DNA of 64,000 bases, from IMG/VR virus record IMGVR_UViG_3300011254_000489, positions 1 through 64,000 of that record. One strand, written 5' to 3'. Both the position numbers and the translations under genes were made by a program. This document shows, piece by piece, positions 1-64,000 of this stretch. The notes beneath the pieces are model-generated. The model did not search any database and had not been told where the DNA came from. It worked only from the letters and a program-made list of their open reading frames with translations. Numbering within the stretch: the stretch's first letter is position 1; each line of letters starts with the position of its first letter. The stretch comes from a virus.

Positions 1-1
1 T

Positions 2-136
2 TGTCAATCATGTGAAGATGATAAAGAAGGGACAAAACCCTGTGGCCGTAAAGATGCTACTAAAGGAACTAAACAAAGATGTAGGGCGACATGTGCGGCT
101 TGCAAAACCTACAAAAGAAGGAAGGGAACAAAATGA
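2..136 (+). CDS. C-terminal end of a Cys-rich protein (partial at left edge)
   Basis: An open frame enters from the left edge and stops at the TGA at 134-136. The 44 visible residues are Lys-rich and hold CxxC-type pairs near both ends, suggesting a small metal-binding or disulfide-rich tail. The stop overlaps the ATG of the next gene (ATGA), so the two are translationally coupled members of the virion operon. The function cannot be named from this fragment. Confidence 0.55.
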   Translation, partial: CQSCEDDKEGTKPCGRKDATKGTKQRCRATCAACKTYKRRKGTK

Positions 137-519
137 TTTGGAAAAAAATATTGAAAGCGCACTGCAATACAGAAAAAGCCGGTTCCGGTTGTAGTTGTAG
201 TGCATGTGAAGAAAAAATGGAAAAGAAACTTGTCGGTGGTCAAAGAAAATTAGACCGAGACAAAGATGGAAAAATTACAGGTAAGGATTTTTCCATGTTA
301 AGAGATAGTGCTAAGAAGGCTGACCCAACAGAAACAATCGTTTCTACTCTAGAAGAAGAGGGTGGGGCATCCGGTTTAGAACCTCTAGAAGAGTCTACTA
401 AAATGTCTAAAGATGAATTAAAAGATATGCTAGAGAACATGGAGAATGTTGTTCAGCACAAAAAGGGAGACTATATTTTGTTAGATGGTTTGCCTTTACC
501 TACAGATGAAGAGGAATAA
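133..519 (+). CDS. Small virion-module protein with EF-hand loop and MIWKKILK N-terminus
   Basis: A 128-residue acidic protein. I chose the ATG at 133 because it overlaps the preceding stop, and because the protein then begins MIWKKILK, matching the next genes, which begin MSWK. Residues 20-25 carry a CxCxxC cluster. Residues 41-52 form a canonical EF-hand calcium loop: Asp at 1, 3 and 5, Gly at 6, Ile at 8, Asp at 12. The rest is Glu-rich and ends in an acidic tail. A calcium-binding structural or packaged protein is inferred from position and motif. No family was recognised. Confidence 0.7.
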   Translation: MIWKKILKAHCNTEKAGSGCSCSACEEKMEKKLVGGQRKLDRDKDGKITGKDFSMLRDSAKKADPTETIVSTLEEEGGASGLEPLEESTKMSKDELKDMLENMENVVQHKKGDYILLDGLPLPTDEEE

Positions 520-521
520 GT

Positions 522-923
522 ATGAGTTGGAAAATTCTAGTCAAGGCATTTTCTTGCCCTGTTGCTACTCAAGATTTGGAACTGAATACCAAAAATAGAG
601 ATAGAGCAGTCAAGGAAAAGTACATTCAGTACGGGCCTTTGAATTTAGAAGATGAAGACTATTGGACTAGGTATGCAAAGAAATGGAATACTACTGCCGA
701 TGTTGCTAAGAAGTCTAATTGTAGTAATTGCGTAGCGTTTGATATTTCTCCTAGAATGGATGAATGTATGCCTCTAAATACAGACGAAGATGGGCGTTTA
801 GGTTATTGTTGGATGCACGATTTCAAATGTCATTCTGCTAGAACTTGCTACACTTGGGCTAAAGGTGGCCCAATTGACGACGATAAGACCTCAAAAGAAA
901 ACCAAGAGAGGCGAGAAAAATGA
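522..923 (+). CDS. Cys-rich protein of a type common in marine tailed viruses (function unknown)
   Basis: 133 residues starting MSWKILVK. The central part has a conserved-looking run of cysteines (CSNC near residue 68, then C-x-W-M-H-D-F-x-C and a further Cys before W-A-K-G-G-P). This layout resembles uncharacterised Cys-rich proteins seen near packaging and portal genes of marine phages, and may bind a metal or Fe-S cluster. It sits between the EF-hand protein and a zinc-ribbon protein that share its N-terminal motif. The role is unknown. Confidence 0.7.
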   Translation: MSWKILVKAFSCPVATQDLELNTKNRDRAVKEKYIQYGPLNLEDEDYWTRYAKKWNTTADVAKKSNCSNCVAFDISPRMDECMPLNTDEDGRLGYCWMHDFKCHSARTCYTWAKGGPIDDDKTSKENQERREK

Positions 924-1207
924 GTTGGAAAACTATTCTAAAAAAGGACAAAAAAGATATGCGGGTTGGGACTGTATATCCTAGTGATAGAAGCGGTAAG
1001 AAAATCATGATGCTCACCCATGAAGATAAGAAAATCCATGCCGGTGCTAAGGGATATGGTAACTACAAAGCAAAGGGGAAAAATCGTGGTGGTGGAACCC
1101 ACAAAGACCCTAAAAGAAGAAAGTCATTCAAAGCAAGGCATAAGTGTCACGAATGCAAAGGGAGAATAACAACTCCTAAATGTCTAGCCTGTAAGAAATT
1201 ATGGTGA
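920..1207 (+). CDS. Basic zinc-ribbon protein with MSWKTILK N-terminus
   Basis: 95 residues, strongly Lys/Arg-rich. A C-terminal zinc ribbon (CHEC near residue 76, CLAC near 89) suggests nucleic-acid binding. The start ATG overlaps the previous stop by 4 bases. It is the third consecutive protein to begin with M-x-W-K and an aliphatic-Lys motif. Placed just ahead of the portal gene, it could be an internal or packaging-associated protein. This is inference from position only. Confidence 0.7.
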   Translation: MSWKTILKKDKKDMRVGTVYPSDRSGKKIMMLTHEDKKIHAGAKGYGNYKAKGKNRGGGTHKDPKRRKSFKARHKCHECKGRITTPKCLACKKLW

Positions 1208-1259
1208 TAACAAACATCATTAACGATGGCTATTGAACAGTAATTGGGGAGGATACATT

Positions 1260-2900
1260 ATGGCTGATAAAAGACGCTTTTCGTTCACAAATCTATTCCG
1301 AAGGACTACACCTAAACCCAATGATAGAAAGGTCTTCAATGTAGGTATTCAAGAGAAAGAACAATCCTACATGATGACAGGGCCATTGGTCTACAATGTC
1401 GTGGGGCAATCAGTTATTGTTAGAACTTGTATTACTCAACTTAAACAAGAAATTTTTCGCAGAGGCTATGTTTGGGAAAAGGCGTTTGAGTCCCGTTGTT
1501 TATCTTGTCAAAAAACACACAAGATGCCGGTACAGGAATGTGCTAGATGTGGCTCTACAGACTTAGAAAAACCCAACCCAAAACAATTAGAATATGCTGA
1601 AAGTTTCATAGAAGGATATGTAAATAAGTCCGAGCAAAAATTCATTGATGTGTTTAAAGAATTAGAAGATGATTTGAATATCATGGATGATGCTTATATT
1701 GTTCTTGTCAAAGAATATTACTTGGATGGTAACGGCAAAATCCGTATGCACCGAATCAAGGAATTGTTTAGAGGCGACCCTGTAACTATGACTATCTATG
1801 CTGATGAAGTAGGTATTAGAGGAACAAAGGGTTTTACTTGTATCAACCATAGAAGCCATCTTGCCCATGAACCACATGAAAGTTGTGAAGAATGCGGTAG
1901 TCCTCTTTATCCGGTACACTATGTTAATCGTGCTAATGGGGAGCATCAGTACTTTTTACAGGGAGAAGTTTTGCACTTTAGTAAATACAGTCCTAGTAGA
2001 ATGTATGGGCAGTCTCCAATCCTAACTTTATTCAATAACATAATGACCCTCATTGCTATGGAAAACTATGTCAATTCTTCTTACACTAAGAGTAGAATGC
2101 CTAGAGGTTTGTTAGCAGTACAAACTAGAAATATGGATTCAATGGCCGCATTTTGGAGAGGTGTAAAAGAACGAATGGAACAAGACCCTCACTATATTCC
2201 TGTTATGGGAATTGAAGCCGAGAATGGTAAGGGTTCTGTTGAATGGATTAAATTCATGGACAGTCTAAAAGAAATGGAATATGTTGCAGTAAAGGACGAT
2301 TTGCGAGATAGGATTTCAGCGTTCTATGGAGTTAGTAAAGTCTTCATGGCTGACAACACTACTAGCGGTGGACTTAACAATGAAGGTATGCAAATCTTAG
2401 TCACTAACAGAGCAGTACAAATGGCTCAAAATGTTTACAATGATTATGTGTTCCCGTTCTTAACTAAAGAGTTTGGAATTACAGATTGGGTTCTAAAACT
2501 ACCTCCTAGCGAAGAAGAGGATGAAATAGCAGTACTTCGTAAAAGAGAGATTGAAGTTAATATTGCGGCTTCTACTAAGAATCTAGGATTTGAAGTAGAT
2601 ATGGATGAAGACGGACAGTTTACTTTTAGTAAGCCGGAACCAAAAGAAACACCTAACCAAGAAGGAGAAGAAGATTCTAGCGTTGATATTGACCCTTATG
2701 CGGGAACAAATATTGATGCTTCGCAAATGGGACAGATGCAAGAACAGATGATGCAAGGCGGAAGTAAGCCACAAGAGAACCCACCGGCCACAAGAAATAA
2801 AGCGAGGATGAGCGTAGGGCCGGATAAGCGTATGACAGGATTACCCAAAGAAGCGGGCAATCAAAATGTTGATTCAAGAAGTGAAAGGAGAATACCATAA
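1260..2900 (+). CDS. Portal protein
   Basis: 546 residues. The ATG at 1260 follows GGGGAGG; an upstream TTG at 1233 is less likely. The protein matches the layout of HK97-family portals: an N-terminal region with a V-Y-N-V-V-G-Q segment, a central helical core, the V-S-K-V-F-M-A-D-N-T-T stretch near residue 370, and an acidic, Gln/Met-rich tail. It forms the dodecameric DNA entry ring at one capsid vertex. Unusually, it carries two Cys clusters that look like zinc ribbons (C80, C83, C94, C97, and another near residues 195-215). Position upstream of protease and capsid genes supports the call. Confidence 0.85.
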   Translation: MADKRRFSFTNLFRRTTPKPNDRKVFNVGIQEKEQSYMMTGPLVYNVVGQSVIVRTCITQLKQEIFRRGYVWEKAFESRCLSCQKTHKMPVQECARCGSTDLEKPNPKQLEYAESFIEGYVNKSEQKFIDVFKELEDDLNIMDDAYIVLVKEYYLDGNGKIRMHRIKELFRGDPVTMTIYADEVGIRGTKGFTCINHRSHLAHEPHESCEECGSPLYPVHYVNRANGEHQYFLQGEVLHFSKYSPSRMYGQSPILTLFNNIMTLIAMENYVNSSYTKSRMPRGLLAVQTRNMDSMAAFWRGVKERMEQDPHYIPVMGIEAENGKGSVEWIKFMDSLKEMEYVAVKDDLRDRISAFYGVSKVFMADNTTSGGLNNEGMQILVTNRAVQMAQNVYNDYVFPFLTKEFGITDWVLKLPPSEEEDEIAVLRKREIEVNIAASTKNLGFEVDMDEDGQFTFSKPEPKETPNQEGEEDSSVDIDPYAGTNIDASQMGQMQEQMMQGGSKPQENPPATRNKARMSVGPDKRMTGLPKEAGNQNVDSRSERRIP

Positions 2901-3121
2901 TGACAGACATAGCAAGAAAAGAAGCACAGTTAGCAAGAGAGTTAGCAAAGGTTCGCTCACAAAGAGCCGCCGAAGATAGAGCAGTAAAAAAGAATAGAGA
3001 TTTTTCTTTGGGTGGTTTACCTCCCGATACTACTCATACTCCTAAGCGGGGTTCAGCAGATACTCCCGATGCGGTTCAACTTCCCGTAAAAAGAAGAAAC
3101 AGGACAGAAAATAAGTGGTGA
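2900..3121 (+). CDS. Small basic helical protein downstream of portal
   Basis: 73 residues. The start overlaps the portal stop. The first half is a charged helix (Ala/Arg/Lys/Glu), and the second half is Pro/Thr-rich and disordered in appearance. No family recognised. It is probably a minor head component by position. Confidence 0.55.
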   Translation: MTDIARKEAQLARELAKVRSQRAAEDRAVKKNRDFSLGGLPPDTTHTPKRGSADTPDAVQLPVKRRNRTENKW

Positions 3122-3126
3122 TTTTA

Positions 3127-4752
3127 ATGTCTTTTATGGATATTCTAAAGGTTCAATTTCCTACCGAAGAGGATAAGGAAGAAGAATTGAATGAAGTAAA
3201 AGAAGAGATGGAGGTACTAGAACCTCAAACATTATCGTCACTAAAAACTAATTCCGAATTGATGGGATATTATAAGAAAATAAAGAATTCTTTATCGGAA
3301 ACAATAAGTGAGCAAATAAAATATAATAAGGATAAAGAAGAGGCTAGGGAAAAGACTAATAACGGCAGAAAGGAACAGGGTAGAAAGCCTTTGGTAGTTA
3401 GGAATTCTGTTGAACTAGACTTACAAGACCCTCTAAATCCTAAAGAAAGAATGTCTTTTGATATTCCACTAAAAGGAATTACTGAGGCAAAGATAGGAAA
3501 AATCGTTTTGGGAGAATTATTAGAATCTATCAAAGCGAAAGTTAAGCGTTACTCCGAAGGAACAGTAATGCAACCTAAAGAAAAAGAAGTTGTGGCGGAA
3601 GAACCTAAAATCCCTAGAGCGAAGGAAATAAATGATTTCGTTAATTCGGGAGAAGACAGAGAAAATACTTCTTTTGATATTGAAAAATTAAGTGCGGTAT
3701 TACTAGATATAGAAAAAACAATACAAGAAACCTCTTCCTCAAGTCAAGACTTATCTATGCTTCTAGACTTACAAAAACTACTTTCTGCAATAGATTCTGC
3801 TAAATCTATTGTTGATAAAGTAGAAGGTAAAAATACTGATATTATGGACAACTTGAGAATACTACTGCAAGATATTAGACAGTCGGATTTAGTAAAGGTT
3901 CCCTATAAAAGAAAATTAACCCCTCATATTAAGTCCCTTGAAGAATTAAAAAATCTGGTTCTTTCTATTAAGGGACATACAGTGCAACCTGCAACCCTAA
4001 CCAAAGTAAAAGAACTACGGGATATGTTAGTGCAACTGAATAAAAAAAGAAACACAAATTACGATGTTGTAAAAGTAATGGGTAGAGGGGCTACGGGAAA
4101 AAACAATTATAGTTTCTTAAAGACTGTTGGTAAAAACACCGAATCTATTTTCTATAATTATGTTAAAGCAGGAACAGATTTTTTAAGTCCTTTGCGACAA
4201 AAAAATAATGCTAATAAGTATCGCAAAAATAACGCTAATACCGATACAGAAAACCAACGCTATGATGAATTAGAAAAAGTGGGTAAGGAGATACATAGTT
4301 TGTTGAATTTGAAAGACAGTTGGACTAGCCTAAATGAAGAATATTTAAAGAAGTTTAACTCTGCTATGAAAGAAGGTAAAAGTAGTTTTACTATTACTGA
4401 TGGTGTAGAACCTCTAGAAGTGATAATAGAGGGATTGGAAACAAAAGATATTAAAGACTACATTTTACTTATTGCGAAGGAAAATGGAAACGATACTCTC
4501 TTAGAAGAGTTGATGCAGACTTACCAATCTTTAACAGGTATAGTAATAGATGTTGCAGAAAACAAAAAGATGCGAAAAGAACTTGCTAAACTAAGAAAGG
4601 AAGTTTTAGCAGGTATTAATAATCCTTACAGGGATGAAGGCCAAGAATTAGCGGCTAGGCGTATAGGGGATTTAGAAGATACCGGCTCATTGGGGTATTA
4701 TGATTCACCACCGAAAGAGAAACCGCAAGATAAAAAAGAAGAAGAGGAATAA
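3127..4752 (+). CDS. Large charged helical head-region protein, function unknown
   Basis: 541 residues. The ATG at 3127 was preferred over 3115 because GGTGATTTTA precedes it. The N-terminus MSFMDILK is a variant of the MSWK-x-ILK peptide of earlier genes. The protein is rich in Lys and Glu, mostly helical in appearance, with long coiled-coil-like stretches and an acidic-basic C-terminus ending in a Glu run. No enzymatic motif is seen. A scaffold-like, internal head or minor capsid role is possible by position between portal and capsid genes. Confidence 0.65.
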   Translation: MSFMDILKVQFPTEEDKEEELNEVKEEMEVLEPQTLSSLKTNSELMGYYKKIKNSLSETISEQIKYNKDKEEAREKTNNGRKEQGRKPLVVRNSVELDLQDPLNPKERMSFDIPLKGITEAKIGKIVLGELLESIKAKVKRYSEGTVMQPKEKEVVAEEPKIPRAKEINDFVNSGEDRENTSFDIEKLSAVLLDIEKTIQETSSSSQDLSMLLDLQKLLSAIDSAKSIVDKVEGKNTDIMDNLRILLQDIRQSDLVKVPYKRKLTPHIKSLEELKNLVLSIKGHTVQPATLTKVKELRDMLVQLNKKRNTNYDVVKVMGRGATGKNNYSFLKTVGKNTESIFYNYVKAGTDFLSPLRQKNNANKYRKNNANTDTENQRYDELEKVGKEIHSLLNLKDSWTSLNEEYLKKFNSAMKEGKSSFTITDGVEPLEVIIEGLETKDIKDYILLIAKENGNDTLLEELMQTYQSLTGIVIDVAENKKMRKELAKLRKEVLAGINNPYRDEGQELAARRIGDLEDTGSLGYYDSPPKEKPQDKKEEEE

Positions 4753-4754
4753 TT

Positions 4755-5102
4755 ATGTGGGAACATGTACTAAAAGAAACAATAGAAAAAGAAAACAGTC
4801 CGATTTTACAATCGTTAGACGATAAGAAGAAAAAGAGATTGAAGAAAACTCTACAATCAACAGAACCTACAGAGTACTTCGGCCAAGATTTTACTCGCTT
4901 AGGTGAATTGATTGATATGCTCAAAGAGTTAGAGTTAATCAAATCCGATGAAAAAATGACAAAGAAGTTTAAATCCATAGATGAAAGGAACATTGATATG
5001 TTAGCCCTATCTAGCAAACTTCGTAAGGAGTATGAATTACTGTACCGACAACTTCGGGAAGTCATTTATCCAAGTAGAAAGGGGGATTTAAGAGATGAGT
5101 GA
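4755..5102 (+). CDS. Small charged helical protein (MWEHVLKE N-terminus)
   Basis: 115 residues, Lys/Glu-rich and all-helical in appearance, starting three bases after the previous stop. The N-terminus (W at 2, LK at 6-7) is a shortened version of the shared MSWK-x-ILK motif. No family recognised. Confidence 0.6.
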   Translation: MWEHVLKETIEKENSPILQSLDDKKKKRLKKTLQSTEPTEYFGQDFTRLGELIDMLKELELIKSDEKMTKKFKSIDERNIDMLALSSKLRKEYELLYRQLREVIYPSRKGDLRDE

Positions 5103-5319
5103 AACAGACGAAGAAGTTTTAGAAATCCTAAAGGCTCTAGTGGGTAGAATCAAGACTCTAGAACAAGCAGTCTACAACAAAGACAATATTCTAATGAAGT
5201 CGGGATTTGTTGTTGCTCAATCCCCTACTCCTTCAATTACTAACTCAACCATGCCGACAGATGATGCAATTCATAAAATGTCTTGGGATGATATAGAAAA
5301 ATTCGTAGGTGGACGGTGA
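5095..5319 (+). CDS. Small acidic protein with coiled-coil N-terminus
   Basis: 74 residues. It overlaps the previous gene by 8 bases. The N-terminal heptad-like segment (EEVLEILKALVGRIKTLEQ) suggests a short coiled coil. The C-terminal residues M-S-W-D-D-I-x-K resemble the end of the protease-scaffold protein (M-D-W-S-D-I-H-K). This shared terminal motif may mark a common binding partner, which is inference. Confidence 0.55.
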   Translation: MSETDEEVLEILKALVGRIKTLEQAVYNKDNILMKSGFVVAQSPTPSITNSTMPTDDAIHKMSWDDIEKFVGGR

Positions 5320-5324
5320 AACTT

Positions 5325-5840
5325 ATGCCCGAAAAAATGACTAAAGAAGAAGTTAGAGTTGCACAAGCAATTGAGCAAGTTAGGATTGTTAAAGAATTAG
5401 TACAACAGGCTAGTGCTGAAAGGATTGCTTACGATGATGAATCGGAAGAAGTTAAAGTAAAGCGACCTAAAAAGACAGGCGAAAAAGACAAGACCAAGAT
5501 TGAGAACAACAAAGGTACTCATTCGGGATATGGATTAGCCGGTGAGGAAACTCATTTTAAAAAAGAAGACCTCAATGAAGTAGATTATGATGCTATTCTT
5601 AGGAAAAATTTTCAAGGTATTAAGGGACTTGATGTAGAAACAGCCGTGAGTTGGATACACGACACAGGCCGTAAAAGAATAACGAAAGAGAACTTGAGAA
5701 AAGTTGAGCGAGAATTTGCGGGAATGACCGAAGAATCAAAAAGAGAGATTCACACTAGATTTGCACTATCTAAGGCTTTAGGCAAACCTCTATTTCCTCC
5801 TAAATTCATTGACCGAGAAACATACGAACTATCACCTTAA
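5325..5840 (+). CDS. Head-region protein of unknown function
   Basis: 171 residues from the ATG at 5325, which follows GGTGAAACTT; a GTG at 5316 overlapping the previous stop is an alternative. The N-terminal half is a charged helix followed by a Lys-rich linker. The C-terminal half looks like a compact helical domain. No family was recognised. It is embedded in the portal-to-protease operon. Confidence 0.6.
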   Translation: MPEKMTKEEVRVAQAIEQVRIVKELVQQASAERIAYDDESEEVKVKRPKKTGEKDKTKIENNKGTHSGYGLAGEETHFKKEDLNEVDYDAILRKNFQGIKGLDVETAVSWIHDTGRKRITKENLRKVEREFAGMTEESKREIHTRFALSKALGKPLFPPKFIDRETYELSP

Positions 5841-5850
5841 GTTGATTAAG

Positions 5851-8319
5851 ATGCCCTCTACAGGTTTAACTATCGGGAAAGTCAAAGCCCCCGTTTCCGA
5901 TGAAATACTACATCTGTTTGAGAAGGTTAGAGTATCTTATCTATCCGCAAAGGAAGATAAGAAAGAATACGGTGGTCGTTGGAGAAACACACTAGAAGAA
6001 ATAAGCGAAGCATTTGATTCAATTTCTCCTTTGGGTAAAGAAATTAATGTTTTCTTAGATGAAAGACATTTGGAAGATAATGATTCTAAAGACCCCGAAA
6101 GCACTACTGCTAGAATTATTTACGAAGCCATTAAGGATATGCGTTTCAAATCGGAAGAAGTAGAAGACCCCTTCGCTGACCGATTCAAAGGTAATGTGTT
6201 AGAAGCATTACTATCCGATGTTGGTACAATGGTCAAATTTATTCATTATGCTATTCGTTCCGATGAAAAAGCCTTACCTGCTGATTTCTACACATCTAAA
6301 GAATTACAAGAAGATGAAATTACTGATGGATTAGAAGGACTTGATTTAGTAGTTGATGATGTTCCTTTGTTTATCATTGAGCATTATGGTGACGATAAGG
6401 ATTCTAAGAAAGTTGAATCACAATTCAAAAAAGCAAATAAGATACTAGAAGAAATGATGTTATCAAATTCTTCCGAAGAAGACCTAGAAGAATTAGTAGA
6501 GGTTGATTTAGAAAAGGCCGAGAAAACTGAAAAGGCTTCTTCTCAATTTATTGTTCCTAACAAACCTATGTACCGAATCTTTGACATTGATGACATGAAT
6601 GAATTGAAAGGGTTTAGTGGAGAATATGTTGTCCAAGAAAAATATGATGGTATGCGAATACAGATTCATAAGATAGATGACAAAATCAATATCTACTCCT
6701 ATAATGAAAAGGACATTACAGACAAGTGTTCCGAACAAGTCAAGGAACTACAGAAAAAAGCATACGGTGATTGTATCCTTGATGCTGAGTTAATTTTGTT
6801 TGATGGTGAGAAAGCCCTGCATAGGGCAGATACAATAGCCCATGTTTTCAAGAATAAGTACAAAGAGGCTAGACTAAGAGCGCATGTTTTTGATATTATG
6901 AGACATGAGGCTCAAAACCTTACAGAAGAACCCCTAAGAGACAGAATCAACATACTGTTCAACAATTATTCTTCCAAGTCTTCTTCGGATTTGGTTTACC
7001 CTTCAAAGAAAGATACTCGCATTGCTGACTCTCTAAAAGATATAGCAGAATACGCAGAAGAGATTATGGAAATGCCTACTTCGGAAGGAGTAGTCATTAA
7101 AGATATTGAATCCACTTACTTTATTGGTACGAAGAAAAACCCTAAGTGGGTTAAGTGGAAGAAGTTTGTAGATTTGGATATGGTCGTTCTAGAAAAGAAA
7201 TCTACTAAGTCCGGTCTTTACTCTTACACTTTAGGAGCAGGGCCAGTTGATGATGAGGACGAAGGAAAACACATTGTTGAACAGAACGATAGAAAATACA
7301 TGAATGTTGGTAAGGCACTTAATACTAAGATTAATGCAAAGGTCGGTCAAATTATTAGAGTCAAAGTGGATGAGGTAAGAGAGGATAATGGTAGGTTTAC
7401 TCTTTACTCCGCTAAGGTTATTGAGATACCCGAAGTTGAATTACCCGACAAAATAGTAACTTTACAAATGCTTTCTCAAGATACTAAGCCTAGTATTAAA
7501 TACAAAACTATGGCTTTGAAGAAAGGAATAACAATCAGTGATGGAATTCACGGAACCGCTACTTTAATTGCTAAAAGCATGGATGGTTTTACTTTATATG
7601 GATTTAAAGAAACTAATCTTATGGCTAAGAATGCAATTCATGATTTAGATATGTGGAAGAAGGAAGCAGAAGAAACCATGAAAAGTCTACAATCGGAAAT
7701 ATATGTAGGGGTTATCAATCTAATAAAAAGAAAGGGGCCACAACCAATAACAGAGGTACATGACTTCTTGATTAGGAATTATGGTAACCAATACGAAACG
7801 GTATTAGAAAGCGATAAGAAAGAATTACCCGATTGGTTGAACCGTAGAGAAGATATATCAATATCCAACGGTAAAGTTTCAATTGATGATTCTAAAATAA
7901 TAAAGGAGAAGCCTTCTCAATTTAAAATTTATTTGAGAAAGGACGGCAATCTTAATTTTTCAGTACAACACAAAGAAGAATTATTGATGTGGACTATTGA
8001 TTTACAAACTGATGATGATATATTCGCTTTGTTTGGTAAAGCAGTAAAGTATCCTGCTGAAATATCCGAACAACAAGACACTCATAAATTGTTAGATGAA
8101 GGAGATGTAGAAGTAGGCGTTCAAAGACATGGATACCATGAGTACATTCTAAATGGTAATAAGTTTGAAACTAAATTACATTTCCGAGTAGTAGATATTA
8201 AAGATAAGAAAGGTTGGGTTGCTTGGACAGGATATGAGCAAAAACCTGTAGATAAAGATACAGACGAAGGCGTTTGGAATATCTATGAAGATAAGTACAA
8301 AACCCTAAAATTAGAATAA
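5851..8319 (+). CDS. ATP-dependent DNA ligase with long N- and C-terminal extensions
   Basis: 822 residues. The ATG at 5851 follows GTTGATTAAG and clears the previous stop. Residues 264-269 are the ligase motif I, K-Y-D-G-M-R, with K264 as the expected AMP-accepting lysine. Further motifs are E-G-V-V (motif IV) and W-V-K-W-K-K (motif V), followed by an OB-fold-like region. About 220 residues precede the nucleotidyltransferase core and about 280 follow it. The last 120 residues faintly resemble the LigD 3'-phosphoesterase fold without its histidines, which is a weak suggestion. Its place inside the virion operon is unusual. A second ligase lies at 50516-52045. Confidence 0.85.
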   Translation: MPSTGLTIGKVKAPVSDEILHLFEKVRVSYLSAKEDKKEYGGRWRNTLEEISEAFDSISPLGKEINVFLDERHLEDNDSKDPESTTARIIYEAIKDMRFKSEEVEDPFADRFKGNVLEALLSDVGTMVKFIHYAIRSDEKALPADFYTSKELQEDEITDGLEGLDLVVDDVPLFIIEHYGDDKDSKKVESQFKKANKILEEMMLSNSSEEDLEELVEVDLEKAEKTEKASSQFIVPNKPMYRIFDIDDMNELKGFSGEYVVQEKYDGMRIQIHKIDDKINIYSYNEKDITDKCSEQVKELQKKAYGDCILDAELILFDGEKALHRADTIAHVFKNKYKEARLRAHVFDIMRHEAQNLTEEPLRDRINILFNNYSSKSSSDLVYPSKKDTRIADSLKDIAEYAEEIMEMPTSEGVVIKDIESTYFIGTKKNPKWVKWKKFVDLDMVVLEKKSTKSGLYSYTLGAGPVDDEDEGKHIVEQNDRKYMNVGKALNTKINAKVGQIIRVKVDEVREDNGRFTLYSAKVIEIPEVELPDKIVTLQMLSQDTKPSIKYKTMALKKGITISDGIHGTATLIAKSMDGFTLYGFKETNLMAKNAIHDLDMWKKEAEETMKSLQSEIYVGVINLIKRKGPQPITEVHDFLIRNYGNQYETVLESDKKELPDWLNRREDISISNGKVSIDDSKIIKEKPSQFKIYLRKDGNLNFSVQHKEELLMWTIDLQTDDDIFALFGKAVKYPAEISEQQDTHKLLDEGDVEVGVQRHGYHEYILNGNKFETKLHFRVVDIKDKKGWVAWTGYEQKPVDKDTDEGVWNIYEDKYKTLKLE

Positions 8320-8324
8320 AAATC

Positions 8325-8345
8325 CGATAAGGCTATATAGTCAAT
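8325..8345 (+). promoter_or_regulatory. Possible TATA-type promoter before protease and capsid genes
   Basis: In the short gap after the ligase gene, GGCTATATAG (8331-8340) looks like an archaeal TATA box about 30 bases ahead of the protease ATG at 8369. This would let protease, scaffold and capsid be made at higher levels than the upstream genes. Sequence-based guess only. Confidence 0.3.
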
Positions 8346-8368
8346 TATAGAACGAAGGTTTGAGTATT

Positions 8369-9538
8369 ATGTCGCCAATCATTAAGGCGCAACGATTTGA
8401 TGACTTTCAAATAATCAAAAGCGACGAATTAATGATAGGTGGATATGCTTCTATTGAAATGGTAGATAAACAAAATGATTTGATTACCTTAAAATCACTC
8501 AAAGAAGCAGTAAACAAATTTATGGAACAAAAAAACTTCCGAAATGTAATGACAAACCACTCAAATGTCCAAGTAGGAGAAGTAGTAGAAAATTACCGAG
8601 ACTCAAATGGAAGACTATGGAAAACCGAAGTAGATGATGTAGGATTTTTTGTAGTAATTAAATTAAGGGACGACATAGAAAAAGCCAAAGAAATAGGCAG
8701 AGGAATTCGCAAGGGAACATTAAGGTCTTTTAGCATTGGAGGACAAGCATTACAGAAAGTAAAAAAGCGCAGTGAAGAGTTAGGCGAATTTAGTGAAATT
8801 AGCAAACTTGAATTGCACGAAGTAACAATCTGTGAAAAAGGAATAAATCCCGAAGCGAAATTTGACATACTCAAACAAGAGGTGACTAACATGAATAAAT
8901 TAGAAAAAGCATTGGCGGAACTGGACACTCTTCTAGAAGAAGTGAACACTCTGCGTAAAGAAGAAGAAGAAGCCCCCGAAATGGAAAACATGGCGGGAGA
9001 AGAAGAAGAAATGATGGGCGGAGAATATATGGATGATACCCGTAAGTCTCCTACTGCTACGCTTGATGGCGGCTCTGTAGAAACAGGTGAACCTGCTGAA
9101 AGAGTTGTTGTAAGCGGTGGAAAACCAACAGGTTCTTCCCAAGCAGAAGAAGAAGGTAAAGTCTCAAAAGCATTCGGTAACGGAGAATTTGATACTCTAA
9201 ACCTTTCCCCCGAAAACATTGAGAAGGCTTATGCTCAGTTTAGAGCAGAGCAAATGGAAAAACTTGCATACGATAACTTGCAAGATACCTTCGCTAAGAG
9301 ATTTGAGAACGAAGTTTCTCACCGAGAACATTTGGTTGCAAAGTCCGAGTACGATGCACAAGATGAAATCTCTGCTCTACGACAACAATTTAGTGAACTC
9401 CGTAAGTCTTTGGATAACGGAAACGCAGAAATTCGCAAGGCCAATGAAGCCGCACAAGAAGTTAAGGTACTTTCCCTAGAGGAAGTTGCTGAGATGGATT
9501 GGAGCGACATTCACAAGATGGTTAGCGGAAATATTTGA
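8369..9538 (+). CDS. Prohead maturation protease fused to scaffold-like domain
   Basis: 389 residues from the ATG at 8369. Residues 1-170 match the HK97/herpesvirus-type prohead serine protease: catalytic His in T-N-H-S (H64), Ser in S-F-S-I-G-G (S122), and the typical L-x-L-x-E-V-T-I-C-E-K-G-I-N-P strand near residue 150. It cleaves scaffold and capsid precursors inside the prohead. Residues 175-389 are a Glu-rich coiled-coil region like a scaffold, ending M-D-W-S-D-I-H-K. Immediately downstream is the major capsid protein. An internal start at 8891 probably also yields the scaffold part alone. Confidence 0.85.
   Translation: MSPIIKAQRFDDFQIIKSDELMIGGYASIEMVDKQNDLITLKSLKEAVNKFMEQKNFRNVMTNHSNVQVGEVVENYRDSNGRLWKTEVDDVGFFVVIKLRDDIEKAKEIGRGIRKGTLRSFSIGGQALQKVKKRSEELGEFSEISKLELHEVTICEKGINPEAKFDILKQEVTNMNKLEKALAELDTLLEEVNTLRKEEEEAPEMENMAGEEEEMMGGEYMDDTRKSPTATLDGGSVETGEPAERVVVSGGKPTGSSQAEEEGKVSKAFGNGEFDTLNLSPENIEKAYAQFRAEQMEKLAYDNLQDTFAKRFENEVSHREHLVAKSEYDAQDEISALRQQFSELRKSLDNGNAEIRKANEAAQEVKVLSLEEVAEMDWSDIHKMVSGNI
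8891..9538 (+). CDS. Probable scaffold protein from an internal in-frame start
   Basis: Within the protease gene, GAGGTGACTAAC directly precedes an in-frame ATG at 8891. That is the same Shine-Dalgarno sequence and spacing used by genuine genes nearby, such as the major capsid gene. The product would be 215 residues: an N-terminal leucine-rich coiled coil, a Glu/Met-rich linker and a helical C-terminal domain. In-frame nested protease/scaffold pairs are known from lambda (C/Nu3). Internal initiation here is inference. Confidence 0.55.
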   Translation: MNKLEKALAELDTLLEEVNTLRKEEEEAPEMENMAGEEEEMMGGEYMDDTRKSPTATLDGGSVETGEPAERVVVSGGKPTGSSQAEEEGKVSKAFGNGEFDTLNLSPENIEKAYAQFRAEQMEKLAYDNLQDTFAKRFENEVSHREHLVAKSEYDAQDEISALRQQFSELRKSLDNGNAEIRKANEAAQEVKVLSLEEVAEMDWSDIHKMVSGNI

Positions 9539-9549
9539 GGTGATTTAGC

Positions 9550-10884
9550 ATGACATATATTAACACAATTAGAGATTTAGAGGCGGCAACATACGGAGTA
9601 CCTGCATTTGGAGGAAATTCCCTCCTTAAGCAAGCAGGAGTCGTACAAGGATTACACACGGCACACGATACAGCCGCTACAGGCGCAAGCGGAGTTAGCG
9701 CAATTGGTAGTGCTACAGGAATGTATAATGTACTATACGGACAGAAAGTTTGGTCAATGCTTAACAGAGAAGTTAATGCTTTGGCTATGCTATCAAAGCG
9801 TCCTTACACCTCAAGCGGTTGGAGAATTCTTAAGAGCCGACCCTTCGGTGGTAGTGGTTCTACTCTTACTTTGCAAAGTGACGGTAGCGGTGGCGGAATT
9901 GGTTCCGACGACCCACAAGCAGATGAAATCGGTGGCGTTCCCGAAAATGCAGGACTTTCTACTGCGGCTGACGGTCTAGGAAGCATGGCTCCTACCTACG
10001 CTCAACTCTTTATGAGTCCTAAGACAGTTGCTCACCAATTTGACATATCGGAATTGGCTATGGAAATGGCTCAAATTGACGATGGTTTGGGAGACATTCG
10101 GGCTATTATTCGTGAAGACATGGGTAAGGCACACGCAGAAGCACAAAACAAGATGCTAGTTATGCCTCTTGAATTCTACGGTGAAAACTCTGCTCTTGGA
10201 GACATTGAGCGAAACTATACTTCGCTCCTTAAGATTGTTACTAACAGAACCGAATTACTCGCTCTAGACGGTGGAGTACTTGCTACTGACACTGCTAGTG
10301 CTACTAATAATCTAGGTAAAATTTACGGTGATGAGAGATTCTCTGCCGCTTCTTTCTTAGATGCAGAAGTAGACTTCAACGGTAGTTATGCGGCCTCTTC
10401 GGTTCGCCCACTAACTTTGACTTTGCTTAACGCTATGATTAGAAACTTGCGTGTTGCCGGTGGTTCACCAAAGGTTATCCTAACAGGATACGATACCATC
10501 CAAGCAATTGCTGACTTGCTACAATCCCAAGAGCGATTCATGGACAGAAAGGAAATTATTCCTACTGTCAATGGTGTTCGTGGAATTAAGGGAGCAGAAG
10601 TTGGATTCCGTGTTGCAACATACTACGACATTCCTCTCATCCCTGTTAAGGAAATGACCGGAACCCGTAATGCGGCTGATACAGGAATTAGTGACCTATT
10701 GTTCCTTGATACTGACCATCTATGGCTCTCTGTTATGAAGCCTACTCAGTACTTTGAAGATGGTATCTCCAATGGAAACCCATTCGGTGTCGGTCGTCTA
10801 GGAAACCAAGCCCTTTACCGAACCATCGGTGAAACAGGTTGTTCCTTCTTCCGTGGACAAGGTAAGATTACGAATGTGGCTTGA
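9550..10884 (+). CDS. Major capsid protein, HK97 fold
   Basis: 444 residues, preceded by GAGGTGATTTAGC. Placed directly after the protease-scaffold gene and followed by small head genes, as in HK97-type viruses. The N-terminal 60-100 residues look like a removable or extended arm. The rest has the Gly/Ala-rich mixed alpha/beta character of such capsid proteins, with a segment V-I-L-T-G-Y-D-T near residue 310 and R-V-A-T-Y-Y-D-I-P-L-I-P-V near 352 that are typical of P-domain/A-domain strands. It would build the icosahedral shell. Confidence 0.85.
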   Translation: MTYINTIRDLEAATYGVPAFGGNSLLKQAGVVQGLHTAHDTAATGASGVSAIGSATGMYNVLYGQKVWSMLNREVNALAMLSKRPYTSSGWRILKSRPFGGSGSTLTLQSDGSGGGIGSDDPQADEIGGVPENAGLSTAADGLGSMAPTYAQLFMSPKTVAHQFDISELAMEMAQIDDGLGDIRAIIREDMGKAHAEAQNKMLVMPLEFYGENSALGDIERNYTSLLKIVTNRTELLALDGGVLATDTASATNNLGKIYGDERFSAASFLDAEVDFNGSYAASSVRPLTLTLLNAMIRNLRVAGGSPKVILTGYDTIQAIADLLQSQERFMDRKEIIPTVNGVRGIKGAEVGFRVATYYDIPLIPVKEMTGTRNAADTGISDLLFLDTDHLWLSVMKPTQYFEDGISNGNPFGVGRLGNQALYRTIGETGCSFFRGQGKITNVA

Positions 10885-10895
10885 GGTGATTAAGG

Positions 10896-11174
10896 ATGGC
10901 TTTTACATCTACAATCACAGAAACAAGCGTTTTTGGAAATAAAAGGGTTGCTTACGGAACCTTTACCAACACAAGCGGTTCTACCGGCGGTGACATTGAT
11001 ACGGGATTAAACCGTGTAGATATTATGCACCTACAAACAACGGGTTCACCGGCTCCGGCTAGCAGTAGCCCGTCTATTAACGAAACATTCCCACTTGCTA
11101 GTGCTATCGCATCAGCAGTAACAATAGTTACTGTTGCCGATGCAGTAGGCGTTTGGATTGCTTACGGTGCTTAA
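10896..11174 (+). CDS. Small beta-rich head protein (decoration or minor capsid candidate)
   Basis: 92 residues, preceded by GAGGTGATTAAGG. Beta-rich, with G-N-K-R-V-A-Y-G-T-F near the start and a C-terminal A-V-T-I-V-T-V-A-D-A-V-G-V-W-I. Proteins of this type commonly follow the capsid gene in marine tailed viruses. A capsid-surface role is inferred by position; no function is established. Confidence 0.6.
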   Translation: MAFTSTITETSVFGNKRVAYGTFTNTSGSTGGDIDTGLNRVDIMHLQTTGSPAPASSSPSINETFPLASAIASAVTIVTVADAVGVWIAYGA

Positions 11175-11186
11175 GGAGGGTCTTAA

Positions 11187-11525
11187 TTGGCTACTCTCCA
11201 ACTAAGTGAAATTTGTTGGGCTGATTCTCTAAAACTACAAGGAGAAGAAGGAAAATTTGAAGTGACAAAGGCTGAGTCTGTAGAAGTCTCAGCCTTTGTT
11301 GCCTCTCATTATTACGGAGGTAACAATGTTACAGTCACTTTTTCCGAATCCGATAGATTGCAATTAGAATCTTTGCCCGAAAGAGAACTACAAATGTTGT
11401 CTAAAGCACTTGAATGTTCACCTAATGAAGTCGTTGCTGTTCTTCTACCTAAGAAAAAATCTAAGCCTAAGAAAACAACAAGGGCTAAGAAGACTTCTGC
11501 TAAGAAAGAAGAATCTGCTGAATGA
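11187..11525 (+). CDS. Small protein with Lys-rich tail, TTG start
   Basis: 112 residues. The start is TTG at 11187, supported by a strong AAGGAGGG eight bases upstream. It has a mixed alpha/beta body followed by a C-terminal tail made mostly of Lys, Thr and Ala (about 25 residues), which may bind DNA or acidic surfaces. It sits between two small head genes. No family was recognised. Confidence 0.6.
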   Translation: MATLQLSEICWADSLKLQGEEGKFEVTKAESVEVSAFVASHYYGGNNVTVTFSESDRLQLESLPERELQMLSKALECSPNEVVAVLLPKKKSKPKKTTRAKKTSAKKEESAE

Positions 11526-11542
11526 AGGCCAAAACCTTCATT
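11521..11542 (+). terminator. Perfect 8-bp hairpin after 11187-11525
   Basis: AATGAAGG and CCTTCATT form a perfect 8-bp stem with a 6-base loop at the end of the preceding gene. There is no T-run after it, so it may be an RNA processing or stability element rather than a terminator. Confidence 0.35.
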
Positions 11543-11576
11543 AAGACATGGACTCTAGCAATAGATAAGTGATACT

Positions 11577-11900
11577 ATGCCCGATGCTTCAAGGTCAAGC
11601 GGTGTTCTCTCCGCAACTACAACAATTTGTAAAAACGCATGTAATTTGAAAAGTATTCATGTTACTTGTACTACAGGTGGTTCCGACGAATACATCTTGA
11701 AGATTTTTGATTCGGGAGATGCTACTCTAACAGGAAACACAGAATTAGCGAGAATGGTTTTTAACGCTCATACTTCTTCTGCTAATATAGAATATGACAT
11801 GCATGGTGTTTTGGCTAGAGAAGGTCTTCATGCGCAATTGACTGCGCCTCCTTCACCTCATAGTGATTCGCAATGTGCTTTCTCAGTGGAGTATAACTGA
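11577..11900 (+). CDS. Small beta-sandwich-like head protein
   Basis: 107 residues, starting after GTGATACT. Beta-rich, with a C-K-N-A-C-N-L pair near residue 18, an E-Y-I-L-K-I-F-D strand and a final F-S-V-E-Y-N. This resembles small unnamed structural proteins in the head-completion region of marine viruses. A decoration or head-completion role is inference. Confidence 0.55.
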   Translation: MPDASRSSGVLSATTTICKNACNLKSIHVTCTTGGSDEYILKIFDSGDATLTGNTELARMVFNAHTSSANIEYDMHGVLAREGLHAQLTAPPSPHSDSQCAFSVEYN

Positions 11901-11909
11901 GGCGATACA

Positions 11910-12311
11910 ATGGCGGCACTAAACACTGACACTAGATTAATCATGACTATTCTTTTCGTTGGAGTAGTTAGTGGTGCAAATGTTTTCTTTTACGCACAAT
12001 ATGGTACTAACTTCCCATATACGCATTTAGCGCATGGGGTTCTATTTGGACTTATTACAGTGGGTGCTATTCTAATTATGAAGGCTCTCAATGATTTATT
12101 TTTAAATGATTACATAGAGCAAGGACTTCTAGATAGAAGAATTGAGGCTTATTGGAAACTAAAAAACAAGGAAGAACAACAAAGGAAGAGAATGCAAGAC
12201 TCTCTAAAAACATTCCAAACCGACTTCAACACTTCTAGAGTACCCGAAATTGCTCCTGCTTACAACGCAGAAGACGGCATAGGAAATGAATTTTTAGCCA
12301 CCTTACAGTGA
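11910..12311 (+). CDS. Membrane protein with two transmembrane segments
   Basis: 133 residues, preceded by GAGGCGATACA. Two hydrophobic segments lie at about residues 9-28 and 42-62. A charged coiled-coil-like tail (E-E-Q-Q-R-K-R) and a flexible C-terminus follow. It is the first of two membrane proteins immediately upstream of a Ras-like GTPase gene. Whether it is part of the virion or acts in the host membrane cannot be told. Confidence 0.65.
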   Translation: MAALNTDTRLIMTILFVGVVSGANVFFYAQYGTNFPYTHLAHGVLFGLITVGAILIMKALNDLFLNDYIEQGLLDRRIEAYWKLKNKEEQQRKRMQDSLKTFQTDFNTSRVPEIAPAYNAEDGIGNEFLATLQ

Positions 12312-12320
12312 GGTGGTTAA

Positions 12321-12539
12321 ATGGTCTTAAGCGACTTAATGGGATTTTCCGACTCCGATTATGCGTACAATCAACAGAGAGCGCATTCTGCTGATATGTT
12401 CTTCATGAGAATGAGAGCATGGTTTTGGGGTTCTTGTGTTGGCTTGTCTTGTTTATTAATAGGAAACATTATGGGTGTTTTTGACATTAATATTATGGGA
12501 TGGTTAATAGATAAAGTAACAGGTATTTGGGGACATTGA
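12321..12539 (+). CDS. Small membrane protein upstream of GTPase
   Basis: 72 residues, preceded by GAGGTGGTTAA. A charged N-terminus with aromatic residues is followed by a hydrophobic segment at about residues 32-55 and a second weaker one near the end. The following GTPase gene starts one base after the stop, so the two are almost certainly co-translated. Confidence 0.65.
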   Translation: MVLSDLMGFSDSDYAYNQQRAHSADMFFMRMRAWFWGSCVGLSCLLIGNIMGVFDINIMGWLIDKVTGIWGH

Positions 12540-12540
12540 T

Positions 12541-13203
12541 ATGTCGGTAATGACAGGCTTTGCTATTCTTATTGGTGAAGCAATAATAGGTTTTTACAAA
12601 AAAATACATGCAATTAATTTTGGTGTGTATGGGGCAACAATGGTAGGTAAAACTACTTTACATCATCAGTTAAGGACTAGAGGGGAAGTGCCTCAAATAA
12701 AAGAAAGGACTGTAGGGGTGCATAGACCCACTAGAAAAACAGTAAAAATAGACGGTGATGTTCACACACTAAAGACTGCGGATATGGGCGGTGAGTCTAT
12801 CTATTGGCGGCAATGGCTTAATGATATACAGAAGAGAAAGGTAAAATACATTATTTTTCTTATTGACCATAGGCATTTAGATAGTCAAGCAAATTTAGAC
12901 CATCAACTAGCATGGAAGTTTTTAGTAGATGGTATTTGTTCAAGTACTTGGCCTAGTGGTAAAAAGAAAAAAACAGAAGAATATCCTTTGGCGATAGGTC
13001 TTTGGGCTAATAAGTATGATATGTGGGGTAAAAAATACAAACATGGTGGTGATATAGAAGACCATCCTATCTTTGAGCCATTTCATTATGGTATGCAAAA
13101 ACTAAATGAACGAGGGATTCCCACATTTAAATACATAGTATCCGCTAAGTCGCAACCGGAGATGGTTTATCGTGGCGTTACAACAATGATAAAGGATTAT
13201 TGA
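12541..13203 (+). CDS. Ras/Arf-like small GTPase
   Basis: 220 residues with all the main GTPase motifs. G1 is G-A-T-M-V-G-K-T (residues 31-38), G3 is D-M-G-G (81-84), G4 is N-K-Y-D (157-160), and G5 is S-A-K (201-203). A hydrophobic, possibly amphipathic N-terminus (1-25) precedes the P-loop, as in Arf-family proteins. The DxGG form of G3 also fits Arf-like proteins. Small GTPases act as membrane-linked switches. Here the gene is joined to two membrane-protein genes and lies within the virion operon, suggesting a role in membrane attachment, entry or exit. That role is inference. Confidence 0.8.
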   Translation: MSVMTGFAILIGEAIIGFYKKIHAINFGVYGATMVGKTTLHHQLRTRGEVPQIKERTVGVHRPTRKTVKIDGDVHTLKTADMGGESIYWRQWLNDIQKRKVKYIIFLIDHRHLDSQANLDHQLAWKFLVDGICSSTWPSGKKKKTEEYPLAIGLWANKYDMWGKKYKHGGDIEDHPIFEPFHYGMQKLNERGIPTFKYIVSAKSQPEMVYRGVTTMIKDY

Positions 13204-13208
13204 TTAAT

Positions 13209-13841
13209 ATGTACCAACAACCGAATTTAATAGGAGCGCAATCACCACAAACAGGTAACTTGTTTTTGTCGCCTTTGATGCAAGCAAGAGCAAGTGGCCC
13301 TGTAGAAGAATACAAGTTTAAGAATATTAAACCTAAAAAGAAGTTAAAGGAAATCAAGCAAGTATTAATGGCCGAAAAAAAGAAATTTTTGTTTATTAGA
13401 TATGGCTTTAAATTTAATTTAAAGGAACGGTGTGTTGTTTGCGGAACCCATCAAGTGTGGGAAGCGGGGGACTACATGCGCCCTCCTATTCCTTTAACTC
13501 ATGTAGAAAAGGGTCGGCCCATGAGAGGAACATATTGTTCTAAGCATTCAGCAACACATAAACAAATGGAAATGCTACAACAACAAATACTAGCAGAAGA
13601 ACACGGTCTTGATTTTAAAGCATTTATCCCTAGACCAAGAATGCCCCAAGTTTTATCTAAGGGGCCGCTTACCACACTATCACAGGCAGATGTGGTTTCG
13701 CTAACTTCGGCAGGATGGATACTAAAACCCCCGACTAACAATACCGAAGAAACACCTCCCGAAGAAGTAGTTAGACTATCACAAGAAATGCGTACATCAT
13801 TAGAAAGAATGCAGTTTTTAATAGAAGGAAAAGGTGAATGA
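13209..13841 (+). CDS. Protein of unknown function with Cys/His zinc-finger-like cluster
   Basis: 210 residues from the ATG at 13209; a TTG at 13200 is an alternative. A basic segment near residues 40-65 leads into C-V-V-C, followed by C-S-K-H about 35 residues later, a likely zinc site. The C-terminal part holds short helical and Pro-rich stretches. It directly follows the GTPase and may be its partner. No family was recognised. Confidence 0.6.
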   Translation: MYQQPNLIGAQSPQTGNLFLSPLMQARASGPVEEYKFKNIKPKKKLKEIKQVLMAEKKKFLFIRYGFKFNLKERCVVCGTHQVWEAGDYMRPPIPLTHVEKGRPMRGTYCSKHSATHKQMEMLQQQILAEEHGLDFKAFIPRPRMPQVLSKGPLTTLSQADVVSLTSAGWILKPPTNNTEETPPEEVVRLSQEMRTSLERMQFLIEGKGE

Positions 13842-13842
13842 T

Positions 13843-14514
13843 ATGGTATTTGGAACAAGTAATGGAACAGTATTAAGTGCGGTAAACGCTCAAAACGACC
13901 AACAATTCAAGAATGTAAATAATCTACTATCTTTACAAGATAACCATGTGGAAGAATTTTTTCAGTATCACGGAGCGCAATTTTTAGGAGCATTGGAAAA
14001 ATTAATGGAAGATGTTACAGAAAGAGTAGTAAGTCAAATGTTGGCTAAATTAGAATTCGTTCAAGATTCTACTACAGGTAAAACCACCGTTCATCCCGAT
14101 TGTATGAGAGAGTACGAAAAGATTACTGCTGAAAATATTCAATTAGACATTAATGCAATTCTTCACTCTGCGGTTGATACAGAAGTAATCAACCAAAGAA
14201 AGATGGCTAAGAAGCAATATTTAGAATCTCAAGGATTTACTTCCCCCCAACAAGGATACCAACAAGTAGCGGCCCCATCAGCAGGTATGGCGGTAGCAGG
14301 TATTACAGGACAAACTCAACAATATAACCAAATGCAAGGAGCAGTAAGTAATGGTAGTGGCTATCCAATACCACCAAGCGGCACAGATGGATACGGTAGG
14401 CCGTTTTGGGTAGACCCACAAACAGGACAAACTAGTTACGAGCCTCCTAAAAGTGGATTGCATTTAGGCTCCGCTATCCAAAAGGGTGCGGCATGGGCAA
14501 AGTGGTTAATGTGA
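13843..14514 (+). CDS. Structural-region protein with WW-like C-terminal motif
   Basis: 223 residues from the ATG at 13843, after GGTGAATGAT. The N-terminal 110 residues are helical. A Gln/Gly/Ala-rich linker follows. Near residues 185-205, G-R-P-F-W-V-D-P-Q-T-G-Q-T-S-Y-E-P-P resembles the second half of a WW domain (F/Y-x-x-x-x-T-x-x-T-x-W/Y-x-x-P). WW domains bind proline-rich peptides. The first strand and first Trp of a full WW domain are not clear, so this is tentative. Confidence 0.6.
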   Translation: MVFGTSNGTVLSAVNAQNDQQFKNVNNLLSLQDNHVEEFFQYHGAQFLGALEKLMEDVTERVVSQMLAKLEFVQDSTTGKTTVHPDCMREYEKITAENIQLDINAILHSAVDTEVINQRKMAKKQYLESQGFTSPQQGYQQVAAPSAGMAVAGITGQTQQYNQMQGAVSNGSGYPIPPSGTDGYGRPFWVDPQTGQTSYEPPKSGLHLGSAIQKGAAWAKWLM

Positions 14515-14523
14515 GGATTGACA

Positions 14524-15849
14524 ATGAAATTCATTCCAAAACTTGACATCGCAATTCATTTAAACAATACAGGTCAAGTTTTTGATGTTGTGAAATATGG
14601 CGAATTGTCGCTATTGAAAAAATTGTTTTACGATAATACAGAGGTTTCTTCTGTTCCTTCGGATGAAGAATTGGATGAGAAGATTGAGGATTTAGAAGAT
14701 TTGAATAGGGGTTCGGAATACGAGTTTAATGTTGATGATGCTAAAAAACAATTTAGAGAACAGTTAGTAATTTTAAAAAATAAGACATTTTCGGAGTTAG
14801 ATAAAATAGTACAGATTGACAGAAAGATACCAGTACTTATTGATAAGATGAATTTTACAATTAAAGATATTGCTAATACTGATAAGAGAAATAAATTACT
14901 ATCTATGGGTGAAGAAACTGTTGCATACGAAAGACTAACAACTCCTAGCGAAGAAATATCACTAGATGAGTTAGAAGACGCAATTAAGGAAACAGGCTTT
15001 AACACTCAATTTGATGAATTGTATGATACTGTTTTAGATGACATGGAAGTAGATAACAATACAATATCTTTCAGCGATATACCATTTACAAGAAGAGTAT
15101 TAGAAAGATACAAACCTAGTAAACTATGGATTGATGACTATTTAAATCAACATAAACAATTATCCCCGAATAAATTTGAAGACACAGTAGTTCTTGCTAC
15201 CTTAAAAGTAATCAATGGTAAACTTGTAGTTGAAGGTAATCTAGATGAAGACCAAATTGAGGAATACTTTGATTATGAACAAATAGAAGAGGGCGAAGAA
15301 GAAGTAGTAGCAACACTAAAGGAAAACTTAAACAGAAAAGCATGGGCTGATTTATTTTTAAGTGCTATATTTGACAACCAAAAAAATAATTTCATAGATT
15401 ATCTAACCGATTTTACTAAACTGATGCAGGTTGAATGTACTATTATTCCTAAATCGGATAGAGGACAAATTTTAGCCGATTTAGTATTTACTGAATATGG
15501 TAGAATTAGATTTACTAAGCCTCCTTTGCCTAGACTTGCGGGTGCAACTAAGAAAGACAATTTACTTAAACCTAGAGTATCAACGAATATTCCTTTTCCA
15601 GATTTTCTAGATAAAGACAAAATTAATCTAATACAGTCGGAGGATTGGAAAGATGAATTAAGTGAGGCTGATAGGGTCAAATACCAAGACCTTACTCCCC
15701 AAAAAAAGCAAAAAAAAGAAGAAGACTTGAAAGATAAAATATTCAATCAAAACCAAAGAAAAATTGCAGAAACTAGAGAAAGGGTACTCGCTTTCTTTTA
15801 TGAAATCATTTCTAATCTTAGTGATTTAGAAGACGCATTGGAGGTCTAA
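14524..15849 (+). CDS. Large acidic virion-module protein, function unknown
   Basis: 441 residues from the ATG at 14524, preceded by GTGAGGATTGACA. Very acidic, with many Glu/Asp-rich helices. The C-terminal 60 residues are Lys/Glu-rich and coiled-coil-like. No enzymatic motif was recognised. Its position directly before the head-tail connector suggests a neck or head role. Confidence 0.6.
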   Translation: MKFIPKLDIAIHLNNTGQVFDVVKYGELSLLKKLFYDNTEVSSVPSDEELDEKIEDLEDLNRGSEYEFNVDDAKKQFREQLVILKNKTFSELDKIVQIDRKIPVLIDKMNFTIKDIANTDKRNKLLSMGEETVAYERLTTPSEEISLDELEDAIKETGFNTQFDELYDTVLDDMEVDNNTISFSDIPFTRRVLERYKPSKLWIDDYLNQHKQLSPNKFEDTVVLATLKVINGKLVVEGNLDEDQIEEYFDYEQIEEGEEEVVATLKENLNRKAWADLFLSAIFDNQKNNFIDYLTDFTKLMQVECTIIPKSDRGQILADLVFTEYGRIRFTKPPLPRLAGATKKDNLLKPRVSTNIPFPDFLDKDKINLIQSEDWKDELSEADRVKYQDLTPQKKQKKEEDLKDKIFNQNQRKIAETRERVLAFFYEIISNLSDLEDALEV

Positions 15850-15851
15850 TT

Positions 15852-16970
15852 ATGCCTGTATCATCATCCCCTAGTGACTATACTAACATAAATGTAGATT
15901 ACTCTCAAGGCCGTGGGTTTTATACTGATAAAACATCAGTCTCGGATTTACTACAGATACCTGCTTTTACTTCTGTAACCAATCCTACTGACGCACAAAT
16001 AGGTTCTATTATTAAAAGAACAGAAGGGATTATTGATGATAAAATAAACCGTTCCTTTAGACCTATTATTTGGAAGGATGAGTTTCGTGATTTTGAATTT
16101 ACTCATCACCCAATAAACTCTTACTATAGTGGCTATGTAGGGTTTGTTCAATTAAACCAAATGAAAGTTAGAAAGATTATCAGTCTTCAAGTTTGGGAAG
16201 GAACCAATTATAGAGAGTTGGCTTCTGCTCAAGCGAGTATTAGTTTGGACACTTCCAAATACAATAAGATAAGAAAACTAACCTTAACTCTACCTAATTC
16301 AGTAGATTCTTGGGATTTGTTTTATAGTGGGGAAGGCGGTAAGTCGGCCACACAGACATTCAATTTAAATTTTGGAGCAAAGACCACGGCAAAGGAAATT
16401 GTTGCTTTGATTAACGAACAGTTTCCTGCTAGGACTGCACAGTTTACGGGAGCCACTGCTGAAAAGGCAAACACTTCTTTGACTAATGGATATTCTATTT
16501 CCGATTTTTTCTATGCTTACACTGATAGCCAAGATGGAACCTTAGTCCATATTTCTAGTCTGTTAGAAGGCGAGGATGGTTCGGATTGTACTCTTACAGT
16601 CACAGACCAAGCGGGGCAAACTTCCGATAGTGTAGTGGTTAATTTTACTGACAAGCAGGAAATGAAAAGACTAGGAGACTTTTGGATGATGGGTAGTGAT
16701 GGTCGTATTTTCTTCAATAAGAAGTATCCTTACCACAGAAAAAATTCAGTTATTGTTAGTTTCGTTGCAGGTGATGGAAGAGTACCTTCTGCAATTCATG
16801 AAGCCGCTACTAAATTGGTTGCGGCAGAAATACTACGGCACGATGACCAAACTATTCTTATTGCTGAAACAGGTGCTAATATTTCCACTAAGGAAAAGTA
16901 CGATATTCTAAGAAAAGAAGGTATGGAAATCTTAGACGGTAAGAAAGACTTAGTATATTTGATTGATTGA
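15852..16970 (+). CDS. Head-tail connector (adaptor) candidate with inserted domain
   Basis: 372 residues. Residues 25-70 (V-S-D-L-L-Q-I-P, then D-A-Q-I-x-x-I-I-K-R-T-E-G-I-I-D-D-K-I-N-R-S-F-R) have the helical N-terminal pattern of gp6-type connector proteins. The last 70 residues (P-S-A-I-H-E-A-A-T-K-L-V-A-A-E-I-L) match their C-terminal helix. Between them a roughly 150-residue beta-rich insertion (about 120-270) is unusual for this family. The protein would bridge portal and tail. Position before the tail terminator supports this. Confidence 0.65.
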   Translation: MPVSSSPSDYTNINVDYSQGRGFYTDKTSVSDLLQIPAFTSVTNPTDAQIGSIIKRTEGIIDDKINRSFRPIIWKDEFRDFEFTHHPINSYYSGYVGFVQLNQMKVRKIISLQVWEGTNYRELASAQASISLDTSKYNKIRKLTLTLPNSVDSWDLFYSGEGGKSATQTFNLNFGAKTTAKEIVALINEQFPARTAQFTGATAEKANTSLTNGYSISDFFYAYTDSQDGTLVHISSLLEGEDGSDCTLTVTDQAGQTSDSVVVNFTDKQEMKRLGDFWMMGSDGRIFFNKKYPYHRKNSVIVSFVAGDGRVPSAIHEAATKLVAAEILRHDDQTILIAETGANISTKEKYDILRKEGMEILDGKKDLVYLID

Positions 16971-16971
16971 T

Positions 16972-17178
16972 ATGTCATTTAGAAAGGCAACTGAGGTTTT
17001 TAATGATTTTCTAGCGAGAGAAAAACAAAGAAACATACAGATGTTAGAAGTTTCAAGATTATTAGGAGTAGATTTAACCTTTACAAATGACGAACTTATC
17101 AAAAATGCAGAAGAAGCCTACATTCAGTACATGGAAAAACTAATAGTAGAACAAGCGGAGGCAGTAATTAATGGATGA
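16972..17178 (+). CDS. Small helical neck-region protein
   Basis: 68 residues from the ATG at 16972. Helical, with repeated Glu and Lys. It overlaps the next gene by 8 bases. No family was recognised. The position between connector and tail terminator fits a minor neck protein. Confidence 0.55.
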   Translation: MSFRKATEVFNDFLAREKQRNIQMLEVSRLLGVDLTFTNDELIKNAEEAYIQYMEKLIVEQAEAVING

Positions 17179-17680
17179 AGTTAGTTTAGTGATTGATTTA
17201 TTAGACAACCAATGGTCTACTTCTGCAACAACTTTAGTTAGTGCAGGTACAATAAATGTTTCTCATTCGGGAAAGCCTAGTTTAATTGATGTTCGTTCTA
17301 TTGAGAAGAATAAGGGTGTTAGATATGACCTCTCTTCTAAAGATGTAATTATTGTTTTTGAGGATTCTAATACAATGGATTATCCTACGGTATTTTATGA
17401 TGTACGAAATGAAACCTATTCTTTTACTCTACATATTAGAACGGTTCATGATGAAAGAGCCGGTACAGATGCAGATTTCGGCAAAGATAGGCTAAGGGCT
17501 TTATACTTGATAACCCGTCACGCAATTGAGAGCAAGCGTAGGGGGTACGAATCTTCGGATAATTCATGTTTTAATCAACTATTTTTAGGGGCGAGAAGCG
17601 AATCTAATGATAGGGCAAAACGATTATTCGGATATAAATTGAATTTAGAAGCGAAAAGATTTGCTCAAACAGTCCCTTAG
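17171..17680 (+). CDS. Tail terminator / tail completion candidate
   Basis: 169 residues, mixed alpha/beta. D-V-I-I-V-F-E-D-S and a strand-rich middle (Y-S-F-T-L-H-I-R-T-V) followed by a helix (R-L-R-A-L-Y-L-I-T-R-H-A-I-E) resemble the fold order of tail terminator proteins. These proteins cap the tail tube before joining the head. It precedes the tail tube gene, as expected. Assignment rests on order and general character. Confidence 0.55.
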   Translation: MDEVSLVIDLLDNQWSTSATTLVSAGTINVSHSGKPSLIDVRSIEKNKGVRYDLSSKDVIIVFEDSNTMDYPTVFYDVRNETYSFTLHIRTVHDERAGTDADFGKDRLRALYLITRHAIESKRRGYESSDNSCFNQLFLGARSESNDRAKRLFGYKLNLEAKRFAQTVP

Positions 17681-17703
17681 TTTGTAAGTAAGGAAGTGGG
17701 ATT

Positions 17704-19314
17704 ATGACCAACAACAATATATTTTTAGGAAGCGGCACATCGGTAACTTTTGTTCCCGAAGTAGATATTTATTTGAAACCTCACCAAACGGCGGGTACGG
17801 CTTTAACCGATACAAACGGCGTACTTCCTTCGGGACAAGGAAATAAATTAACTCTGCATGGTGATTTTACAGGCAATTTTGATTTGGTCAATGACCTTTA
17901 TGTTGGTTGTGTTTTGGAGTTTTATGATGGCGGTACTTTCAGTTCTTCTCATAGAGTAACAACTAATGATGCTACAACCATTACTTTTCACCCTGCTATA
18001 ACTGGCGGTACTTTCGTAACTATTGTTCCTGCTGATGACTTTTTCCGCCTAAAAGGATATGGCGCACCTTGTCCTGCTACTAGTGGTACTTCAAATCTAA
18101 AAAATCTAAATGCTGACAATTGGTTGGGTATTGTAGAGTCCCTAACTTTCCCTTCTGTTGATGTAGAATTTAAACAACAGAATTTGTTTGTGGGTGGAAG
18201 CAGAAACTTTACCCACCAATACAAAGGAATAGAAACGGCAGGTAACGCAAGCATTGGTATTGTTGCTAATCATGGTGCTTGGTTGTACTATTTCTTTGGT
18301 AAGTGTTCTTCTATTAGTGCTACTCTTGCATCGGGTACTAACCCTGCTAGTGACTTCGCAGGTAACACAGGTTCCGAAAATAAATATTATTTGGAAAACA
18401 CTACCCTTACTGACACAGGGCCGTTGTTTTACAGAAGTATAAACAATGTAATGACACCTCCTGTTTTGGAAGGGCAAGATGCCTTCGGAGATTTAGACCA
18501 ATTAACAGAATCTACAGTTGGTGGTGACGGATTTATTGATGACCCTATTACCTACACCTTTGCAGAGCAGGATGGCGATGATTTGCCTTCTTTTGCTATG
18601 GAACAAGTCTTTTCTAAATTACCATCTTCAAACCCTTACAGTACAAGGATTACTCCTAGTGGTGCTGATGAAGATACTAACTTTGTTCTTATTGCTACAG
18701 GCAACAGAGTAAACACTCTTACAATGACTGCTAACGAAAACGAAGAGTTGAAAATGACTATGGATTGTATGCCTCGTAAGGTTCACAGTCTAGAAAAAGA
18801 TGAAAAGTATGCGGCTAGAAGGTCTGTTACTGACGAAACTACTTTCAAGAATTTCTCTTCCGATGATAAACTATTGGAACCTTTCTTCTTTTCAAGTGGT
18901 TCTATTAGTTTATTCGGACAGAACTTTTTGCGAATTACCCAATTCTCCTTAACAATGAACAATACTCTTACTGATAAGAGATTTATTGGTATTGGTAGTA
19001 GGAATGTTAAGGATGCTATTCCTGCACAAAGAACCTACGAATTGACATTTAGTGCTTTAGTTACTGATGATAAATTATTCAATGAGTTGAAAAACAACGA
19101 TGAAAACCAATTGGCTGATAGTGGAGCCTTGATTGATTTAATCTTTGATAAACCAAACCAAGAACAAATCCGTTTGAAGTTTGATAACTATTATTTGACT
19201 ACAAACTCTTGGCCTATTCCCGAAGACAAGGGAGCAGTAACCGTAGATGCTACAATCATCCCACGCTCCCTAAGCAGTTGCACCGTCAAAACCCATTGGG
19301 TCTTGCAGGGGTGA
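17704..19314 (+). CDS. Major tail tube protein candidate
   Basis: 536 residues, preceded by AAGGAAGTGGGATT. Beta-rich and Thr/Ser/Asn-rich throughout, starting with an F-L-G-S-G-T-S-V-T-F-V-P-E segment typical of long tail tube proteins. The C-terminal part reads as a tube domain ending in D-A-T-I-I-P-R-S-L. Its position between the tail terminator and the tail chaperones is where the tube gene lies in siphovirus genomes. It is longer than most tube proteins, implying extra surface domains. Confidence 0.7.
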   Translation: MTNNNIFLGSGTSVTFVPEVDIYLKPHQTAGTALTDTNGVLPSGQGNKLTLHGDFTGNFDLVNDLYVGCVLEFYDGGTFSSSHRVTTNDATTITFHPAITGGTFVTIVPADDFFRLKGYGAPCPATSGTSNLKNLNADNWLGIVESLTFPSVDVEFKQQNLFVGGSRNFTHQYKGIETAGNASIGIVANHGAWLYYFFGKCSSISATLASGTNPASDFAGNTGSENKYYLENTTLTDTGPLFYRSINNVMTPPVLEGQDAFGDLDQLTESTVGGDGFIDDPITYTFAEQDGDDLPSFAMEQVFSKLPSSNPYSTRITPSGADEDTNFVLIATGNRVNTLTMTANENEELKMTMDCMPRKVHSLEKDEKYAARRSVTDETTFKNFSSDDKLLEPFFFSSGSISLFGQNFLRITQFSLTMNNTLTDKRFIGIGSRNVKDAIPAQRTYELTFSALVTDDKLFNELKNNDENQLADSGALIDLIFDKPNQEQIRLKFDNYYLTTNSWPIPEDKGAVTVDATIIPRSLSSCTVKTHWVLQG

Positions 19315-19318
19315 GCAA

Positions 19319-19498
19319 GTGGTTGAAGTAAAAGGTGTAGACCGCTACACAAAAAGGAAACAATACCGTGAGCGTCTTCTAGAGGAACAGGAGAAAGCAA
19401 AATCAAAACCTGCCCCTAAGAAGAGGGGTAGGAAGCCAAAGACAGTGAAGGAAACTCCACCGTCAAAGGAGGAAGTCTCTAAGACGGAAGAAGAATAA
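19319..19498 (+). CDS. Small highly charged protein, GTG start
   Basis: 59 residues from GTG at 19319, with AGGGGTGA just upstream at the end of the tail tube gene. Lys, Glu and Pro dominate, with a K-K-R-G-R-K-P-K basic patch. It is probably intrinsically disordered. Translation looks plausible from the ribosome-binding site and the clean open frame. Function is unknown. Confidence 0.5.
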   Translation: MVEVKGVDRYTKRKQYRERLLEEQEKAKSKPAPKKRGRKPKTVKETPPSKEEVSKTEEE

Positions 19499-19505
19499 AT
19501 ACTCC

Positions 19506-19533
19506 ACTAACATTATTTGTTTGTTAGTTTTTT
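19506..19533 (+). terminator. Hairpin followed by T-run after tail tube genes
   Basis: ACTAACA (19506-19512) pairs perfectly with TGTTAGT (19522-19528), and five T residues follow. This could end or reduce transcription after the abundant tail tube mRNA, before the tail chaperones. Confidence 0.45.
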
Positions 19534-19548
19534 ATGAAGGTGGATAAA

Positions 19549-19908
19549 ATGAATACAGTAAAAGATAAATCAGTGCTTTTTGCACATACAGAAGAGAAGT
19601 GTCACTCATTGAAAGTGTCACCGACAAGTGAAGAATGCCTCAAGGTTTGGGTTAGAGAACCCACTTGGTTAGAAGTAGAAAAAGCCTTGACTACCCTTAT
19701 GAAGATAGATGCGAAGAGTCAAGGCGTAGACATTGACTTGAATGGTATGTACCGATATTTGGTAGAGAAATTTGTAGTTAGAACAGAACCAAGTTTGACC
19801 ACAATTGAATTAATCCGTTTGAATCCGTATATCGGAAATCAACTAAAAGAAATACTCCCTAATCCATTGGATGCCTTTTCGGAGGATGGAGAAAAAAACG
19901 AAGAATGA
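19549..19908 (+). CDS. Tail assembly chaperone, first part (gpG-like)
   Basis: 119 residues from the ATG at 19549, after GAAGGTGGATAAA. Small acidic alpha/beta protein located between tail tube and tape measure genes, the standard place for the chaperone that wraps the tape measure. Just before its stop lies A-AAA-AAC in frame, a classical -1 slippery heptamer, and the next gene is open in the -1 frame. Two products are therefore expected: the short form and a roughly 191-residue fusion with 19905-20123, as with lambda gpG/gpGT. Confidence 0.7.
   Translation: MNTVKDKSVLFAHTEEKCHSLKVSPTSEECLKVWVREPTWLEVEKALTTLMKIDAKSQGVDIDLNGMYRYLVEKFVVRTEPSLTTIELIRLNPYIGNQLKEILPNPLDAFSEDGEKNEE
19893..19899 (+). 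promoter_or_regulatory. Probable -1 programmed frameshift site (A AAA AAC)
   Basis: In the zero frame the codons read GAA AAA AAC GAA GAA TGA. The heptamer A-AAA-AAC lets both tRNAs slip back one base. The -1 frame then reads CGA AGA ATG and continues into the downstream gene to 20123. Position and arrangement match the conserved tail-chaperone frameshift of long-tailed phages. Confidence 0.6.
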
Positions 19909-20123
19909 GAGATGCAATTAGGCAAGGCCCAAAAGACCTTCCTACTGCCTCTCTCTTAATCACATACACGCTCAGTAAAGCCTTATCAATAAGCCCGCTA
20001 GAAATAATGAAGATGCCCGCTAATATGGTAATGGACTTTTTATACATACATAGAAACTTTGAAGAACTCAAGTCCGATACAATAGAACAAGAAATGAAGA
20101 AGGTGAAGAACAGTGGCGGGTGA
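19905..20123 (+). CDS. Tail assembly chaperone, second part (gpT-like extension)
   Basis: An open frame of 72 codons from the ATG at 19905, overlapping the previous stop (ATGA). Helical in appearance. It is in the -1 frame relative to the upstream chaperone gene and continuous with it through the slippery site at 19893-19899, so it is probably made mainly as a fusion extension. It overlaps the tape measure start by 11 bases. Confidence 0.6.
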   Translation: MRDAIRQGPKDLPTASLLITYTLSKALSISPLEIMKMPANMVMDFLYIHRNFEELKSDTIEQEMKKVKNSGG

Positions 20124-21519
20124 AGATGTTAGGCAATTGACTAGGCAAATAAACCGTTTAGTTAAGGCTTATGCTCCTTTAATGGAAGCACAAGCCCAAG
20201 TAGCAGAGGCACAAGAAGAAGTTAATGATTCTGTAGATAAAGCAAAAAGCGTTTTTACTAGATTTGCTAACTCATTAAATAACCCTCAAGGCAAAATGAG
20301 AACTTTTCTTAAGTTGGGTTATGCCTTTGTTCCTATGTTTTTCCGTGTGAAGAATGGAGTTGAAATTGTTTCGGGGGCTATTGGTAGATTAATGGATTCC
20401 GTAGGCGACCCCAATAAAGGAGGCCCACTACTTAGTTTACTTAGAGGATTAAAAGGAGATTATAAATCTGCTAAGAATCTTATATCGGGAGTAGATAGTG
20501 AAGGAAATAAAGTTAGTAGGAAGGATGCGGCTAAGGATTTCTTCGGAATTACTGCTATGGGAAAACTAGGCAAGGGCTTTCTAAAAATGTTCAAGAGAAA
20601 CGAAGAACAGTCCGATAAAATAAAAAAGTTCGGTGTTCTTAAATCTTTGAAAAGCGTTGGAGCAGTAGCATTAATGCTAAGTAAATATTTATTCTTGGGT
20701 ACTTTGCTTGTTCCTCTATTGTTAATGTTTTTCAAATCAAAGGCTTTTAAAGAAGGATTAAGTGCTGTTATTAGCACTTTAAAAACAGCATTCAAAATTG
20801 CTTCAAAGGGATTCTCTCTTATTAAAGATGGAGTTTTGCGATTAATTGGTGTTTTTAGAGGTGAGGGTGGTTTCTTTGAGAACATGAAAGAAGTATTTTT
20901 TGCTATCTTAGAGATTGCCGGAGGTATTTTATCAGTATTGTTTTCTTTACTTCTAGCAACATTAGGTTCTGTTATAGCGGGAGTATTAGGGACTATTCTC
21001 TCTTTTTTAACTTTAAAATTTAATAAAGTTGTAGAGCAATTAGGCGAGTTAAAGAAAAAAGCAGAAGATAATGCAGTGTATGTTGCGGGTGTTGCAATTG
21101 TTATTGGCGCACTTTTTGTAATAATAAAGGTTGGATTGATGTATTTAGCGGCTACTATAGCACCAATGGTTGCTCTAATTGCAGTTGGGATTGCCTCCAC
21201 AGTTGCTCTTGTGGCTTTGCTTGTGATGGGTATTAAGAAATTCAAAATTTTCGGTAGCGGAGGAGTTACAGGTTCCGGTCTTTCTATTGTGGGAGACAAA
21301 GGGCCGGAGTTAGTAAAATTACCACAAGGCTCTAGAGTACATTCTAACAAAGACTCAAGAAAGATGCTTTCGGGTGGGGCTACTAACAACATTACAGTCA
21401 ATGTTCAAGGAAGAATAGGAGCCTCCGACACAGAACTAAGACAGATTGCTACTAAGGTTGGTCAAATGATTAACAAAGAAGTGAATAGAACAACCTCTTC
21501 AAGAGGAACATTAGGGTGA
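20113..21519 (+). CDS. Tape measure protein
   Basis: 468 residues from GTG at 20113, following AAGGTGAAGAA. The N-terminal 60 residues are helical and Gln/Ala/Glu-rich. Long hydrophobic helices follow at about 190-215, 255-305 and 335-375, typical of tape measure proteins. A Gly-rich segment (S-G-G-V-T-G-S-G) lies near 385, and the C-terminus has the G-P-E-L-V-K-L-P-Q-G-S-R-V motif widely found near the end of tape measure proteins. It sets tail length and may help DNA cross the membrane. At about 0.15 nm per residue it predicts a tail near 70 nm. Confidence 0.8.
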   Translation: MAGEDVRQLTRQINRLVKAYAPLMEAQAQVAEAQEEVNDSVDKAKSVFTRFANSLNNPQGKMRTFLKLGYAFVPMFFRVKNGVEIVSGAIGRLMDSVGDPNKGGPLLSLLRGLKGDYKSAKNLISGVDSEGNKVSRKDAAKDFFGITAMGKLGKGFLKMFKRNEEQSDKIKKFGVLKSLKSVGAVALMLSKYLFLGTLLVPLLLMFFKSKAFKEGLSAVISTLKTAFKIASKGFSLIKDGVLRLIGVFRGEGGFFENMKEVFFAILEIAGGILSVLFSLLLATLGSVIAGVLGTILSFLTLKFNKVVEQLGELKKKAEDNAVYVAGVAIVIGALFVIIKVGLMYLAATIAPMVALIAVGIASTVALVALLVMGIKKFKIFGSGGVTGSGLSIVGDKGPELVKLPQGSRVHSNKDSRKMLSGGATNNITVNVQGRIGASDTELRQIATKVGQMINKEVNRTTSSRGTLG

Positions 21520-21523
21520 TTAA

Positions 21524-22207
21524 ATGCCTGACCACTATGTATTTTTAAAATTGGGCGCAGGTAGCGCAAACGGTAACGACTTGACTACGAACATTATTCC
21601 TCTAAAGGCTACTAGTGTAGATATTTCAACAACTAAAACAATCCCTTCAATAGATGTTCCTTTGGGTGGTCTATTACAAGGAGAGTCTGTAACTGCGGCA
21701 TTAGATTTAGGTATGGCTTCTAAAACAGTAAGCGTTAATGGGTATATTTTAGAAGATACTATAGTGAAAAAGTTTAGTGATGATGCGGCTTCAATTAGTA
21801 GAACCTTCACTGCTATTGAAATTGCTCAATTAATTCATTCTAGTATTGATTCTACAGGACTTCAACCCTACCAAGCCATTAATGAATTAGTATTTCTTTA
21901 CGATTCTAAGGTAGATTCTTCTTATACTCAAAGAACACCCGCAGGAGCAACGCAATTAATCCCATTCACCTTTGCATCTAGAGGGGAAGGAGGATTAACT
22001 ACAGGTACTCTAGACAATCAAGGAGTAGTAAAACCCAATACATTCCCTACCAATGAATATTCTAATGGACTAAAGGGCTTTGTTCGTAGTTTTAATAGTA
22101 CCATTGATTCTACTACTATTGATATTTCCTTTTCATTGTCCTTTGAGATAGCCACAGTATTCCCTTCGGGCAACATATTAACCACAATAGAAGAAGCATT
22201 GGAGTGA
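21524..22207 (+). CDS. Distal tail protein candidate
   Basis: 227 residues, starting a few bases after the tape measure gene. Beta-rich, with an N-terminal half of short strands and S-V-N-G-Y-I-L-E-D-T. The position directly after the tape measure is that of distal tail (Dit-like) proteins, which form the ring joining tail tube and tip. Assignment is by order and fold character only. Confidence 0.5.
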   Translation: MPDHYVFLKLGAGSANGNDLTTNIIPLKATSVDISTTKTIPSIDVPLGGLLQGESVTAALDLGMASKTVSVNGYILEDTIVKKFSDDAASISRTFTAIEIAQLIHSSIDSTGLQPYQAINELVFLYDSKVDSSYTQRTPAGATQLIPFTFASRGEGGLTTGTLDNQGVVKPNTFPTNEYSNGLKGFVRSFNSTIDSTTIDISFSLSFEIATVFPSGNILTTIEEALE

Positions 22208-22211
22208 TACA

Positions 22212-23345
22212 ATGTACCGTCTTTTAACAGGAAAGCAGAGAAGTTTAGTATTTCCTGTTATGTGTAATGCTCATGTTAAAATAGATTATAGCGATAATAT
22301 TCCTAAAGGGGTAGATGGTTCAAGAGGTTCTAGTGATGATATTACTTATGGTATTTGGAACCATACAGACTCATTTACTATTGAATCTACTTTTACGCCT
22401 TATGATATTAACGGATATGCTTTGAAGACTAGTGTACCTTCAACTACTTCTTCCGAAAGGTCAATGAGTGGAATTAGTAAATCAATTGCTGATAGTAGTT
22501 CTACTAGAAATAATTATACTTCTTTCAAATACCTAGCGTATAATGATAAAGAAAACTATGAAATGAGAATATTCCATAGTACTAAGGCTAAACTTTCTCT
22601 ATTAAATGTTACAGACCATGCGTTAAACAACCCTTCACAATACAAAATACGGTTTGCTTTGACTCTAAATAGCACCACTATTACTTTAGATAGTCCTATT
22701 GTTATTGCTCCTGTTTTTGGTAAGCCTATTGCTTGGGCTTCCTTTGTCGCAAAAAGTGTCTTTGATGCTGATAGTGTAGTGACTTATGCTCCCGCTACGA
22801 CAGTCGCTATATCGGGCAACTCCGGCACGACAGTAACCTTTGCTTCAACCGTTACAAATGATTTTCATGTAGACCAATTACTTTACATTCAAAGTGGCTT
22901 TGATGTTGCTTTGGTAGGTAAAATAGCGGCGGTAGGTACTACCACCATCACTTTAGATAGCGCATACTCTCCCGATTTGACCGGCAGTACTCTTGTAGTG
23001 CCTACGACCAAGAACCCATTATACGCAAATGAAGTACATCATGTGGCGGCTACATACAACCAATTCAATAAGAAAATGACAATCTACTATGGCGGGGTAG
23101 AAGTTGCTAGTACCTTTCACACTCAAAGCACTGACTTTTCTTTTGATAGAGAAGACTTTTATTTAGGGGCTAACGGTTCAGCAAATACAGGAGCAGATTC
23201 GGCCAAACTCAACAATCAATTCATGGGTGAGTTGCATGAATTTGCGTTTGTTAATGGGGCTAGAGAACAGTTTGATGTGACTTCATTAAACCCAAGATTT
23301 ACGGATGCGTTGCTTTATTTTAGATTTGAGGAAGTGGACGAATGA
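22212..23345 (+). CDS. Tail protein with LamG/concanavalin-like domain
   Basis: 377 residues. Residues 270-320 contain H-H-V-A-A-T-Y-N and M-T-I-Y-Y-G-G-V-E-V followed by F-Y-L-G-A-N-G, the typical strands of LamG or concanavalin-like lectin domains. A roughly 90-residue beta insertion (about 175-265) rich in Thr and Val interrupts the domain. Such domains bind surface glycans, so a role in host attachment at the tail tip is likely. Confidence 0.65.
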   Translation: MYRLLTGKQRSLVFPVMCNAHVKIDYSDNIPKGVDGSRGSSDDITYGIWNHTDSFTIESTFTPYDINGYALKTSVPSTTSSERSMSGISKSIADSSSTRNNYTSFKYLAYNDKENYEMRIFHSTKAKLSLLNVTDHALNNPSQYKIRFALTLNSTTITLDSPIVIAPVFGKPIAWASFVAKSVFDADSVVTYAPATTVAISGNSGTTVTFASTVTNDFHVDQLLYIQSGFDVALVGKIAAVGTTTITLDSAYSPDLTGSTLVVPTTKNPLYANEVHHVAATYNQFNKKMTIYYGGVEVASTFHTQSTDFSFDREDFYLGANGSANTGADSAKLNNQFMGELHEFAFVNGAREQFDVTSLNPRFTDALLYFRFEEVDE

Positions 23346-26300
23346 CTGTTTATGCTATGAGAAAGGGTACATCACCAAACCCTACCGTAGTTACTACGGT
23401 TAATGATGCTACAAACAACATCAATTTCAATTGCCCTACTAATCCTCTTCTTGTAGACTCGGCTACTGTAGCCACTACAAACAGACTCTTTGCCTATATC
23501 TGCACAGAAGATGACCCCGTTTCAAAAACTTTCGTACAGAGATTGCAAAGTGGCGATTCCGCAGGGCATCAATATTCTAATTTGAGCAATACAGAAGGAT
23601 ACAAAATTCATTGCTATGACAATAATTCCGAAACGGGACTAAGGCTCAATGGTATAGCCCCCATATCTAGCCAAGCAAATGAATGGTTTGTTTTAGTTTA
23701 TTCCGATGATGCACTAACCCACCATTTTGCTAGAATAACTGAGATAAATACAGATGATGTTTCGGGCGATAGTTTTGATTTTGAACCGAGACTTGGTACT
23801 AAAATTCCTAGAGATACTAAGTTTATGGTTTTTCAAGGGCCGACTAAAACTGATACATCGGTTATTGCAGTTTCAGCAGGTATTTTGAATAGTGAAATAA
23901 CAGGCGGATATAGGTACAATAAAGCCTACATTACTGCAAGACCTATCTTTTATTTCTTTGATGATAGGCTAGATAAGAAAAATGAATTAGACCACAATAA
24001 AAAATATTATCTTAAATACGATGATAGTAATATGGGTTCTGCTACTGTTACGCCTTCTCAAACAAACTGTTTTGTTACTGTAGAGGACTTTAGTACTAGA
24101 ATATTAGATTATAGTAAATACACAATGAAGGCTAGCGTTATAGATAATTTAAGGGATTTAGATGACCCGACTAAAAACGCAGTTACTTCCAACGAAGGTA
24201 ATACTTTACCCACAAATGATTTTACAGATTACGATGAATGTTTTTTTAACTCTAGAAGAGATACCGATAATTATTTTTCGTCTAGTGCCGCTACCTTAGA
24301 ATTAAAAGGGCCGTACAGATATATTCACTATAATTATTCTCCCGAAAAAGCAAATACTAATTTTTCTTTAGTGGACTTTACAGTATTAGAATCAATAGGG
24401 GATAAAGGAGGCTACGCAGATGCTAAGTTATACGATACTCAAAGAATCTTACCAACTAAAATTAAAGAATTTGACTTGATGAGACTAAGACACCGAGTAC
24501 ATACTGCTAACATACACGAATTGTTTGCATTAAAGGCTAAGGTTAATTCTTTAACTTCGGGCCAAACTTATGTTTTTGACACGGAGTATGATTTATCTTC
24601 TCTACTAACTGTAGGTGATGAAGTGAAAGTAGGTAACAGAATGGTGATTGTAAAAACAATTGCTTCGTTTTCTGCTCAACAACAAACAATAACCTTTGAA
24701 ACAAGCAGTAGATTAGAGACAGAATCTTCCTTTAGTACTTCTTCCTACACTTTAACTGCGGGAGATAGATTATATCGTAGGGCTTGGAGTCAATCAAAAG
24801 GTAATCTTTTGACAACTTTCAAGATAATAGATAATAGAAGTAGTAACCTAAAGGTAGTTTTCAATAATCTATTAGAGGCAACAGTAACGGGTTCAAGTGC
24901 GGAAACTAAAACACTTACAGTTTCTTATGACAATTCATTGTATGAAGCATCTTCCTCTGTGGGTTTCTTTAAGGGAGCCTACACTATTGAGATAGAGAGA
25001 TTTGAAGGAGATATTGAACAGATAGATTCTGTTAGAGAGCATGGACAAAACTTCACTACAATATCGGGTCGTAGCAATTATTCAAAATTAATTTCTCCTT
25101 TAGTAAATAAAAACTATTCTTTCAGTAAGGATATTATCTATTCTAGTAATAGCCCTTACAATTCTATGGAGAAGGTTGGTACTGCTCCTGTTTTGTTTAG
25201 TAGTACTGCGTTTACTTTAGCGTCCACCACTGTAGACCCTGTAGCGAATGACCACCTGTTTGTTAAATACACAAATAAGAATATGGCCTACATAGGTCAA
25301 GTACAGGCATTCAATACCTCAACAGAATTAGTCACATTAACTTCTGCTTCCTTTACTTCTACTATTGATTCGGGAGGGGTGCAAGTAGAAGAGATTTGGA
25401 AAATCTCAAACAAGAATTATATATTATCCAAAGCATTATCGTCGGACAATAGAAATTCTATCTTCCCTACTTCTCTAACAGGTGCAACTGAAAAGGGATT
25501 GTTCTTTGAAAGCGGTGTAGATACTTCCAATAGTAATTCGGATTTAGTAGGTAGTTCTGCTTCTACGGACACTAGAGCGATTGGATACCACTTTAACAAT
25601 CCTACAAACATAAGAAAGGATGAAGCATTCCAAGCGGTATTATCCGATGGAGGGACTACTTATTCATCAGTTGAGCCTGTAAATACCTTGATGGATTTCA
25701 CAGTTGTTTCTTCTAGTACTAAAGACGGAAAGACTACACTTGAGTTAGCACCTTATGTTCCTTTGACATTAGGAAGATTGGAATACAATGATGCTGATGC
25801 TTCGGATACCACCTTTGACACAGTAGGAAATTCTGTTGGCGTTGTTGTTTTTGGTGACAATAAAAAGTACATAGAAGTTGATGGTCTAGCGAATAGCCCT
25901 GCGGAAAAAGACTCTGTTTACATAGCGGGTATTTTTGCAGGATATATTACTCAGTTAGTCAAGCCTAGTACTAGCACCAATTGGAGGATATATACAGATA
26001 GGGTCGTGGAGTATACTGCAAGTCAAGTAGTTAGTATATTGAATACTATTACTAGGGGTACTACAATTATAGAAGAAAAATATACTAGTGATTTGTACTT
26101 TGTTAATGGTGGGCATTTACATGGAGGTAAATTTGTTAGCCTATTGCACCCGTTTTTCGGTAATAATAAGCCGATGATTTTCAACATAGCGGCTACTTAC
26201 ATAACCGGAGTCCAAAGCACTACTTCGGAAATGTTTGGGCAACCACTGTATAGAATTTCCCACATGGAAAAAGGTACTTTTGATTTTGTTTCTCCTGCGG

Positions 26301-29300
26301 TAGTTTCTACTTCTAATAAAGACGCTTCTAATTTTTACTTAGGTGGTAGTAAATTAGGGTATTATGCTTCGGGCTACAAGATAGGTGGTGGTTCATATAT
26401 TGATTCTAGTACTTATTATGATAGCGTTATTGGTAGAAAGGTGGGTTTTCCGCATTTACCAATTGAAATGAGAGGGAACTTTCCTGCTAGTGGTTCCTTA
26501 TTTTTTGATTATGATGTGTATGAAAACGGTCATACTAAACCCACAATTTTTGTTAGTAGTGACCCAACGGATGATTCAGCCGCAATATCGGGTGGTAGTA
26601 GGTATCGTATTAAAGACATTTTAGAACAATTTGATTCTAAAGCAAGTAGACTATTTTTGTTTAGCAACAGTGATTTATTTCCATACACAAGTAATAGAAG
26701 TGACAGTTTGATGAATAGTTCGGTTGTTACTGCTAAGGACGATTTAAAGAAATTCAAATTGATGTTAATGTCAGCACCTACCTCAACTGCCGGTAGTGTA
26801 AAGCAATCTAAAATGGCTACTGAAGGTTCATCACTAGCATTGACAGACGAAAGTTATGAAGATGCCGCTATCATTGATGTTGATAAAAACATTACAGAAT
26901 TGAAAAGAGCAGGAATAATGAGATTGACTGAGGTAGTATTTGATGTGGCGTTCAATCAATTTAACCCCGAAAAACCTCCTGCCGAAAATAGAACCATACC
27001 CGAAGTAACTTATTATTATCATTCGTTTGCTTCTTTAAGTTGCACTGTGAGTTCTTATGGGTCTTCTCAAATAGTAGTCAATACGGCTATTTCAGTAAGT
27101 GATAACGACATTTTAGTAGATTCTAACCGTAATTTTATTGGTACTGTTAATGGTAATCAAAGTTCCGTGACAACTATTTCTTTAGATGCTAACCCTGTGC
27201 CTACTAATGGAGGTTCCGCTTATACGGGGGCTTTATACAAAGTTGATGAACTGTATAGAACGGTTATTAAGGGCCACGGTGGAGAAAGCAGTTTCTTAAA
27301 CTTTGAAAAGGAAATTAATTTCTTGAAAGGAGTTGTGCATAATGATGCTTATGCTCCTACTTCTAGTGAATTCGTTTCTATTTTTGGTACAAGTAATACA
27401 TTAATACGGCCTTCCAATGTTGCAATTGCTTCACAACAATATTCCAATCTAATTCTACCTTTAAGTTTTAATGATGGAATAGATGCTACTACTTCTATTG
27501 ATGGGGGAATTGGAAACTCAACAAGCGCACAACACTCTAGTACTTGGTTGAGTAAGGTAGATGCTTTACCTAATTCTAATAGTTCTAGTGTTGATACCAT
27601 ATTTCAAAATCAATTACATGGCGTTTTCTTGGGTAGATTTTCTGTAGAGGATGGTATTACTGATGCTGATGAAATGATGACTAAAGGGACTACTTTCCCT
27701 GCTAATAATAATACTCACTTAAGGAAGTACACAGAAGATATTACTACTATGAATATGGGATTAAGTAGTGCTAGCAATTTTATGTCATTCAAAAATAGTA
27801 TTGCTACAGAAAGAACGGCTCAATCTAATGACGCTGATGGAGTATTTATTGGGTTTAAGTTTAGACTTAATTTAGATAGTACTCTAGGCACAGTTACTAA
27901 AACCACAATAAATATGCCTAATGGTGATAGTGCCTATCAATACAAAATAACAGGTACAGAAATTCTAGATTTAGTAAAGGATTTAACAGGGTGCTATTTA
28001 GCCTCCGAATATGTGGCTGAATATTCTACAGGTTTTGGACAAAATGCTAGTTATCCGGCAAATCCGAAGGGAATAAATAACTCAATGCCTGTAGAGTTAG
28101 CCTATGTTTTGAGCCATGCAATAGATAGAAATGCCTCAACTCTTACTCATATCATAACAGTAGATAAAAATTTAACAGGAAAATATTATAGAGTCATGCA
28201 ACCTAACGAAACTACATTTTACAACTTTACCCCCAACAGAATTAAACTAAATACTCTATCTAGTGAATATACCAAAATACCATTTGAAGACAAAACCTAT
28301 CAAGGCACAAAGGATTACTTGCTTCTCAAAGGTTCGGGTAGTAGAGGTAATTTAGTAGGTTCAACTTATACTTACAGTAACGAAGGACACAACGAAGCGG
28401 TACTATCTATGTATGTTCTAGTAGACCCCGATATGCAAGCATTAGGTGGAAGTAGAGATGAAATAGTACCGAGAACCCATACTGCTTCTTATAATGTATT
28501 TGCTGATTCGGCTAATTACTATGAAAAGAATTATTCTTTATGCTTATCCGATGGGGATACAACCTACAAAACCTCGGCTGAATTTCAATACATAGGTGCT
28601 AGTGGCGGTGCATATGTAGAGTTTGGTGAAATGAAAACTATGAAAGGTATAGTTTCCATGTCCGAAACTTTCTCCGTAACCACATCAAAGAATGTTAAGA
28701 TACGACCAAAGAGAGCCATGATTGGTTCCGTGGTCAATGTTTGCAGTGAGGCAGAAAGTATCCTAAACGATTTATTAGAAACTAATGACATAGAATATTC
28801 TTTCTCGGATACTAATGACTATCCTCTTTTCTTAGCACCAAATTACAAAAGCACTGATTTGTTTTCTTCAATAAATTATGTATTGGAAAGAAAGGATAAG
28901 GCTTTAATTTACGAAAATGATGCGTTCTCAATTAGAAATAAAACTAATTCTACTCTCAATCCAAAGGTATTCATAACAGATAGAAACGACAAGTTCCAAA
29001 TCGGTGACTTTGGTAAGTCCGATGTGTTGTTTGATTTCTTCAATGAGATAATTGTTTATGGGGATTCACATGTTTCTACTAAAAGAAACTTAAGAAGTAT
29101 TAAGGCTAGAGGTAAGAAAACTTTAGAAATAGATGAGCCTACTATTTTTACACAACAAGATGCAGATAAAAGAGCAACTGAATTACTAAGACTACATTCA
29201 AGATTGAATCAAAAGGTAACTATTGAAATAGGGCAGAAGGGAATTTCTCACCTAAGAGCAGGGGACATTATTTCTTTAGAGTTAGTTAGAGAAAACATAG

Positions 29301-29656
29301 AGAAAAACCAATACATAATTTTGGAGATGGAGCATGGATTTAGCGGCTTCGTTAAATTGCAATTAGGAAGATTCTCTAAAGGGCTAGAAGATAGATTCGC
29401 TGAATTGTTAATTAGTACTAGAAAGAATAAGACTTTGCTTAGACCTAAAGAATTAGCAGAAGCAAATGAAAATGCTTCCTTCTTGGATAGTATCAAAATC
29501 AATGAACGCCGTTTGGTAATACAGACAAGAGTTTCTTCGGGCGGAAGTTCTTTTAGTATAGGGTTCGTGGAAGAAATTGGGTTCGGATTAGAAATGGGAT
29601 TCGGCACATCGGGTAGCACAATAACAACCACAACAGTAAGGGAGGTAGAGTATTGA
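23342..29656 (+). CDS. Giant tail-tip / baseplate hub and receptor-binding protein
   Basis: 2104 residues, by far the largest gene. Almost entirely beta-rich with Ser/Thr/Asn/Tyr, consistent with many stacked domains. The C-terminal 300 residues (near 1790-2050) hold the compact region seen at the end of tail-tip hub proteins, with D-A-D-K-R-A-T-E-L-L-R-L-H and L-R-A-G-D-I-I-S-L-E-L. It lies between the lectin-like tail protein and two small tip genes. Functionally it corresponds to the host-specificity protein at the tail tip. The domains were not matched to any named family. Confidence 0.7.
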   Translation: MTVYAMRKGTSPNPTVVTTVNDATNNINFNCPTNPLLVDSATVATTNRLFAYICTEDDPVSKTFVQRLQSGDSAGHQYSNLSNTEGYKIHCYDNNSETGLRLNGIAPISSQANEWFVLVYSDDALTHHFARITEINTDDVSGDSFDFEPRLGTKIPRDTKFMVFQGPTKTDTSVIAVSAGILNSEITGGYRYNKAYITARPIFYFFDDRLDKKNELDHNKKYYLKYDDSNMGSATVTPSQTNCFVTVEDFSTRILDYSKYTMKASVIDNLRDLDDPTKNAVTSNEGNTLPTNDFTDYDECFFNSRRDTDNYFSSSAATLELKGPYRYIHYNYSPEKANTNFSLVDFTVLESIGDKGGYADAKLYDTQRILPTKIKEFDLMRLRHRVHTANIHELFALKAKVNSLTSGQTYVFDTEYDLSSLLTVGDEVKVGNRMVIVKTIASFSAQQQTITFETSSRLETESSFSTSSYTLTAGDRLYRRAWSQSKGNLLTTFKIIDNRSSNLKVVFNNLLEATVTGSSAETKTLTVSYDNSLYEASSSVGFFKGAYTIEIERFEGDIEQIDSVREHGQNFTTISGRSNYSKLISPLVNKNYSFSKDIIYSSNSPYNSMEKVGTAPVLFSSTAFTLASTTVDPVANDHLFVKYTNKNMAYIGQVQAFNTSTELVTLTSASFTSTIDSGGVQVEEIWKISNKNYILSKALSSDNRNSIFPTSLTGATEKGLFFESGVDTSNSNSDLVGSSASTDTRAIGYHFNNPTNIRKDEAFQAVLSDGGTTYSSVEPVNTLMDFTVVSSSTKDGKTTLELAPYVPLTLGRLEYNDADASDTTFDTVGNSVGVVVFGDNKKYIEVDGLANSPAEKDSVYIAGIFAGYITQLVKPSTSTNWRIYTDRVVEYTASQVVSILNTITRGTTIIEEKYTSDLYFVNGGHLHGGKFVSLLHPFFGNNKPMIFNIAATYITGVQSTTSEMFGQPLYRISHMEKGTFDFVSPAVVSTSNKDASNFYLGGSKLGYYASGYKIGGGSYIDSSTYYDSVIGRKVGFPHLPIEMRGNFPASGSLFFDYDVYENGHTKPTIFVSSDPTDDSAAISGGSRYRIKDILEQFDSKASRLFLFSNSDLFPYTSNRSDSLMNSSVVTAKDDLKKFKLMLMSAPTSTAGSVKQSKMATEGSSLALTDESYEDAAIIDVDKNITELKRAGIMRLTEVVFDVAFNQFNPEKPPAENRTIPEVTYYYHSFASLSCTVSSYGSSQIVVNTAISVSDNDILVDSNRNFIGTVNGNQSSVTTISLDANPVPTNGGSAYTGALYKVDELYRTVIKGHGGESSFLNFEKEINFLKGVVHNDAYAPTSSEFVSIFGTSNTLIRPSNVAIASQQYSNLILPLSFNDGIDATTSIDGGIGNSTSAQHSSTWLSKVDALPNSNSSSVDTIFQNQLHGVFLGRFSVEDGITDADEMMTKGTTFPANNNTHLRKYTEDITTMNMGLSSASNFMSFKNSIATERTAQSNDADGVFIGFKFRLNLDSTLGTVTKTTINMPNGDSAYQYKITGTEILDLVKDLTGCYLASEYVAEYSTGFGQNASYPANPKGINNSMPVELAYVLSHAIDRNASTLTHIITVDKNLTGKYYRVMQPNETTFYNFTPNRIKLNTLSSEYTKIPFEDKTYQGTKDYLLLKGSGSRGNLVGSTYTYSNEGHNEAVLSMYVLVDPDMQALGGSRDEIVPRTHTASYNVFADSANYYEKNYSLCLSDGDTTYKTSAEFQYIGASGGAYVEFGEMKTMKGIVSMSETFSVTTSKNVKIRPKRAMIGSVVNVCSEAESILNDLLETNDIEYSFSDTNDYPLFLAPNYKSTDLFSSINYVLERKDKALIYENDAFSIRNKTNSTLNPKVFITDRNDKFQIGDFGKSDVLFDFFNEIIVYGDSHVSTKRNLRSIKARGKKTLEIDEPTIFTQQDADKRATELLRLHSRLNQKVTIEIGQKGISHLRAGDIISLELVRENIEKNQYIILEMEHGFSGFVKLQLGRFSKGLEDRFAELLISTRKNKTLLRPKELAEANENASFLDSIKINERRLVIQTRVSSGGSSFSIGFVEEIGFGLEMGFGTSGSTITTTTVREVEY

Positions 29657-29991
29657 TTACAGATTCAACAAGACAGGCTATAGCCACGCACCTCAAAGAC
29701 ACCTACACGAAGGCTAGAATAGGCTTAGGAGGCAATTCTACAAGTCCCGTTGCTACAAACTTAGATGTACCCTTGTCAAATGTTATTGCTACAGTTAATT
29801 CTTTGTCCGATTTGAATGTCGTTGATTTCAAATTTACTGTGGCGGGTTCTTCAATTTCGGGTCTAACTATTAGAGAGGTTGCTATTTTTAATGCGGGCTA
29901 TACAGAAATGCTAACAAGAATAAACTTTGAAGGCATTGGGCCTTTCTCTTCGGGAGACTTAGACTTTTTCGTAACTATTGAGGTGGAATAA
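29653..29991 (+). CDS. Small tail-tip protein, TTG start
   Basis: 112 residues. It starts with TTG at 29653, overlapping the previous stop, with GGGAGGTAG just upstream. It has an amphipathic N-terminal helix, then R-I-G-L-G-G-N-x-T-S-P and a C-terminal beta region. Proteins with this layout occur next to fibre genes in other tailed viruses and may attach the fibre. Confidence 0.55.
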   Translation: MITDSTRQAIATHLKDTYTKARIGLGGNSTSPVATNLDVPLSNVIATVNSLSDLNVVDFKFTVAGSSISGLTIREVAIFNAGYTEMLTRINFEGIGPFSSGDLDFFVTIEVE

Positions 29992-29992
29992 C

Positions 29993-31882
29993 ATGGCGGC
30001 AAGTAATAACAACGGCGGATTTTCAAGAATGGGAGCAGACCCTACAGTTAGTGGTCTAAGAGATGGAACAGATTTTCCTCATAGTGGAATTTACCATGCT
30101 TTGAATTCTGCTACTCAAGGAAATTATGCAATCATTGATGGTAATAATTTCAACATTACACAAACAGATGTTGCTTCCAATAGTAGATTTGTTGTAGCGG
30201 CAGGTAGGGTTTTTAGAGATGGGGCATTAGTAGCGGAAATTGCTACTGCTACTTTCAATCAAGGCACACCTTCTACATTTGATGAACCCACTAGCGGGAA
30301 TGCTTACTTTTTACTAGTAGTTAATTCTTCAAATGCTTTAGCAATTTTAGGAGATAAGGCTACTACTGATTTAGTTCCTAATTTAACAAATAGGGACGAG
30401 ATACCTATTGCAGTTATTAGACTGACTAGTGGGGAAAACTATGACGCTAGACATATTCAATTTTTAACTACTTCTAAGGATGAAAATTCATTAAGTATTG
30501 GGCATAATGATAGCGGTTATACTGAATCGGGAAATATTACAGGGGATGCTAATAGCATAGATATTGTTTCAACTCCTAGTAATGCAGATATTAACTTAGT
30601 ACCAAACGGTACGGGGAAGGTGGGCGTTGGTACTGCTTCTCCTGCTACTAAATTACATGTGGTAGGAGGGGCGACTCCTATTGTTAGAGTAGATGGGGGT
30701 ACTAATCATGCTACTACTACCGTAGATAATAACATTCAAGGAGTTGAAATAAGTAAAAATGGAATGAATACGACAAATAAATACAACGGCGGATATAAAT
30801 TTACTTCTACGGATACTGCTTTTACTACTCATAGTCCTAAGATGTTAGCGGCTATGGTACATAGAGCATTACAGACTTATGATGCTGATTCTAAAGGTAA
30901 TTCAGCAATTGATTTCTTTATCCATGATGGTACTACTACTGACGGAACCGGCCCTGCATCTGTTAAACACACACTGACTTCTAGTGCTTTAGGTATTGGG
31001 ACTGATGACCCCGCCGCAGAAGTGCATATAATGGGAGCAAATGCCCCCGAATTAAGGCTACAAGAAAACGGTAATGATGGATATACTTCTGTTGTCGCTT
31101 ACTCGGATAGTTACGGAGGATTGGCGGTAAGAGATAATGCAGGAAGCGATTCCACCATTTTAGACATAGATGTGGAGTCGGCAGGAACAGGCGCACAAAC
31201 ACTTCGCTTATTTAGGACTAGTAATGCTAGTGCTAGTTCTACTAAATTCCAAATATTATCAGCAGGAACTACAACCGAGGTTTTCCGAGTGGCGGCTGAT
31301 GACGGAGATACCACTATTGCCCAATCCTTAAAATTATCAGTGACTAGCCAAGATGGTTATATTGATAACATAATTGACGATAAAGATATAATCTTTAGAG
31401 CAAGTACCTCTAGTGCAACAAATGAAATTATGCGTGTTGATAGTACTCAACAGGCAGTCTCTATTGGAACTGTTACCTCTAATGCTAAATTAACTGTTGA
31501 TGGGGATATTTCTAGAAAGGGATTAGTTAGAAATGTAACTATTGCTTTAGGTACGCCCTTACCTTCAGGGGATACTTATGTTATTGTGGATACTGATGAT
31601 TATATCCAAGCCTCTGCCCCTGTGGGTTTACCTTTAGAGTTGCAGTTGCCCGATGCAGGAGCAGACGATTTAGGAAGAACATTCCGTAGTGTTGCTAGAG
31701 AAGTTACTGGCGGATTGACTTTAACGAGAACAGGTTCAAGTGATAACCTCTTTGACCCCGCAGGTACTCCTATTACCGAAGCCATTACAGGAACAAGCAA
31801 TATTTTAACTATGGTTGCGGGAAAGGTATATGATGTCACATGTAATGATGCAGACCAATGGACTGTAATAACACTAAACTGA
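29993..31882 (+). CDS. Tail fibre protein with repeated beta motifs
   Basis: 629 residues from the ATG at 29993, after GAGGTGGAATAAC. The middle region repeats a pattern typical of phage and viral fibre shafts: N-x-V-P-N-G-T-G-K-V-G-V-G-T-A-S-P-A-T-K-L-H-V near residue 210, and a second copy-like G-I-G-T-D-D-P-A-A-E-V-H-I near 335. A final beta-rich domain follows (residues 500-629). Likely a trimeric host-binding fibre. Confidence 0.7.
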   Translation: MAASNNNGGFSRMGADPTVSGLRDGTDFPHSGIYHALNSATQGNYAIIDGNNFNITQTDVASNSRFVVAAGRVFRDGALVAEIATATFNQGTPSTFDEPTSGNAYFLLVVNSSNALAILGDKATTDLVPNLTNRDEIPIAVIRLTSGENYDARHIQFLTTSKDENSLSIGHNDSGYTESGNITGDANSIDIVSTPSNADINLVPNGTGKVGVGTASPATKLHVVGGATPIVRVDGGTNHATTTVDNNIQGVEISKNGMNTTNKYNGGYKFTSTDTAFTTHSPKMLAAMVHRALQTYDADSKGNSAIDFFIHDGTTTDGTGPASVKHTLTSSALGIGTDDPAAEVHIMGANAPELRLQENGNDGYTSVVAYSDSYGGLAVRDNAGSDSTILDIDVESAGTGAQTLRLFRTSNASASSTKFQILSAGTTTEVFRVAADDGDTTIAQSLKLSVTSQDGYIDNIIDDKDIIFRASTSSATNEIMRVDSTQQAVSIGTVTSNAKLTVDGDISRKGLVRNVTIALGTPLPSGDTYVIVDTDDYIQASAPVGLPLELQLPDAGADDLGRTFRSVAREVTGGLTLTRTGSSDNLFDPAGTPITEAITGTSNILTMVAGKVYDVTCNDADQWTVITLN

Positions 31883-31913
31883 TAGCAAAGTTTATTTTCT
31901 ACACCACCCTCCT

Positions 31914-32075
31914 TTGCTTGTGAGCCTATTAGTTTATTTTTTTGCCGCCTTTATTTTGGGATTTGTTACTGTTTGGTTGGCTACTCCGCCATCAAAAGAC
32001 ACTTTCATAATCTTTGAAAGCGGTGAAGAATTAGATGAAATGTGTTGGGGCGGTCTAAGGAGAGGCCACCAATGA
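31914..32075 (+). CDS. Small one-pass membrane protein
   Basis: About 53 residues from TTG at 31914 (GTG at 31920 is an alternative). One hydrophobic segment (L-L-V-Y-F-F-A-A-F-I-L-G-F-V-T-V-W-L) is followed by an acidic then basic tail. Its stop overlaps the ATG of the HMG-CoA lyase gene. No clear ribosome-binding site, so confidence is moderate. A lysis or membrane role is possible. Confidence 0.45.
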   Translation: MLVSLLVYFFAAFILGFVTVWLATPPSKDTFIIFESGEELDEMCWGGLRRGHQ

Positions 32076-32920
32076 AAATTAGAATTGTAGAGGTTTCTCC
32101 TAGAGACGGTCTACAATCGCTAGAAGAATTTGTTCCTACAGAAGTCAAAAGAGATTTGATTAACTCTCTTTACGGTGCAGGTTTCTCTCATGTAGAAGAA
32201 ACAAGTTTTGCTCATCCTAAATTTGTGCCGCAAATGGCTGACGCAGAGCAAGTGTACCAGAAAGGTTCCGTTTTAGTTATGAATAATAGAGGTTTTATTA
32301 GGGCTAAAAAAATAGGAGTAGAGAAAATTAATATTGTTTTTTCTCCTTGTGAAACTTTTAACTTAAATAATATGGGCAAAACTAGAAACGAAATAGTATT
32401 GATGTATAAAACATTCATGGATAGAGTACCAAAAGAAAATGTTAGAGTCTATTTATCTATGGCTTTTGGTAGTCCTTACAGTGGTTCTTTTTCTCCAACT
32501 ACGATTCGTTCTTGTATTAGGGATGCTAAGATGTTTGGAAACACTGTAGTATTTTCCGATACTGTGGGGGTAGGAACTAGAAACGAAGTTGGCTTATTTG
32601 CTGAAATGGCTTTAGAAGAAGGGGTCATCCCCGCCTTACATTTACACCATAAGGGAGAAGAAGAAAGGGCTATATCTTTAGTTAGAGCAGGATTATTTTC
32701 GGGGATAAAAGAATTTGATAGTAGTATAGGTGGCTTAGGTGGCTGTCCTTTCGTTGAAGATAGTGGCGGTAATTTATCTACGGAAGCCCTCGTAGGACAT
32801 TTAGAAGCATGGGGTTTTGATTGTGGAGTAAAAATAGATGATTTGACCCCTGCTAAAAAAATCGCACAATCCATAAAAAATGCCCAAAATGAAAAAATGG
32901 GCCGCATGACTCACCCCTAA
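32072..32920 (+). CDS. HMG-CoA lyase family protein (auxiliary metabolic gene)
   Basis: 282 residues from the ATG at 32072, after AAGGAGAGG. HMG-CoA lyase splits 3-hydroxy-3-methylglutaryl-CoA into acetoacetate and acetyl-CoA in leucine breakdown. The known catalytic pattern of the family is present: R11-D12-G-L-Q, E42 before T-S-F, P-Q-M-A-D, H190-x-H192 (metal ligands), G-G-L-G-G-C225-P-F and N234 nine residues after the Cys, the same spacing as in the human enzyme. Length is close to normal. It is the last gene of the virion arm and has no structural neighbours of similar function, so it is probably acquired and used to alter host carbon metabolism. Confidence 0.85.
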   Translation: MKIRIVEVSPRDGLQSLEEFVPTEVKRDLINSLYGAGFSHVEETSFAHPKFVPQMADAEQVYQKGSVLVMNNRGFIRAKKIGVEKINIVFSPCETFNLNNMGKTRNEIVLMYKTFMDRVPKENVRVYLSMAFGSPYSGSFSPTTIRSCIRDAKMFGNTVVFSDTVGVGTRNEVGLFAEMALEEGVIPALHLHHKGEEERAISLVRAGLFSGIKEFDSSIGGLGGCPFVEDSGGNLSTEALVGHLEAWGFDCGVKIDDLTPAKKIAQSIKNAQNEKMGRMTHP

Positions 32921-32942
32921 AGGTAAGCCATACGACCCTAAT

Positions 32943-33074
32943 TTATTTCCATATGCCGCCGCAACTGCGACATTCCCAAAGTTTAACCTTCTTATCCGAA
33001 CCAATGTAAAATCCTTGAATCCTTATTGCGATTGTTTTTTCTTCGCAATAAATACAAGTTTGTTTTAGACTCAT
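32943..33074 (-). CDS. Small zinc-ribbon protein at the end of the right arm
   Basis: 43 residues with C-I-Y-C near the start and C-R-S-C near the end, a short zinc ribbon. It starts in an ATGA overlap with the upstream membrane protein gene. It is the last gene of the minus-strand arm and faces the HMG-CoA lyase gene across a short gap. Confidence 0.6.
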   Translation of the reverse strand: MSLKQTCIYCEEKTIAIRIQGFYIGSDKKVKLWECRSCGGIWK

Positions 33075-33223
33075 TTCTTATCGGAATGGTTTTCTTTCAT
33101 CAGTCTTTTCATGTAGTCCTCTACTGATTGTTCAGTTAAATTAGACCCACCAAACGCCGCAAAAAACAACAAAATAGTAGTCAAACCAAACAACAATGCT
33201 CCAAACCATTCCCAAGTACTCAT
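33071..33223 (-). CDS. Small one-pass membrane protein
   Basis: 50 residues: a hydrophobic segment (about residues 5-25, W-F-G-A-L-L-F-G-L-T-T-I-L-L-F-F) followed by a charged helix with E-Q-S-V-E-D-Y-M-K-R-L-M. Overlaps the exonuclease stop and the next start (ATGA on both sides), so it is a tightly coupled gene of unknown function. Confidence 0.6.
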   Translation of the reverse strand: MSTWEWFGALLFGLTTILLFFAAFGGSNLTEQSVEDYMKRLMKENHSDKK

Positions 33224-33816
33224 CACCAATCAACCTCCAAATCTACAAATTCTTCTTTTTCTATTGAGAAGGCTTTGACAAAACCATTCTCTTGACCATA
33301 CTTCCAAATATCATATACGATTTTAGTATCCTTCATACAATATTCTACTACTCTATCATACTCTCCTTGTTTCCAAAGTTTGGGAGCATCTGCACTTTCC
33401 ATTAACTTACTTTCATTAAGAGTATTAACTCCTAAGTTTTGCAGTTGAAATCTTTCTCCGTGATTCTTAGTTAGGATTCTACTTGTATCAATGTACTTTT
33501 TATCCTTTAGGTACTTGTTAATGCAGTAAATATCCATTGAATCTTTAAGGATAGCCAAGTCAAAAGAAGCAATATTATGTCCTAGTAGTACTCCACCTTT
33601 CTGTAGGTGTTCATCTAAGTCGTATTTTAAATCTCTTAGTGTTTTTATAATGTGTCCCGATTTAGCGAAGGTGTCTACTGCTTCATCAACATATACAGTG
33701 CCTACTGAACCATCCCAAGTAGCAACAGTTGAGACTTGAAACATATGAGTATTACCAAACCCACCAATTTCATGAGACATATTTTTTGTCTCTATGTCTA
33801 GTGCTAGAACTGACAT
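33223..33816 (-). CDS. DEDDy-type 3'-5' exonuclease (RNase H fold)
   Basis: 197 residues from the ATG at 33816; an earlier ATG would overlap the preceding gene by 74 bases. Exo motif I is D7-I-E9, motif II lies in L-L-G-H-N-I-A-S-F-D, and motif III is Y-C-M-K-D (Tyr and Asp spaced as in DEDDy enzymes). Such enzymes remove nucleotides from DNA 3' ends. PolB-N also has its own exonuclease domain, so this may serve DNA repair, recombination or host DNA breakdown. Confidence 0.8.
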   Translation of the reverse strand: MSVLALDIETKNMSHEIGGFGNTHMFQVSTVATWDGSVGTVYVDEAVDTFAKSGHIIKTLRDLKYDLDEHLQKGGVLLGHNIASFDLAILKDSMDIYCINKYLKDKKYIDTSRILTKNHGERFQLQNLGVNTLNESKLMESADAPKLWKQGEYDRVVEYCMKDTKIVYDIWKYGQENGFVKAFSIEKEEFVDLEVDW

Positions 33817-33820
33817 ATTC

Positions 33821-34051
33821 TCACTTCTTGGAATTACCCGACCACGCTTGTTTAATCTTTTGTTGAGTTTCATCAACTGCTTCAACTGGCTCATCTGTTC
33901 GTCGCTTTAAGAAAGCAACAATGTTAGTGTTGGCTACAGTTAGCATAGAACAACATTCCCATCCTTCTTCGCCATAAGTGTTCAGCGATTCAATAATTAC
34001 CTTCGGCCCTTTTGTTACATCAAAAACAATAAATGTGTTTTCCCAATTCAT
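33821..34051 (-). CDS. Small DUF4177-like protein
   Basis: 76 residues from the ATG at 34051, with GGGTGA upstream. The pattern strand, helix, G-x-E-G-W-E-x-x-S-M, then V-A-F-L-K-R matches the short DUF4177-type fold (E-G-W-E-L-V-S followed by a final strand). The role of that family is unknown. Located between the helicase candidate and the exonuclease. Confidence 0.6.
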   Translation of the reverse strand: MNWENTFIVFDVTKGPKVIIESLNTYGEEGWECCSMLTVANTNIVAFLKRRTDEPVEAVDETQQKIKQAWSGNSKK

Positions 34052-34052
34052 C

Positions 34053-35558
34053 TTATTCACCCTTTAATTTTATGAAAGTCTGCCTTCCTTTTTTCTTTAT
34101 TGAGAAGTTGTTTTTTATTTTGTCAAAGTCACGGTACACTTGGGGTTGGCTTTTTCCTGTACGCTTCTGTATTTCCTTCAATAAGTCCGACTTAGAAATG
34201 AATCCTTCTTCATCTTTCTCCATTTCTTGATATTGTTTTAGAAACGCTCCATTTGCCCTGTGTTTCAACTCGTCCTTGTTGGCCGACTTGAGGCTCATTT
34301 CTAACCACTCTATCAATGATTTATAGCAGTTTCGTACAATAAACGCCGCTTGATTAACATTTCTTCCATTGACGATGAACCGCTTTTCATCATCACGGAT
34401 TGAATTAGCCTCTGCTACACAACAAAGAATTGCAATTTTACCTAGCAAACCTAACCATCTAGTTTGGAAATTCTTCACAATGTCCCGAATATCGCCCACT
34501 ACAGAATCACTCCAAGAATCCATATCTGTCAATCTCATGAGTAGAGTATCATTAAATTCCGGTGCAAATCGTATTGTCAAATTAGCATCGGGTTTTCCCG
34601 TTTTGTTATTAGGATGATTTACAGTACCTTCGTATTGTTTCTTAGTCAATTCGTAGACCTTAAACAAAGCATTAGCGAATCTTTCTACGGGCATATTACT
34701 CTCTTCAATAACACCAAAATTGGCTACAATTGTTTCACGAATGCTTCTTTGTATGTCTTCCGGTACATGCTTTACTAATACCAAAGCCCTTTGAAATAAA
34801 CCTGTTTCAACAATCGCTCTATCAAGATTTGATGGAGGGAAGGTAGTTGCTAGAATAGAACGCTGAGAACGACATTCAACTTTTGGCCCTTCCTTTAACT
34901 TCTTAGTAATGACCCAAGAAGACCCACAAAGACTGTTACATAGAGTATTCAAGTAAGTGACAATTCCTTCTTTGTGTTGTGTTTGCTTGAAGATACCGGA
35001 GTTGGAAAATTCATCCCAACGGGCTAGCCCATGTCCGTCTAATTCTCCTTTGATGTGGTTCCATCTGTTATTACCGTCATCGTCAATGTACTGCTCTTGG
35101 TATCCAATCAAAGCGGCATCAGTATATTCTACAATGTCAAAATTATCGTATTGTTCTAGAGGTTTACTCGTAGGTTCTTCGTAATCATCCAATCCTTGAT
35201 TTTCTGCTCTTTGTTCGCTAGCGATAACTTCTCTAGGTCTTAGATTTTGTGACTTGTTAATCTTAGCCCAAAGTATATTGGATACAGGCAATACGAAATC
35301 CATAATTGCCGTCTTACCTGTACCGGAGTTTTGAATCCAAACAAAGTGTAGTCGGGAATCGTCGCTACCCTTTCCTCTAGGGATATGCACAAAATCCTTT
35401 ACTGCTTGTCCTAACAAAACCAAACAAGTTAATGCGGCGGGAACATCGTTGTATTTAGAATACTTCAACGCTTCTTTCATCCATTCACTAACCAATGTTG
35501 GTAGTTTTTCTCCGATAACTTCGGTTTCTTCTTCTTCGTATATTTCATCTTCATTCAT
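34053..35558 (-). CDS. AAA+-type ATPase, replicative helicase candidate
   Basis: 501 residues. Walker A is N-S-G-T-G-K-T-A near residue 77, and a Walker B-like A-R-W-D-E-F lies near 175. The C-terminal 70 residues look like a winged helix (S-K-S-D-L-L-K-E-I-Q-K-R-T-G). The general form, an ATPase with a terminal winged helix, fits MCM-like or DUF3987-like viral helicases. It is the only large helicase-type ATPase among the replication genes, so it is the best candidate to unwind the viral DNA. Exact family is uncertain. Confidence 0.65.
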   Translation of the reverse strand: MNEDEIYEEEETEVIGEKLPTLVSEWMKEALKYSKYNDVPAALTCLVLLGQAVKDFVHIPRGKGSDDSRLHFVWIQNSGTGKTAIMDFVLPVSNILWAKINKSQNLRPREVIASEQRAENQGLDDYEEPTSKPLEQYDNFDIVEYTDAALIGYQEQYIDDDGNNRWNHIKGELDGHGLARWDEFSNSGIFKQTQHKEGIVTYLNTLCNSLCGSSWVITKKLKEGPKVECRSQRSILATTFPPSNLDRAIVETGLFQRALVLVKHVPEDIQRSIRETIVANFGVIEESNMPVERFANALFKVYELTKKQYEGTVNHPNNKTGKPDANLTIRFAPEFNDTLLMRLTDMDSWSDSVVGDIRDIVKNFQTRWLGLLGKIAILCCVAEANSIRDDEKRFIVNGRNVNQAAFIVRNCYKSLIEWLEMSLKSANKDELKHRANGAFLKQYQEMEKDEEGFISKSDLLKEIQKRTGKSQPQVYRDFDKIKNNFSIKKKGRQTFIKLKGE

Positions 35559-36250
35559 ATTTTCACCTTCTTTTCACTAAATAATACATCTAATATTCTA
35601 GATGCAGTTTTTTCTCCTATGCCGTCAAGTTTAGTGAGGTCTTGTACGGTGTGGAGTCCTATTTCTTGTATGGAACCAAATTGCTTTAAGAGCATTTTGG
35701 CTTTCTTGACTGATACTCCCTTTATTGTAGAGAGTACATCAATACGCAAATCTTCTGTTGTAACTCTTTTGATTACTTCGGGTCTTATGGCCTCCCTGTT
35801 TAGAGGCTTAACTTTACAGAAAGCGGTAATTAAAAGGGCCGCTTCCTTCTCGCTTTCTACCCAAAGAGGTTTGGTATCAGTGTCTAAAGCAATTCTAGAA
35901 ATCCCTCCTAAGAATTTATTCTTGAGCATTAAGGCTCTTGTGCCGTGAGGCATTTTACTTTTAGAATTACTAATTACTGACTCTACGGCTTCGTTTAAGG
36001 AACCATAAATTATGACAAAGTTATGCTTGTAGTGCCTATCCATGTTATCTATTTGATTCCACATTCTTTTATTCATCAAAGAACCTAAGAAATCTACAGT
36101 AGATTTTGCTTCAAAACACATATCATCAAAGACATAATCTCCAACTTCTATCCATTTCTTCTCCATCTCAATTGACAAGTACTTGGCGTGATACTCAACC
36201 AATTCAACCAATTTTGAACCGGCTCTTTCTCTGCTATCAATAACCAACAT
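35555..36250 (-). CDS. XPF/ERCC4-family structure-specific nuclease
   Basis: 231 residues. The N-terminal nuclease domain has I-D-S-R-E-R (residues 4-9), V-G-D-Y and E47-A-K-S-T-V-D53, which is the E-R-K-x-x-x-D motif with Arg replaced by Ala. The C-terminal part has two helix-hairpin-helix motifs (I-K-G-V-S-V-K-K-A and L-D-G-I-G-E-K-T-A). There is no helicase domain, so it resembles a minimal Mus81/XPF nuclease that cuts branched DNA. Likely used in recombination or resolving replication branches. Confidence 0.85.
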   Translation of the reverse strand: MLVIDSRERAGSKLVELVEYHAKYLSIEMEKKWIEVGDYVFDDMCFEAKSTVDFLGSLMNKRMWNQIDNMDRHYKHNFVIIYGSLNEAVESVISNSKSKMPHGTRALMLKNKFLGGISRIALDTDTKPLWVESEKEAALLITAFCKVKPLNREAIRPEVIKRVTTEDLRIDVLSTIKGVSVKKAKMLLKQFGSIQEIGLHTVQDLTKLDGIGEKTASRILDVLFSEKKVKI

Positions 36251-36251
36251 C

Positions 36252-36590
36252 TCAATCAGTCCATTGTAAAAGTGTCCGGTATTTAAGCGAAGTGAGGATT
36301 TTGGGTTGGTCTTTTCTGTAGCCTCGCATTGTTTCTAAGAAAAGGAAGACTAGCCATTCATCCCATTCTTCGGGAAACTCACTTCCTTCATTAGAGAAGG
36401 ACTTTGCTTGATAGTAGAAATCGCCCATGTGTAGTGGGTGCTTCCAAAAGACTCTATCTCCTTCCATGTAAACTTCCCAACCGTCTTTACGAATTATCAA
36501 TTCGGGTTGAGGATATTCTCCATCGGGGTCATCATCAAAATATGTTGGTGATTTAGTTAATTTCATCCATTTCTTTAAGTTAAATTTCAA
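36252..36590 (-). CDS. Protein of unknown function, TTG start
   Basis: 112 residues from TTG at 36590, which overlaps the previous stop and is preceded by GGAGGAATTAAA. Mixed alpha/beta, with many Trp, Tyr and Asp residues. No family was recognised. It lies between a membrane protein and the XPF-like nuclease. Confidence 0.55.
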   Translation of the reverse strand: MKFNLKKWMKLTKSPTYFDDDPDGEYPQPELIIRKDGWEVYMEGDRVFWKHPLHMGDFYYQAKSFSNEGSEFPEEWDEWLVFLFLETMRGYRKDQPKILTSLKYRTLLQWTD

Positions 36591-36880
36591 TTTAATTCCT
36601 CCATTGTTTTTCGTACTTTTTTTACGCAATCATCACAAATGCCTCCGGCATCAAAACAATTAACGCAACCGTGTTTATCTTCTACAGATTTACTAATTTG
36701 TTTAAAGGACTTGTACTCTTGTGGCCCCACCATATCTACTAGTAATTTCAATATTATTCCATTCATGTAAACCATCTTACCCATATTTTCTTGGAGGGCT
36801 TCATGTATTGCTACATTACCTCCTAGTATTAGCAGGAACAATCCTACTAATGATACTCCTACAATTATTTCAATTATCAT
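36587..36880 (-). CDS. Membrane protein with C-terminal Cys cluster
   Basis: 97 residues. The N-terminal hydrophobic segment (about 1-25) is a clear membrane anchor. The C-terminal part has C-V-N-C, C-D-D-C within 12 residues, a probable zinc site. It is an unusual neighbour for replication genes; it may anchor something to the membrane. Confidence 0.6.
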   Translation of the reverse strand: MIIEIIVGVSLVGLFLLILGGNVAIHEALQENMGKMVYMNGIILKLLVDMVGPQEYKSFKQISKSVEDKHGCVNCFDAGGICDDCVKKVRKTMEELN

Positions 36881-37917
36881 TTTTTCACCTCATCTAAGTA
36901 ATTTGGATACCTCCAACATCTTCCGACGCAATATCCTTCGGGGATTAATTTAGTTTTACAGTTAGGCGTTTTATAATTACCATGTACTGTAAACTTAGCG
37001 TGTCTTTTTGTGGTTGATTTATCCCAATCTAACCACACACCGTCTATGGATGCAATCTTTTCTATTTCTTCAATGATTAAATCTAAGACTTCGTTTTTCT
37101 GTTCTGTAGAAATTAACTTTGTTCTCTGTGTTAGTAAGTCCCGATACCAAGAAACAAGATACGCTCTAGCCATATGACTAGGATTTTCCACCATGATAGC
37201 ATTATGCAAACAAGGAAGTAGAGGCAAATTACCCTCAATCTTGCTAACTTTGACTTCTCCTTCTACCATTTCAATAGGAGGCAAATCGGGCCAAATTACA
37301 GGTGAATTATTTGTCACTTTTCTTGCAATTAGTCTAGGCTCGGAGGCCAATGTTTGCAATTCTTGAATGCCCGTTTTTAGGTCGTTTTCAAAGATTGGGA
37401 TACAATAGTAAGGAACTCCGTTTTCATCGGAAGAAGACAGGTTTACTGTGTTTGGAATTCTCCTAAGCCTAGTAGTTTGACCTACTCTATCGTCCAAAGT
37501 AGAATCCGAGCCAAGTAGAGATTTCACCTCTCTGTAAAATGCTTGGATATTTCTAATGTCATCAGTGACTTCCCCGTACACAAACAAGTGAAACCCCTTG
37601 CCGGAGAAAAACATAGTGTGTTGGTAGTCGTGTTTATTGATGTAGTCTAAAACAATAATCAAATCATCAAGTGCTTCCTGTAAATTATCGTCATGGGCAT
37701 CAAAGTCTAAAAAGACTCTATCCAAAATAACAGAAGATTCTACCTTTGCCGTTTCAGCAAAGATAGCGAAATCATATACACTAGTGTAAACATTCGTCCT
37801 ATTGTTAAACTCTTTAACAAAACTTGTGTATTCACTTTTTGATTTCACTATTCTTCTCTTCATCTGTGGTGCGTTCTTGATGTGACTCCCCGCCCACACT
37901 TCCCTCGGAAATTTCAT
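36877..37917 (-). CDS. Archaeo-eukaryotic primase (PriS-like)
   Basis: 346 residues from the ATG at 37917, with GGAGGCAATAAAA upstream. The AEP core is visible: motif I F-L-D71-F-D73, motif II F-F-S-G-K-G-F-H110, motif III D-D-R-V-G-Q-T-T-R near 143. The C-terminal tail holds several Cys and His residues (H-x-x-F, C-x-T, C-V-G-R-C), possibly a zinc site. It makes primers for the viral polymerase. No separate large primase subunit was found. Confidence 0.8.
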   Translation of the reverse strand: MKFPREVWAGSHIKNAPQMKRRIVKSKSEYTSFVKEFNNRTNVYTSVYDFAIFAETAKVESSVILDRVFLDFDAHDDNLQEALDDLIIVLDYINKHDYQHTMFFSGKGFHLFVYGEVTDDIRNIQAFYREVKSLLGSDSTLDDRVGQTTRLRRIPNTVNLSSSDENGVPYYCIPIFENDLKTGIQELQTLASEPRLIARKVTNNSPVIWPDLPPIEMVEGEVKVSKIEGNLPLLPCLHNAIMVENPSHMARAYLVSWYRDLLTQRTKLISTEQKNEVLDLIIEEIEKIASIDGVWLDWDKSTTKRHAKFTVHGNYKTPNCKTKLIPEGYCVGRCWRYPNYLDEVKK

Positions 37918-38209
37918 TTTTATTGCCTCCTTCAAAACTGATTGTTGCTTGTCCTAACATTTCTCTAATTACTTCTGCTATTTCGCCTCGTAGTTGTATT
38001 TTAACTGCTTCCCTAAAAGCGTCTTCAAAAGAATATCCGACAAAACCTTCGTTTAATTTTAATTCTCTTACTAATTCAAACCTTTCAATTAATTTAGATT
38101 CGTTATAGATTTCTTCACATAGTATTTCTATGGTGTCTTTTAGATTAGAAATCTCTAAGAAAGTCCAAGACCTAGATAATACTTTTAGTTTGATATTATT
38201 TTTATTCAT
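37832..38209 (-). CDS. Charged helical protein overlapping primase start
   Basis: 125 residues from the ATG at 38209, preceded by GGTGGGATA. Helical with E-I-A-E-V-I-R-E-M-L in the middle and a disordered acidic C-terminus. Its last 86 bases overlap the primase start in another frame. No family was recognised. Confidence 0.5.
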   Translation of the reverse strand: MNKNNIKLKVLSRSWTFLEISNLKDTIEILCEEIYNESKLIERFELVRELKLNEGFVGYSFEDAFREAVKIQLRGEIAEVIREMLGQATISFEGGNKNEISEGSVGGESHQERTTDEEKNSEIKK

Positions 38210-38327
38210 TATCCCACCCCATAATAGTATTTATTCGTTCTAATAAAATTTTAGAAACATCATTTCTACCCATAGCACTAATAATACTGATTGCATCTGT
38301 GGCTACCGCCATTATACTATCTTTCAT
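38202..38327 (-). CDS. Very small protein upstream of 37832-38209
   Basis: 41 residues from the ATG at 38327, preceded by GATGTGATATT. Overlaps the next gene by 8 bases. Helical, no recognised family. Confidence rests on the ribosome-binding site and tight packing. Confidence 0.4.
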   Translation of the reverse strand: MKDSIMAVATDAISIISAMGRNDVSKILLERINTIMGWDNE

Positions 38328-38331
38328 AATA

Positions 38332-39231
38332 TCACATCAACCAAGTTTCTTCATCACACAATGGGAAATAACTACAATGGGCGCAAGTCTTGTAGAAGAA
38401 CTTAGTGGGGAAGTTTTTATTCTCATAAGCGTGTATTAGTCTAGCAATAGATTTCATAGCAGAATTCTTAGATTGCTTTTTTACTTTCTCACAATACATA
38501 TGATTGGAAATAGGATAATACCAAGACCAATGAGTAACAGGTACTCCTTCTTCTAGTCCTGCATTTTGCAGAACCGCAGGACTACTATTCTCAATAAGTA
38601 TTTGATAGAACGCCATTTCCTTTCTCATAGGAGAAGTTTTTGTGTCTTTCCACGGCCCTGTTTTAAACTCCATAGGAATGTAGCCTTCCCCTTCTTGAAA
38701 GATTCTGTCAATGATTCCTTGTAAGTGTACCTTGTACGGGCGAGTCAATGGATACTTAGGGTCGGTATTAGCCTCAATAATAATCTCACAATCAAACTTA
38801 CCTTCGTTGCATACAGGCAAAAATTCATGAATTTTACCTTCTTTCTTAGCATCCATAAATCTCTGCGCTTCAAAGATTGCGATTCCTGCATAGTCATCAA
38901 AGTACTCATCTAAAGGAAACAGTGAAGAACAATAGTCAATAACTTCTGTACTGTTCATAGTTTCTGCTTTCTTAATATCAAACGCATTAAAGAAATCCTC
39001 TCTTGCGTTGTGCATAATCGTTCCTTTTCGCATTGCTTCGGATTGGTCTTGAGGTCTTCGTTCAATGTAATTATATTCGTATTTCTTAGGACACCAAATA
39101 TGAGAACCCAAAGAAGACTTTGTAATCTTCAAAATGGGTTCGCTAGGGTCATCGTAATTTTCCGGCAACCACTGATATGTGTAGTCGTCCATCGCTTCTA
39201 TTTCTGCATTATATTTTTCTTCATTATTCAT
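38332..39231 (-). CDS. Cas4-like PD-(D/E)XK nuclease with Fe-S cluster cysteines
   Basis: 299 residues. The RecB/Cas4-type nuclease pattern is clear: an N-terminal S-x-L-G-S-H-I-W-C47-P-K-K-Y, M-H-N-A-R-E near 77, G-I-I-D-R-I near 170, then M-E-F-K-T-G (the E-x-K motif). C-terminal C283-x-x-C286-x5-C292 with C47 gives the four cysteines of a [4Fe-4S] cluster, as in Cas4 and AddB-type nucleases. Such enzymes resect DNA ends. There is no CRISPR array or other cas gene here; it is likely part of viral recombination. Confidence 0.8.
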   Translation of the reverse strand: MNNEEKYNAEIEAMDDYTYQWLPENYDDPSEPILKITKSSLGSHIWCPKKYEYNYIERRPQDQSEAMRKGTIMHNAREDFFNAFDIKKAETMNSTEVIDYCSSLFPLDEYFDDYAGIAIFEAQRFMDAKKEGKIHEFLPVCNEGKFDCEIIIEANTDPKYPLTRPYKVHLQGIIDRIFQEGEGYIPMEFKTGPWKDTKTSPMRKEMAFYQILIENSSPAVLQNAGLEEGVPVTHWSWYYPISNHMYCEKVKKQSKNSAMKSIARLIHAYENKNFPTKFFYKTCAHCSYFPLCDEETWLM

Positions 39232-39232
39232 A

Positions 39233-40138
39233 TTACCACCAATCCGATAGTTTCTTTTCTTTAGTTTTTATGCTTGCAGTGTCCCATTCCATTGCTTTGT
39301 AAACGGGTTCTGCTTTCTTAATTACTTGGTCTGCATAATGTGACCAATCGGGAGAATACTCTCTTAGTTCGTCAAAGGTTCTTCCTGCAACATAGGTCGC
39401 CTCTACTTGTTTTCCTGTTAGCGGGTTAGTATAATGTCCTGCCGGTTTGCACTTGATGAAAACATAAGAGTCAATATTAGTAGGCAGATTTAGTTTTTCT
39501 ACTCCGAATAATATTGCCGAATTACCTGCTCCGAATACCGGCTTCTTACCTTCTTTAGTAGTGAAGGTTGTAAACTCAGCCGCACACTTAGAACAGAAAT
39601 TTGTTCTCTTACCTTGTGTGAATTTGTGCTTTTTCTGTAAATCAAACACAGAATAGCCCTTACCACAAGAACATTTTACCTTAAAGCGTTCTTCCTTAAA
39701 CCGACTTCTTTTGACAATAGATTCAAAATCTATTTCCCCTTTCAGTACAGTAGAATACTTTTGATGTAGGTATTCGTTTATTTCTTCAAACGAACATTGG
39801 TCTACCCACATTCTAAGAACAGTGCTTTGAATATCTCTAGCAAAACCTGTTTCGGAAATTTTCTTAGCAGTAAATCCTGTCATTACAAACTTGGGTTCGT
39901 CCAACCAAACACCATCTAGCCAAGATACAAGACCTACATTTCGGTTCTTAGTAGTCCCTACTCCTAAACTAGAATAGAATTTCTCAAACTCCAATACTAC
40001 AGGGTGTTGTTCTAGACCAAGTACATTAGGAAAGGATTCTCTAACATGGTCGTTAATTTCTTCTATTGCTACCTTTGCTTTTTCTACTGAATCGCATTTA
40101 ATATAAATAGAATCTGTGTGTCCATATACTACTTTCAT
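39233..40138 (-). CDS. DNA polymerase B, C-terminal part (split gene)
   Basis: 301 residues starting exactly at motif C. The protein begins M-K-V-V-Y-G-H-T-D-S-I-Y-I-K, where the normal motif is YGDTDS, so one Asp is His. It continues with the palm and thumb regions (T-K-N-R-N-V-G, F-T-A-K-K-I near 85-100). A Cys cluster (C-S-C and C-S-K-C, near 145-175) and a C-terminal K-K-L-S-D-W-W resembling a clamp-binding peptide are present. The N-terminal part is at 41679-43442; together they give a complete family B polymerase of about 890 residues, presumably assembled from two chains. Confidence 0.85.
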   Translation of the reverse strand: MKVVYGHTDSIYIKCDSVEKAKVAIEEINDHVRESFPNVLGLEQHPVVLEFEKFYSSLGVGTTKNRNVGLVSWLDGVWLDEPKFVMTGFTAKKISETGFARDIQSTVLRMWVDQCSFEEINEYLHQKYSTVLKGEIDFESIVKRSRFKEERFKVKCSCGKGYSVFDLQKKHKFTQGKRTNFCSKCAAEFTTFTTKEGKKPVFGAGNSAILFGVEKLNLPTNIDSYVFIKCKPAGHYTNPLTGKQVEATYVAGRTFDELREYSPDWSHYADQVIKKAEPVYKAMEWDTASIKTKEKKLSDWW

Positions 40139-40269
40139 TGTTTATCTCTCCCTATTAAAAACATTCTTGCTTCAATAGCCTTAGTAATACAGGGGTCACA
40201 CACTTTGTATTTCCCGCATCTTAGTCCTCTTGATTCAGCATTCTCTTCTCTACACATATCGCACTTCAT
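40135..40269 (-). CDS. Small zinc-finger protein inside the split polymerase region
   Basis: 44 residues with C-D-M-C near the start, a Cys near residue 18 and C-D-P-C near 24-27, so one or two zinc sites. Overlaps the polymerase C-part start and the GNAT stop (ATGA). Part of the insertion that splits the polymerase gene. Confidence 0.6.
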   Translation of the reverse strand: MKCDMCREENAESRGLRCGKYKVCDPCITKAIEARMFLIGRDKQ

Positions 40270-40688
40270 TCAATCACCTCCTGTAAAACTCCTAATGATA
40301 ATATATAATTAATGAACTCATTAGAGCGTTCATTAATGCCTATTGTTGAAATGTAGTTGGCGTTTGTTTGTGCGATTGCAGTTGTGGCGAATCTTTTTCC
40401 TCTTTCGCTTTCACGAATCCATACATGTTCTAGCGCACGGTATTCATCGTGTAGGTATTCCACAGTAAGAAAGCCTATGGTTTCATGCTCACCTTCAAAG
40501 CCGGAATAATGATGTTCTTCATTTTCCCAAGTTTCCTTGTAGATGAAATAAAATTCATTTTCACAGAAATGGTGTATTACTTGTTCCTTATGAAAATCCT
40601 CTTTCCATTCTTCGTATAAGTCAATAAATGATATTAGGTCATCCCCAAACCTACAGTCTGCTTTTCTAATAAAAACTTCTTCAATCAT
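40266..40688 (-). CDS. GNAT-type acetyltransferase candidate
   Basis: 140 residues. E-H-V-W-I-R-E-S-E-R-G-K-R-F-A-T-T near 90-105 fits the acetyl-CoA binding motif A of GNAT proteins (strand followed by R-G-x-G/x-A). The preceding strands are also in keeping. It could modify a host or viral protein. It lies inside the insertion between the two polymerase parts. Homology is suggestive, not certain. Confidence 0.55.
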   Translation of the reverse strand: MIEEVFIRKADCRFGDDLISFIDLYEEWKEDFHKEQVIHHFCENEFYFIYKETWENEEHHYSGFEGEHETIGFLTVEYLHDEYRALEHVWIRESERGKRFATTAIAQTNANYISTIGINERSNEFINYILSLGVLQEVIE

Positions 40689-40858
40689 TCTTTCACCATC
40701 TTTGTAATTCCTAATATTTTCATCGCTTCTCTAATATGATGGTGTGCTGATTGTAGTTCTTCAACGATTACTTGAGGGGTGTCCGTTGATAGTTGCAAGC
40801 AACTGTTCCATAATTCAAATTCCGCCATTCTTAATAATTCTTCTAATTCTAATTTCAT
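40685..40858 (-). CDS. Small helical protein inside the split polymerase region
   Basis: 57 residues from the ATG at 40858, overlapping the HNH stop (ATGA) and the GNAT start. All-helical, with E-L-E-E-L-L-R-M-A and H-H-H-I-R-E-A. No family was recognised. Confidence 0.5.
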   Translation of the reverse strand: MKLELEELLRMAEFELWNSCLQLSTDTPQVIVEELQSAHHHIREAMKILGITKMVKE

Positions 40859-41682
40859 TGTTTCATCTCCTCAATCTCTTTTTGAAAGTGTATTGTCTTC
40901 AACCTAACCTCTTCTTTAAATTGAATTTCATCAATTTTACCCCAAAGTTTTTCAGCGCATTCATCAATCATTAAAATATTCATTAGGTCATATTTAGTTA
41001 AGTCGCTAAAATAATATAGAGTTATTTCTAATAATTTATTCATAGAAACATGATAATTAGGGTTAAGTATCCTACTATGTGCGCCCGATTCTACTAATTT
41101 AGAATACAGTATTTCATGATGAGGAAAAAATCCCTCTTTAATTTTAAAGTAATTTTTAATTTGCTTTTGTTTGTGTGCGAACTTATATTCAGTTTCATAA
41201 TCTAAAGCATAGAATACATATTTTTTATCGGGATGATTTTCGGGTAAGTGGTATTGTTTAGTATCCTGTTCTGTAGCAGTAAAAAAACCGTGATTGTATA
41301 TTTGGGCTTTATTACTAATCCAACACCAATATTCAAGCCCGTATAGATTTTCGCTTTCTTTATGACAGGTTTTACATAACATATGTAAATTACATATGTC
41401 ATCGGAACCTTCTACCGATTTAGCAAGAATATGCGCTCTCTCTAAGTTGGTGTTTGCACTAACTCCACAAGCCATGCAACCTTGATTTATTCTAACACCT
41501 TTCTTGTCTTTAATAAGGCAATTAAGATAACTTCTATTTAAAATATGACTTAAAGAACAATTTTCCCAATATTGATAAATCGCATGTGGCTTTGGAGCAA
41601 TGTTTTTTCGGTGAGTAGTTACTAGTCTACCCATAATATCAATTTCTCCTTTTTCTAAATGTCTTGTATTCAATTTATTCAT
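40855..41682 (-). CDS. HNH endonuclease, likely homing endonuclease splitting DNA polymerase B
   Basis: 275 residues. Residues 68-110 hold an HNH nuclease site: C-M-A-C-G, then E-R-A-H-I-L-A, N-L-H-M-L-C-K-T-C-H-K, with two zinc-binding pairs. The start codon overlaps the stop of the polymerase N-terminal part. Free-standing homing endonucleases that split phage genes (DNA polymerase, ribonucleotide reductase) are known in T4-like phages. Insertion exactly at the polymerase active-site motif C fits that pattern. Confidence 0.8.
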   Translation of the reverse strand: MNKLNTRHLEKGEIDIMGRLVTTHRKNIAPKPHAIYQYWENCSLSHILNRSYLNCLIKDKKGVRINQGCMACGVSANTNLERAHILAKSVEGSDDICNLHMLCKTCHKESENLYGLEYWCWISNKAQIYNHGFFTATEQDTKQYHLPENHPDKKYVFYALDYETEYKFAHKQKQIKNYFKIKEGFFPHHEILYSKLVESGAHSRILNPNYHVSMNKLLEITLYYFSDLTKYDLMNILMIDECAEKLWGKIDEIQFKEEVRLKTIHFQKEIEEMKQ

Positions 41683-43442
41683 ACTTCCATCTCCCTTGCC
41701 TTAAATGCGGCTAATCTAATTGCCTCTCTTGCGCTCGCAGTAATGCTAGCGGCTAGGTCTTTGTTACTCCAACCGAACCCTCTAAAAGCAAGGATTCCGT
41801 AGAACGAAGCCATCAATCTCTTGACGGCCATTTGGTTGTTATTCCACTTGACATACTCTTCTTTATCGTCACCATCTCTAGCAACCTTCATCTTCTTCTT
41901 GTAGTCGTTTCTCAAGTCCTTGAGAGCCAACAAAGAGCGAGGGAGAAGGCCCAATTCATCAGTCTTGAAGTATAGCATGTTAGGCTCATAGTCCACCGAT
42001 ACAGGGCGTAGATTTTGTGGTGTATTCAAATCAGCACCAAAAGCAGTGGGTATTTCGCTGATGGTTTCAAAACTGATGTTCCTAGCGATAATCATTGAAG
42101 GATAGAGGCCCGCAAAGTCAAACGCCGCCACATTAAGATGTAGTCCATTCGTACCTTCATCCAATGGATTGTAAATCATAGCACCCGAATAAGACAAAGA
42201 TGCACCGCACTTTTTACATTCTTTCAGTTGTTTATCTTTAGGATTTTCGTATCCGCAATCATCACACTTCTTTGTTTTCAATCTAACACCTGTCTTACAT
42301 TTCCAACTAGCATTGTTCATAAAGTAAATACTACCCATGTGGGAAGCATAGAAACAAGACTCAAAAGGAGCCACTAGCAATCTTTGTAAGGATATAATAG
42401 CCTCACTGCAATGGTTTTCCTCGTCTATCTTTCTTAGTAATTCTACATCTATGATAGTGTATTGTAAATAAGAATATTTATCTTCTAACCAAGCCCTTGA
42501 ATAAAACTCATTAGGGTCAGTAAATTTAGTTTCAATATATTTACCTTCACCGAATAGTGTTTTAGAAACATAGTCCAAAGCAAGACTTGGTAGTGTTCCT
42601 CTTTGTGCATCATTCCATTGTCGCTCAAAAGCAACATCAAGATTTAAGTTAATCATACCTTTAACGGGTTGTGCAATAGGAGAATAGCCTCCACTTTTAG
42701 TAAACTTTAGACCGTCTAGACTTTCTTCTATTCCATCAATAACATTCATTGGAGAAATACTTCTAGGGTCAATTTCATTAGCAATACATCGTCCTAATAG
42801 TTTAGGTAGGTCAAACTTAAGACCAAACCAAGCAACCATCATATCGGGTTTTTCTTCCGAAAGAAAAGCAATAAACTTAGTTAGCATTTCCGCTTCGGAA
42901 GTACTGTAATCAAGAACGCTAGTATAACCATCTACTGATGGCTTAGTAACTTTAGCAAACGATTCTTTAGGATACCATACCCACACATGGAAGTTTTTAG
43001 AGAAGTTATCGTAAAGAGCAATAGCAGTAATCTTACCATCATGTACTCCGCCTTGCATCCATTCCATATCCCAATAATACTTCTTTAGGGTGTACGGTTT
43101 CATAACATCTAAAGAATCAACTGCGTAGCGATTAACTAATGAAACATCTGCTTCATATGTCATATCACCTAACTTGGGATGCTTAAATGGCTTCCTAGCA
43201 CTATCTACATGAGATGGCTTCTCGTAGTAAACTCGCTTTAGTTTAGTACCATCAATAGAAAACCATTCGCCCTTTACATAGGAAAAGTCCCTTCTTAGCA
43301 TACCTACACTATATTGAGCAGGTTCTCTGTAAGAATCCGGTACATAAAAATAAGGAGCAAAGTCTACTAGTTCTGTAGACAATTCTCCTTGTTGGTTTCT
43401 ATTAGATGTGTATATTGTATTTTCATAATTAGCAATTATCAT
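41679..43442 (-). CDS. DNA polymerase B, N-terminal part (split gene)
   Basis: 587 residues. Exonuclease motif I is D125-M-E127, motif II near A-W-F-G-L-K-F-D-L-P, motif III Y-T-I-I-D. Polymerase motif A is D442-F-A-G-L-Y-P-S, motif B ends K541-x6-Y548-G. A zinc-ribbon insertion (C-D-D-C and C-K-K-C near 392-412) lies between. The protein ends K-A-R-E-M-E-V, at the place where other polymerases run on into motif C; the second chain (39233-40138) starts K-V-V-Y-G-H-T-D-S. No residues seem to be lost at the break. Confidence 0.9.
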   Translation of the reverse strand: MIIANYENTIYTSNRNQQGELSTELVDFAPYFYVPDSYREPAQYSVGMLRRDFSYVKGEWFSIDGTKLKRVYYEKPSHVDSARKPFKHPKLGDMTYEADVSLVNRYAVDSLDVMKPYTLKKYYWDMEWMQGGVHDGKITAIALYDNFSKNFHVWVWYPKESFAKVTKPSVDGYTSVLDYSTSEAEMLTKFIAFLSEEKPDMMVAWFGLKFDLPKLLGRCIANEIDPRSISPMNVIDGIEESLDGLKFTKSGGYSPIAQPVKGMINLNLDVAFERQWNDAQRGTLPSLALDYVSKTLFGEGKYIETKFTDPNEFYSRAWLEDKYSYLQYTIIDVELLRKIDEENHCSEAIISLQRLLVAPFESCFYASHMGSIYFMNNASWKCKTGVRLKTKKCDDCGYENPKDKQLKECKKCGASLSYSGAMIYNPLDEGTNGLHLNVAAFDFAGLYPSMIIARNISFETISEIPTAFGADLNTPQNLRPVSVDYEPNMLYFKTDELGLLPRSLLALKDLRNDYKKKMKVARDGDDKEEYVKWNNNQMAVKRLMASFYGILAFRGFGWSNKDLAASITASAREAIRLAAFKAREMEV

Positions 43443-43461
43443 TTATATTCCTCGTATATTA

Positions 43462-44226
43462 TTATTCAATGTGAGGTACTCGTACTAAGAATCTATTTTC
43501 GTTAGAAAGAAATAGTGGGAAGTCGTCTTTCATAAAGAGAAAGAAATCTTCATCAAAGAATTTATGGATTGGTGCAGAAAAGGCTACAGTAGAACCATCT
43601 CCTATTTGTGTTTCCAATTCTAGATTTTTAGCATAGTTCTTAGTAATGTTTCCCGAAGAAATAGTTAGTTGGTTTTCTTTGTGATTCAAAAGGTAAATTC
43701 CTGTGTTGATGTTTTCACACATATTGATTGCTTCACTGAATTCTCTGTGATTAATCAAGATACCCGATTCAAATTGGGTCTTGTTAAAGGAAGGTAACTC
43801 TCCCGAAACAGGTTCAATAGAAGAAGCAAAGGGTAGTTTCATGCCCATAATAGTATTAATGGAACCGAAATTAGGATGCTCGTTTATCAAAGAAAGAGTC
43901 AAAGAAGTATCTTCTGTTTGTATCTGTATTGTGTCGTTCAAATACATGATAACATCTCCATTCATCTTTTTTAAGAAAGGAGACATTTCTTTTGCATTTA
44001 CACAGAACGGTTTTAGAGTTGGGTCTTCAACCGTACAATCTAAAGTTGAACAAGCAATAAAAGACATATCAGCATTCCAAACTTCTAGTCTTTCTTCTCT
44101 GTAAATCATAACTACATGTTTTCCTAGCATATCGGACTTAACACCTGTACCTGTACCATACTTGCCTCTTACCATTAAGTTAGAAAGAGTCTTTTCTAGT
44201 GTCTTTGCATCTACTGTAACTCTCAT
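43462..44226 (-). CDS. PCNA-like sliding clamp candidate
   Basis: 254 residues, the size of PCNA. Strand-helix organisation and the ending D-F-P-L-F-L-S-N-E-N-R-F-L-V-R-V-P-H match the last strands of PCNA. It sits directly upstream of the polymerase gene in transcription order, as a clamp would. It lacks an obvious strong PCNA signature, so it is a diverged member. Clamp-binding peptides at the ends of PolB-C and the 49018-49866 ATPase support the presence of a clamp. Confidence 0.65.
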   Translation of the reverse strand: MRVTVDAKTLEKTLSNLMVRGKYGTGTGVKSDMLGKHVVMIYREERLEVWNADMSFIACSTLDCTVEDPTLKPFCVNAKEMSPFLKKMNGDVIMYLNDTIQIQTEDTSLTLSLINEHPNFGSINTIMGMKLPFASSIEPVSGELPSFNKTQFESGILINHREFSEAINMCENINTGIYLLNHKENQLTISSGNITKNYAKNLELETQIGDGSTVAFSAPIHKFFDEDFFLFMKDDFPLFLSNENRFLVRVPHIE

Positions 44227-45032
44227 ATCTTCATCTCCTTTACGCTATCAATTCCTACCCAATTTACTGAGCCGTCTCTAGCCACTGTTAGGAAGGTGTA
44301 ATTCTTACCTACTAGGGAAGGGTAGTATTTACTACTTTTAACAGTAGCAACAAACTCTGTTCCTTTAGCAGTGACTCTTTGCTTAGTGCTAATAATAGAA
44401 TACAATCGTGAATCTAATCTATTCCATATTGGTTGGGGTGGGTCATCTCTAAATGGTGGCTTAGTGTGTGTAATGTATATTTGATGACAATTAAGTTTCA
44501 ATGATTCTTTCAAAACTTCTCTGTAAGGTTGGTTTCGCTGAAACCATTCTTGTTGTTTTGTAGCCTTCATTTTACGCATTCGGGAATTCTCCATCCCTGT
44601 CATGTAAAGAGTACAGTAATCTAACCAAGTATCTACTCCATCCCAAACGAATAGAATAGGTTCTTCCGATGAGGCTATTTCATTTTTTACTATAGCAATG
44701 AAAGAACGAATGTTTCCTTGAGTTTGGTAAGGTAGAAACTCACCATCTTCGTCATAGGCCGCAGGATTAAAAATTAGAATTCTATCTGTACTGTTATGAT
44801 TAGCCTTCCAAGTAGGGACTGCTCCTTCATCACAATCTAAGTAGAATGTCTTCATACCTGTATCCATAGTTATGCCGGATTTTCCTGTCTTTGCATCACC
44901 TTCAATACCCAATAGTAAATGGGATTTATTGCTAGTGTTTGTCTTCTTTTGTTCGTTAATTAGCCTTTGAACCAAATCAACATCAATTGCGGTTTGGCTT
45001 TCTTTGCTTACTAAATTTTTATTTTGTATCAT
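44223..45032 (-). CDS. RecA-like ATPase (Sak4-type) of recombination
   Basis: 269 residues. Walker A is G-D-A-K-T-G-K-S-G (near 45), Walker B I-L-F-V-W-D-G-V-D (near 128), and a C-terminal beta region. This is the layout of the short Sak4/AAA_24 RecA-like proteins of phages that pair single strands. Overlaps the clamp gene start by 4 bases. Confidence 0.7.
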   Translation of the reverse strand: MIQNKNLVSKESQTAIDVDLVQRLINEQKKTNTSNKSHLLLGIEGDAKTGKSGITMDTGMKTFYLDCDEGAVPTWKANHNSTDRILIFNPAAYDEDGEFLPYQTQGNIRSFIAIVKNEIASSEEPILFVWDGVDTWLDYCTLYMTGMENSRMRKMKATKQQEWFQRNQPYREVLKESLKLNCHQIYITHTKPPFRDDPPQPIWNRLDSRLYSIISTKQRVTAKGTEFVATVKSSKYYPSLVGKNYTFLTVARDGSVNWVGIDSVKEMKI

Positions 45033-45039
45033 GTGTATT

Positions 45040-45252
45040 TCACCTCTTATTATCTTTCCAAGTTTCTAGTAACTTGGTAACTTCTTCTTCTTCGTTAAAA
45101 ACTAGTCTAACTTCTTTACCTCCAATGTGCATTTTTACATGGAAGTTATTGTCATCCCAATTCTGTTTCATGGTGATAAAATCTACATCTCGTAAATCAA
45201 CCATCCACTTTCCGTCTTCATAGACAAAGTTTGTACCTTGATATTCAATCAT
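45040..45252 (-). CDS. Small beta-rich protein, possible paralogue of the next gene
   Basis: 70 residues from the ATG at 45252, preceded by GAGAGGAATACTG. Beta strands (F-H-V-K-M-H-I-G-G) followed by a helix near the end. Its layout parallels that of 45252-45458, suggesting duplicated small PH-like proteins. No function is known. Confidence 0.5.
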   Translation of the reverse strand: MIEYQGTNFVYEDGKWMVDLRDVDFITMKQNWDDNNFHVKMHIGGKEVRLVFNEEEEVTKLLETWKDNKR

Positions 45253-45458
45253 CAGTATTCCTCTCCTGTCCAACGGCAGTAACTAGACATGAACTCTTCA
45301 AAGAATTTCATAGTAGTTTTCTGTACGATTGTCCCTCCACTTGAGTAGAGTTTCACGGTGACATAATTATCCGGTTCGTGGTTCCAACTAATGTGTTGGA
45401 TATTTTCAAACCTAATAAATGCTAAATCTGTTTTTATTGCTTTTCTGTATAGTTTCAT
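45252..45458 (-). CDS. Small beta-rich protein, possible paralogue
   Basis: 68 residues from the ATG at 45458, preceded by AGAGGAATTAAA. Beta strands (Y-V-T-V-K-L-Y-S-S-G-G) then a helix ending in E-E-F-M-S-S-Y. Shares order of elements with the next gene. Its start is about 20 bases downstream of a 25-base motif that also occurs at 61632-61656. Confidence 0.5.
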   Translation of the reverse strand: MKLYRKAIKTDLAFIRFENIQHISWNHEPDNYVTVKLYSSGGTIVQKTTMKFFEEFMSSYCRWTGEEY

Positions 45459-45477
45459 TTTAATTCCTCTAAGGATA

Positions 45478-45502
45478 GGGCTTTGCACCCATCCGAACAT
45501 CA
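45478..45502 (-). promoter_or_regulatory. Conserved 25-base motif, copy A
   Basis: On the + strand GGGCTTTGCACCCATCCGAA is followed by CATCA. It matches copy B at 61632-61656 in 19 of 25 positions and lies 20 bases upstream of the 45458 start; copy B is 21 bases upstream of 61611. Equal spacing suggests a control element in the leader or promoter. Confidence 0.4.
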
Positions 45503-45576
45503 GTTTGTACCTTTAGTCTATGTTTACACTAAATTCCACTTAATCTGTTGGTATCATAAATTAGTGGGTTTGGAAA

Positions 45577-46788
45577 TCAAAACCAATCTAGGTCTTCCTC
45601 CGTAGCCTGTTCAATCTCTACTACTTGACCTCGGCGTTCTTTTACAAGAAGCCCTGTAAGGTTGATAGTAACAGGTTGTAGTCCTTCATCTGTTTCCCTT
45701 TGTGAAGTTCTACCAACAACAGTAACGGCGGAGCCAATACCAAAGTCAATGTCCACATTTTCGGGAACCCAACAAGTTACCATACCGTCATTCTCGTAAT
45801 CAAAGTCTGCGGCTAGGTCAGTAATGTTAATGATTCTATTACCGTTACCTGTAGGTGTCATGTTGATATTACAAACAGTACCGTTAGTAATAACAAAGCG
45901 TTTTGGTGATGGTAAATCACGCAACTCATCATGCTTGTCTTGTAGGTTTCCTAGATACACGACATTGTTAGATGCAACATTAGCAATCATGTTAGTCATG
46001 TTTAAGGAAGAAGTGTCACGGTAAAGGTCACTGTTAGGGTCTTGTTCTTCGTTAATTCTCAAACTACCAATGGTCTTATCGGTGAATCCATAGATAAATC
46101 CATCTCTATTAGAATCCTTAATGACAACCATATTCAACCATGAGAATGTCTTAGGAGTAAATTCAATTCCTCCCTTGTTCTTATAGGAGAAGTTGTAAAG
46201 ATTGTACTCTTCGTCATCTCCTACCTTACCAATAAAGACACCACTTCTACGCATTACTGAGTTTAGTGGCTTACCATAGTTTTTGTTTTCGCCACCGTTT
46301 TGATAGCGAGCATTGTTGTCCAAAGGAATGATGATAGAACCATCTTCTAATTCCTGTACGCAGTCGGGTAGATTCTTAACCTTTCTCTCTTGGATTGCAT
46401 CATTGTGGAAACGGGAGACTGAATAAAATCCATTCTCTGCTTCTTCAACAATAGCAACGAATCCCTTTTGATGAGCGTTGTATGGGTCATTCTTCCATTC
46501 TTCTACGGCTCGTCGTCGGTTGTATTCGTTTAAGTCTCTTGGTTCTTCAAGAGCCAAAAAGAATCCAAAGGCTTGCTTTGCAAGTCCCCCTCCCCCTCCG
46601 GTGGTTGTTGTTGTGTTCTGTGACTTTTGGCTTCTAATTTGTTGTGCGGCGTAACTACGCCATAGTGCGATAGCAATTGGGCTATCAGCACCCACACCAT
46701 TTTCGGCACAAATTTCGTCAAATTTCAATTGAGCATCCTCTAGTGGAATACTCAACTTCTCTGCGGCTTTTACAATTTCGTTTTGCAT
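45577..46788 (-). CDS. Single-strand DNA binding protein (RPA/SSB-like)
   Basis: 403 residues. The C-terminal third has an OB-fold-like region (S-A-V-T-V-V-G-R-T-S, then V-T-I-N-L-T-G-L-L-V-K) and the protein ends E-E-D-L-D-W-F, an acidic-aromatic tip like the protein-binding tail of bacterial SSB. A low-complexity Thr/Gly linker lies near residue 60. Next to the clamp loader gene, it probably coats single strands during replication. Confidence 0.65.
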   Translation of the reverse strand: MQNEIVKAAEKLSIPLEDAQLKFDEICAENGVGADSPIAIALWRSYAAQQIRSQKSQNTTTTTGGGGGLAKQAFGFFLALEEPRDLNEYNRRRAVEEWKNDPYNAHQKGFVAIVEEAENGFYSVSRFHNDAIQERKVKNLPDCVQELEDGSIIIPLDNNARYQNGGENKNYGKPLNSVMRRSGVFIGKVGDDEEYNLYNFSYKNKGGIEFTPKTFSWLNMVVIKDSNRDGFIYGFTDKTIGSLRINEEQDPNSDLYRDTSSLNMTNMIANVASNNVVYLGNLQDKHDELRDLPSPKRFVITNGTVCNINMTPTGNGNRIINITDLAADFDYENDGMVTCWVPENVDIDFGIGSAVTVVGRTSQRETDEGLQPVTINLTGLLVKERRGQVVEIEQATEEDLDWF

Positions 46789-46801
46789 TTGTTTTTCCCT
46801 C

Positions 46802-47713
46802 CTATATTAGTTGGCCTACCATCCATGAAGCAAGCAATTTCGGGGTCATGGTGGTAGAACGCCACTCCCCTTCTCCAATTACTCGCAGGAATTTCAATTT
46901 CATTTTAGCCTCCATATCACACTTGATTGTGTAATCGTGGAGTCCAATACAGATTTCCTTTACGGAACGACCTGCGTAAATAGACTGATGAATTTTTTCA
47001 AGTGAACCATTAGCATTTCTATTTACAATTTCATTTATTATTTCTTCGTACTCTTCTAGACCTTTTTCAATTTGTCTCGTTAGTGTTGTACCCGACACGA
47101 TACCGGCCTGTAACTCGGTAAGTGTTCTACGCAAATCACCATGAAGAGAGTATATGAAGGTTCCCAAATCCTCATCCGTTAAGTGAGTATGTGCTTCCTT
47201 CTTCAAAATCATTTTCGTGATTCTCAATACCAAATCATATGGTAAAGGCTTGAATCGGTAGTTTGCACATCTACTTTGAAGTGCGTGAATGATTTTGTTT
47301 TTATCATTGCAAGTAATAATAAATCTAACATTGTTAGAGTATCTTTCCATGATTCTCTTCAATGCGTTTTGAGCATCATTGGTCATCCCATCCATCTCAT
47401 CTAACAAGATGATGCGAAAGGGAACAGTACCAATAGTACCGCTTTGTGCGATTTCTTTAATCCTTGTTCTAACTGTTTCTAGTCTTCTGTCATCGGAGGC
47501 ATTTATTTCAAAGAAGTTTTCTTTGACATGAATACCTAGAATAGCATTAGCAAGAACAAAGGCTACACTAGTTTTACCTGTACCCGATGAACCATAAAGT
47601 AGAACATTGGGCATTACTTGTTCTTTAGCCCAAGACTCTGCATCCATTACAAAGTGTTCTTGTCCTACAATTTCACTTAGTTTAGTTGGTCTGTATTTCT
47701 CTGTCCATAACAT
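46802..47713 (-). CDS. Replication factor C small subunit (clamp loader)
   Basis: 303 residues. The RFC box pattern is complete: W-T-E-K-Y-R-P at the start, Walker A G-S-S-G-T-G-K-T (41-48), Walker B L-L-D-E-M-D, and the sensor R-F-I-I-T-C-N-D with the S-R-C arginine motif (Q-S-R-C). It forms the main part of the clamp loader that puts PCNA on DNA. The length is close to the archaeal small subunit. Confidence 0.9.
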   Translation of the reverse strand: MLWTEKYRPTKLSEIVGQEHFVMDAESWAKEQVMPNVLLYGSSGTGKTSVAFVLANAILGIHVKENFFEINASDDRRLETVRTRIKEIAQSGTIGTVPFRIILLDEMDGMTNDAQNALKRIMERYSNNVRFIITCNDKNKIIHALQSRCANYRFKPLPYDLVLRITKMILKKEAHTHLTDEDLGTFIYSLHGDLRRTLTELQAGIVSGTTLTRQIEKGLEEYEEIINEIVNRNANGSLEKIHQSIYAGRSVKEICIGLHDYTIKCDMEAKMKLKFLRVIGEGEWRSTTMTPKLLASWMVGQLI

Positions 47714-47925
47714 TATATCCTCTCCAATTTATATTTTATATCTACTATCTTACCTTCAACTTCTCTAATTGCTCTAGGTAATTCAATTTCAATATGATGG
47801 GGTTTGCAAATATCTACCCAATTTAAATTGTCATAAATCATTTCTATGTCTATCAATTGTTCTAGTAGTTCGTTGTAGTCTCTTAGATTGTTTTCTATTT
47901 CTTTTACTCTTTCTACTGCGCTCAT
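47713..47925 (-). CDS. Small coiled-coil protein
   Basis: 70 residues, preceded by GAGGAATAAAA. Helical, with R-V-K-E-I-E-N-N-L-R-D-Y-N-E-L-L-E-Q-L forming a heptad-like coil. Overlaps the RFC gene start. No family recognised. Confidence 0.5.
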   Translation of the reverse strand: MSAVERVKEIENNLRDYNELLEQLIDIEMIYDNLNWVDICKPHHIEIELPRAIREVEGKIVDIKYKLERI

Positions 47926-47927
47926 TT

Positions 47928-48161
47928 TTATTCCTCCTTAAAGAAATACCTAAGAGCCGAAGGTAATTGCTCAATTATCTTCGCTCGTATTTCATCGTCC
48001 ATTCTAGATTGGTATTCTCTAGACATTTTGTTAATTTGATTGTAGGATTGCACACTGTCAATTTTTGAATTGAGTTTGTTGGTCATGTGCATTAACCTAT
48101 TATTGATAATTTTAATCTCTCTTTCTATATCTTCTATTTTAATTTCTATTTCTGTCTTCAT
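47928..48161 (-). CDS. Small coiled-coil protein
   Basis: 77 residues, mostly a long charged helix (E-I-K-I-E-D-I-E-R-E-I-K-I-I-N-N-R-L). Similar in kind to its neighbour 47713-47925 but not obviously a copy. No family recognised. Confidence 0.5.
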   Translation of the reverse strand: MKTEIEIKIEDIEREIKIINNRLMHMTNKLNSKIDSVQSYNQINKMSREYQSRMDDEIRAKIIEQLPSALRYFFKEE

Positions 48162-48163
48162 TT

Positions 48164-48565
48164 TTATTCCTCCATTATCACTCCGTCTTTAACATTAACA
48201 TTTTTTATTAAAATGTTCGGTTGTTGTTGTTCTCTAAAAACAGGAACTTCTTTTATCACTTCTATTTCTCTAAGAACTTCAACTTCTTTTATCACTTCAA
48301 CTTCTTTTACAGTAGTCCTCATCTGCACATACCAAAGTTGAGGATAATAAAATATATGATACATTAAAGGAAAACCTGTTAAATGGATTAACAACAATAA
48401 CATAAACCAATCAACATTTCCATCAGTAATCACATACACATATGCTATTAAAGTACACAGATTTAGTGCGAAAAATCCTGCTAAAGACCTCATTCTTATT
48501 CTATCATAATGAATTAATTTTATTCCGCCTTTACTTGCTATTCGTATTTCATCGTAATCAATCAT
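48164..48565 (-). CDS. Membrane protein with V-E-V-I-K-E repeats
   Basis: 133 residues from the ATG at 48565, after AAAGGAGAAATAAAA. Two hydrophobic segments lie at about 28-50 and 55-75. The C-terminal part repeats K-E-V-E-V-I-K-E-V-x-V, encoded by an imperfect tandem DNA repeat. The N-terminal 25 residues also contain a doubled D-E-I-R-I / D-R-I-R-M unit. It is a membrane-anchored protein with a repeated extra-membrane stalk; function unknown. Confidence 0.6.
   Translation of the reverse strand: MIDYDEIRIASKGGIKLIHYDRIRMRSLAGFFALNLCTLIAYVYVITDGNVDWFMLLLLIHLTGFPLMYHIFYYPQLWYVQMRTTVKEVEVIKEVEVLREIEVIKEVPVFREQQQPNILIKNVNVKDGVIMEE
48244..48312 (-). repeat. Imperfect tandem repeat in membrane protein gene
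   Basis: The unit AACTTCTTTTATCACTTC (+ strand) occurs twice in near-identical form with a partial third copy, coding for the V-E-V-I-K-E-V peptide repeats of the overlapping gene. Confidence 0.55.
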
Positions 48566-48567
48566 TT

Positions 48568-48807
48568 TTATTTCTCCTTTAATTCCCATAGGGATATTTT
48601 GTTTGGTAGATAGGAATGTCTACTAAACTCTTTTTGTCGCATAATCTGTCCTATTCTATTAGAACAAATCCTACTGTTCTTCAACTTAATATTGTTAAGT
48701 AGTCTTTCTTTTAATTCAATAGTACTAAGAGGCGACTCATTATCAAGCACCCGCACTATTTCTTTTTTAATTCGTTTGTAGTTTCCCGATGATTTACTCT
48801 TTCCCAT
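48568..48807 (-). CDS. Small winged-helix-like protein
   Basis: 79 residues from the ATG at 48807. Two helices (E-I-V-R-V-L-D, I-E-L-K-E-R-L), then I-G-Q-I-M-R-Q-K-E-F-x-R and a final strand ending S-L-W-E-L-K, the order of a winged helix. Resembles its neighbour 48794-49021 and 61834-62085 in layout; probably a DNA-binding regulator. Confidence 0.55.
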   Translation of the reverse strand: MGKSKSSGNYKRIKKEIVRVLDNESPLSTIELKERLLNNIKLKNSRICSNRIGQIMRQKEFSRHSYLPNKISLWELKEK

Positions 48808-49021
48808 TCTCTTCATCTCCTACTTCCCATTCAGCATTCTTACCTTCTCCTATTTTAGTAAATTTGCTAGATTTTAGAATGGAGCCTAATTGATTAGCAG
48901 TTATGCCCCACTTGGTTTTTCTATTAATATACTCAAAGATTTCTTGAGTTGATTTCTTCCCACTACTGATATATTGTTTTATTTTATCAGCGTGTCTTTC
49001 TGTTTTTTTCTTTTTGCTCAT
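48794..49021 (-). CDS. Small winged-helix-like protein
   Basis: 75 residues. Helices Q-Y-I-S-S-G-K, Q-E-I-F-E-Y-I-N, then Q-L-G-S-I-L-K-S-S-K-F and a last strand A-E-W-E-V. The same order as 48568-48807 and 61834-62085. A DNA-binding regulator is likely. Confidence 0.55.
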   Translation of the reverse strand: MSKKKKTERHADKIKQYISSGKKSTQEIFEYINRKTKWGITANQLGSILKSSKFTKIGEGKNAEWEVGDEENGKE

Positions 49022-49866
49022 AGGAATTCCTCCAATGAAAACTGTTTAGTTTTTTTCTTTCTAATACTGAGTGTTTTTTTCTCGCCTAATCCCATCAATC
49101 TGCATTCTTCGTTGTTGAATTTTGACAGTGCATATTTTCTAAAGTCGTTATCCTGTAGTAGTTGCTTGAATAACTTATGTTCGTGAGGGGCCAAACCGAC
49201 CCTTTTTAATAATCTAGGAACCTTAGAGTACTTTCCCCTCTTAGGCATAGTGGCCCTTCTAAACATTTTACCTTCATGACAATAGGCAAGCATCTCATAA
49301 AAGTAGCGTTGAGGCCAACGGCGTTTAACTACACCATCAACAAAGAGTAATTTGTTTGGGTGTAGGTTTTCATTTAACCAAGAAATGATTTGAGTGTCTG
49401 CGGGTTTGTTAAACAAAAGTAATTCTCTAATTAAATCTCTATTGCCGCTTTTTAGGTATTCATTTATTAGACTAAATACATCTCTTTCGTAGGAAAAAGG
49501 TTCTTCACTTCTAGGTGCTATTTCTTTTAACTGCTCCTGTATGTGTTGTTTAGAACCGACTCTTTTAATTTTGCAAATCTTTTTTATTTCCTTCGGGATA
49601 GATTTTTGATTAATAGAAGTTAATACTACTGTACCTCTATACTTAAGAATAATATCTACTATTTCTTTCGTCATTGGTTTATAGTGTATGTCTTCTATGA
49701 TTATACCTAACTCAATAGGTACGGAGAAAATATCCTTTATGTCAATGACATTAGCATACTGATAAACTGCATTGGGTAGCATTTCTTTTACTGTTGTAGT
49801 CTTACCTGTTCCTGCCTTTCCTACGAAAATTTCTGTTCTGTCTTTATTTATATTCGTTAAACCCAT
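49018..49866 (-). CDS. AAA+ ATPase with C-terminal clamp-binding peptide (RFC large-subunit-like)
   Basis: 282 residues. Walker A is G-K-A-G-T-G-K-T (16-23), Walker B I-I-I-E-D. The C-terminus ends K-Q-F-S-L-E-E-F-L, which fits the PIP-box pattern Q-x-x-L-x-x-F-L; archaeal RFC large subunits end in a similar peptide. With RFC small subunit at 46802-47713, it is a good candidate for a reduced large subunit of the clamp loader. It is too short and divergent to be certain. Confidence 0.6.
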   Translation of the reverse strand: MGLTNINKDRTEIFVGKAGTGKTTTVKEMLPNAVYQYANVIDIKDIFSVPIELGIIIEDIHYKPMTKEIVDIILKYRGTVVLTSINQKSIPKEIKKICKIKRVGSKQHIQEQLKEIAPRSEEPFSYERDVFSLINEYLKSGNRDLIRELLLFNKPADTQIISWLNENLHPNKLLFVDGVVKRRWPQRYFYEMLAYCHEGKMFRRATMPKRGKYSKVPRLLKRVGLAPHEHKLFKQLLQDNDFRKYALSKFNNEECRLMGLGEKKTLSIRKKKTKQFSLEEFL

Positions 49867-50239
49867 TTAGATTCCCCTTTATTATTAGTATTTGTTCTAG
49901 ACCTTCTAAGGTCAGATGTTTTTTGTGTTGGACTATATCATGTATCCTTCTAAAGTCTGTGAGTTTCTTTGAGAGGGAGTCCAACCCTCTAGGGATTATA
50001 TGTAATAGGTGTTTTACATTGTTTTTGCTTATTACTAATCGGTCACTTTGTAGACTATGAGGAAAATTCCTTTGTGTCAAACTTCTAGACAATGCCGCTA
50101 ATAACTCTTGATTAGAAGACGCTACTATTATTTGAAGAGTACAAGAGTACCCAATGTTCGTACTTTCACTAATTTCTACCTTAGAATAAAAATTACCCTT
50201 TGCTAAAAGAATACCAACTATCATGTCTCTAGATAACAT
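49844..50239 (-). CDS. LAGLIDADG-like protein (homing endonuclease relic or domesticated)
   Basis: 131 residues. I-V-G-I-L-L-A-K-G-N-F at the start takes the place of the LAGLIDADG helix. L-Q-I-I-V-A-S-S-N-Q-E-L-L-A-A-L-S-R-S-L follows, and the end H-L-T-L-E-G-L-E-Q-I-L-I-I-K-G-N-L-N matches the C-terminal helix of LAGLIDADG family 1 or 2 enzymes. The acidic catalytic residue in the first motif is missing (Lys instead), so it is probably inactive as a nuclease or has become a DNA-binding protein. Overlaps the upstream and downstream genes. Confidence 0.55.
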   Translation of the reverse strand: MLSRDMIVGILLAKGNFYSKVEISESTNIGYSCTLQIIVASSNQELLAALSRSLTQRNFPHSLQSDRLVISKNNVKHLLHIIPRGLDSLSKKLTDFRRIHDIVQHKKHLTLEGLEQILIIKGNLNGFNEYK

Positions 50240-50507
50240 AATCTACAACTCCTAGATAATTATTATTTATTCCTTCATGTTTCAAGAAAAATTGTATATT
50301 AGATACTACAAGGGATTCATCTAAACTAGAAAGATACACTTCTATATTTGTATTAGTATATTTGAAGAATACTCTACTTGTATCTTTTTTATGTCTTAAC
50401 CAATGGGCATTAAACAGTTCTAAAGTCATTCTTTGATTCACCGAAATGTCGTCTTCTAAATAGAAGACTAGTTTCTTCTTGTTTGGTAGTCTGTCAAATT
50501 CCTTCAT
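50229..50507 (-). CDS. Small protein of unknown function
   Basis: 92 residues from the ATG at 50507, preceded by GAGGGATTGT. Mixed alpha/beta, with V-F-Y-L-E-D-D and V-F-F-K-Y-T-N strands. No family recognised. It lies between the DNA ligase and the LAGLIDADG-like gene. Confidence 0.5.
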   Translation of the reverse strand: MKEFDRLPNKKKLVFYLEDDISVNQRMTLELFNAHWLRHKKDTSRVFFKYTNTNIEVYLSSLDESLVVSNIQFFLKHEGINNNYLGVVDYVI

Positions 50508-50515
50508 ACAATCCC

Positions 50516-52045
50516 TCAAAATAAGTTTATTACATCTTCAATGGTGTTTATTTGGCTAAGGATTTTATCATCTCTAATTCTATCCTTTCTAGGAAACCTT
50601 AGTCCTAGTTTCCCATTAGTATTTCTAGTAACTGCGTCAGCAGTAACAGAGATAATTATTGAAGGTGTTACGGAATAATTCTCGGAAGAAGAATCATAAT
50701 TAGAAACGAGTCTACGGCATTTAGAAGTCAAAGAAACTAAATCATCATCGCTAAAACCAATACCAACTCTACCTATTGGTTCGTATCCGCTATCGGAAGA
50801 CGAAGATAATACGCTAATTTCAAAACTAGAGAATAGATTTGCGTTAGAATGTTCTCCATACCTTGCTCCGGTAATCACCACATCTAAATCAATTTGAGCC
50901 GGTTTGTACTTAATCCACTTCCTCTTAGAAGGGTGATATTCCTCGCCCATGTCCTTGACCATGATGCCCTCAAAGCCTCCTGCAATCGCTTGATTGTAAA
51001 AGGCGAAAGGGTCGCCATCAACCACCCGTAGGGCTTGATGAGGTAAAGAAGAGAAGGTTTCAAGGCGCACTCTCAAAGGATAGGCCATTATAGACACACC
51101 ATTCATTTTCAAGCAATCAAACACTACCCATTCTACAGGACACTTCAAAATCAAATCCGAATTTATGTTCTTTGAATGAACCCGTTTATTCATTTGCTGA
51201 TGAGCAACAGGATAGCCGCTACCATCTACAGGATATATCTCCCCGTCTAAGATGAAATCGTCCTCTTCATATACTAGTATCTTTTCTATAATATCGGGAA
51301 ATTGATAATTAACTACTTTCCCTTTTCTATTAAAGATAATAACTGAATCCTTCTTCTTATGTATTTGATACCTATTACCATCGTACTTAATATCATAGAT
51401 TGCATCCTCCGGCCATTTCTTGAAAGGTTGGACTTTAGCCAACATTGGTGAAACAAATTTACCATGCACTAAATTTAGTGGTGGGCTTCTATTCATTTCA
51501 TAATAAGAAGTAACTGAAACTATACTGTTTAGAGAACAGTCTCGTTGTACTTCCTGTTGAGTTTTATTGTATTTCTTTGCTAGAACCTTTTGTATGGTTT
51601 TCTCGCCTATCTTGTTGTTGGGGGTTCTAATCCAAAATTTGACAAACCACTTTCTTTCGTAGTCCGACATTGATAGGAAGGCTTCTTGAATTGTGTCAAA
51701 TGAAAGTGTCCTAGAAGAACAGTCTAACTCTAGAAGTTGGATAATTCTCTTGAGACTATATTCTTCTTCCGAATCAAAGGTTTCCATTAAAGATACCGCT
51801 TCTCCAATATCATTAGTAGCGTCATACAATGCGTCTAATTCTTCGTCAAAGACTCCGAAGAAAGAAGATAACCACTTCTTTGCTTTAGTCAAACCTATAT
51901 TATTCTTCTCTAAATCAAGACTTAGAATCTTTACTAAGTCTGTTGGACTAAAATTCTCCATTTCCTTTGTAAGTCGGTTCACTTGTGTTGTCGGCGTTTG
52001 GTAGCAAATCGCTTCCATTAATCGGGATAGTCTTTTCATCGTCAT
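50516..52045 (-). CDS. ATP-dependent DNA ligase (archaeal LIG1-like)
   Basis: 509 residues. An N-terminal helical DNA-binding domain is followed by motif I K220-Y-D-G-N-R with K220 the AMP acceptor, motif III L-D-G-E-I-Y, motif IV E-G-I-M-V-K-D and motif V W-I-K-Y-K. An OB-fold-like C-terminal region ends R-F-P-R-K-D-R-I-R-D-D-K. It joins nicks during replication, as host ligase would. It is the second ligase in the window, on the other strand and in another functional module from 5851-8319. Confidence 0.9.
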   Translation of the reverse strand: MTMKRLSRLMEAICYQTPTTQVNRLTKEMENFSPTDLVKILSLDLEKNNIGLTKAKKWLSSFFGVFDEELDALYDATNDIGEAVSLMETFDSEEEYSLKRIIQLLELDCSSRTLSFDTIQEAFLSMSDYERKWFVKFWIRTPNNKIGEKTIQKVLAKKYNKTQQEVQRDCSLNSIVSVTSYYEMNRSPPLNLVHGKFVSPMLAKVQPFKKWPEDAIYDIKYDGNRYQIHKKKDSVIIFNRKGKVVNYQFPDIIEKILVYEEDDFILDGEIYPVDGSGYPVAHQQMNKRVHSKNINSDLILKCPVEWVVFDCLKMNGVSIMAYPLRVRLETFSSLPHQALRVVDGDPFAFYNQAIAGGFEGIMVKDMGEEYHPSKRKWIKYKPAQIDLDVVITGARYGEHSNANLFSSFEISVLSSSSDSGYEPIGRVGIGFSDDDLVSLTSKCRRLVSNYDSSSENYSVTPSIIISVTADAVTRNTNGKLGLRFPRKDRIRDDKILSQINTIEDVINLF

Positions 52046-52172
52046 CTATTATCAACTCTTTATTTTCATTTAATGTTTGGATTATTTCTCTAATGTTGTC
52101 CTTCATTTTTGGTTTTACTTTGGAAACAGACCAAAGATATTTTGCTAATTCAACCCATTCATTCTTCTTCAT
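51948..52172 (-). CDS. Small protein upstream of DNA ligase
   Basis: 74 residues from the ATG at 52172, after AAGGTGATGTTA. Helical N-terminus (E-W-V-E-L-A-K-Y-L-W), acidic C-terminal half. Overlaps the ligase start by nearly 100 bases in another frame. No family recognised. Confidence 0.5.
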   Translation of the reverse strand: MKKNEWVELAKYLWSVSKVKPKMKDNIREIIQTLNENKELIIDDDEKTIPINGSDLLPNADNTSEPTYKGNGEF

Positions 52173-52524
52173 TAACATCACCTTGATGGGAAGAAATCTC
52201 AGCATTTATTCTAGAAAAGTTCTGCATCATCTTCTGCAAAACTTCGGATAGGTCTAACCTATCTACTGACTCGGCGGCTAATTGCATGTAAGTCATTGTC
52301 CCTATGACAATAGGAAAAGAAATTGTATTGAAAGTGCTACCAACAATAAGTGACCAATGCACTACAAAAGCACCTCTTACTTGTTCATTGGTATTTTGTA
52401 CTTTAGGCCAAACAGAAGAAAAGTCTTCTTTGAATTGTTTGGGTATTTTCTTTTCGTGTCCAATAGCCCACTTTGAAAATTCTTTTGGTTTTTTGGACAA
52501 CAGTTTTAGTTTACTAATCTTCAT
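52159..52524 (-). CDS. Protein of unknown function
   Basis: 121 residues. A basic N-terminal half (K-K-P-K-E-F-S-K-W-A) is followed by a hydrophobic middle (S-F-P-I-V-I-G-T-M-T-Y) and an acidic helical end. The hydrophobic part might be a membrane contact. No family recognised. Confidence 0.5.
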   Translation of the reverse strand: MKISKLKLLSKKPKEFSKWAIGHEKKIPKQFKEDFSSVWPKVQNTNEQVRGAFVVHWSLIVGSTFNTISFPIVIGTMTYMQLAAESVDRLDLSEVLQKMMQNFSRINAEISSHQGDVNEEE

Positions 52525-52736
52525 TATTCTTCCTCTCCTACAAACATATTTGTTAGAATTCTATAAAGGACTTTGGCTTCTATCATATTGAGCCGTATCC
52601 CTTTTCTTGTTGGTTTTTCATCTTTATACCAACGAACATCTAGAACCTCTATTCCATAATAGCGGCCTTGATGTACTTTTACTTCTTGAGTACTATTTCT
52701 AATAACTCTACCTTTGAATTCCATATCGTCATTCAA
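52524..52736 (-). CDS. PC4-like single-strand DNA binding / transcription cofactor
   Basis: 70 residues from TTG at 52736, with AAGGAGGG just upstream; an ATG at 52724 is an alternative. V-L-D-V-R-W-Y-K-D followed by P-T-R-K-G-I-R-L-N fits the PC4/p15 pattern (D-I-R-x-W/Y-Y then P-x-K-K-G-I-S-L). PC4-type proteins bind single-stranded DNA and take part in transcription and replication. The match is by motif, in a short protein. Confidence 0.55.
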   Translation of the reverse strand: MNDDMEFKGRVIRNSTQEVKVHQGRYYGIEVLDVRWYKDEKPTRKGIRLNMIEAKVLYRILTNMFVGEEE

Positions 52737-53130
52737 GCATCCATCCCTCCTTGAATTTCTTTACTTCCTTCCTAGAAAGAAAATATCTAGGCGTATCTAA
52801 TTCATCTAAACGATTAACAACCCAACAGGCTCCGCCTAAACTGGATATTTGTACGATTTCGTACTGGCCTCCGCTAACTTCACAAACTTCTTTTGTGTTT
52901 ATGTCGGGGGTTAGACCATACATTCTAGTAATTTCCGAGGCAACATCGTGTATGTTATCAACTACATACTTGATAATATGCGCCCTTTGGATAGGTATTT
53001 TAGGAGCAACATTGATTTCTAACTTACCACTCAAGTTACAGACTTTGCATTTATTACCTTCGCAAATAGGACAGGTAATCCTAGACTTATGAGGGGCAGG
53101 AAGCGTAACAGTGATTGCTCTTTTTTTCAT
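52729..53130 (-). CDS. Zinc-finger protein upstream of PC4-like gene
   Basis: 133 residues. C-P-I-C-E-G-N-K-C-K-V-C near residues 20-31 is a DnaJ-like Cys cluster. The rest is mixed alpha/beta. It overlaps the PC4-like start by 8 bases and follows the chaperonin stop by 2 bases. No family recognised. Confidence 0.55.
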   Translation of the reverse strand: MKKRAITVTLPAPHKSRITCPICEGNKCKVCNLSGKLEINVAPKIPIQRAHIIKYVVDNIHDVASEITRMYGLTPDINTKEVCEVSGGQYEIVQISSLGGACWVVNRLDELDTPRYFLSRKEVKKFKEGWMLE

Positions 53131-53132
53131 TA

Positions 53133-54650
53133 CTATTCCTCTTTAAGTACTGCGACTTCTGTAGATAAGAACATTAGAGCGATTGACATAGCGGCGGATA
53201 GACTGCTCTTAGTTACTTTAACAGGGTCAATGACTCCTTCTTCCCAAAGGTTTTCTACTTCTCCTGTTTTTGCATTGTAGCCTATTAGGTCACTAGGTTT
53301 GATATTGTCCCAAACTTCTTCGCTAGCATCTCCGTTCTGTAATAGAACACTAATTGGAGTCATAAAAACATCAGCAAGATATGGTAGATTAGGAATATCA
53401 ATTTCTTTCTTCATTTCTTGGAAGGCCAATAACAAACCTAGACCTCCGCCAACAATAACTCCTTCTTGTAGTGCGGCCTTCGTAGCGTTTAGAGCGTCAT
53501 CAAGCCTTTCTTTGGTTTCTCTTAATTCAACACTAGAACCGCCACCTACAGTTATTACTGCAATGCCTCCCTTTAATCTAGAAATTCTAGTGGTGAGTCT
53601 TTCCCTAATCCAATCATTGTTAGCAACCTTGTATAATTCAGTTAGTGCTTCTACTCTTTCTTGGGGATTTCCAATACCGCCTATGATTGTTGAATCAACT
53701 TGGTTCAATATGACCTTATCACATTCGCCAAAGGAAGACTCATCAACAATTCGCAAATCATCCTTTGCTTCATCGGAGAATAATTTCCCCCCTACGACAG
53801 AAATAATATCTTTCAATTCATCTAGTCTAGCATCACCATGATTAGGGGCTTGTGTTACACCAATCTGTATTCTTCCTTGAACAACATTCGCTAATACATT
53901 AGATAGAGCAGAACCTCTTAAGTCTCCACAAATCAAATATAATGGGCGACTCTTAGAAGAAGCATACTCTAGCGCAGGAAGAATATCACTAAAGTTAATG
54001 ATTGTCTTATTAGTACAGAACACTAGGGGCTTCTCTAGAATACATTCGCCACTATCTTGATTAGCAAATAAGTGACTAGCATATCCATTATCTAACTCTA
54101 GACCTTCTTTTAATTCAAAATCTGTGCTTAGGCCATGTCCTTCTTCAACAGAAATAACTCCGTCTTTACCTACATGGGAAAATACTTCCGCAATCAATTC
54201 TCCCAAAACAGGGTCATTGTTAGCGGCAATTGTAGCAACATCTAGAATAGAATCATCGGTTACTGGTTCAGCCAAGTTATCTAGGTACAACATCATTTCA
54301 TCCCTAACATACTCTAAATTATTTCTAATAGAATGTAGGTTGTTTAAGGGCATAGCCATGATAGAATTACAAAGAGACTGTGCTAAAACACAGGCCGTTG
54401 TTGTTCCATCACCTGCCTTAGATTGTGCTTTGAATGCTAGATTCTGTACCAATTGGATTCCCATTTGAACATAAGGGTCTTCGTGACTAACATATTTAGC
54501 AATTGTTACACCATCATTGATGACAACAGGCGGAGTACCCTGTAGGATAGCAGTACGGGCTTGTGGGCCTAGTGTTGGTCTAACAGTGTCAGCAACCAAA
54601 TTGATGCCCTGTAGAATTTTTTCCTTTACTTCATTACCAAATAGAATCAT
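53133..54650 (-). CDS. groEL: Group I chaperonin (GroEL-like)
   Basis: 505 residues. The pattern is GroEL rather than thermosome: T-L-G-P near 27, G-D-G-T-T-T (ATP binding), N-D-G-V-T-I, S-V-E-E-G, D-A-L-N-A-T-K-A-A-L-Q-E-G and V-G-G-G-L-G-L-L. It is about 40 residues shorter than bacterial GroEL and lacks the Gly-Gly-Met tail. The gene begins with an ATGA overlap with the GroES-like gene. It would fold viral proteins such as the capsid protein. It is unusual beside otherwise archaeal replication genes. Confidence 0.9.
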   Translation of the reverse strand: MILFGNEVKEKILQGINLVADTVRPTLGPQARTAILQGTPPVVINDGVTIAKYVSHEDPYVQMGIQLVQNLAFKAQSKAGDGTTTACVLAQSLCNSIMAMPLNNLHSIRNNLEYVRDEMMLYLDNLAEPVTDDSILDVATIAANNDPVLGELIAEVFSHVGKDGVISVEEGHGLSTDFELKEGLELDNGYASHLFANQDSGECILEKPLVFCTNKTIINFSDILPALEYASSKSRPLYLICGDLRGSALSNVLANVVQGRIQIGVTQAPNHGDARLDELKDIISVVGGKLFSDEAKDDLRIVDESSFGECDKVILNQVDSTIIGGIGNPQERVEALTELYKVANNDWIRERLTTRISRLKGGIAVITVGGGSSVELRETKERLDDALNATKAALQEGVIVGGGLGLLLAFQEMKKEIDIPNLPYLADVFMTPISVLLQNGDASEEVWDNIKPSDLIGYNAKTGEVENLWEEGVIDPVKVTKSSLSAAMSIALMFLSTEVAVLKEE

Positions 54651-54862
54651 TCTTTCACCCCGTAAATGTCACTGTATTGGACAAAGATAAATCCACGATT
54701 CTTCTTTGCTTTCTCTATAGAATAGAAGATTGTTTTTCCTATCAAGGAAGAATCACATTGACAATCAATGACTGTCCCTTTGTTTTCTTCTAAGGAAATG
54801 ATTCCGTGTGTACTCTCTTTCTCTTCGCTTTTAACGACGACCCAATCACCGACTGCTTTCAT
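54647..54862 (-). CDS. groES: GroES-like co-chaperonin
   Basis: 71 residues, shorter than the usual 95-100. M-K-A-V-G-D-W-V-V-V-K and a mobile-loop-like H-G-I-I-S-L-E near residue 20 match GroES, and the ending Y-S-D-I-Y-G-V also fits (S-D-I-L-A-V in GroES). It is the lid of the GroEL chamber. The shortened form recalls the compact co-chaperonins of phages. Confidence 0.8.
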   Translation of the reverse strand: MKAVGDWVVVKSEEKESTHGIISLEENKGTVIDCQCDSSLIGKTIFYSIEKAKKNRGFIFVQYSDIYGVKE

Positions 54863-54883
54863 ATTCTAATCATCACATCAAGA

Positions 54884-54893
54884 GTATATATTG
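54884..54893 (-). promoter_or_regulatory. TATA-box-like sequence upstream of groES-groEL
   Basis: On the minus strand CAATATATAC lies about 25 bases before the groES ATG (54862), the usual distance from TATA box to start of transcription in archaea. It would let the chaperonin pair be transcribed separately. Confidence 0.4.
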
Positions 54894-54902
54894 TTTCCCA
54901 AA

Positions 54903-55097
54903 TTATCTCTTACTTTTCTTTCCATCGTGCATGATGAGATGTGAAGCCGCTTCTAGGTATTGCCTAACCATTGTTGTTTTTTTACCCAACCAAATATGAT
55001 AGGTTGCACTTTTGCAGTCTAGGCAATAATACAAACGGTTCTTTTTCTTAACCTTGATTATCTCAAAGTTTTCACTTTTACAATTAAAACACTTCAC
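54903..55097 (-). CDS. Small zinc-ribbon protein
   Basis: 64 residues from GTG at 55097, with GGAGGTGAC upstream. C-F-N-C at the start and C-L-D-C near residue 28 form a zinc ribbon, followed by a helical part. The GTG overlaps the stop of the next gene upstream. No family recognised. Confidence 0.5.
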   Translation of the reverse strand: MKCFNCKSENFEIIKVKKKNRLYYCLDCKSATYHIWLGKKTTMVRQYLEAASHLIMHDGKKSKR

Positions 55098-55186
55098 GCC
55101 GTCACCTCCACACCACAAGCAATACATTTACCATCCACTACTCTGTTCTTATAGAGGGCAATATCGCAGTTAGGACAATTCTTCAC
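55094..55186 (-). CDS. Very small zinc-ribbon protein
   Basis: 30 residues from GTG at 55186, preceded by GGAGGCTTGATT. C-P-N-C and C-I-A-C form a rubredoxin-like ribbon that takes up nearly the whole protein. Its stop overlaps the next start. Confidence 0.4.
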   Translation of the reverse strand: MKNCPNCDIALYKNRVVDGKCIACGVEVTA

Positions 55187-55188
55187 AA

Positions 55189-55404
55189 TCAAGCCTCCAT
55201 ACCATTAACACTAACCATGTTAGCAAATTCCCATTGATGGAACATTTCATGTCCACCAATAAAACCACCTGCTTCTCTAATAGGCCCAATAAATTGTGCA
55301 GAACAAATTTGACAATACACCATTACTATTCTTTCATCAATATGTGAACCTACTTTTGTTTCGTAAGAAATTATTTTTCCTATATCTTTTTCTGTATAAG
55401 TCAT
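55189..55404 (-). CDS. Small zinc-finger protein next to JAMM gene
   Basis: 71 residues. C-Q-I-C near residues 31-34 and H-E-M-F-H near 52-56 make a C2H2-type site. Its start overlaps the JAMM stop by 4 bases, so it may be linked in function with that protease. Confidence 0.55.
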   Translation of the reverse strand: MTYTEKDIGKIISYETKVGSHIDERIVMVYCQICSAQFIGPIREAGGFIGGHEMFHQWEFANMVSVNGMEA

Positions 55405-55946
55405 TCTTCTTCCCCTCCAATAAAACCTTTATTCATGTGTTGAATTCTTGTTGAGAATTCGTCAATACTTTCGTAGGTAATTATCTTTAGTAGTTCGGGT
55501 AGTTTATTACTCCAAACTCCATAATGGTCATACCCACCTAGAACATAGGCGGATTCCATCTTGGCTCCCCAAATTCTAATTGTTCTCCAATCAACCCCAC
55601 TGAAATAAGCACTACCGAAAGGATGCGTATGTATCCAACACTTAATCGGTAACTTCATCCCTACAGGGTTAATTTGAAAATCAACATAGCCCGATGAACC
55701 ACTAGAAATATGTAGATTCCAATTAGCATCAACTACTACCTGTACTTCTAAGTTAGGCAATATCACTGTAGACGCTTCCCAAATCGCTGAATGGAATGTG
55801 GTGTGTTTTATTATTTCTTCACCGTCTTGGTTTATTAACATCTCATCAAAGACTCCTTGAATGTAAGGCTCAACTAAACCTCTTAATTCCTGTAGATGTT
55901 TCGCTTTTAGCAATTCAACTGAATTCATTGTTGTTCTACTACTCAT
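55401..55946 (-). CDS. JAMM (MPN+) metalloprotease, deubiquitinase-like
   Basis: 181 residues from the ATG at 55946, after GGAGGAATTTAAA. The JAMM zinc site is complete: H106-T-H108-P, then seven residues, S116-G-V-D119 (H-x-H-x7-S-x2-D). This is the catalytic motif of isopeptidases such as Rpn11, AMSH and archaeal or bacterial JAMM proteases that cut ubiquitin-like proteins from targets or process their tails. Transcribed with an E1-like gene (56119-56673), with a ubiquitin-like gene with C-terminal Gly-Gly at 59453-59659. It is not in the tail module, unlike the JAMM of lambda-type tail tip proteins. Confidence 0.85.
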   Translation of the reverse strand: MSSRTTMNSVELLKAKHLQELRGLVEPYIQGVFDEMLINQDGEEIIKHTTFHSAIWEASTVILPNLEVQVVVDANWNLHISSGSSGYVDFQINPVGMKLPIKCWIHTHPFGSAYFSGVDWRTIRIWGAKMESAYVLGGYDHYGVWSNKLPELLKIITYESIDEFSTRIQHMNKGFIGGEEE

Positions 55947-55947
55947 T

Positions 55948-56109
55948 TTAAATTCCTCCATTTAAAAAATAACCAAAATATAGAAGTGAAAGGACTCCTG
56001 CTGAAAACAAAAAACAAGTATAACAAGTGTAAATTAAAAGTATTCCAGTAGTAAATTCCTCTAAAGTTAGTTTTTTATTGTTTTCTGTTTCTATATCATA
56101 TACTCCCAT
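55948..56109 (-). CDS. Small membrane protein between E1-like and JAMM genes
   Basis: 53 residues from the ATG at 56109, preceded by GAGGTGATAAT. A hydrophobic stretch of about 25-30 residues forms the second half, with two Cys near its start. It ends a few bases before the JAMM start. Function unknown; the position makes it a candidate partner. Confidence 0.5.
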   Translation of the reverse strand: MGVYDIETENNKKLTLEEFTTGILLIYTCYTCFLFSAGVLSLLYFGYFLNGGI

Positions 56110-56118
56110 ATTATCACC

Positions 56119-56673
56119 TCAAACATTTATCACGGCAAAGCCGTTTACTTCTTCATCATTAAACCAACGCTGAATCCATTCAGCACCCATTCCTGCAATA
56201 GCAACCTGTAAGAAATGTACTCCTTCTGTAGAGCCATCCCATGAATCACCTTGACAGGAAAAACTACCATCCGGCCCTGCTAGCATAGTATCATACATTT
56301 TAGGGTCGGCCTTGTAGGATACATAGGCGGCGTTCCTTGCTTGGGAGCGAAGGTCTAGCCACGCTATGTTTGAACGGTATAGCATCCTTCGTGCGGATAG
56401 ATTATCCACACAACATACTACCAAATCATATCCTTGTATTTGCCCGTCTGTTAGGATAGGGAATTTACTTGGACTGATGGGATACCTCTTTTGTAGGGCC
56501 ATCACTTTCAATTCACCCACTTCATCTTCCGTGAAGTTTTGGTAAGGTAGGTTCTTTGTATCTACGGTGTCGGGGTCACTTACGCTAATCGTGTAAAGGC
56601 CCGTCTTATCTAGTAGTGGGATTAGAAAACTTCCAATTCCACCGGCTCCAATTATCAATATTTTTCTATTCAT
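56119..56673 (-). CDS. E1/ThiF/MoeB-like ubiquitin-activating enzyme
   Basis: 184 residues from the ATG at 56673, after GGAGGAATAAAA. The nucleotide-binding motif G9-A-G-G-I-G14, the S-D-P-D-T-V-D-x-x-N-L-P strand near 32-44 and V-D-N-L-S-A-R near 92 match E1-like adenylating enzymes. These activate the C-terminal Gly of ubiquitin-like proteins. The protein is shorter than ThiF/MoeB (about 240), without a clear C-x-x-C zinc site; S-C-Q-G near 142 is a candidate catalytic Cys. The downstream JAMM gene and the nearby ubiquitin-like gene suggest one system. Confidence 0.8.
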   Translation of the reverse strand: MNRKILIIGAGGIGSFLIPLLDKTGLYTISVSDPDTVDTKNLPYQNFTEDEVGELKVMALQKRYPISPSKFPILTDGQIQGYDLVVCCVDNLSARRMLYRSNIAWLDLRSQARNAAYVSYKADPKMYDTMLAGPDGSFSCQGDSWDGSTEGVHFLQVAIAGMGAEWIQRWFNDEEVNGFAVINV

Positions 56674-56932
56674 TTTTATTCCTCCAATCTTCAAATGCTG
56701 ATTGTGATTCTTTCATGGTATATGACATACTTATCATACTAGCAAGTCCTCTGTATAATTCATCTTGAATTGACGCATCAAACTGAGAAAACAGTGGGGC
56801 TAACATCATTCTAGTTGCCGTCACATAACAATTACATTCACGACAAACTCTATCTTCAAACTTAGTTAGAATCGGTTGAGGGTTATTCCCTTCCCAAGTC
56901 TCCATTTCTTTTTCACATATTTTACATTTCAT
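56666..56932 (-). CDS. Small zinc-binding protein between TFB and E1-like genes
   Basis: 88 residues. C-K-I-C near 3-6 and C-R-E-C near 31-34 form a zinc ribbon; a helical region follows. It overlaps the E1-like gene by 8 bases and follows the TFB gene by one base. No family recognised. Confidence 0.55.
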   Translation of the reverse strand: MKCKICEKEMETWEGNNPQPILTKFEDRVCRECNCYVTATRMMLAPLFSQFDASIQDELYRGLASMISMSYTMKESQSAFEDWRNKNE

Positions 56933-56933
56933 A

Positions 56934-57758
56934 TTACCATATCCATTGTGTTCCTTGTCCTTTTATTTCGGACTCTGTTTTACCTACTGTTCGTAGGAGT
57001 TTTTTTGTTGTATCTCTACAAGTGCGACTAGTCACACCTACAACATCACCAACTTCTTTTTGAGTTAGTTGTTTAAATTCGCAAAGATTTGCTATGTAGA
57101 GTATCCCCGCTACTGCGCTTTTATTTAGAGTAAGAGTACGCATTTCGTATTCCCTCTCAAAGAAGGAAAGTAACATACTACAGGTACTAGCAAAATACCT
57201 GTCCCCTAATTGAAGGGAATACTTCTCTACCAAAGAATCAAGAGATTGAATAAAGACTCCACTATTCTTAAAATGCTTTGAAATCTTCTTGGCTACTTTA
57301 GCAACCAACCTTTGGTTAGAGCCGTACTCAGCACAGACTTCTTTTAGAGTGAAGGGCAGATTTCTTTCCCTTAATACATAATACACCAAAGCACTAGCCC
57401 TATCTTCATAAGTAGATTGACTAAATATCCCTGCTCTAAAACAAGTCATGTAGGCGTTTTCTACTCTCTCCATTTGGCTCTTTGAATTAGTCAAAGAAGA
57501 CATTAACATTTTAGAGAAACCCAAACCTACATCAACATGGCTTCGCTTACCCCTTTCGTATCTATGAACGGGCCTAGAGCCTAGAGTTCTATCTCCATGC
57601 CTAATAATTTCTCCATCATGAGTAAATAGAGAAACCGTTTGGTCAAAGGGTTCAGTTACTACAATCAACCCACAGTCTTGACATTCCTTCTCGCCCATGT
57701 ATTCGTTGTACGAAAAAACAGTACTGTTACATTCAGTACAATTAATCAAGGTTCTCAC
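56934..57758 (-). CDS. Transcription factor B (TFIIB-like)
   Basis: 274 residues. The N-terminal zinc ribbon has C7-T-E-C10 and C26-Q-D-C29. A B-finger-like region follows (G-D-R-T-L-G-S-R-P near 55-65), then two cyclin-like repeats and a final helix-turn-helix (T-Q-K-E-V-G-D-V-V-G-V-T). TFB carries RNA polymerase to promoters with TBP in archaea. A viral copy may redirect host polymerase to viral promoters. No TBP gene was found. Confidence 0.85.
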   Translation of the reverse strand: MRTLINCTECNSTVFSYNEYMGEKECQDCGLIVVTEPFDQTVSLFTHDGEIIRHGDRTLGSRPVHRYERGKRSHVDVGLGFSKMLMSSLTNSKSQMERVENAYMTCFRAGIFSQSTYEDRASALVYYVLRERNLPFTLKEVCAEYGSNQRLVAKVAKKISKHFKNSGVFIQSLDSLVEKYSLQLGDRYFASTCSMLLSFFEREYEMRTLTLNKSAVAGILYIANLCEFKQLTQKEVGDVVGVTSRTCRDTTKKLLRTVGKTESEIKGQGTQWIW

Positions 57759-58959
57759 TCTCTACGGGTTCTACATATCTTTCTATGTGGTTAGCATAAG
57801 CAATTTCCAACCTACTGTTATCATCCACCAATTCAAAATTTATTCTATGTGAAGCAGAAGGAATACTCTTCATGGTAGAGACTCTTTGTTTAGTCATTCT
57901 GTCATTAATACAGACCAACAATCTAGTTACTAGTTGGTCATGTATAGGAGAATTGTTTTGAAGGTTATCAACACAAACTCCGTTCCATTTGTAGTCTCCT
58001 TCAAGAGATAAGAAAGCAGTTGATACCAATTGCCTACCCGACGATTTCCTATTACTATTCCAAGTGAATAACCAATCGTTATCTATTCCTTTGACTAGTA
58101 GATATTGTTCGCTTGTTTCTTTATCGCTCAACATCTTGACTTTATTCTTATACTTAGCAAGCGTTTGCTCTAACAAAATTTCTGCCCTATCTTCTATTAA
58201 TTTAGAAGTCCTATTCTGTTCTAAAAAGGCAATCATAACATCGGAGTCCGATTCAGTTATCTGCTTACCCATCAATAAGAAGTACAATTTTTGCGGCGAA
58301 AGAAATTTCCAAGAACCTCTATTGTGTCCATGTAAATAGTGTCCTAAATACTTAGACAAGTCTTTGAATGAAATAGTACCCCAAACAGAATCACTTATCT
58401 CTATGGCTACTTTATCATCACTTATTTGTTTAGCATTTAGTCTAACATTAACTCTTCTCCCGTTATTAAAGAAGTAATAGGGTACTCTATTTTCAAGAAC
58501 ATGGCTAATCTCGTAAGGAGTATTGCATATCCTGTAGAATAACATCATCGTTTCCGACCTACTCATGTCATTATTTACACGGTAGAGGAATCTAGATAGA
58601 TTGTAGAAAATCTCTCTCTTAGTACCCTTCAAACCATTAATAGAAATTGGTGTTTCGTTGGTTACTATAACTGAGAAGTCGTTTATTACAAATTCTAGAT
58701 AGTCCTTTGGACTATTAGTTATGTCTCTCATCATTCCTTTAATTTTTTCAGCAAAAGAGACTATTAAAGAATCTAGTGAGGTATTTACTTGGTTCGCCCT
58801 ACCATTAAAGTAGTGAGTAACAGTACTTGCATGTCCATTCCGTATAATTTGAACAGTTCCCCGTATAATTTTCTTCTCTCGGTACTGGCCGTCACTGTGT
58901 AAGGGGAGTTCTAGGCTTTTTTTCTCTGTATTATAATTTATAATTGTTGATTCGGTCAT
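57742..58959 (-). CDS. Large protein of unknown function upstream of TFB
   Basis: 405 residues. It overlaps the TFB start by 17 bases. Mixed alpha/beta, without visible Cys cluster or nucleotide-binding motif; H-Y-L-H-G-H-N near 208 is the most notable His-rich spot. No family recognised. Since it lies in the same operon as TFB and the E1-like gene, it may be a transcription or takeover factor. Confidence 0.6.
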   Translation of the reverse strand: MTESTIINYNTEKKSLELPLHSDGQYREKKIIRGTVQIIRNGHASTVTHYFNGRANQVNTSLDSLIVSFAEKIKGMMRDITNSPKDYLEFVINDFSVIVTNETPISINGLKGTKREIFYNLSRFLYRVNNDMSRSETMMLFYRICNTPYEISHVLENRVPYYFFNNGRRVNVRLNAKQISDDKVAIEISDSVWGTISFKDLSKYLGHYLHGHNRGSWKFLSPQKLYFLLMGKQITESDSDVMIAFLEQNRTSKLIEDRAEILLEQTLAKYKNKVKMLSDKETSEQYLLVKGIDNDWLFTWNSNRKSSGRQLVSTAFLSLEGDYKWNGVCVDNLQNNSPIHDQLVTRLLVCINDRMTKQRVSTMKSIPSASHRINFELVDDNSRLEIAYANHIERYVEPVESENLD

Positions 58960-58963
58960 ATTA

Positions 58964-59122
58964 TCACATCATTCTCATTTTTGTTTTGTAATTGTTTACA
59001 CATTCTTCATGTGCTTCTATTTTCATATCTTGTGGAGTTAGTAAAGAGCCTCCACAAACTCTGCATTTTGTCGCTATCTTGCGACCTCTTGAATTGTCTG
59101 TATAGTTTGGATTGTTTGACAT
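58964..59122 (-). CDS. Small zinc-finger protein
   Basis: 52 residues with C-R-V-C near 20-23 and H-E-E-C near 38-41, a probable single zinc site. Packed between larger genes. No family recognised. Confidence 0.5.
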   Translation of the reverse strand: MSNNPNYTDNSRGRKIATKCRVCGGSLLTPQDMKIEAHEECVNNYKTKMRMM

Positions 59123-59124
59123 AT

Positions 59125-59406
59125 TTAACCCTCTAATTTATTTACTTCGTGGTATTTAACATATACATCAAAATCTTTAATGTATTTTGCTAAGTATTGG
59201 TTAAACCCAATAGTCACGGCTTCATCAATATCAAAAAGATAATTCTTTAATTTAGAATTTAAGAAGAAGACTTGTTCTTTTTCGTCGTCAATCAACAACG
59301 AATGTCGTAGTGCCGTCTCAACGAATAATTGCCCCTCCACCGATAACATAGGTAGAAGTGACTTAACTACTGCTCTACAATGAGCAAAGTTACGATAGAG
59401 GGGCAT
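59125..59406 (-). CDS. Small helical protein
   Basis: 93 residues from the ATG at 59406; a GTG at 59415 is an alternative. Helical with alternating hydrophobic residues, and a C-terminal F-D-V-Y-V-K-Y-H-E-V-N. No family recognised. Confidence 0.5.
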   Translation of the reverse strand: MPLYRNFAHCRAVVKSLLPMLSVEGQLFVETALRHSLLIDDEKEQVFFLNSKLKNYLFDIDEAVTIGFNQYLAKYIKDFDVYVKYHEVNKLEG

Positions 59407-59452
59407 AAGCACCACGGTTTAAGGGATGGTTTTATTCATCAACAAGGGGGGT

Positions 59453-59659
59453 TCAACAGGAACCTCCAACAATAGCAGGAGTCAAGTCCACGCTACTAAC
59501 AGTATCCCAATTGATTGTGTTAATGTCTTGGCGGCTTACCATCTCACCATCAACGAAAACCCAATGTGTGGGGTGTGTTTCAATTTGTTCTACAACCTTC
59601 TCTACTGAGAGTTGCAATTCAGTGTGTCCTGTTTCATTTAAAATCGTTAGTGTAATCAT
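59453..59659 (-). CDS. Ubiquitin-like (beta-grasp) protein with C-terminal Gly-Gly
   Basis: 68 residues from the ATG at 59659, after GAGGTGAATTAAA. The order strand (M-I-T-L-T-I-L), strand (T-E-L-Q-L-S-V), helix (E-K-V-V-E-Q-I), strand (W-V-F-V-D-G-E), then D-T-V-S-S-V-D-L-T fits a beta-grasp fold of ubiquitin or ThiS/MoaD type. It ends V-G65-G66-S-C, a Gly-Gly followed by two extra residues, as in ubiquitin-like precursors that are trimmed by a protease. An E1-like gene and a JAMM protease gene lie 3-4 kb downstream in the same transcription direction. Confidence 0.65.
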   Translation of the reverse strand: MITLTILNETGHTELQLSVEKVVEQIETHPTHWVFVDGEMVSRQDINTINWDTVSSVDLTPAIVGGSC

Positions 59660-59660
59660 T

Positions 59661-60821
59661 TTAATTCACCTCTGTTTTGTTCACCTTGTCATGACTATTT
59701 AAGCCATCCCCTTTGTTAGCGGAAATCCAAACGGTTGCTTGTCTTTTTGTCACTTTTTCGCTACCGTCATATCCTAAGTTTTTCATGTATTGGATTTGGT
59801 TACTTGTTGCCGCTTCCATACATTTAGTTAATGTTTCAATTTGCCTTTGGGATAGAGCATTACCCCAATTAGAATTCTTCAATTTGATTTCTATATCCCG
59901 AAGGAAGTTAGTTGTCCAATCATCAAAGGGAAGATTATTCTTCACTTCGTAGTAATTACTAATCCCAAAGAATTCCATCTTATTAGAAATATTGCGAGAA
60001 TATTTCCTCTCACGAATCCTATCCACTTCGGCCATTTTCTTTTCCATAATAGCATCTTCCTCAGTAATCATAGCAATGGTTTCTCTTGATGAATAATAAA
60101 AATCATCTAAATCCTCTAACAGTTTTTTGTTGGGGTAGCCCTTAGTATTAATTTGTGCTTTGTGGTTATCGGGATGATTCCATCGCCATACAATAGAAGC
60201 CATTTCTCCATCCATAGCCCTTTTACGAATATAGGTCTTAGGACGATGAGTATTTAGTTTCTCATCCCAATAGAACCCTTTACTTCTAACATTGACTCGC
60301 AAATCTAAGTCCTTAATCTTGTTGAATTTAAATTCAAAGATTGAACCATTAGTAGCCCACCAAGCAGTTTTCTTCATGCCTTCAATCCGAACATTAATCC
60401 ATTGGTCAATCATTTCATCAGTAATGTATTCATCCTCAAGACCTGTCGCCTCTTTGATTGCTCTAAGGATTAGATAGGAATTGATGTGGTCGCTACCAAC
60501 ACATTCCTTTCTACCGTTCTCAGTATTCTCTATTTCAAAATGGTAAATAATACGATGGCCGCATAGACAACTACCATATCCCATGCTAGAATTCATAACC
60601 CACAGAGGGGCATCTTCGGCTCTATCGCCACCATATTGTGACCACCAAACATTACCTGTAGCCAACCACTCTAATTTAGCATCGTCGTAATTGTCTGCAT
60701 TAGAAAGGCGTGTAAGAGCCTCTTTCAAAGCCCTATCCCATCGTCCATTTCCTAGTCTTCTTTTAGGTTGAATAGTCTCTCTTTCGTAACTTAATTCAAT
60801 TGCTTCTCTCGGTATATCCAT
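59661..60821 (-). CDS. Large protein with Cys/His cluster, function unknown
   Basis: 386 residues. C-L-C-G-H near residue 85-89 followed by a Cys and His about 20-25 residues later makes a probable zinc site of the type found in viral recombination or DNA-binding proteins. The C-terminal T-S-N-Q-I-Q-Y-M-K-N-L-G-Y and T-K-R-Q-A-T-V-W-I-S resemble a small repeated helix-turn motif seen in uncharacterised phage proteins. Its stop is next to the start of the ubiquitin-like gene, so the two are co-transcribed. Confidence 0.6.
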   Translation of the reverse strand: MDIPREAIELSYERETIQPKRRLGNGRWDRALKEALTRLSNADNYDDAKLEWLATGNVWWSQYGGDRAEDAPLWVMNSSMGYGSCLCGHRIIYHFEIENTENGRKECVGSDHINSYLILRAIKEATGLEDEYITDEMIDQWINVRIEGMKKTAWWATNGSIFEFKFNKIKDLDLRVNVRSKGFYWDEKLNTHRPKTYIRKRAMDGEMASIVWRWNHPDNHKAQINTKGYPNKKLLEDLDDFYYSSRETIAMITEEDAIMEKKMAEVDRIRERKYSRNISNKMEFFGISNYYEVKNNLPFDDWTTNFLRDIEIKLKNSNWGNALSQRQIETLTKCMEAATSNQIQYMKNLGYDGSEKVTKRQATVWISANKGDGLNSHDKVNKTEVN

Positions 60822-60822
60822 T

Positions 60823-60993
60823 TTAATTCTCTCCTAATTCGTATTGTTCTTTCTTTGGTAGACATTTGTTATGTTTGACTTTCAAACCGTCTCTGCTAGG
60901 TATAATCCTAGCACATTGTTTACAGGTAGCCAATGTGCAATGGTCGCAATCGGTTACTGTCTTAGTGCTATCACATGCTCCACAAGTACTCAT
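60823..60993 (-). CDS. AN1-like zinc-finger protein
   Basis: 56 residues. Cys at 4, 7, 16, 19, 24 and 27, then H41 and C44, eight possible zinc ligands in the order of a cross-brace. Spacing C-x2-C-x8-C-x2-C-x4-C-x2-C is close to AN1 zinc fingers, which occur in ubiquitin-pathway proteins. It lies two genes upstream of the ubiquitin-like gene. The similarity is by spacing only. Confidence 0.55.
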   Translation of the reverse strand: MSTCGACDSTKTVTDCDHCTLATCKQCARIIPSRDGLKVKHNKCLPKKEQYELGEN

Positions 60994-61235
60994 TCCATCA
61001 TCTCCCTGTCTTCTTTTTCAAACTTATGCGCTTCACTAAGATAACTATTCAAGATGAAGTCCATCTTCTCTTGTAGTGCTTCAATGACTCCTGCAATTGT
61101 TCTTCGCTTTAGACTAATCCAAAGTCTATGGTAAGTATTCAATACCACCTTAACTCCATCATCTTCTCCTTGCGTTATAACAATGGGAGGCATATCCTCA
61201 CTGTCTATTATTCTAAATTCTACTTTTTCATTCAT
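60990..61235 (-). CDS. Small protein of unknown function
   Basis: 81 residues from the ATG at 61235. An N-terminal strand region (E-F-R-I-I-D-S, P-P-I-V-I-T-Q-G) is followed by a helix. Overlaps the zinc-finger gene start by 4 bases. No family recognised. Confidence 0.5.
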   Translation of the reverse strand: MNEKVEFRIIDSEDMPPIVITQGEDDGVKVVLNTYHRLWISLKRRTIAGVIEALQEKMDFILNSYLSEAHKFEKEDREMME

Positions 61236-61611
61236 GTTTATCATTCCTTATTATTTTATTATTTATATCCATTACTTGGGCTTGTATTTTATCTTGGAAG
61301 AGTTTCAATAGCCCAAGTATATTCTTCAATATTTGTTCTTCCATAGACTTCACTTGTTCTTTTGCTACATTTTCAGCAATATCTCTTGTCATAGATTCAA
61401 CTATAGTATCAAACATGGAAAATTTCTCTTCCATTCTTTCTATTCTAGTTTGTAGAGCAAGATATTCTGTTTGTTTCCTTTTGTTTGCGGATTGAACCGC
61501 ACTACTTTGTTTTCTCATAGAGCGACATTTTGTGCAAATGCTACCCTTTCTTTCTCCTTCAAATTTTAAAGAGGTTGGTTTAAATTCTATTTCACATACT
61601 ATACATTTCAT
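61228..61611 (-). CDS. Zinc-ribbon and coiled-coil protein
   Basis: 127 residues. C-I-V-C near 3-6 and C-T-K-C near 26-29 form an N-terminal zinc ribbon; a long charged coiled coil follows (about 50-120). It is the first gene after the tRNA pair, and the 25-base motif copy B lies 21 bases before its start. Confidence 0.6.
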   Translation of the reverse strand: MKCIVCEIEFKPTSLKFEGERKGSICTKCRSMRKQSSAVQSANKRKQTEYLALQTRIERMEEKFSMFDTIVESMTRDIAENVAKEQVKSMEEQILKNILGLLKLFQDKIQAQVMDINNKIIRNDKHE

Positions 61612-61631
61612 TTTTATTCCTCATTTATATT

Positions 61632-61656
61632 GGGCCTTGCACCCTTTCGGCAATCA
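61632..61656 (-). promoter_or_regulatory. Conserved 25-base motif, copy B
   Basis: On the + strand GGGCCTTGCACCCTTTCGGC is followed by AATCA. It matches copy A (45478-45502) in 19 of 25 positions and has the same position relative to its downstream gene. It lies between tRNA-Leu and the 61228-61611 gene. Confidence 0.4.
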
Positions 61657-61680
61657 TTTAACACTGCTACACTATTTGAA

Positions 61681-61767
61681 TGGTGTCGGAGGCAGGATTT
61701 GAACCTGCGAATCAATATGAACAGGAGTTTAAGCCCTGCGCCTTTGACCAAACTCGGCTACTCCGAC
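61681..61767 (-). tRNA. tRNA-Leu (anticodon TAA)
   Basis: Cloverleaf with acceptor stem GTCGGAG/CTCCGAC, anticodon loop CTTAAAC within stem CAGGG/TCCTG, long variable arm as in tRNA-Leu, T-loop GGTTCAAATCC, and encoded CCA at the 3' end (61681-61683). Reads UUA, one of the most used Leu codons here. Confidence 0.9.
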
Positions 61768-61773
61768 TTGAAT

Positions 61774-61848
61774 TGGCGGGCATAACAGGAATTGAACCCG
61801 TATCTTCGGCTTAGAAGGCCAAAATGCTATCCATTACACCATATGCCC
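61774..61848 (-). tRNA. tRNA-Arg (anticodon TCT)
   Basis: Cloverleaf with acceptor stem GGGCATA/TATGCCC, anticodon loop CTTCTAA, T-loop GGTTCAATTCC and encoded CCA at 61774-61776. Reads AGA, the dominant Arg codon of these genes. The 5' 15 bases overlap the end of the gene 61834-62085. Confidence 0.9.
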
Positions 61849-62085
61849 ATTTGTTATGTTCCAAAGGTTAGTTTGGTAGTTTGCCCCAACGCCCCCCATA
61901 ACAGAGGCTTTTTCTCTTGAAAAGAATTGAGGTCGGGATGAGAGAATATTTCTCACCTTCTGTCTAGTTGGGGCTATTTTATACCAATTACTATTGATAT
62001 AGCCCATGATTTCATTCAATGTCAAATCATCTCCTAGTTCTTTAAAAGCATTTTCAATCATTGTTATGTGGCTTGTTTTTCCCAT
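61834..62085 (-). CDS. Small winged-helix-like protein overlapping tRNA-Arg
   Basis: 83 residues. Two helices, then R-Q-K-V-R-N-I-L-S-S-R-P-Q-F-F-S-R, a Gly-rich turn and the final strand N-L-W-N-I, the order of a winged helix. Layout matches 48568-48807 and 48794-49021. Its stop lies in the D-arm of tRNA-Arg, so the tRNA 5' end must be cut out of the mRNA. Confidence 0.6.
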   Translation of the reverse strand: MGKTSHITMIENAFKELGDDLTLNEIMGYINSNWYKIAPTRQKVRNILSSRPQFFSREKASVMGGVGANYQTNLWNITNGHMV

Positions 62086-62110
62086 ACATTACACGAACCT
62101 TTACTACTAT

Positions 62111-62413
62111 TTAATGTAACCAATTAAGGAGCCAAGCATCGTTTTTAGATTCAACTAATGTTCCTATTTGGAATTTGGAATATTCATCTTTATGTTTAGC
62201 CACAATAACAGAAGCCAAACTAAGAGCCAACTTTTCTTTACTTGTCTTTTCTAGGAAAACAGAAGCAATTCTCTTTGCTAGTTTTTCTTCCTCTCTACGG
62301 TGTTGTAGGACACAATAACATTCTTCTTTGTAGGTTACATCGTGAGTATTATCAATGACGAACATAATACCGCTACCATCACAATGACTACATTTACAAC
62401 ATTCCTGTGACAT
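62111..62413 (-). CDS. Small Cys-rich protein with helical tail
   Basis: 100 residues. C-C-K-C-S-H-C near 5-11 and C-Y-C near 32-34 form a DnaJ-like zinc cluster; helices follow. TAATG overlap with the upstream stop. No family recognised. Confidence 0.55.
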   Translation of the reverse strand: MSQECCKCSHCDGSGIMFVIDNTHDVTYKEECYCVLQHRREEEKLAKRIASVFLEKTSKEKLALSLASVIVAKHKDEYSKFQIGTLVESKNDAWLLNWLH

Positions 62414-62517
62414 TAGTACCCCTCCAAGAAAAGGAAACTAGTAGTTATCCCTAAATCATCTATCGCAACATTGTAGTCGCTAATTATTGTCCATTCAATT
62501 ATTTCTTCTATTGTCAT
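62413..62517 (-). CDS. Very small protein
   Basis: 34 residues from the ATG at 62517, stop overlapping the next start (TAATG). Acidic N-terminus (E-E-I-I-E-W-T-I-I). Weakly supported; kept because of tight packing. Confidence 0.35.
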   Translation of the reverse strand: MTIEEIIEWTIISDYNVAIDDLGITTSFLFLEGY

Positions 62518-62522
62518 TGTAT

Positions 62523-63104
62523 TCACCTGTATTTGTTTAGTATTTTAGTAACTCTCCAAGAGGTAGGAAACCAACTTGGATTGTTTCGCTTTGTCCAAAA
62601 AGCAAACTCCCACTTACCTTCAAGGTAGTAGTGTTGATAGGATTTAATCACAAAATCCCATGTGTGCTTTTCTTCCGGTAGTCTGTATTCATCAGCCATA
62701 GCAATAGATACAGGACTCAATTCATCTTCATCATAAGAGAAGGTAAAACTGTCTCGTATTCTAGATTCAGTTCCGTGTGTCTTACCATAGCGGTAAGAGT
62801 ATTCTTTGCATAGGGCTACTGCATGATTGTATAACCACATGAAGTTGGCCTTGTTTTTCCTAGCCCAAATAGTACTAGGGTGATTTAGCATAGCGGGTTT
62901 CATCATGTAAGAGAAGTGAGATTCTTTGTGGAATCCCTTCAATTCTTTTAGAGAAGGTTCTCTACCATGTGCTTCCCAAAATAAAAAGTAGAGGGAATTA
63001 GTGTGTAGCATTTGACAACTTTCAGTAGGCATTTTTACTACATGTTTGTCCAACATTTGTTGGGCCGATTCTACGGGGCATTTTGATAGTGCAAATATGT
63101 TCAT
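62523..63104 (-). CDS. Conserved protein of marine viruses, function unknown
   Basis: 193 residues. C-x-V-E-S-A-Q-Q-M-L-D-K-H-V-V-K-M-x-x-E-S-x-Q-M-L at the start, N-H-P-S-T-I-W-A-R near 75, W-L-Y-N-H-A-V-A-L-C-K-E-Y-x-Y-R-Y-G-K-T-H near 90-110. I recognise this pattern from uncharacterised proteins of many marine phages. No function is known to me. Confidence 0.65.
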   Translation of the reverse strand: MNIFALSKCPVESAQQMLDKHVVKMPTESCQMLHTNSLYFLFWEAHGREPSLKELKGFHKESHFSYMMKPAMLNHPSTIWARKNKANFMWLYNHAVALCKEYSYRYGKTHGTESRIRDSFTFSYDEDELSPVSIAMADEYRLPEEKHTWDFVIKSYQHYYLEGKWEFAFWTKRNNPSWFPTSWRVTKILNKYR

Positions 63105-63409
63105 TCTTCATCACCTACCATTTCTACCAATGCTTCAATACCAAATCGCTCAACCATTAGGTCAAGGTGGTGGTTCGTTTCTTCAAACAATGCTCGTAGT
63201 CGCTTGACTTCTGCAAGGAGGAGTGGTGCGTCGGCCATGATTCGTAGGTTAGCCTTTTCCTCTTTGGTTATTAGTTGGTCTTTGTTGTAATTCCAACAAG
63301 GGTATTCCGCTATGATTTCATTACCGCCTTTAGCAGTAGCATGAATAGTAGCACTGTCGTATTCCCACGGCCCTTCTGTGTGTCCTTCGTATTTATCTGT
63401 GTCAATCAT
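63101..63409 (-). CDS. Ead/Ea22-like small protein, copy 1
   Basis: 102 residues. Starts M-I-D-T-D-K-Y-E-G-H-T and holds A-D-A-P-L-L-L-A-E-V-K-R-L-R near the middle, both shared with its neighbour 63406-63651. The type resembles Ead/Ea22-like proteins of phages. Role unknown. Confidence 0.6.
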   Translation of the reverse strand: MIDTDKYEGHTEGPWEYDSATIHATAKGGNEIIAEYPCWNYNKDQLITKEEKANLRIMADAPLLLAEVKRLRALFEETNHHLDLMVERFGIEALVEMVGDEE

Positions 63410-63651
63410 TCAATCCTCTCCCACAATTCATCTATGAGTGCTTTCCAAGCGGGGTCTGCGTCAGCCATTTTATACAATCTGTCAAACGCCCGCTTGTATT
63501 TCTGCAACCGCTTGACTTCTGCAAGGAGAAGTGGTGCGTCTTGCATCAAGGTCTTATCAATCCCTTTCAATTCCTCAATGGTAAAGTAACCACTAAGAAT
63601 ACCATCCCACGGCGCAGGTGTGTGTCCTTCGTATTTGTCTATGTCAATCAT
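63406..63651 (-). CDS. Ead/Ea22-like small protein, copy 2
   Basis: 81 residues. M-I-D-I-D-K-Y-E-G-H-T-P-A-P-W at the start and Q-D-A-P-L-L-L-A-E-V-K-R-L-Q in the middle make it a tandem paralogue of 63101-63409, with a different middle and end. ATGA overlaps on both sides. Confidence 0.6.
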   Translation of the reverse strand: MIDIDKYEGHTPAPWDGILSGYFTIEELKGIDKTLMQDAPLLLAEVKRLQKYKRAFDRLYKMADADPAWKALIDELWERIE

Positions 63652-63764
63652 TGTTCATCACCCCGACTACCTGCCCAACCGCAAGAATAACAAGAATAGT
63701 AATTCTTATCTTCGTGTTGTTCAGCCATCCCTTGACAACCTTTTCCATTACATTTTATTTTCAT
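63648..63764 (-). CDS. Very small zinc-ribbon protein
   Basis: 38 residues. C-N-G-K-G-C near 5-10 and C-Y-S-C near 25-28 give a zinc site. The stop overlaps the next start, and its own start overlaps the upstream stop. Confidence 0.5.
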   Translation of the reverse strand: MKIKCNGKGCQGMAEQHEDKNYYSCYSCGWAGSRGDEQ

Positions 63765-63937
63765 ATTTTCATTCTCCTTATTGATATTTGGTATGCTTTG
63801 TATGGGCGCATACCTAGACCCGTTAGTTCTTTGTAGATTTCACTACGCTTCTCTTCTTCTTCCGCTTTACGATTCAAAAACACTGACTTGAATAAGTGCA
63901 TAGATTCTTTACGGATTATGTCTTTCATATATTTCAT
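63761..63937 (-). CDS. Small basic helical protein, first gene of the visible right arm
   Basis: 58 residues from the ATG at 63937, preceded by AAGGTGATAAT. Charged helical with K-A-E-E-E-E-K-R-S. No family recognised. It is the most upstream complete gene of the minus-strand arm in this window. Confidence 0.5.
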   Translation of the reverse strand: MKYMKDIIRKESMHLFKSVFLNRKAEEEEKRSEIYKELTGLGMRPYKAYQISIRRMKI

Positions 63938-63949
63938 ATTATCACCTTA

Positions 63950-63962
63950 AATTTAAATTCTC
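63950..63962 (-). promoter_or_regulatory. AT-rich TATA-like box before the right arm
   Basis: TTTAAATTTAA lies about 15-25 bases upstream of the first minus-strand gene, and could act as a TATA box. The remaining bases to 64000 hold a G-rich run on the + strand and no gene. Confidence 0.3.
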
Positions 63963-64000
63963 TAAGTAGATTAACCTAGAGGGGATGGGGGAAGAGAAGG

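Follow-up and report, generated by a model that had tools for sequence, protein, structure and literature searches.

The SAMP/UbaA/HvJAMM system of archaea consists of a ubiquitin-like protein (Ubl) with a Gly-Gly end, an E1 and a JAMM protease, and its conjugation is described as E2-independent (review PMC11354881). Makarova and Koonin 2010 (PMC2948915) found no archaeal E2, and JAB genes only rarely beside Ubl genes. In the Caldiarchaeum ubiquitin cassette (PMC5654768), an archaeon does encode Ubl, E1, E2 and deubiquitinase together. PRTRC, similar to operon type 6d in Iyer et al. 2006 (PMC1779556), likewise carries Ubl, E1, JAB and E2-like genes in one operon on mobile DNA. The Bil and CBASS Cap2/Cap3 systems follow the same E1, E2 and JAB logic, and crAss-like phages (crAss001 gp76/gp77; DAC15) are tailed viruses of prokaryotes in which a ThiF E1 adjoins a Prok-JAB. 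For predicted archaeal viruses, a ThiF/MoeB-family gene has been listed among the commonest auxiliary genes, with ubiquitination mentioned (PMC8276007).

The locus analysed here lies in a 64,000-nucleotide stretch (the window) of an ocean virus whose record (IMGVR_UViG_3300011254_000489) encodes PolB, RFC, ligase, chaperonin, terminase, an SU10-type MCP, a tail tube and two tRNAs. Its replisome and structural modules are transcribed in opposite directions, as the genome plan of magroviruses (tailed viruses of Poseidoniales) requires, and its host is probably a Poseidoniales archaeon. The viral tRNA-Arg did not fix the host, since it matched only one of 116 Poseidoniales genomes, at 83%. The original prediction described a three-gene set on one strand, comprising a 68-residue β-grasp protein, an E1/ThiF-like enzyme and a JAMM protease, and the ORF list of the window has all three on the minus strand where they had been placed (Table 1). 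This trio is real, but a fourth conserved gene, encoding an E2-like protein (E2L), had been missed. It usually comes with a small zinc finger, and a zinc-finger-type ORF lies just upstream of it in 104 of 125 distinct loci. Pfam gave no match for the 96-aa protein, nor did family searches for the 88-aa Cys-rich protein. We think it probable that the set is a virus-encoded ubiquitin-like modification system, whose enzymatic steps and purpose we infer without biochemistry.

Table 1. Genes of the Ubl locus, in window coordinates.
Feature	Position	Strand	Basis
Ubl, predicted 68-aa ubiquitin-like β-grasp protein, end ..PAIVGG-SC	59453..59659	-	sequence, model, conservation: Gly65-Gly66 invariant in relatives, tail variable
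96-aa conserved protein, function unknown, between Ubl and zinc finger	59125..59415	-	same-place homologues in L001-L005
52-aa zinc-finger candidate (CxxC..HxxxC), directly upstream of E2-like gene	58964..59122	-	ORF conservation
E2-like protein (E2L, "X"), 405 aa, invariant Cys329 in C-terminal domain	57742..58959 (core 57862-58194)	-	conservation, hhalign, model
TFIIB-like transcription factor (TFB)	56934..57758	-	NCBIfam TFIIB E=2.9e-13
88-aa Cys-rich zinc-ribbon-like protein (CxxC..CxxC)	56666..56932	-	sequence
E1/ThiF-like activating enzyme	56119..56673	-	Pfam ThiF, conservation, PDB profile matches
53-aa hydrophobic peptide, probably membrane-spanning	55948..56109	-	sequence
JAB/JAMM metalloprotease (E72, H111, H113, S121, D124)	55401..55961	-	motif conservation, profile matches

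The E1 is a ThiF-type enzyme, as had been predicted. It matches Pfam ThiF at E=1.6e-16, above the cut-off, its top NCBIfam matches are ThiF and MoeB, and its profile matches in the PDB are UBA5, UBA3, Cap2 and MoeB. It has no separate Cys domain. Identity among the family's E1s goes down to 45% with all motif residues still conserved; GAGGIGS, the D, D, K and D residues and the Cys of SCQ are invariant, as expected for the Rossmann-type ATP-binding core of the superfamily, with its GxGGxG and its catalytic D/K residues. The enzyme has NLxYQ where NLxRQ is usual and so lacks the Arg of that motif; this position is Tyr in most viruses and His or Tyr in host E1s. The Tyr and the missing Cys domain count against a conjugation system. 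Viral E1s form one clade, separate from the host clade.

Comparison with the known systems suggests that the viral set is related to PRTRC and SAMP, yet distinct from both, and this is our best reading. Relative to the Sphingomonas plasmid copy of PRTRC, the E1 is homologous over its full length (hhalign Prob 98.4, E 7.8e-15) and the JAB is homologous to protein A (E 2.7e-5). However, no similarity is detectable between the viral Ubl and PRTRC C or between E2L and PRTRC B (single PRTRC sequences only), the Sphingomonas Ubl ends in TKG rather than GG, and the viral set shows no ParB, E or F partner. We rejected PRTRC membership after this part-by-part comparison. The E1 is also not of the UbaA type, reaching 33.7 bits against the UbaA model, whose cut-off is 450. 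The Caldiarchaeum cassette has an E1 and an E2 of recognisable eukaryotic character, whereas the viral E1 is of a minimal ThiF type and no E2 family matches E2L. The viral set differs from Bil and CBASS in having a separate short E1 and its own Gly-Gly Ubl, with no nucleotidyltransferase seen in the set, and a defence role like theirs is not shown for it. The E1s of crAss-like phages are 28-29% identical to the viral E1, but tblastn against a phage collection returned only distant E1s and no homologues of Ubl, E2L or JAB.

Our AlphaFold2 model of the Ubl (mean pLDDT 87) has the β-β-α-β-β-helix-β order of ubiquitin, and its top PDB matches are mostly ubiquitin, ISG15, NEDD8, SUMO and MoaD. The match scores are moderate (probability up to 0.96, TM about 0.45, E about 0.01), and a ubiquitin-type β-grasp fold, which the original prediction had proposed, remains a predicted one. 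Sequence-family searches with the Ubl found no significant match, direct searches of PDB sequences with Ubl and E2L gave nothing useful, and ThiS was the sole β-grasp family matched by Ubl members (2 of 46, best E 0.0076). All 97 distinct viral C-termini contain the Gly-Gly without exception. This pair is followed by zero to two freely varying residues among about 100 distinct viral homologues, and by eight in one of them; an apparent 93-residue tail proved to be an artefact of translating sequence upstream of the start codon.

Taken alone, the JAB of the window is only a weak Prok-JAB match that falls below the cut-off (E=0.036). Of 41 homologues, however, 39 match this family (best 1.9e-5), and with the family profile AMSH-type deubiquitinases are retrieved from the PDB (E=1.6e-4). 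The HxHx7Sx2D site that had been noted in this protein is, together with the Glu that completes the JAMM set, intact in 134 of 134 distinct homologues. The original prediction held that a protease must trim the Ubl tail. This may apply to viruses whose Ubl has a tail, but not generally, because about one-fifth of viral Ubls end precisely at Gly-Gly and a JAB is still present in 22 of 22 such cases. That JAB is kept where the Ubl needs no such cut suggests a deconjugating role in addition to trimming.

Cys329 of E2L is invariant in 126 of 126 distinct viral homologues and also in host and Methanoperedens homologues. Host and viral E2Ls align well (hhalign Prob 98.3, E 1.5e-14), and the host proteins have a CxxC..CxxC domain at their own N-terminus. 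In our model, the C-terminal domain runs helix-strands-Cys-helix. Similarity to known E2s is weak by hhalign (p 0.005-0.018), and the top E2 match in Foldseek is also weak (probability 0.80 at E=0.1). E2L has no match among the Pfam E2 families, a search of the virus for Prok-E2_B found nothing, and an HPN-type motif is absent. We infer that the 405-aa protein is likely an E2, although this is not proven. Given the weak E2 similarity, another role for this partner, for example as a degenerate zinc-binding SWIM-like domain, a substrate or an adaptor, stays possible as a minority view, and the pattern V-x-G-x-SG-x2-Y-x-I followed by C-I is reminiscent of SWIM domains. We disfavour the SWIM reading because a single Cys is invariant, no other SWIM ligand is present and Pfam SWIM does not match. 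Furthermore, the alignment to E2s is in register, Cys on Cys, and outscores 60 column-shuffled decoys (19.3 versus 16.0), which counts against a non-E2 role.

Among about 100 related viral genomes, Ubl, E2L, E1 and JAB co-occur practically without exception, as the original prediction would have it for its trio. Their order is Ubl-E2L-E1-JAB in all 252 loci with all four genes (108 distinct E1 sequences), and every Ubl checked is accompanied by JAB, including those that need no trimming. The two top cellular matches (L332-L333), from a Maricaulis MAG, seem to be viral contigs caught up in binning, because their E2L, E1 and JAB are of the viral type. Co-occurrence in viruses alone could also stem from a conserved genome core. 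Homologous operons are, in addition, present in Poseidoniales genomes, with the order E2L-Ubl-E1-JAB (L347, L350, L439, L440) or Ubl-E2L-E1-JAB (L445); the L347 contig also has ordinary chromosomal genes, which we read from their translations as enolase, aminotransferase and ribonucleotide reductase. Several E2L paralogues occur per host cluster, and some components are fused, as E1-JAB (L438, L444, L448-L450) or as Ubl-Ubl-E1 (L442, L443), a polyprotein adjoined by a JAB gene. One Thalassarchaeum Ubl cluster (L352) has a TFB gene inside and a 46-aa hydrophobic ORF. The distribution is patchy, with JAB in 115 of 244 Poseidoniales genomes; JAB and E2L are both present in 105 and both absent in 113 (Fisher p=6e-39, taking no account of the genomes' shared ancestry).

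Because the Gly-Gly is invariant while the tail varies, and because the genes co-occur practically always in relatives, the set has the look of a functional tagging system rather than of genes grouped by chance. The original prediction had named three conditions that would overturn it (no β-grasp fold, no conserved Gly-Gly, no co-occurrence), and when checked none of them applied. Our best reading is a complete Ubl conjugation and deconjugation system common to magrovirus-like viruses and Poseidoniales. The genes, catalytic motifs, Ubl fold, invariant Gly-Gly, co-occurrence, host homologues and fusions come from sequence or model; conjugation, targets and infection role are inferred. In the mechanism we propose, JAB would trim any residues that follow the Gly-Gly of the Ubl, and E1 would adenylate the freed Gly-Gly and hold the Ubl as a (thio)ester. 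The Ubl would then pass to Cys329 of E2L for attachment to an amino group of target proteins, a step in which the neighbouring zinc-finger protein perhaps assists, and JAB would later take the Ubl off. As TFB genes are found repeatedly within the cluster or next to it, we guess that the purpose is modification of viral or host transcription or replication proteins. The set is homologous to the Poseidoniales operons and has been kept as one viral lineage.

An alternative purpose is counter-defence. Bacterial CBASS and Bil systems act against viruses, and ubiquitin-like conjugation by bacterial cGAS enhances anti-phage defence (PMC10097602). By analogy, the Poseidoniales operon, which is patchy and often fused or duplicated, would be antiviral, with the viral JAB stripping host tags while the viral E1, E2L and Ubl act as competitors of their host counterparts. 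We consider this unlikely: in effectively every genome seen the viral set has all its catalytic residues, also those that make conjugates and that a pure antagonist could do without, and no defence genes were identified beside host operons in the few neighbourhoods read.

The main biochemical rival is a sulfur carrier, in which E1 adenylation would lead to a Ubl thiocarboxylate feeding thiolation or biosynthesis, the Cys protein would be a sulfurtransferase and JAB would release the product, as Mec does from CysO. The ThiF and MoeB matches of the E1, the ThiS matches of the Ubl and the two viral tRNAs fit such a role. However, the original prediction that no thiamine or molybdopterin gene explains the set holds for the whole 87-kb record (maybe incomplete), in which MoaE, ThiG, rhodanese and ATP_bind_3 (tRNA thiolation) were sought and not found, although the host might supply such enzymes. 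Conjugation is a better fit to the host Ubl-Ubl-E1 polyprotein beside a JAB gene and to the multiple E2L paralogues, and we regard a sulfur carrier as improbable. A virion assembly role like that of the lambda-type tail assembly pair TAPI (Ubl) and TAPK (JAB) has a precedent in phage tail gene clusters (PMC1779556) but is very improbable, because the set sits in the minus-strand replication/transcription region, apart from the plus-strand capsid and tail tube genes, and no E1 is described in TAPI/TAPK clusters.

The original prediction knew of no such set in an archaeal virus, which is nearly right. A ThiF/MoeB-family gene had in fact been noted (PMC8276007), but we found no report of Ubl, E2-like or JAB partners in open-licence PMC literature. 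If our reading of a conjugation system is true, this set would, as far as we know, be the first complete one for ubiquitin-like conjugation to be reported from an archaeal virus. We are evenly divided on whether a complete E1-E2-Ubl-deconjugase cascade of an undescribed family, with a deeply divergent E2 of its own, belongs to the core functions of both the Poseidoniales and a major group of archaeal viruses that infect them in the ocean. The host operons would place an E2-like enzyme in Euryarchaeota-type archaea, where conjugation has been described as working without E2. Because the system is small and makes clear biochemical predictions, the origin of ubiquitin-type cascades and viral protein tagging in archaea would become testable.

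The original prediction read genes for a ubiquitin-like beta-grasp protein (Ubl), a ThiF-like activating enzyme (E1) and a JAMM protease (JAB), and all three are present on the minus strand, together with a fourth component that it did not name, a 405-aa E2-like protein (E2L). The E1 matches ThiF well above the cut-off, and its profile matched UBA5, the NEDD8 E1, Cap2 and MoeB in the PDB. Taken alone, the JAB of the window gives a weak Prok-JAB match (E=0.036), but 39 of 41 relatives match this family, the JAB family profile reaches AMSH deubiquitinases, and the metal site is complete in 134 of 134 distinct sequences. The Ubl matches no sequence family. Its model (pLDDT 87, from 46 sequences) has the element order of ubiquitin, and ubiquitin-type folds make up most of its best PDB neighbours, with moderate scores, in keeping with the proposed beta-grasp.

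Features of the virus window and of related loci (L numbers, retrieved contig stretches)
Feature	Location	Strand	Remark
JAB	55401-55961	-	
E1	56119-56673	-	
E2L	57742-58959	-	405 aa
Ubl	59453-59659	-	
tRNA-Leu (TAA), tRNA-Arg (TCT)	61681-61848	-	
E2L-Ubl-E1-JAB	L347, L349, L350, L440		Poseidoniales
E2L-E2L-Ubl-E1-JAB	L439		Poseidoniales
Ubl-E2L-E1-JAB	L445		Poseidoniales
E1-JAB fusion	L438, L444, L448, L449, L450		
Ubl-Ubl-E1 fusion	L442, L443		LVPGLVGG at the end of each Ubl, ahead of the next domain
Cluster with E1	L352:271-8203		Thalassarchaeum
E1 behind E2L-domain protein	L342:5758-9348, L345:5860-9402, L351:5755-9342		Methanoperedens-type
Single-subunit RNA polymerase	L439:198-4112, L445:7276-9999	+, +	Poseidoniales
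Prok-JAB beside ThiF	L331:3259-5657, L329:3551-5660		crAss-like phages

In the C-terminal domain of E2L, a cysteine is invariant in 126 of 126 distinct sequences, set in GxICIDN just ahead of a helix (GDQxxxRxLxLxND). In the model (pLDDT 80), this domain consists of helix, strands, Cys and helix, as in E2 enzymes. Foldseek returned UFC1 and a BRCA1-A complex chain among weak PDB matches; in a comparison with viral models, its matches included viral E2s with probabilities of 0.80 and 0.44. Profile alignment with four human E2s placed Cys on Cys (p 0.005-0.018) and beat 60 shuffled decoys; PRTRC B, an accepted prokaryotic E2-like protein, did no better against the same E2s (p 0.041). We lean, with some reserve, towards E2L being an E2. 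A small zinc finger immediately precedes viral E2L in 104 of 125 distinct loci, and in the hosts a CxxC..CxxC motif is found at the N-terminus of E2L itself, which suggests that the zinc finger and E2L of the virus are a split pair.

Per-protein scans gave 160 (E1), 222 (JAB), 171 (Ubl) and 96 (E2L) matching stretches, and the best 80 of each were analyzed as virus loci; these overlap in contigs. Where flanks sufficed, partners were present in 75/75, 71/71 and 70/71 loci identified through the Ubl and in 58/58, 54/54 and 50/50 identified through JAB, with the same pattern for loci identified through E1 and E2L. The contig lacking JAB at one locus (L281) shows it elsewhere (L208). Four-gene loci hold 108 distinct E1 sequences and invariably run Ubl, E2L, E1, JAB, and identity among all viral E1s falls to 45%. 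The trio therefore does co-occur in relatives, as anticipated, but this is limited as evidence because conserved-core genes co-occur anyway; the host data are stronger.

Gly-Gly is kept in every distinct viral Ubl C-terminus, as also anticipated; the tail after it has zero to two residues, of almost any type, apart from one virus with eight. Judged from sequence, a fixed Gly-Gly with a free tail is what would be expected of a processed or activated end. Tails that JAB could trim exist, but 22 distinct viral Ubls end exactly at Gly-Gly and JAB is retained with them, so the proposed trimming cannot be its only task.

In GTDB genomes, the E1 profile picked up relatives in Poseidoniales and in Methanoperedens-type archaea, and several Poseidoniales have the four genes adjacent. 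Apparent enolase, aspartate aminotransferase and ribonucleotide reductase genes flank L347, and L341 and L336, which have an E1-JAB pair, lie in the same chromosomal neighborhood. The E2L of hosts is homologous to that of viruses (hhalign Prob 98.3, E 1.5e-14), and G, C, D and D do not vary among the viral, Poseidoniales and Methanoperedens sequences. Host Ubls end as a rule in GG plus 0-1 residues; the one in L439 has a long tail, and a weaker match, L451, lacks Gly-Gly. Gene fusions tie parts of the set together. The Ubl-Ubl-E1 polyprotein beside a JAB gene meets the prediction of a Gly-Gly-cutting JAB, with cleavage itself inferred. Among 244 Poseidoniales genomes, JAB occurs in 115, E2L in 121, both in 105 and neither in 113 (p=6e-39, uncorrected for kinship), and E2L is often on a separate contig.

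Other arrangements were also seen. The Thalassarchaeum cluster combines two Ubls, three E2L, TFB, an AAA ATPase, a small hydrophobic ORF and E1. Methanoperedens-type E1 directly follows a protein of ~710-740 aa that contains an E2L domain; next comes a protein ending KGKGG, with ligase-like and primase-like genes nearby, and this may be a form of the set carried by a mobile element, with a Gly-Gly protein of its own. L439 and L445 encode, near their Ubl operons, single-subunit (T7/mitochondrial-type) DNA-dependent RNA polymerases (PF00940, 158 and 82 bits), which are surprising in archaea and may belong to a mobile element.

The window is part of an 87-kb IMG/VR virus record, which encodes a B-family DNA polymerase, RFC small subunit, ATP-dependent ligases, PD-(D/E)XK and ERCC4 nucleases, a TCP-1/cpn60 chaperonin, large terminase, SU10-type capsid protein and tail tube. 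Its structural genes are read in the opposite direction to its replication genes. From gene content, and without a marker tree, we infer a tailed archaeal virus of magrovirus kind (profile in PMC12999244); tRNA-Arg-TCT is known from another magrovirus (PMC5628999). In the E1 tree, viral sequences form one clade (100/100), Poseidoniales another (99/97) and Methanoperedens a third. The set is therefore an old viral lineage and was not recently acquired by a single virus; the original direction of transfer is unresolved, and long branches meet in this sequence-based tree. One 184,733-base record, IMGVR_UViG_3300021958_000021 (L026, L122, L194, L317, L320), carries the Ubl set twice, ~93 kb apart, probably through fusion of two genomes in assembly. 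Two contigs in a Maricaulis MAG, L332 and L333, look magrovirus-like and seem to have been misassigned to this bacterium during binning.

Known systems with similar logic include bacterial operon types 6a-6e (PMC1779556), CBASS (PMC10097602), SAMP (PMC2948915) and Caldiarchaeum (PMC5654768). PRTRC and Bil are also related in logic; PRTRC E1 and JAB are homologous to the viral proteins, whereas its Ubl and E2-like protein lack detectable homology to theirs. A survey from 2014 notes RING and UCH genes in one MGII single-cell genome (PMC4327156). We found no earlier description of this set, in virus or host, within the accessible literature, and to that extent its novelty in an archaeal virus holds; the MoeB/ThiF gene, however, is already listed among the commonest auxiliary genes of predicted archaeal viruses, with ubiquitination mentioned (PMC8276007). 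In crAss-like phages, a Prok-JAB protein adjoins a ThiF protein that has an additional N-terminal domain, and gut phages may have a parallel system here.

A role in defense or counter-defense remains open. Sulfur transfer is less likely, as a search of the 87-kb record found no MoaE, ThiG, rhodanese or thiolase. In the favored reading, a conjugation pathway, E1 would activate the Ubl, E2L would transfer it, and JAB would serve in maturation and deconjugation. Only genomic context points to a role: the viral E2L and E1 genes have a TFIIB-like gene between them, a second is inside the Thalassarchaeum cluster (TFIIB 5e-29), and a TFIIB zinc ribbon is near the L448 operon.
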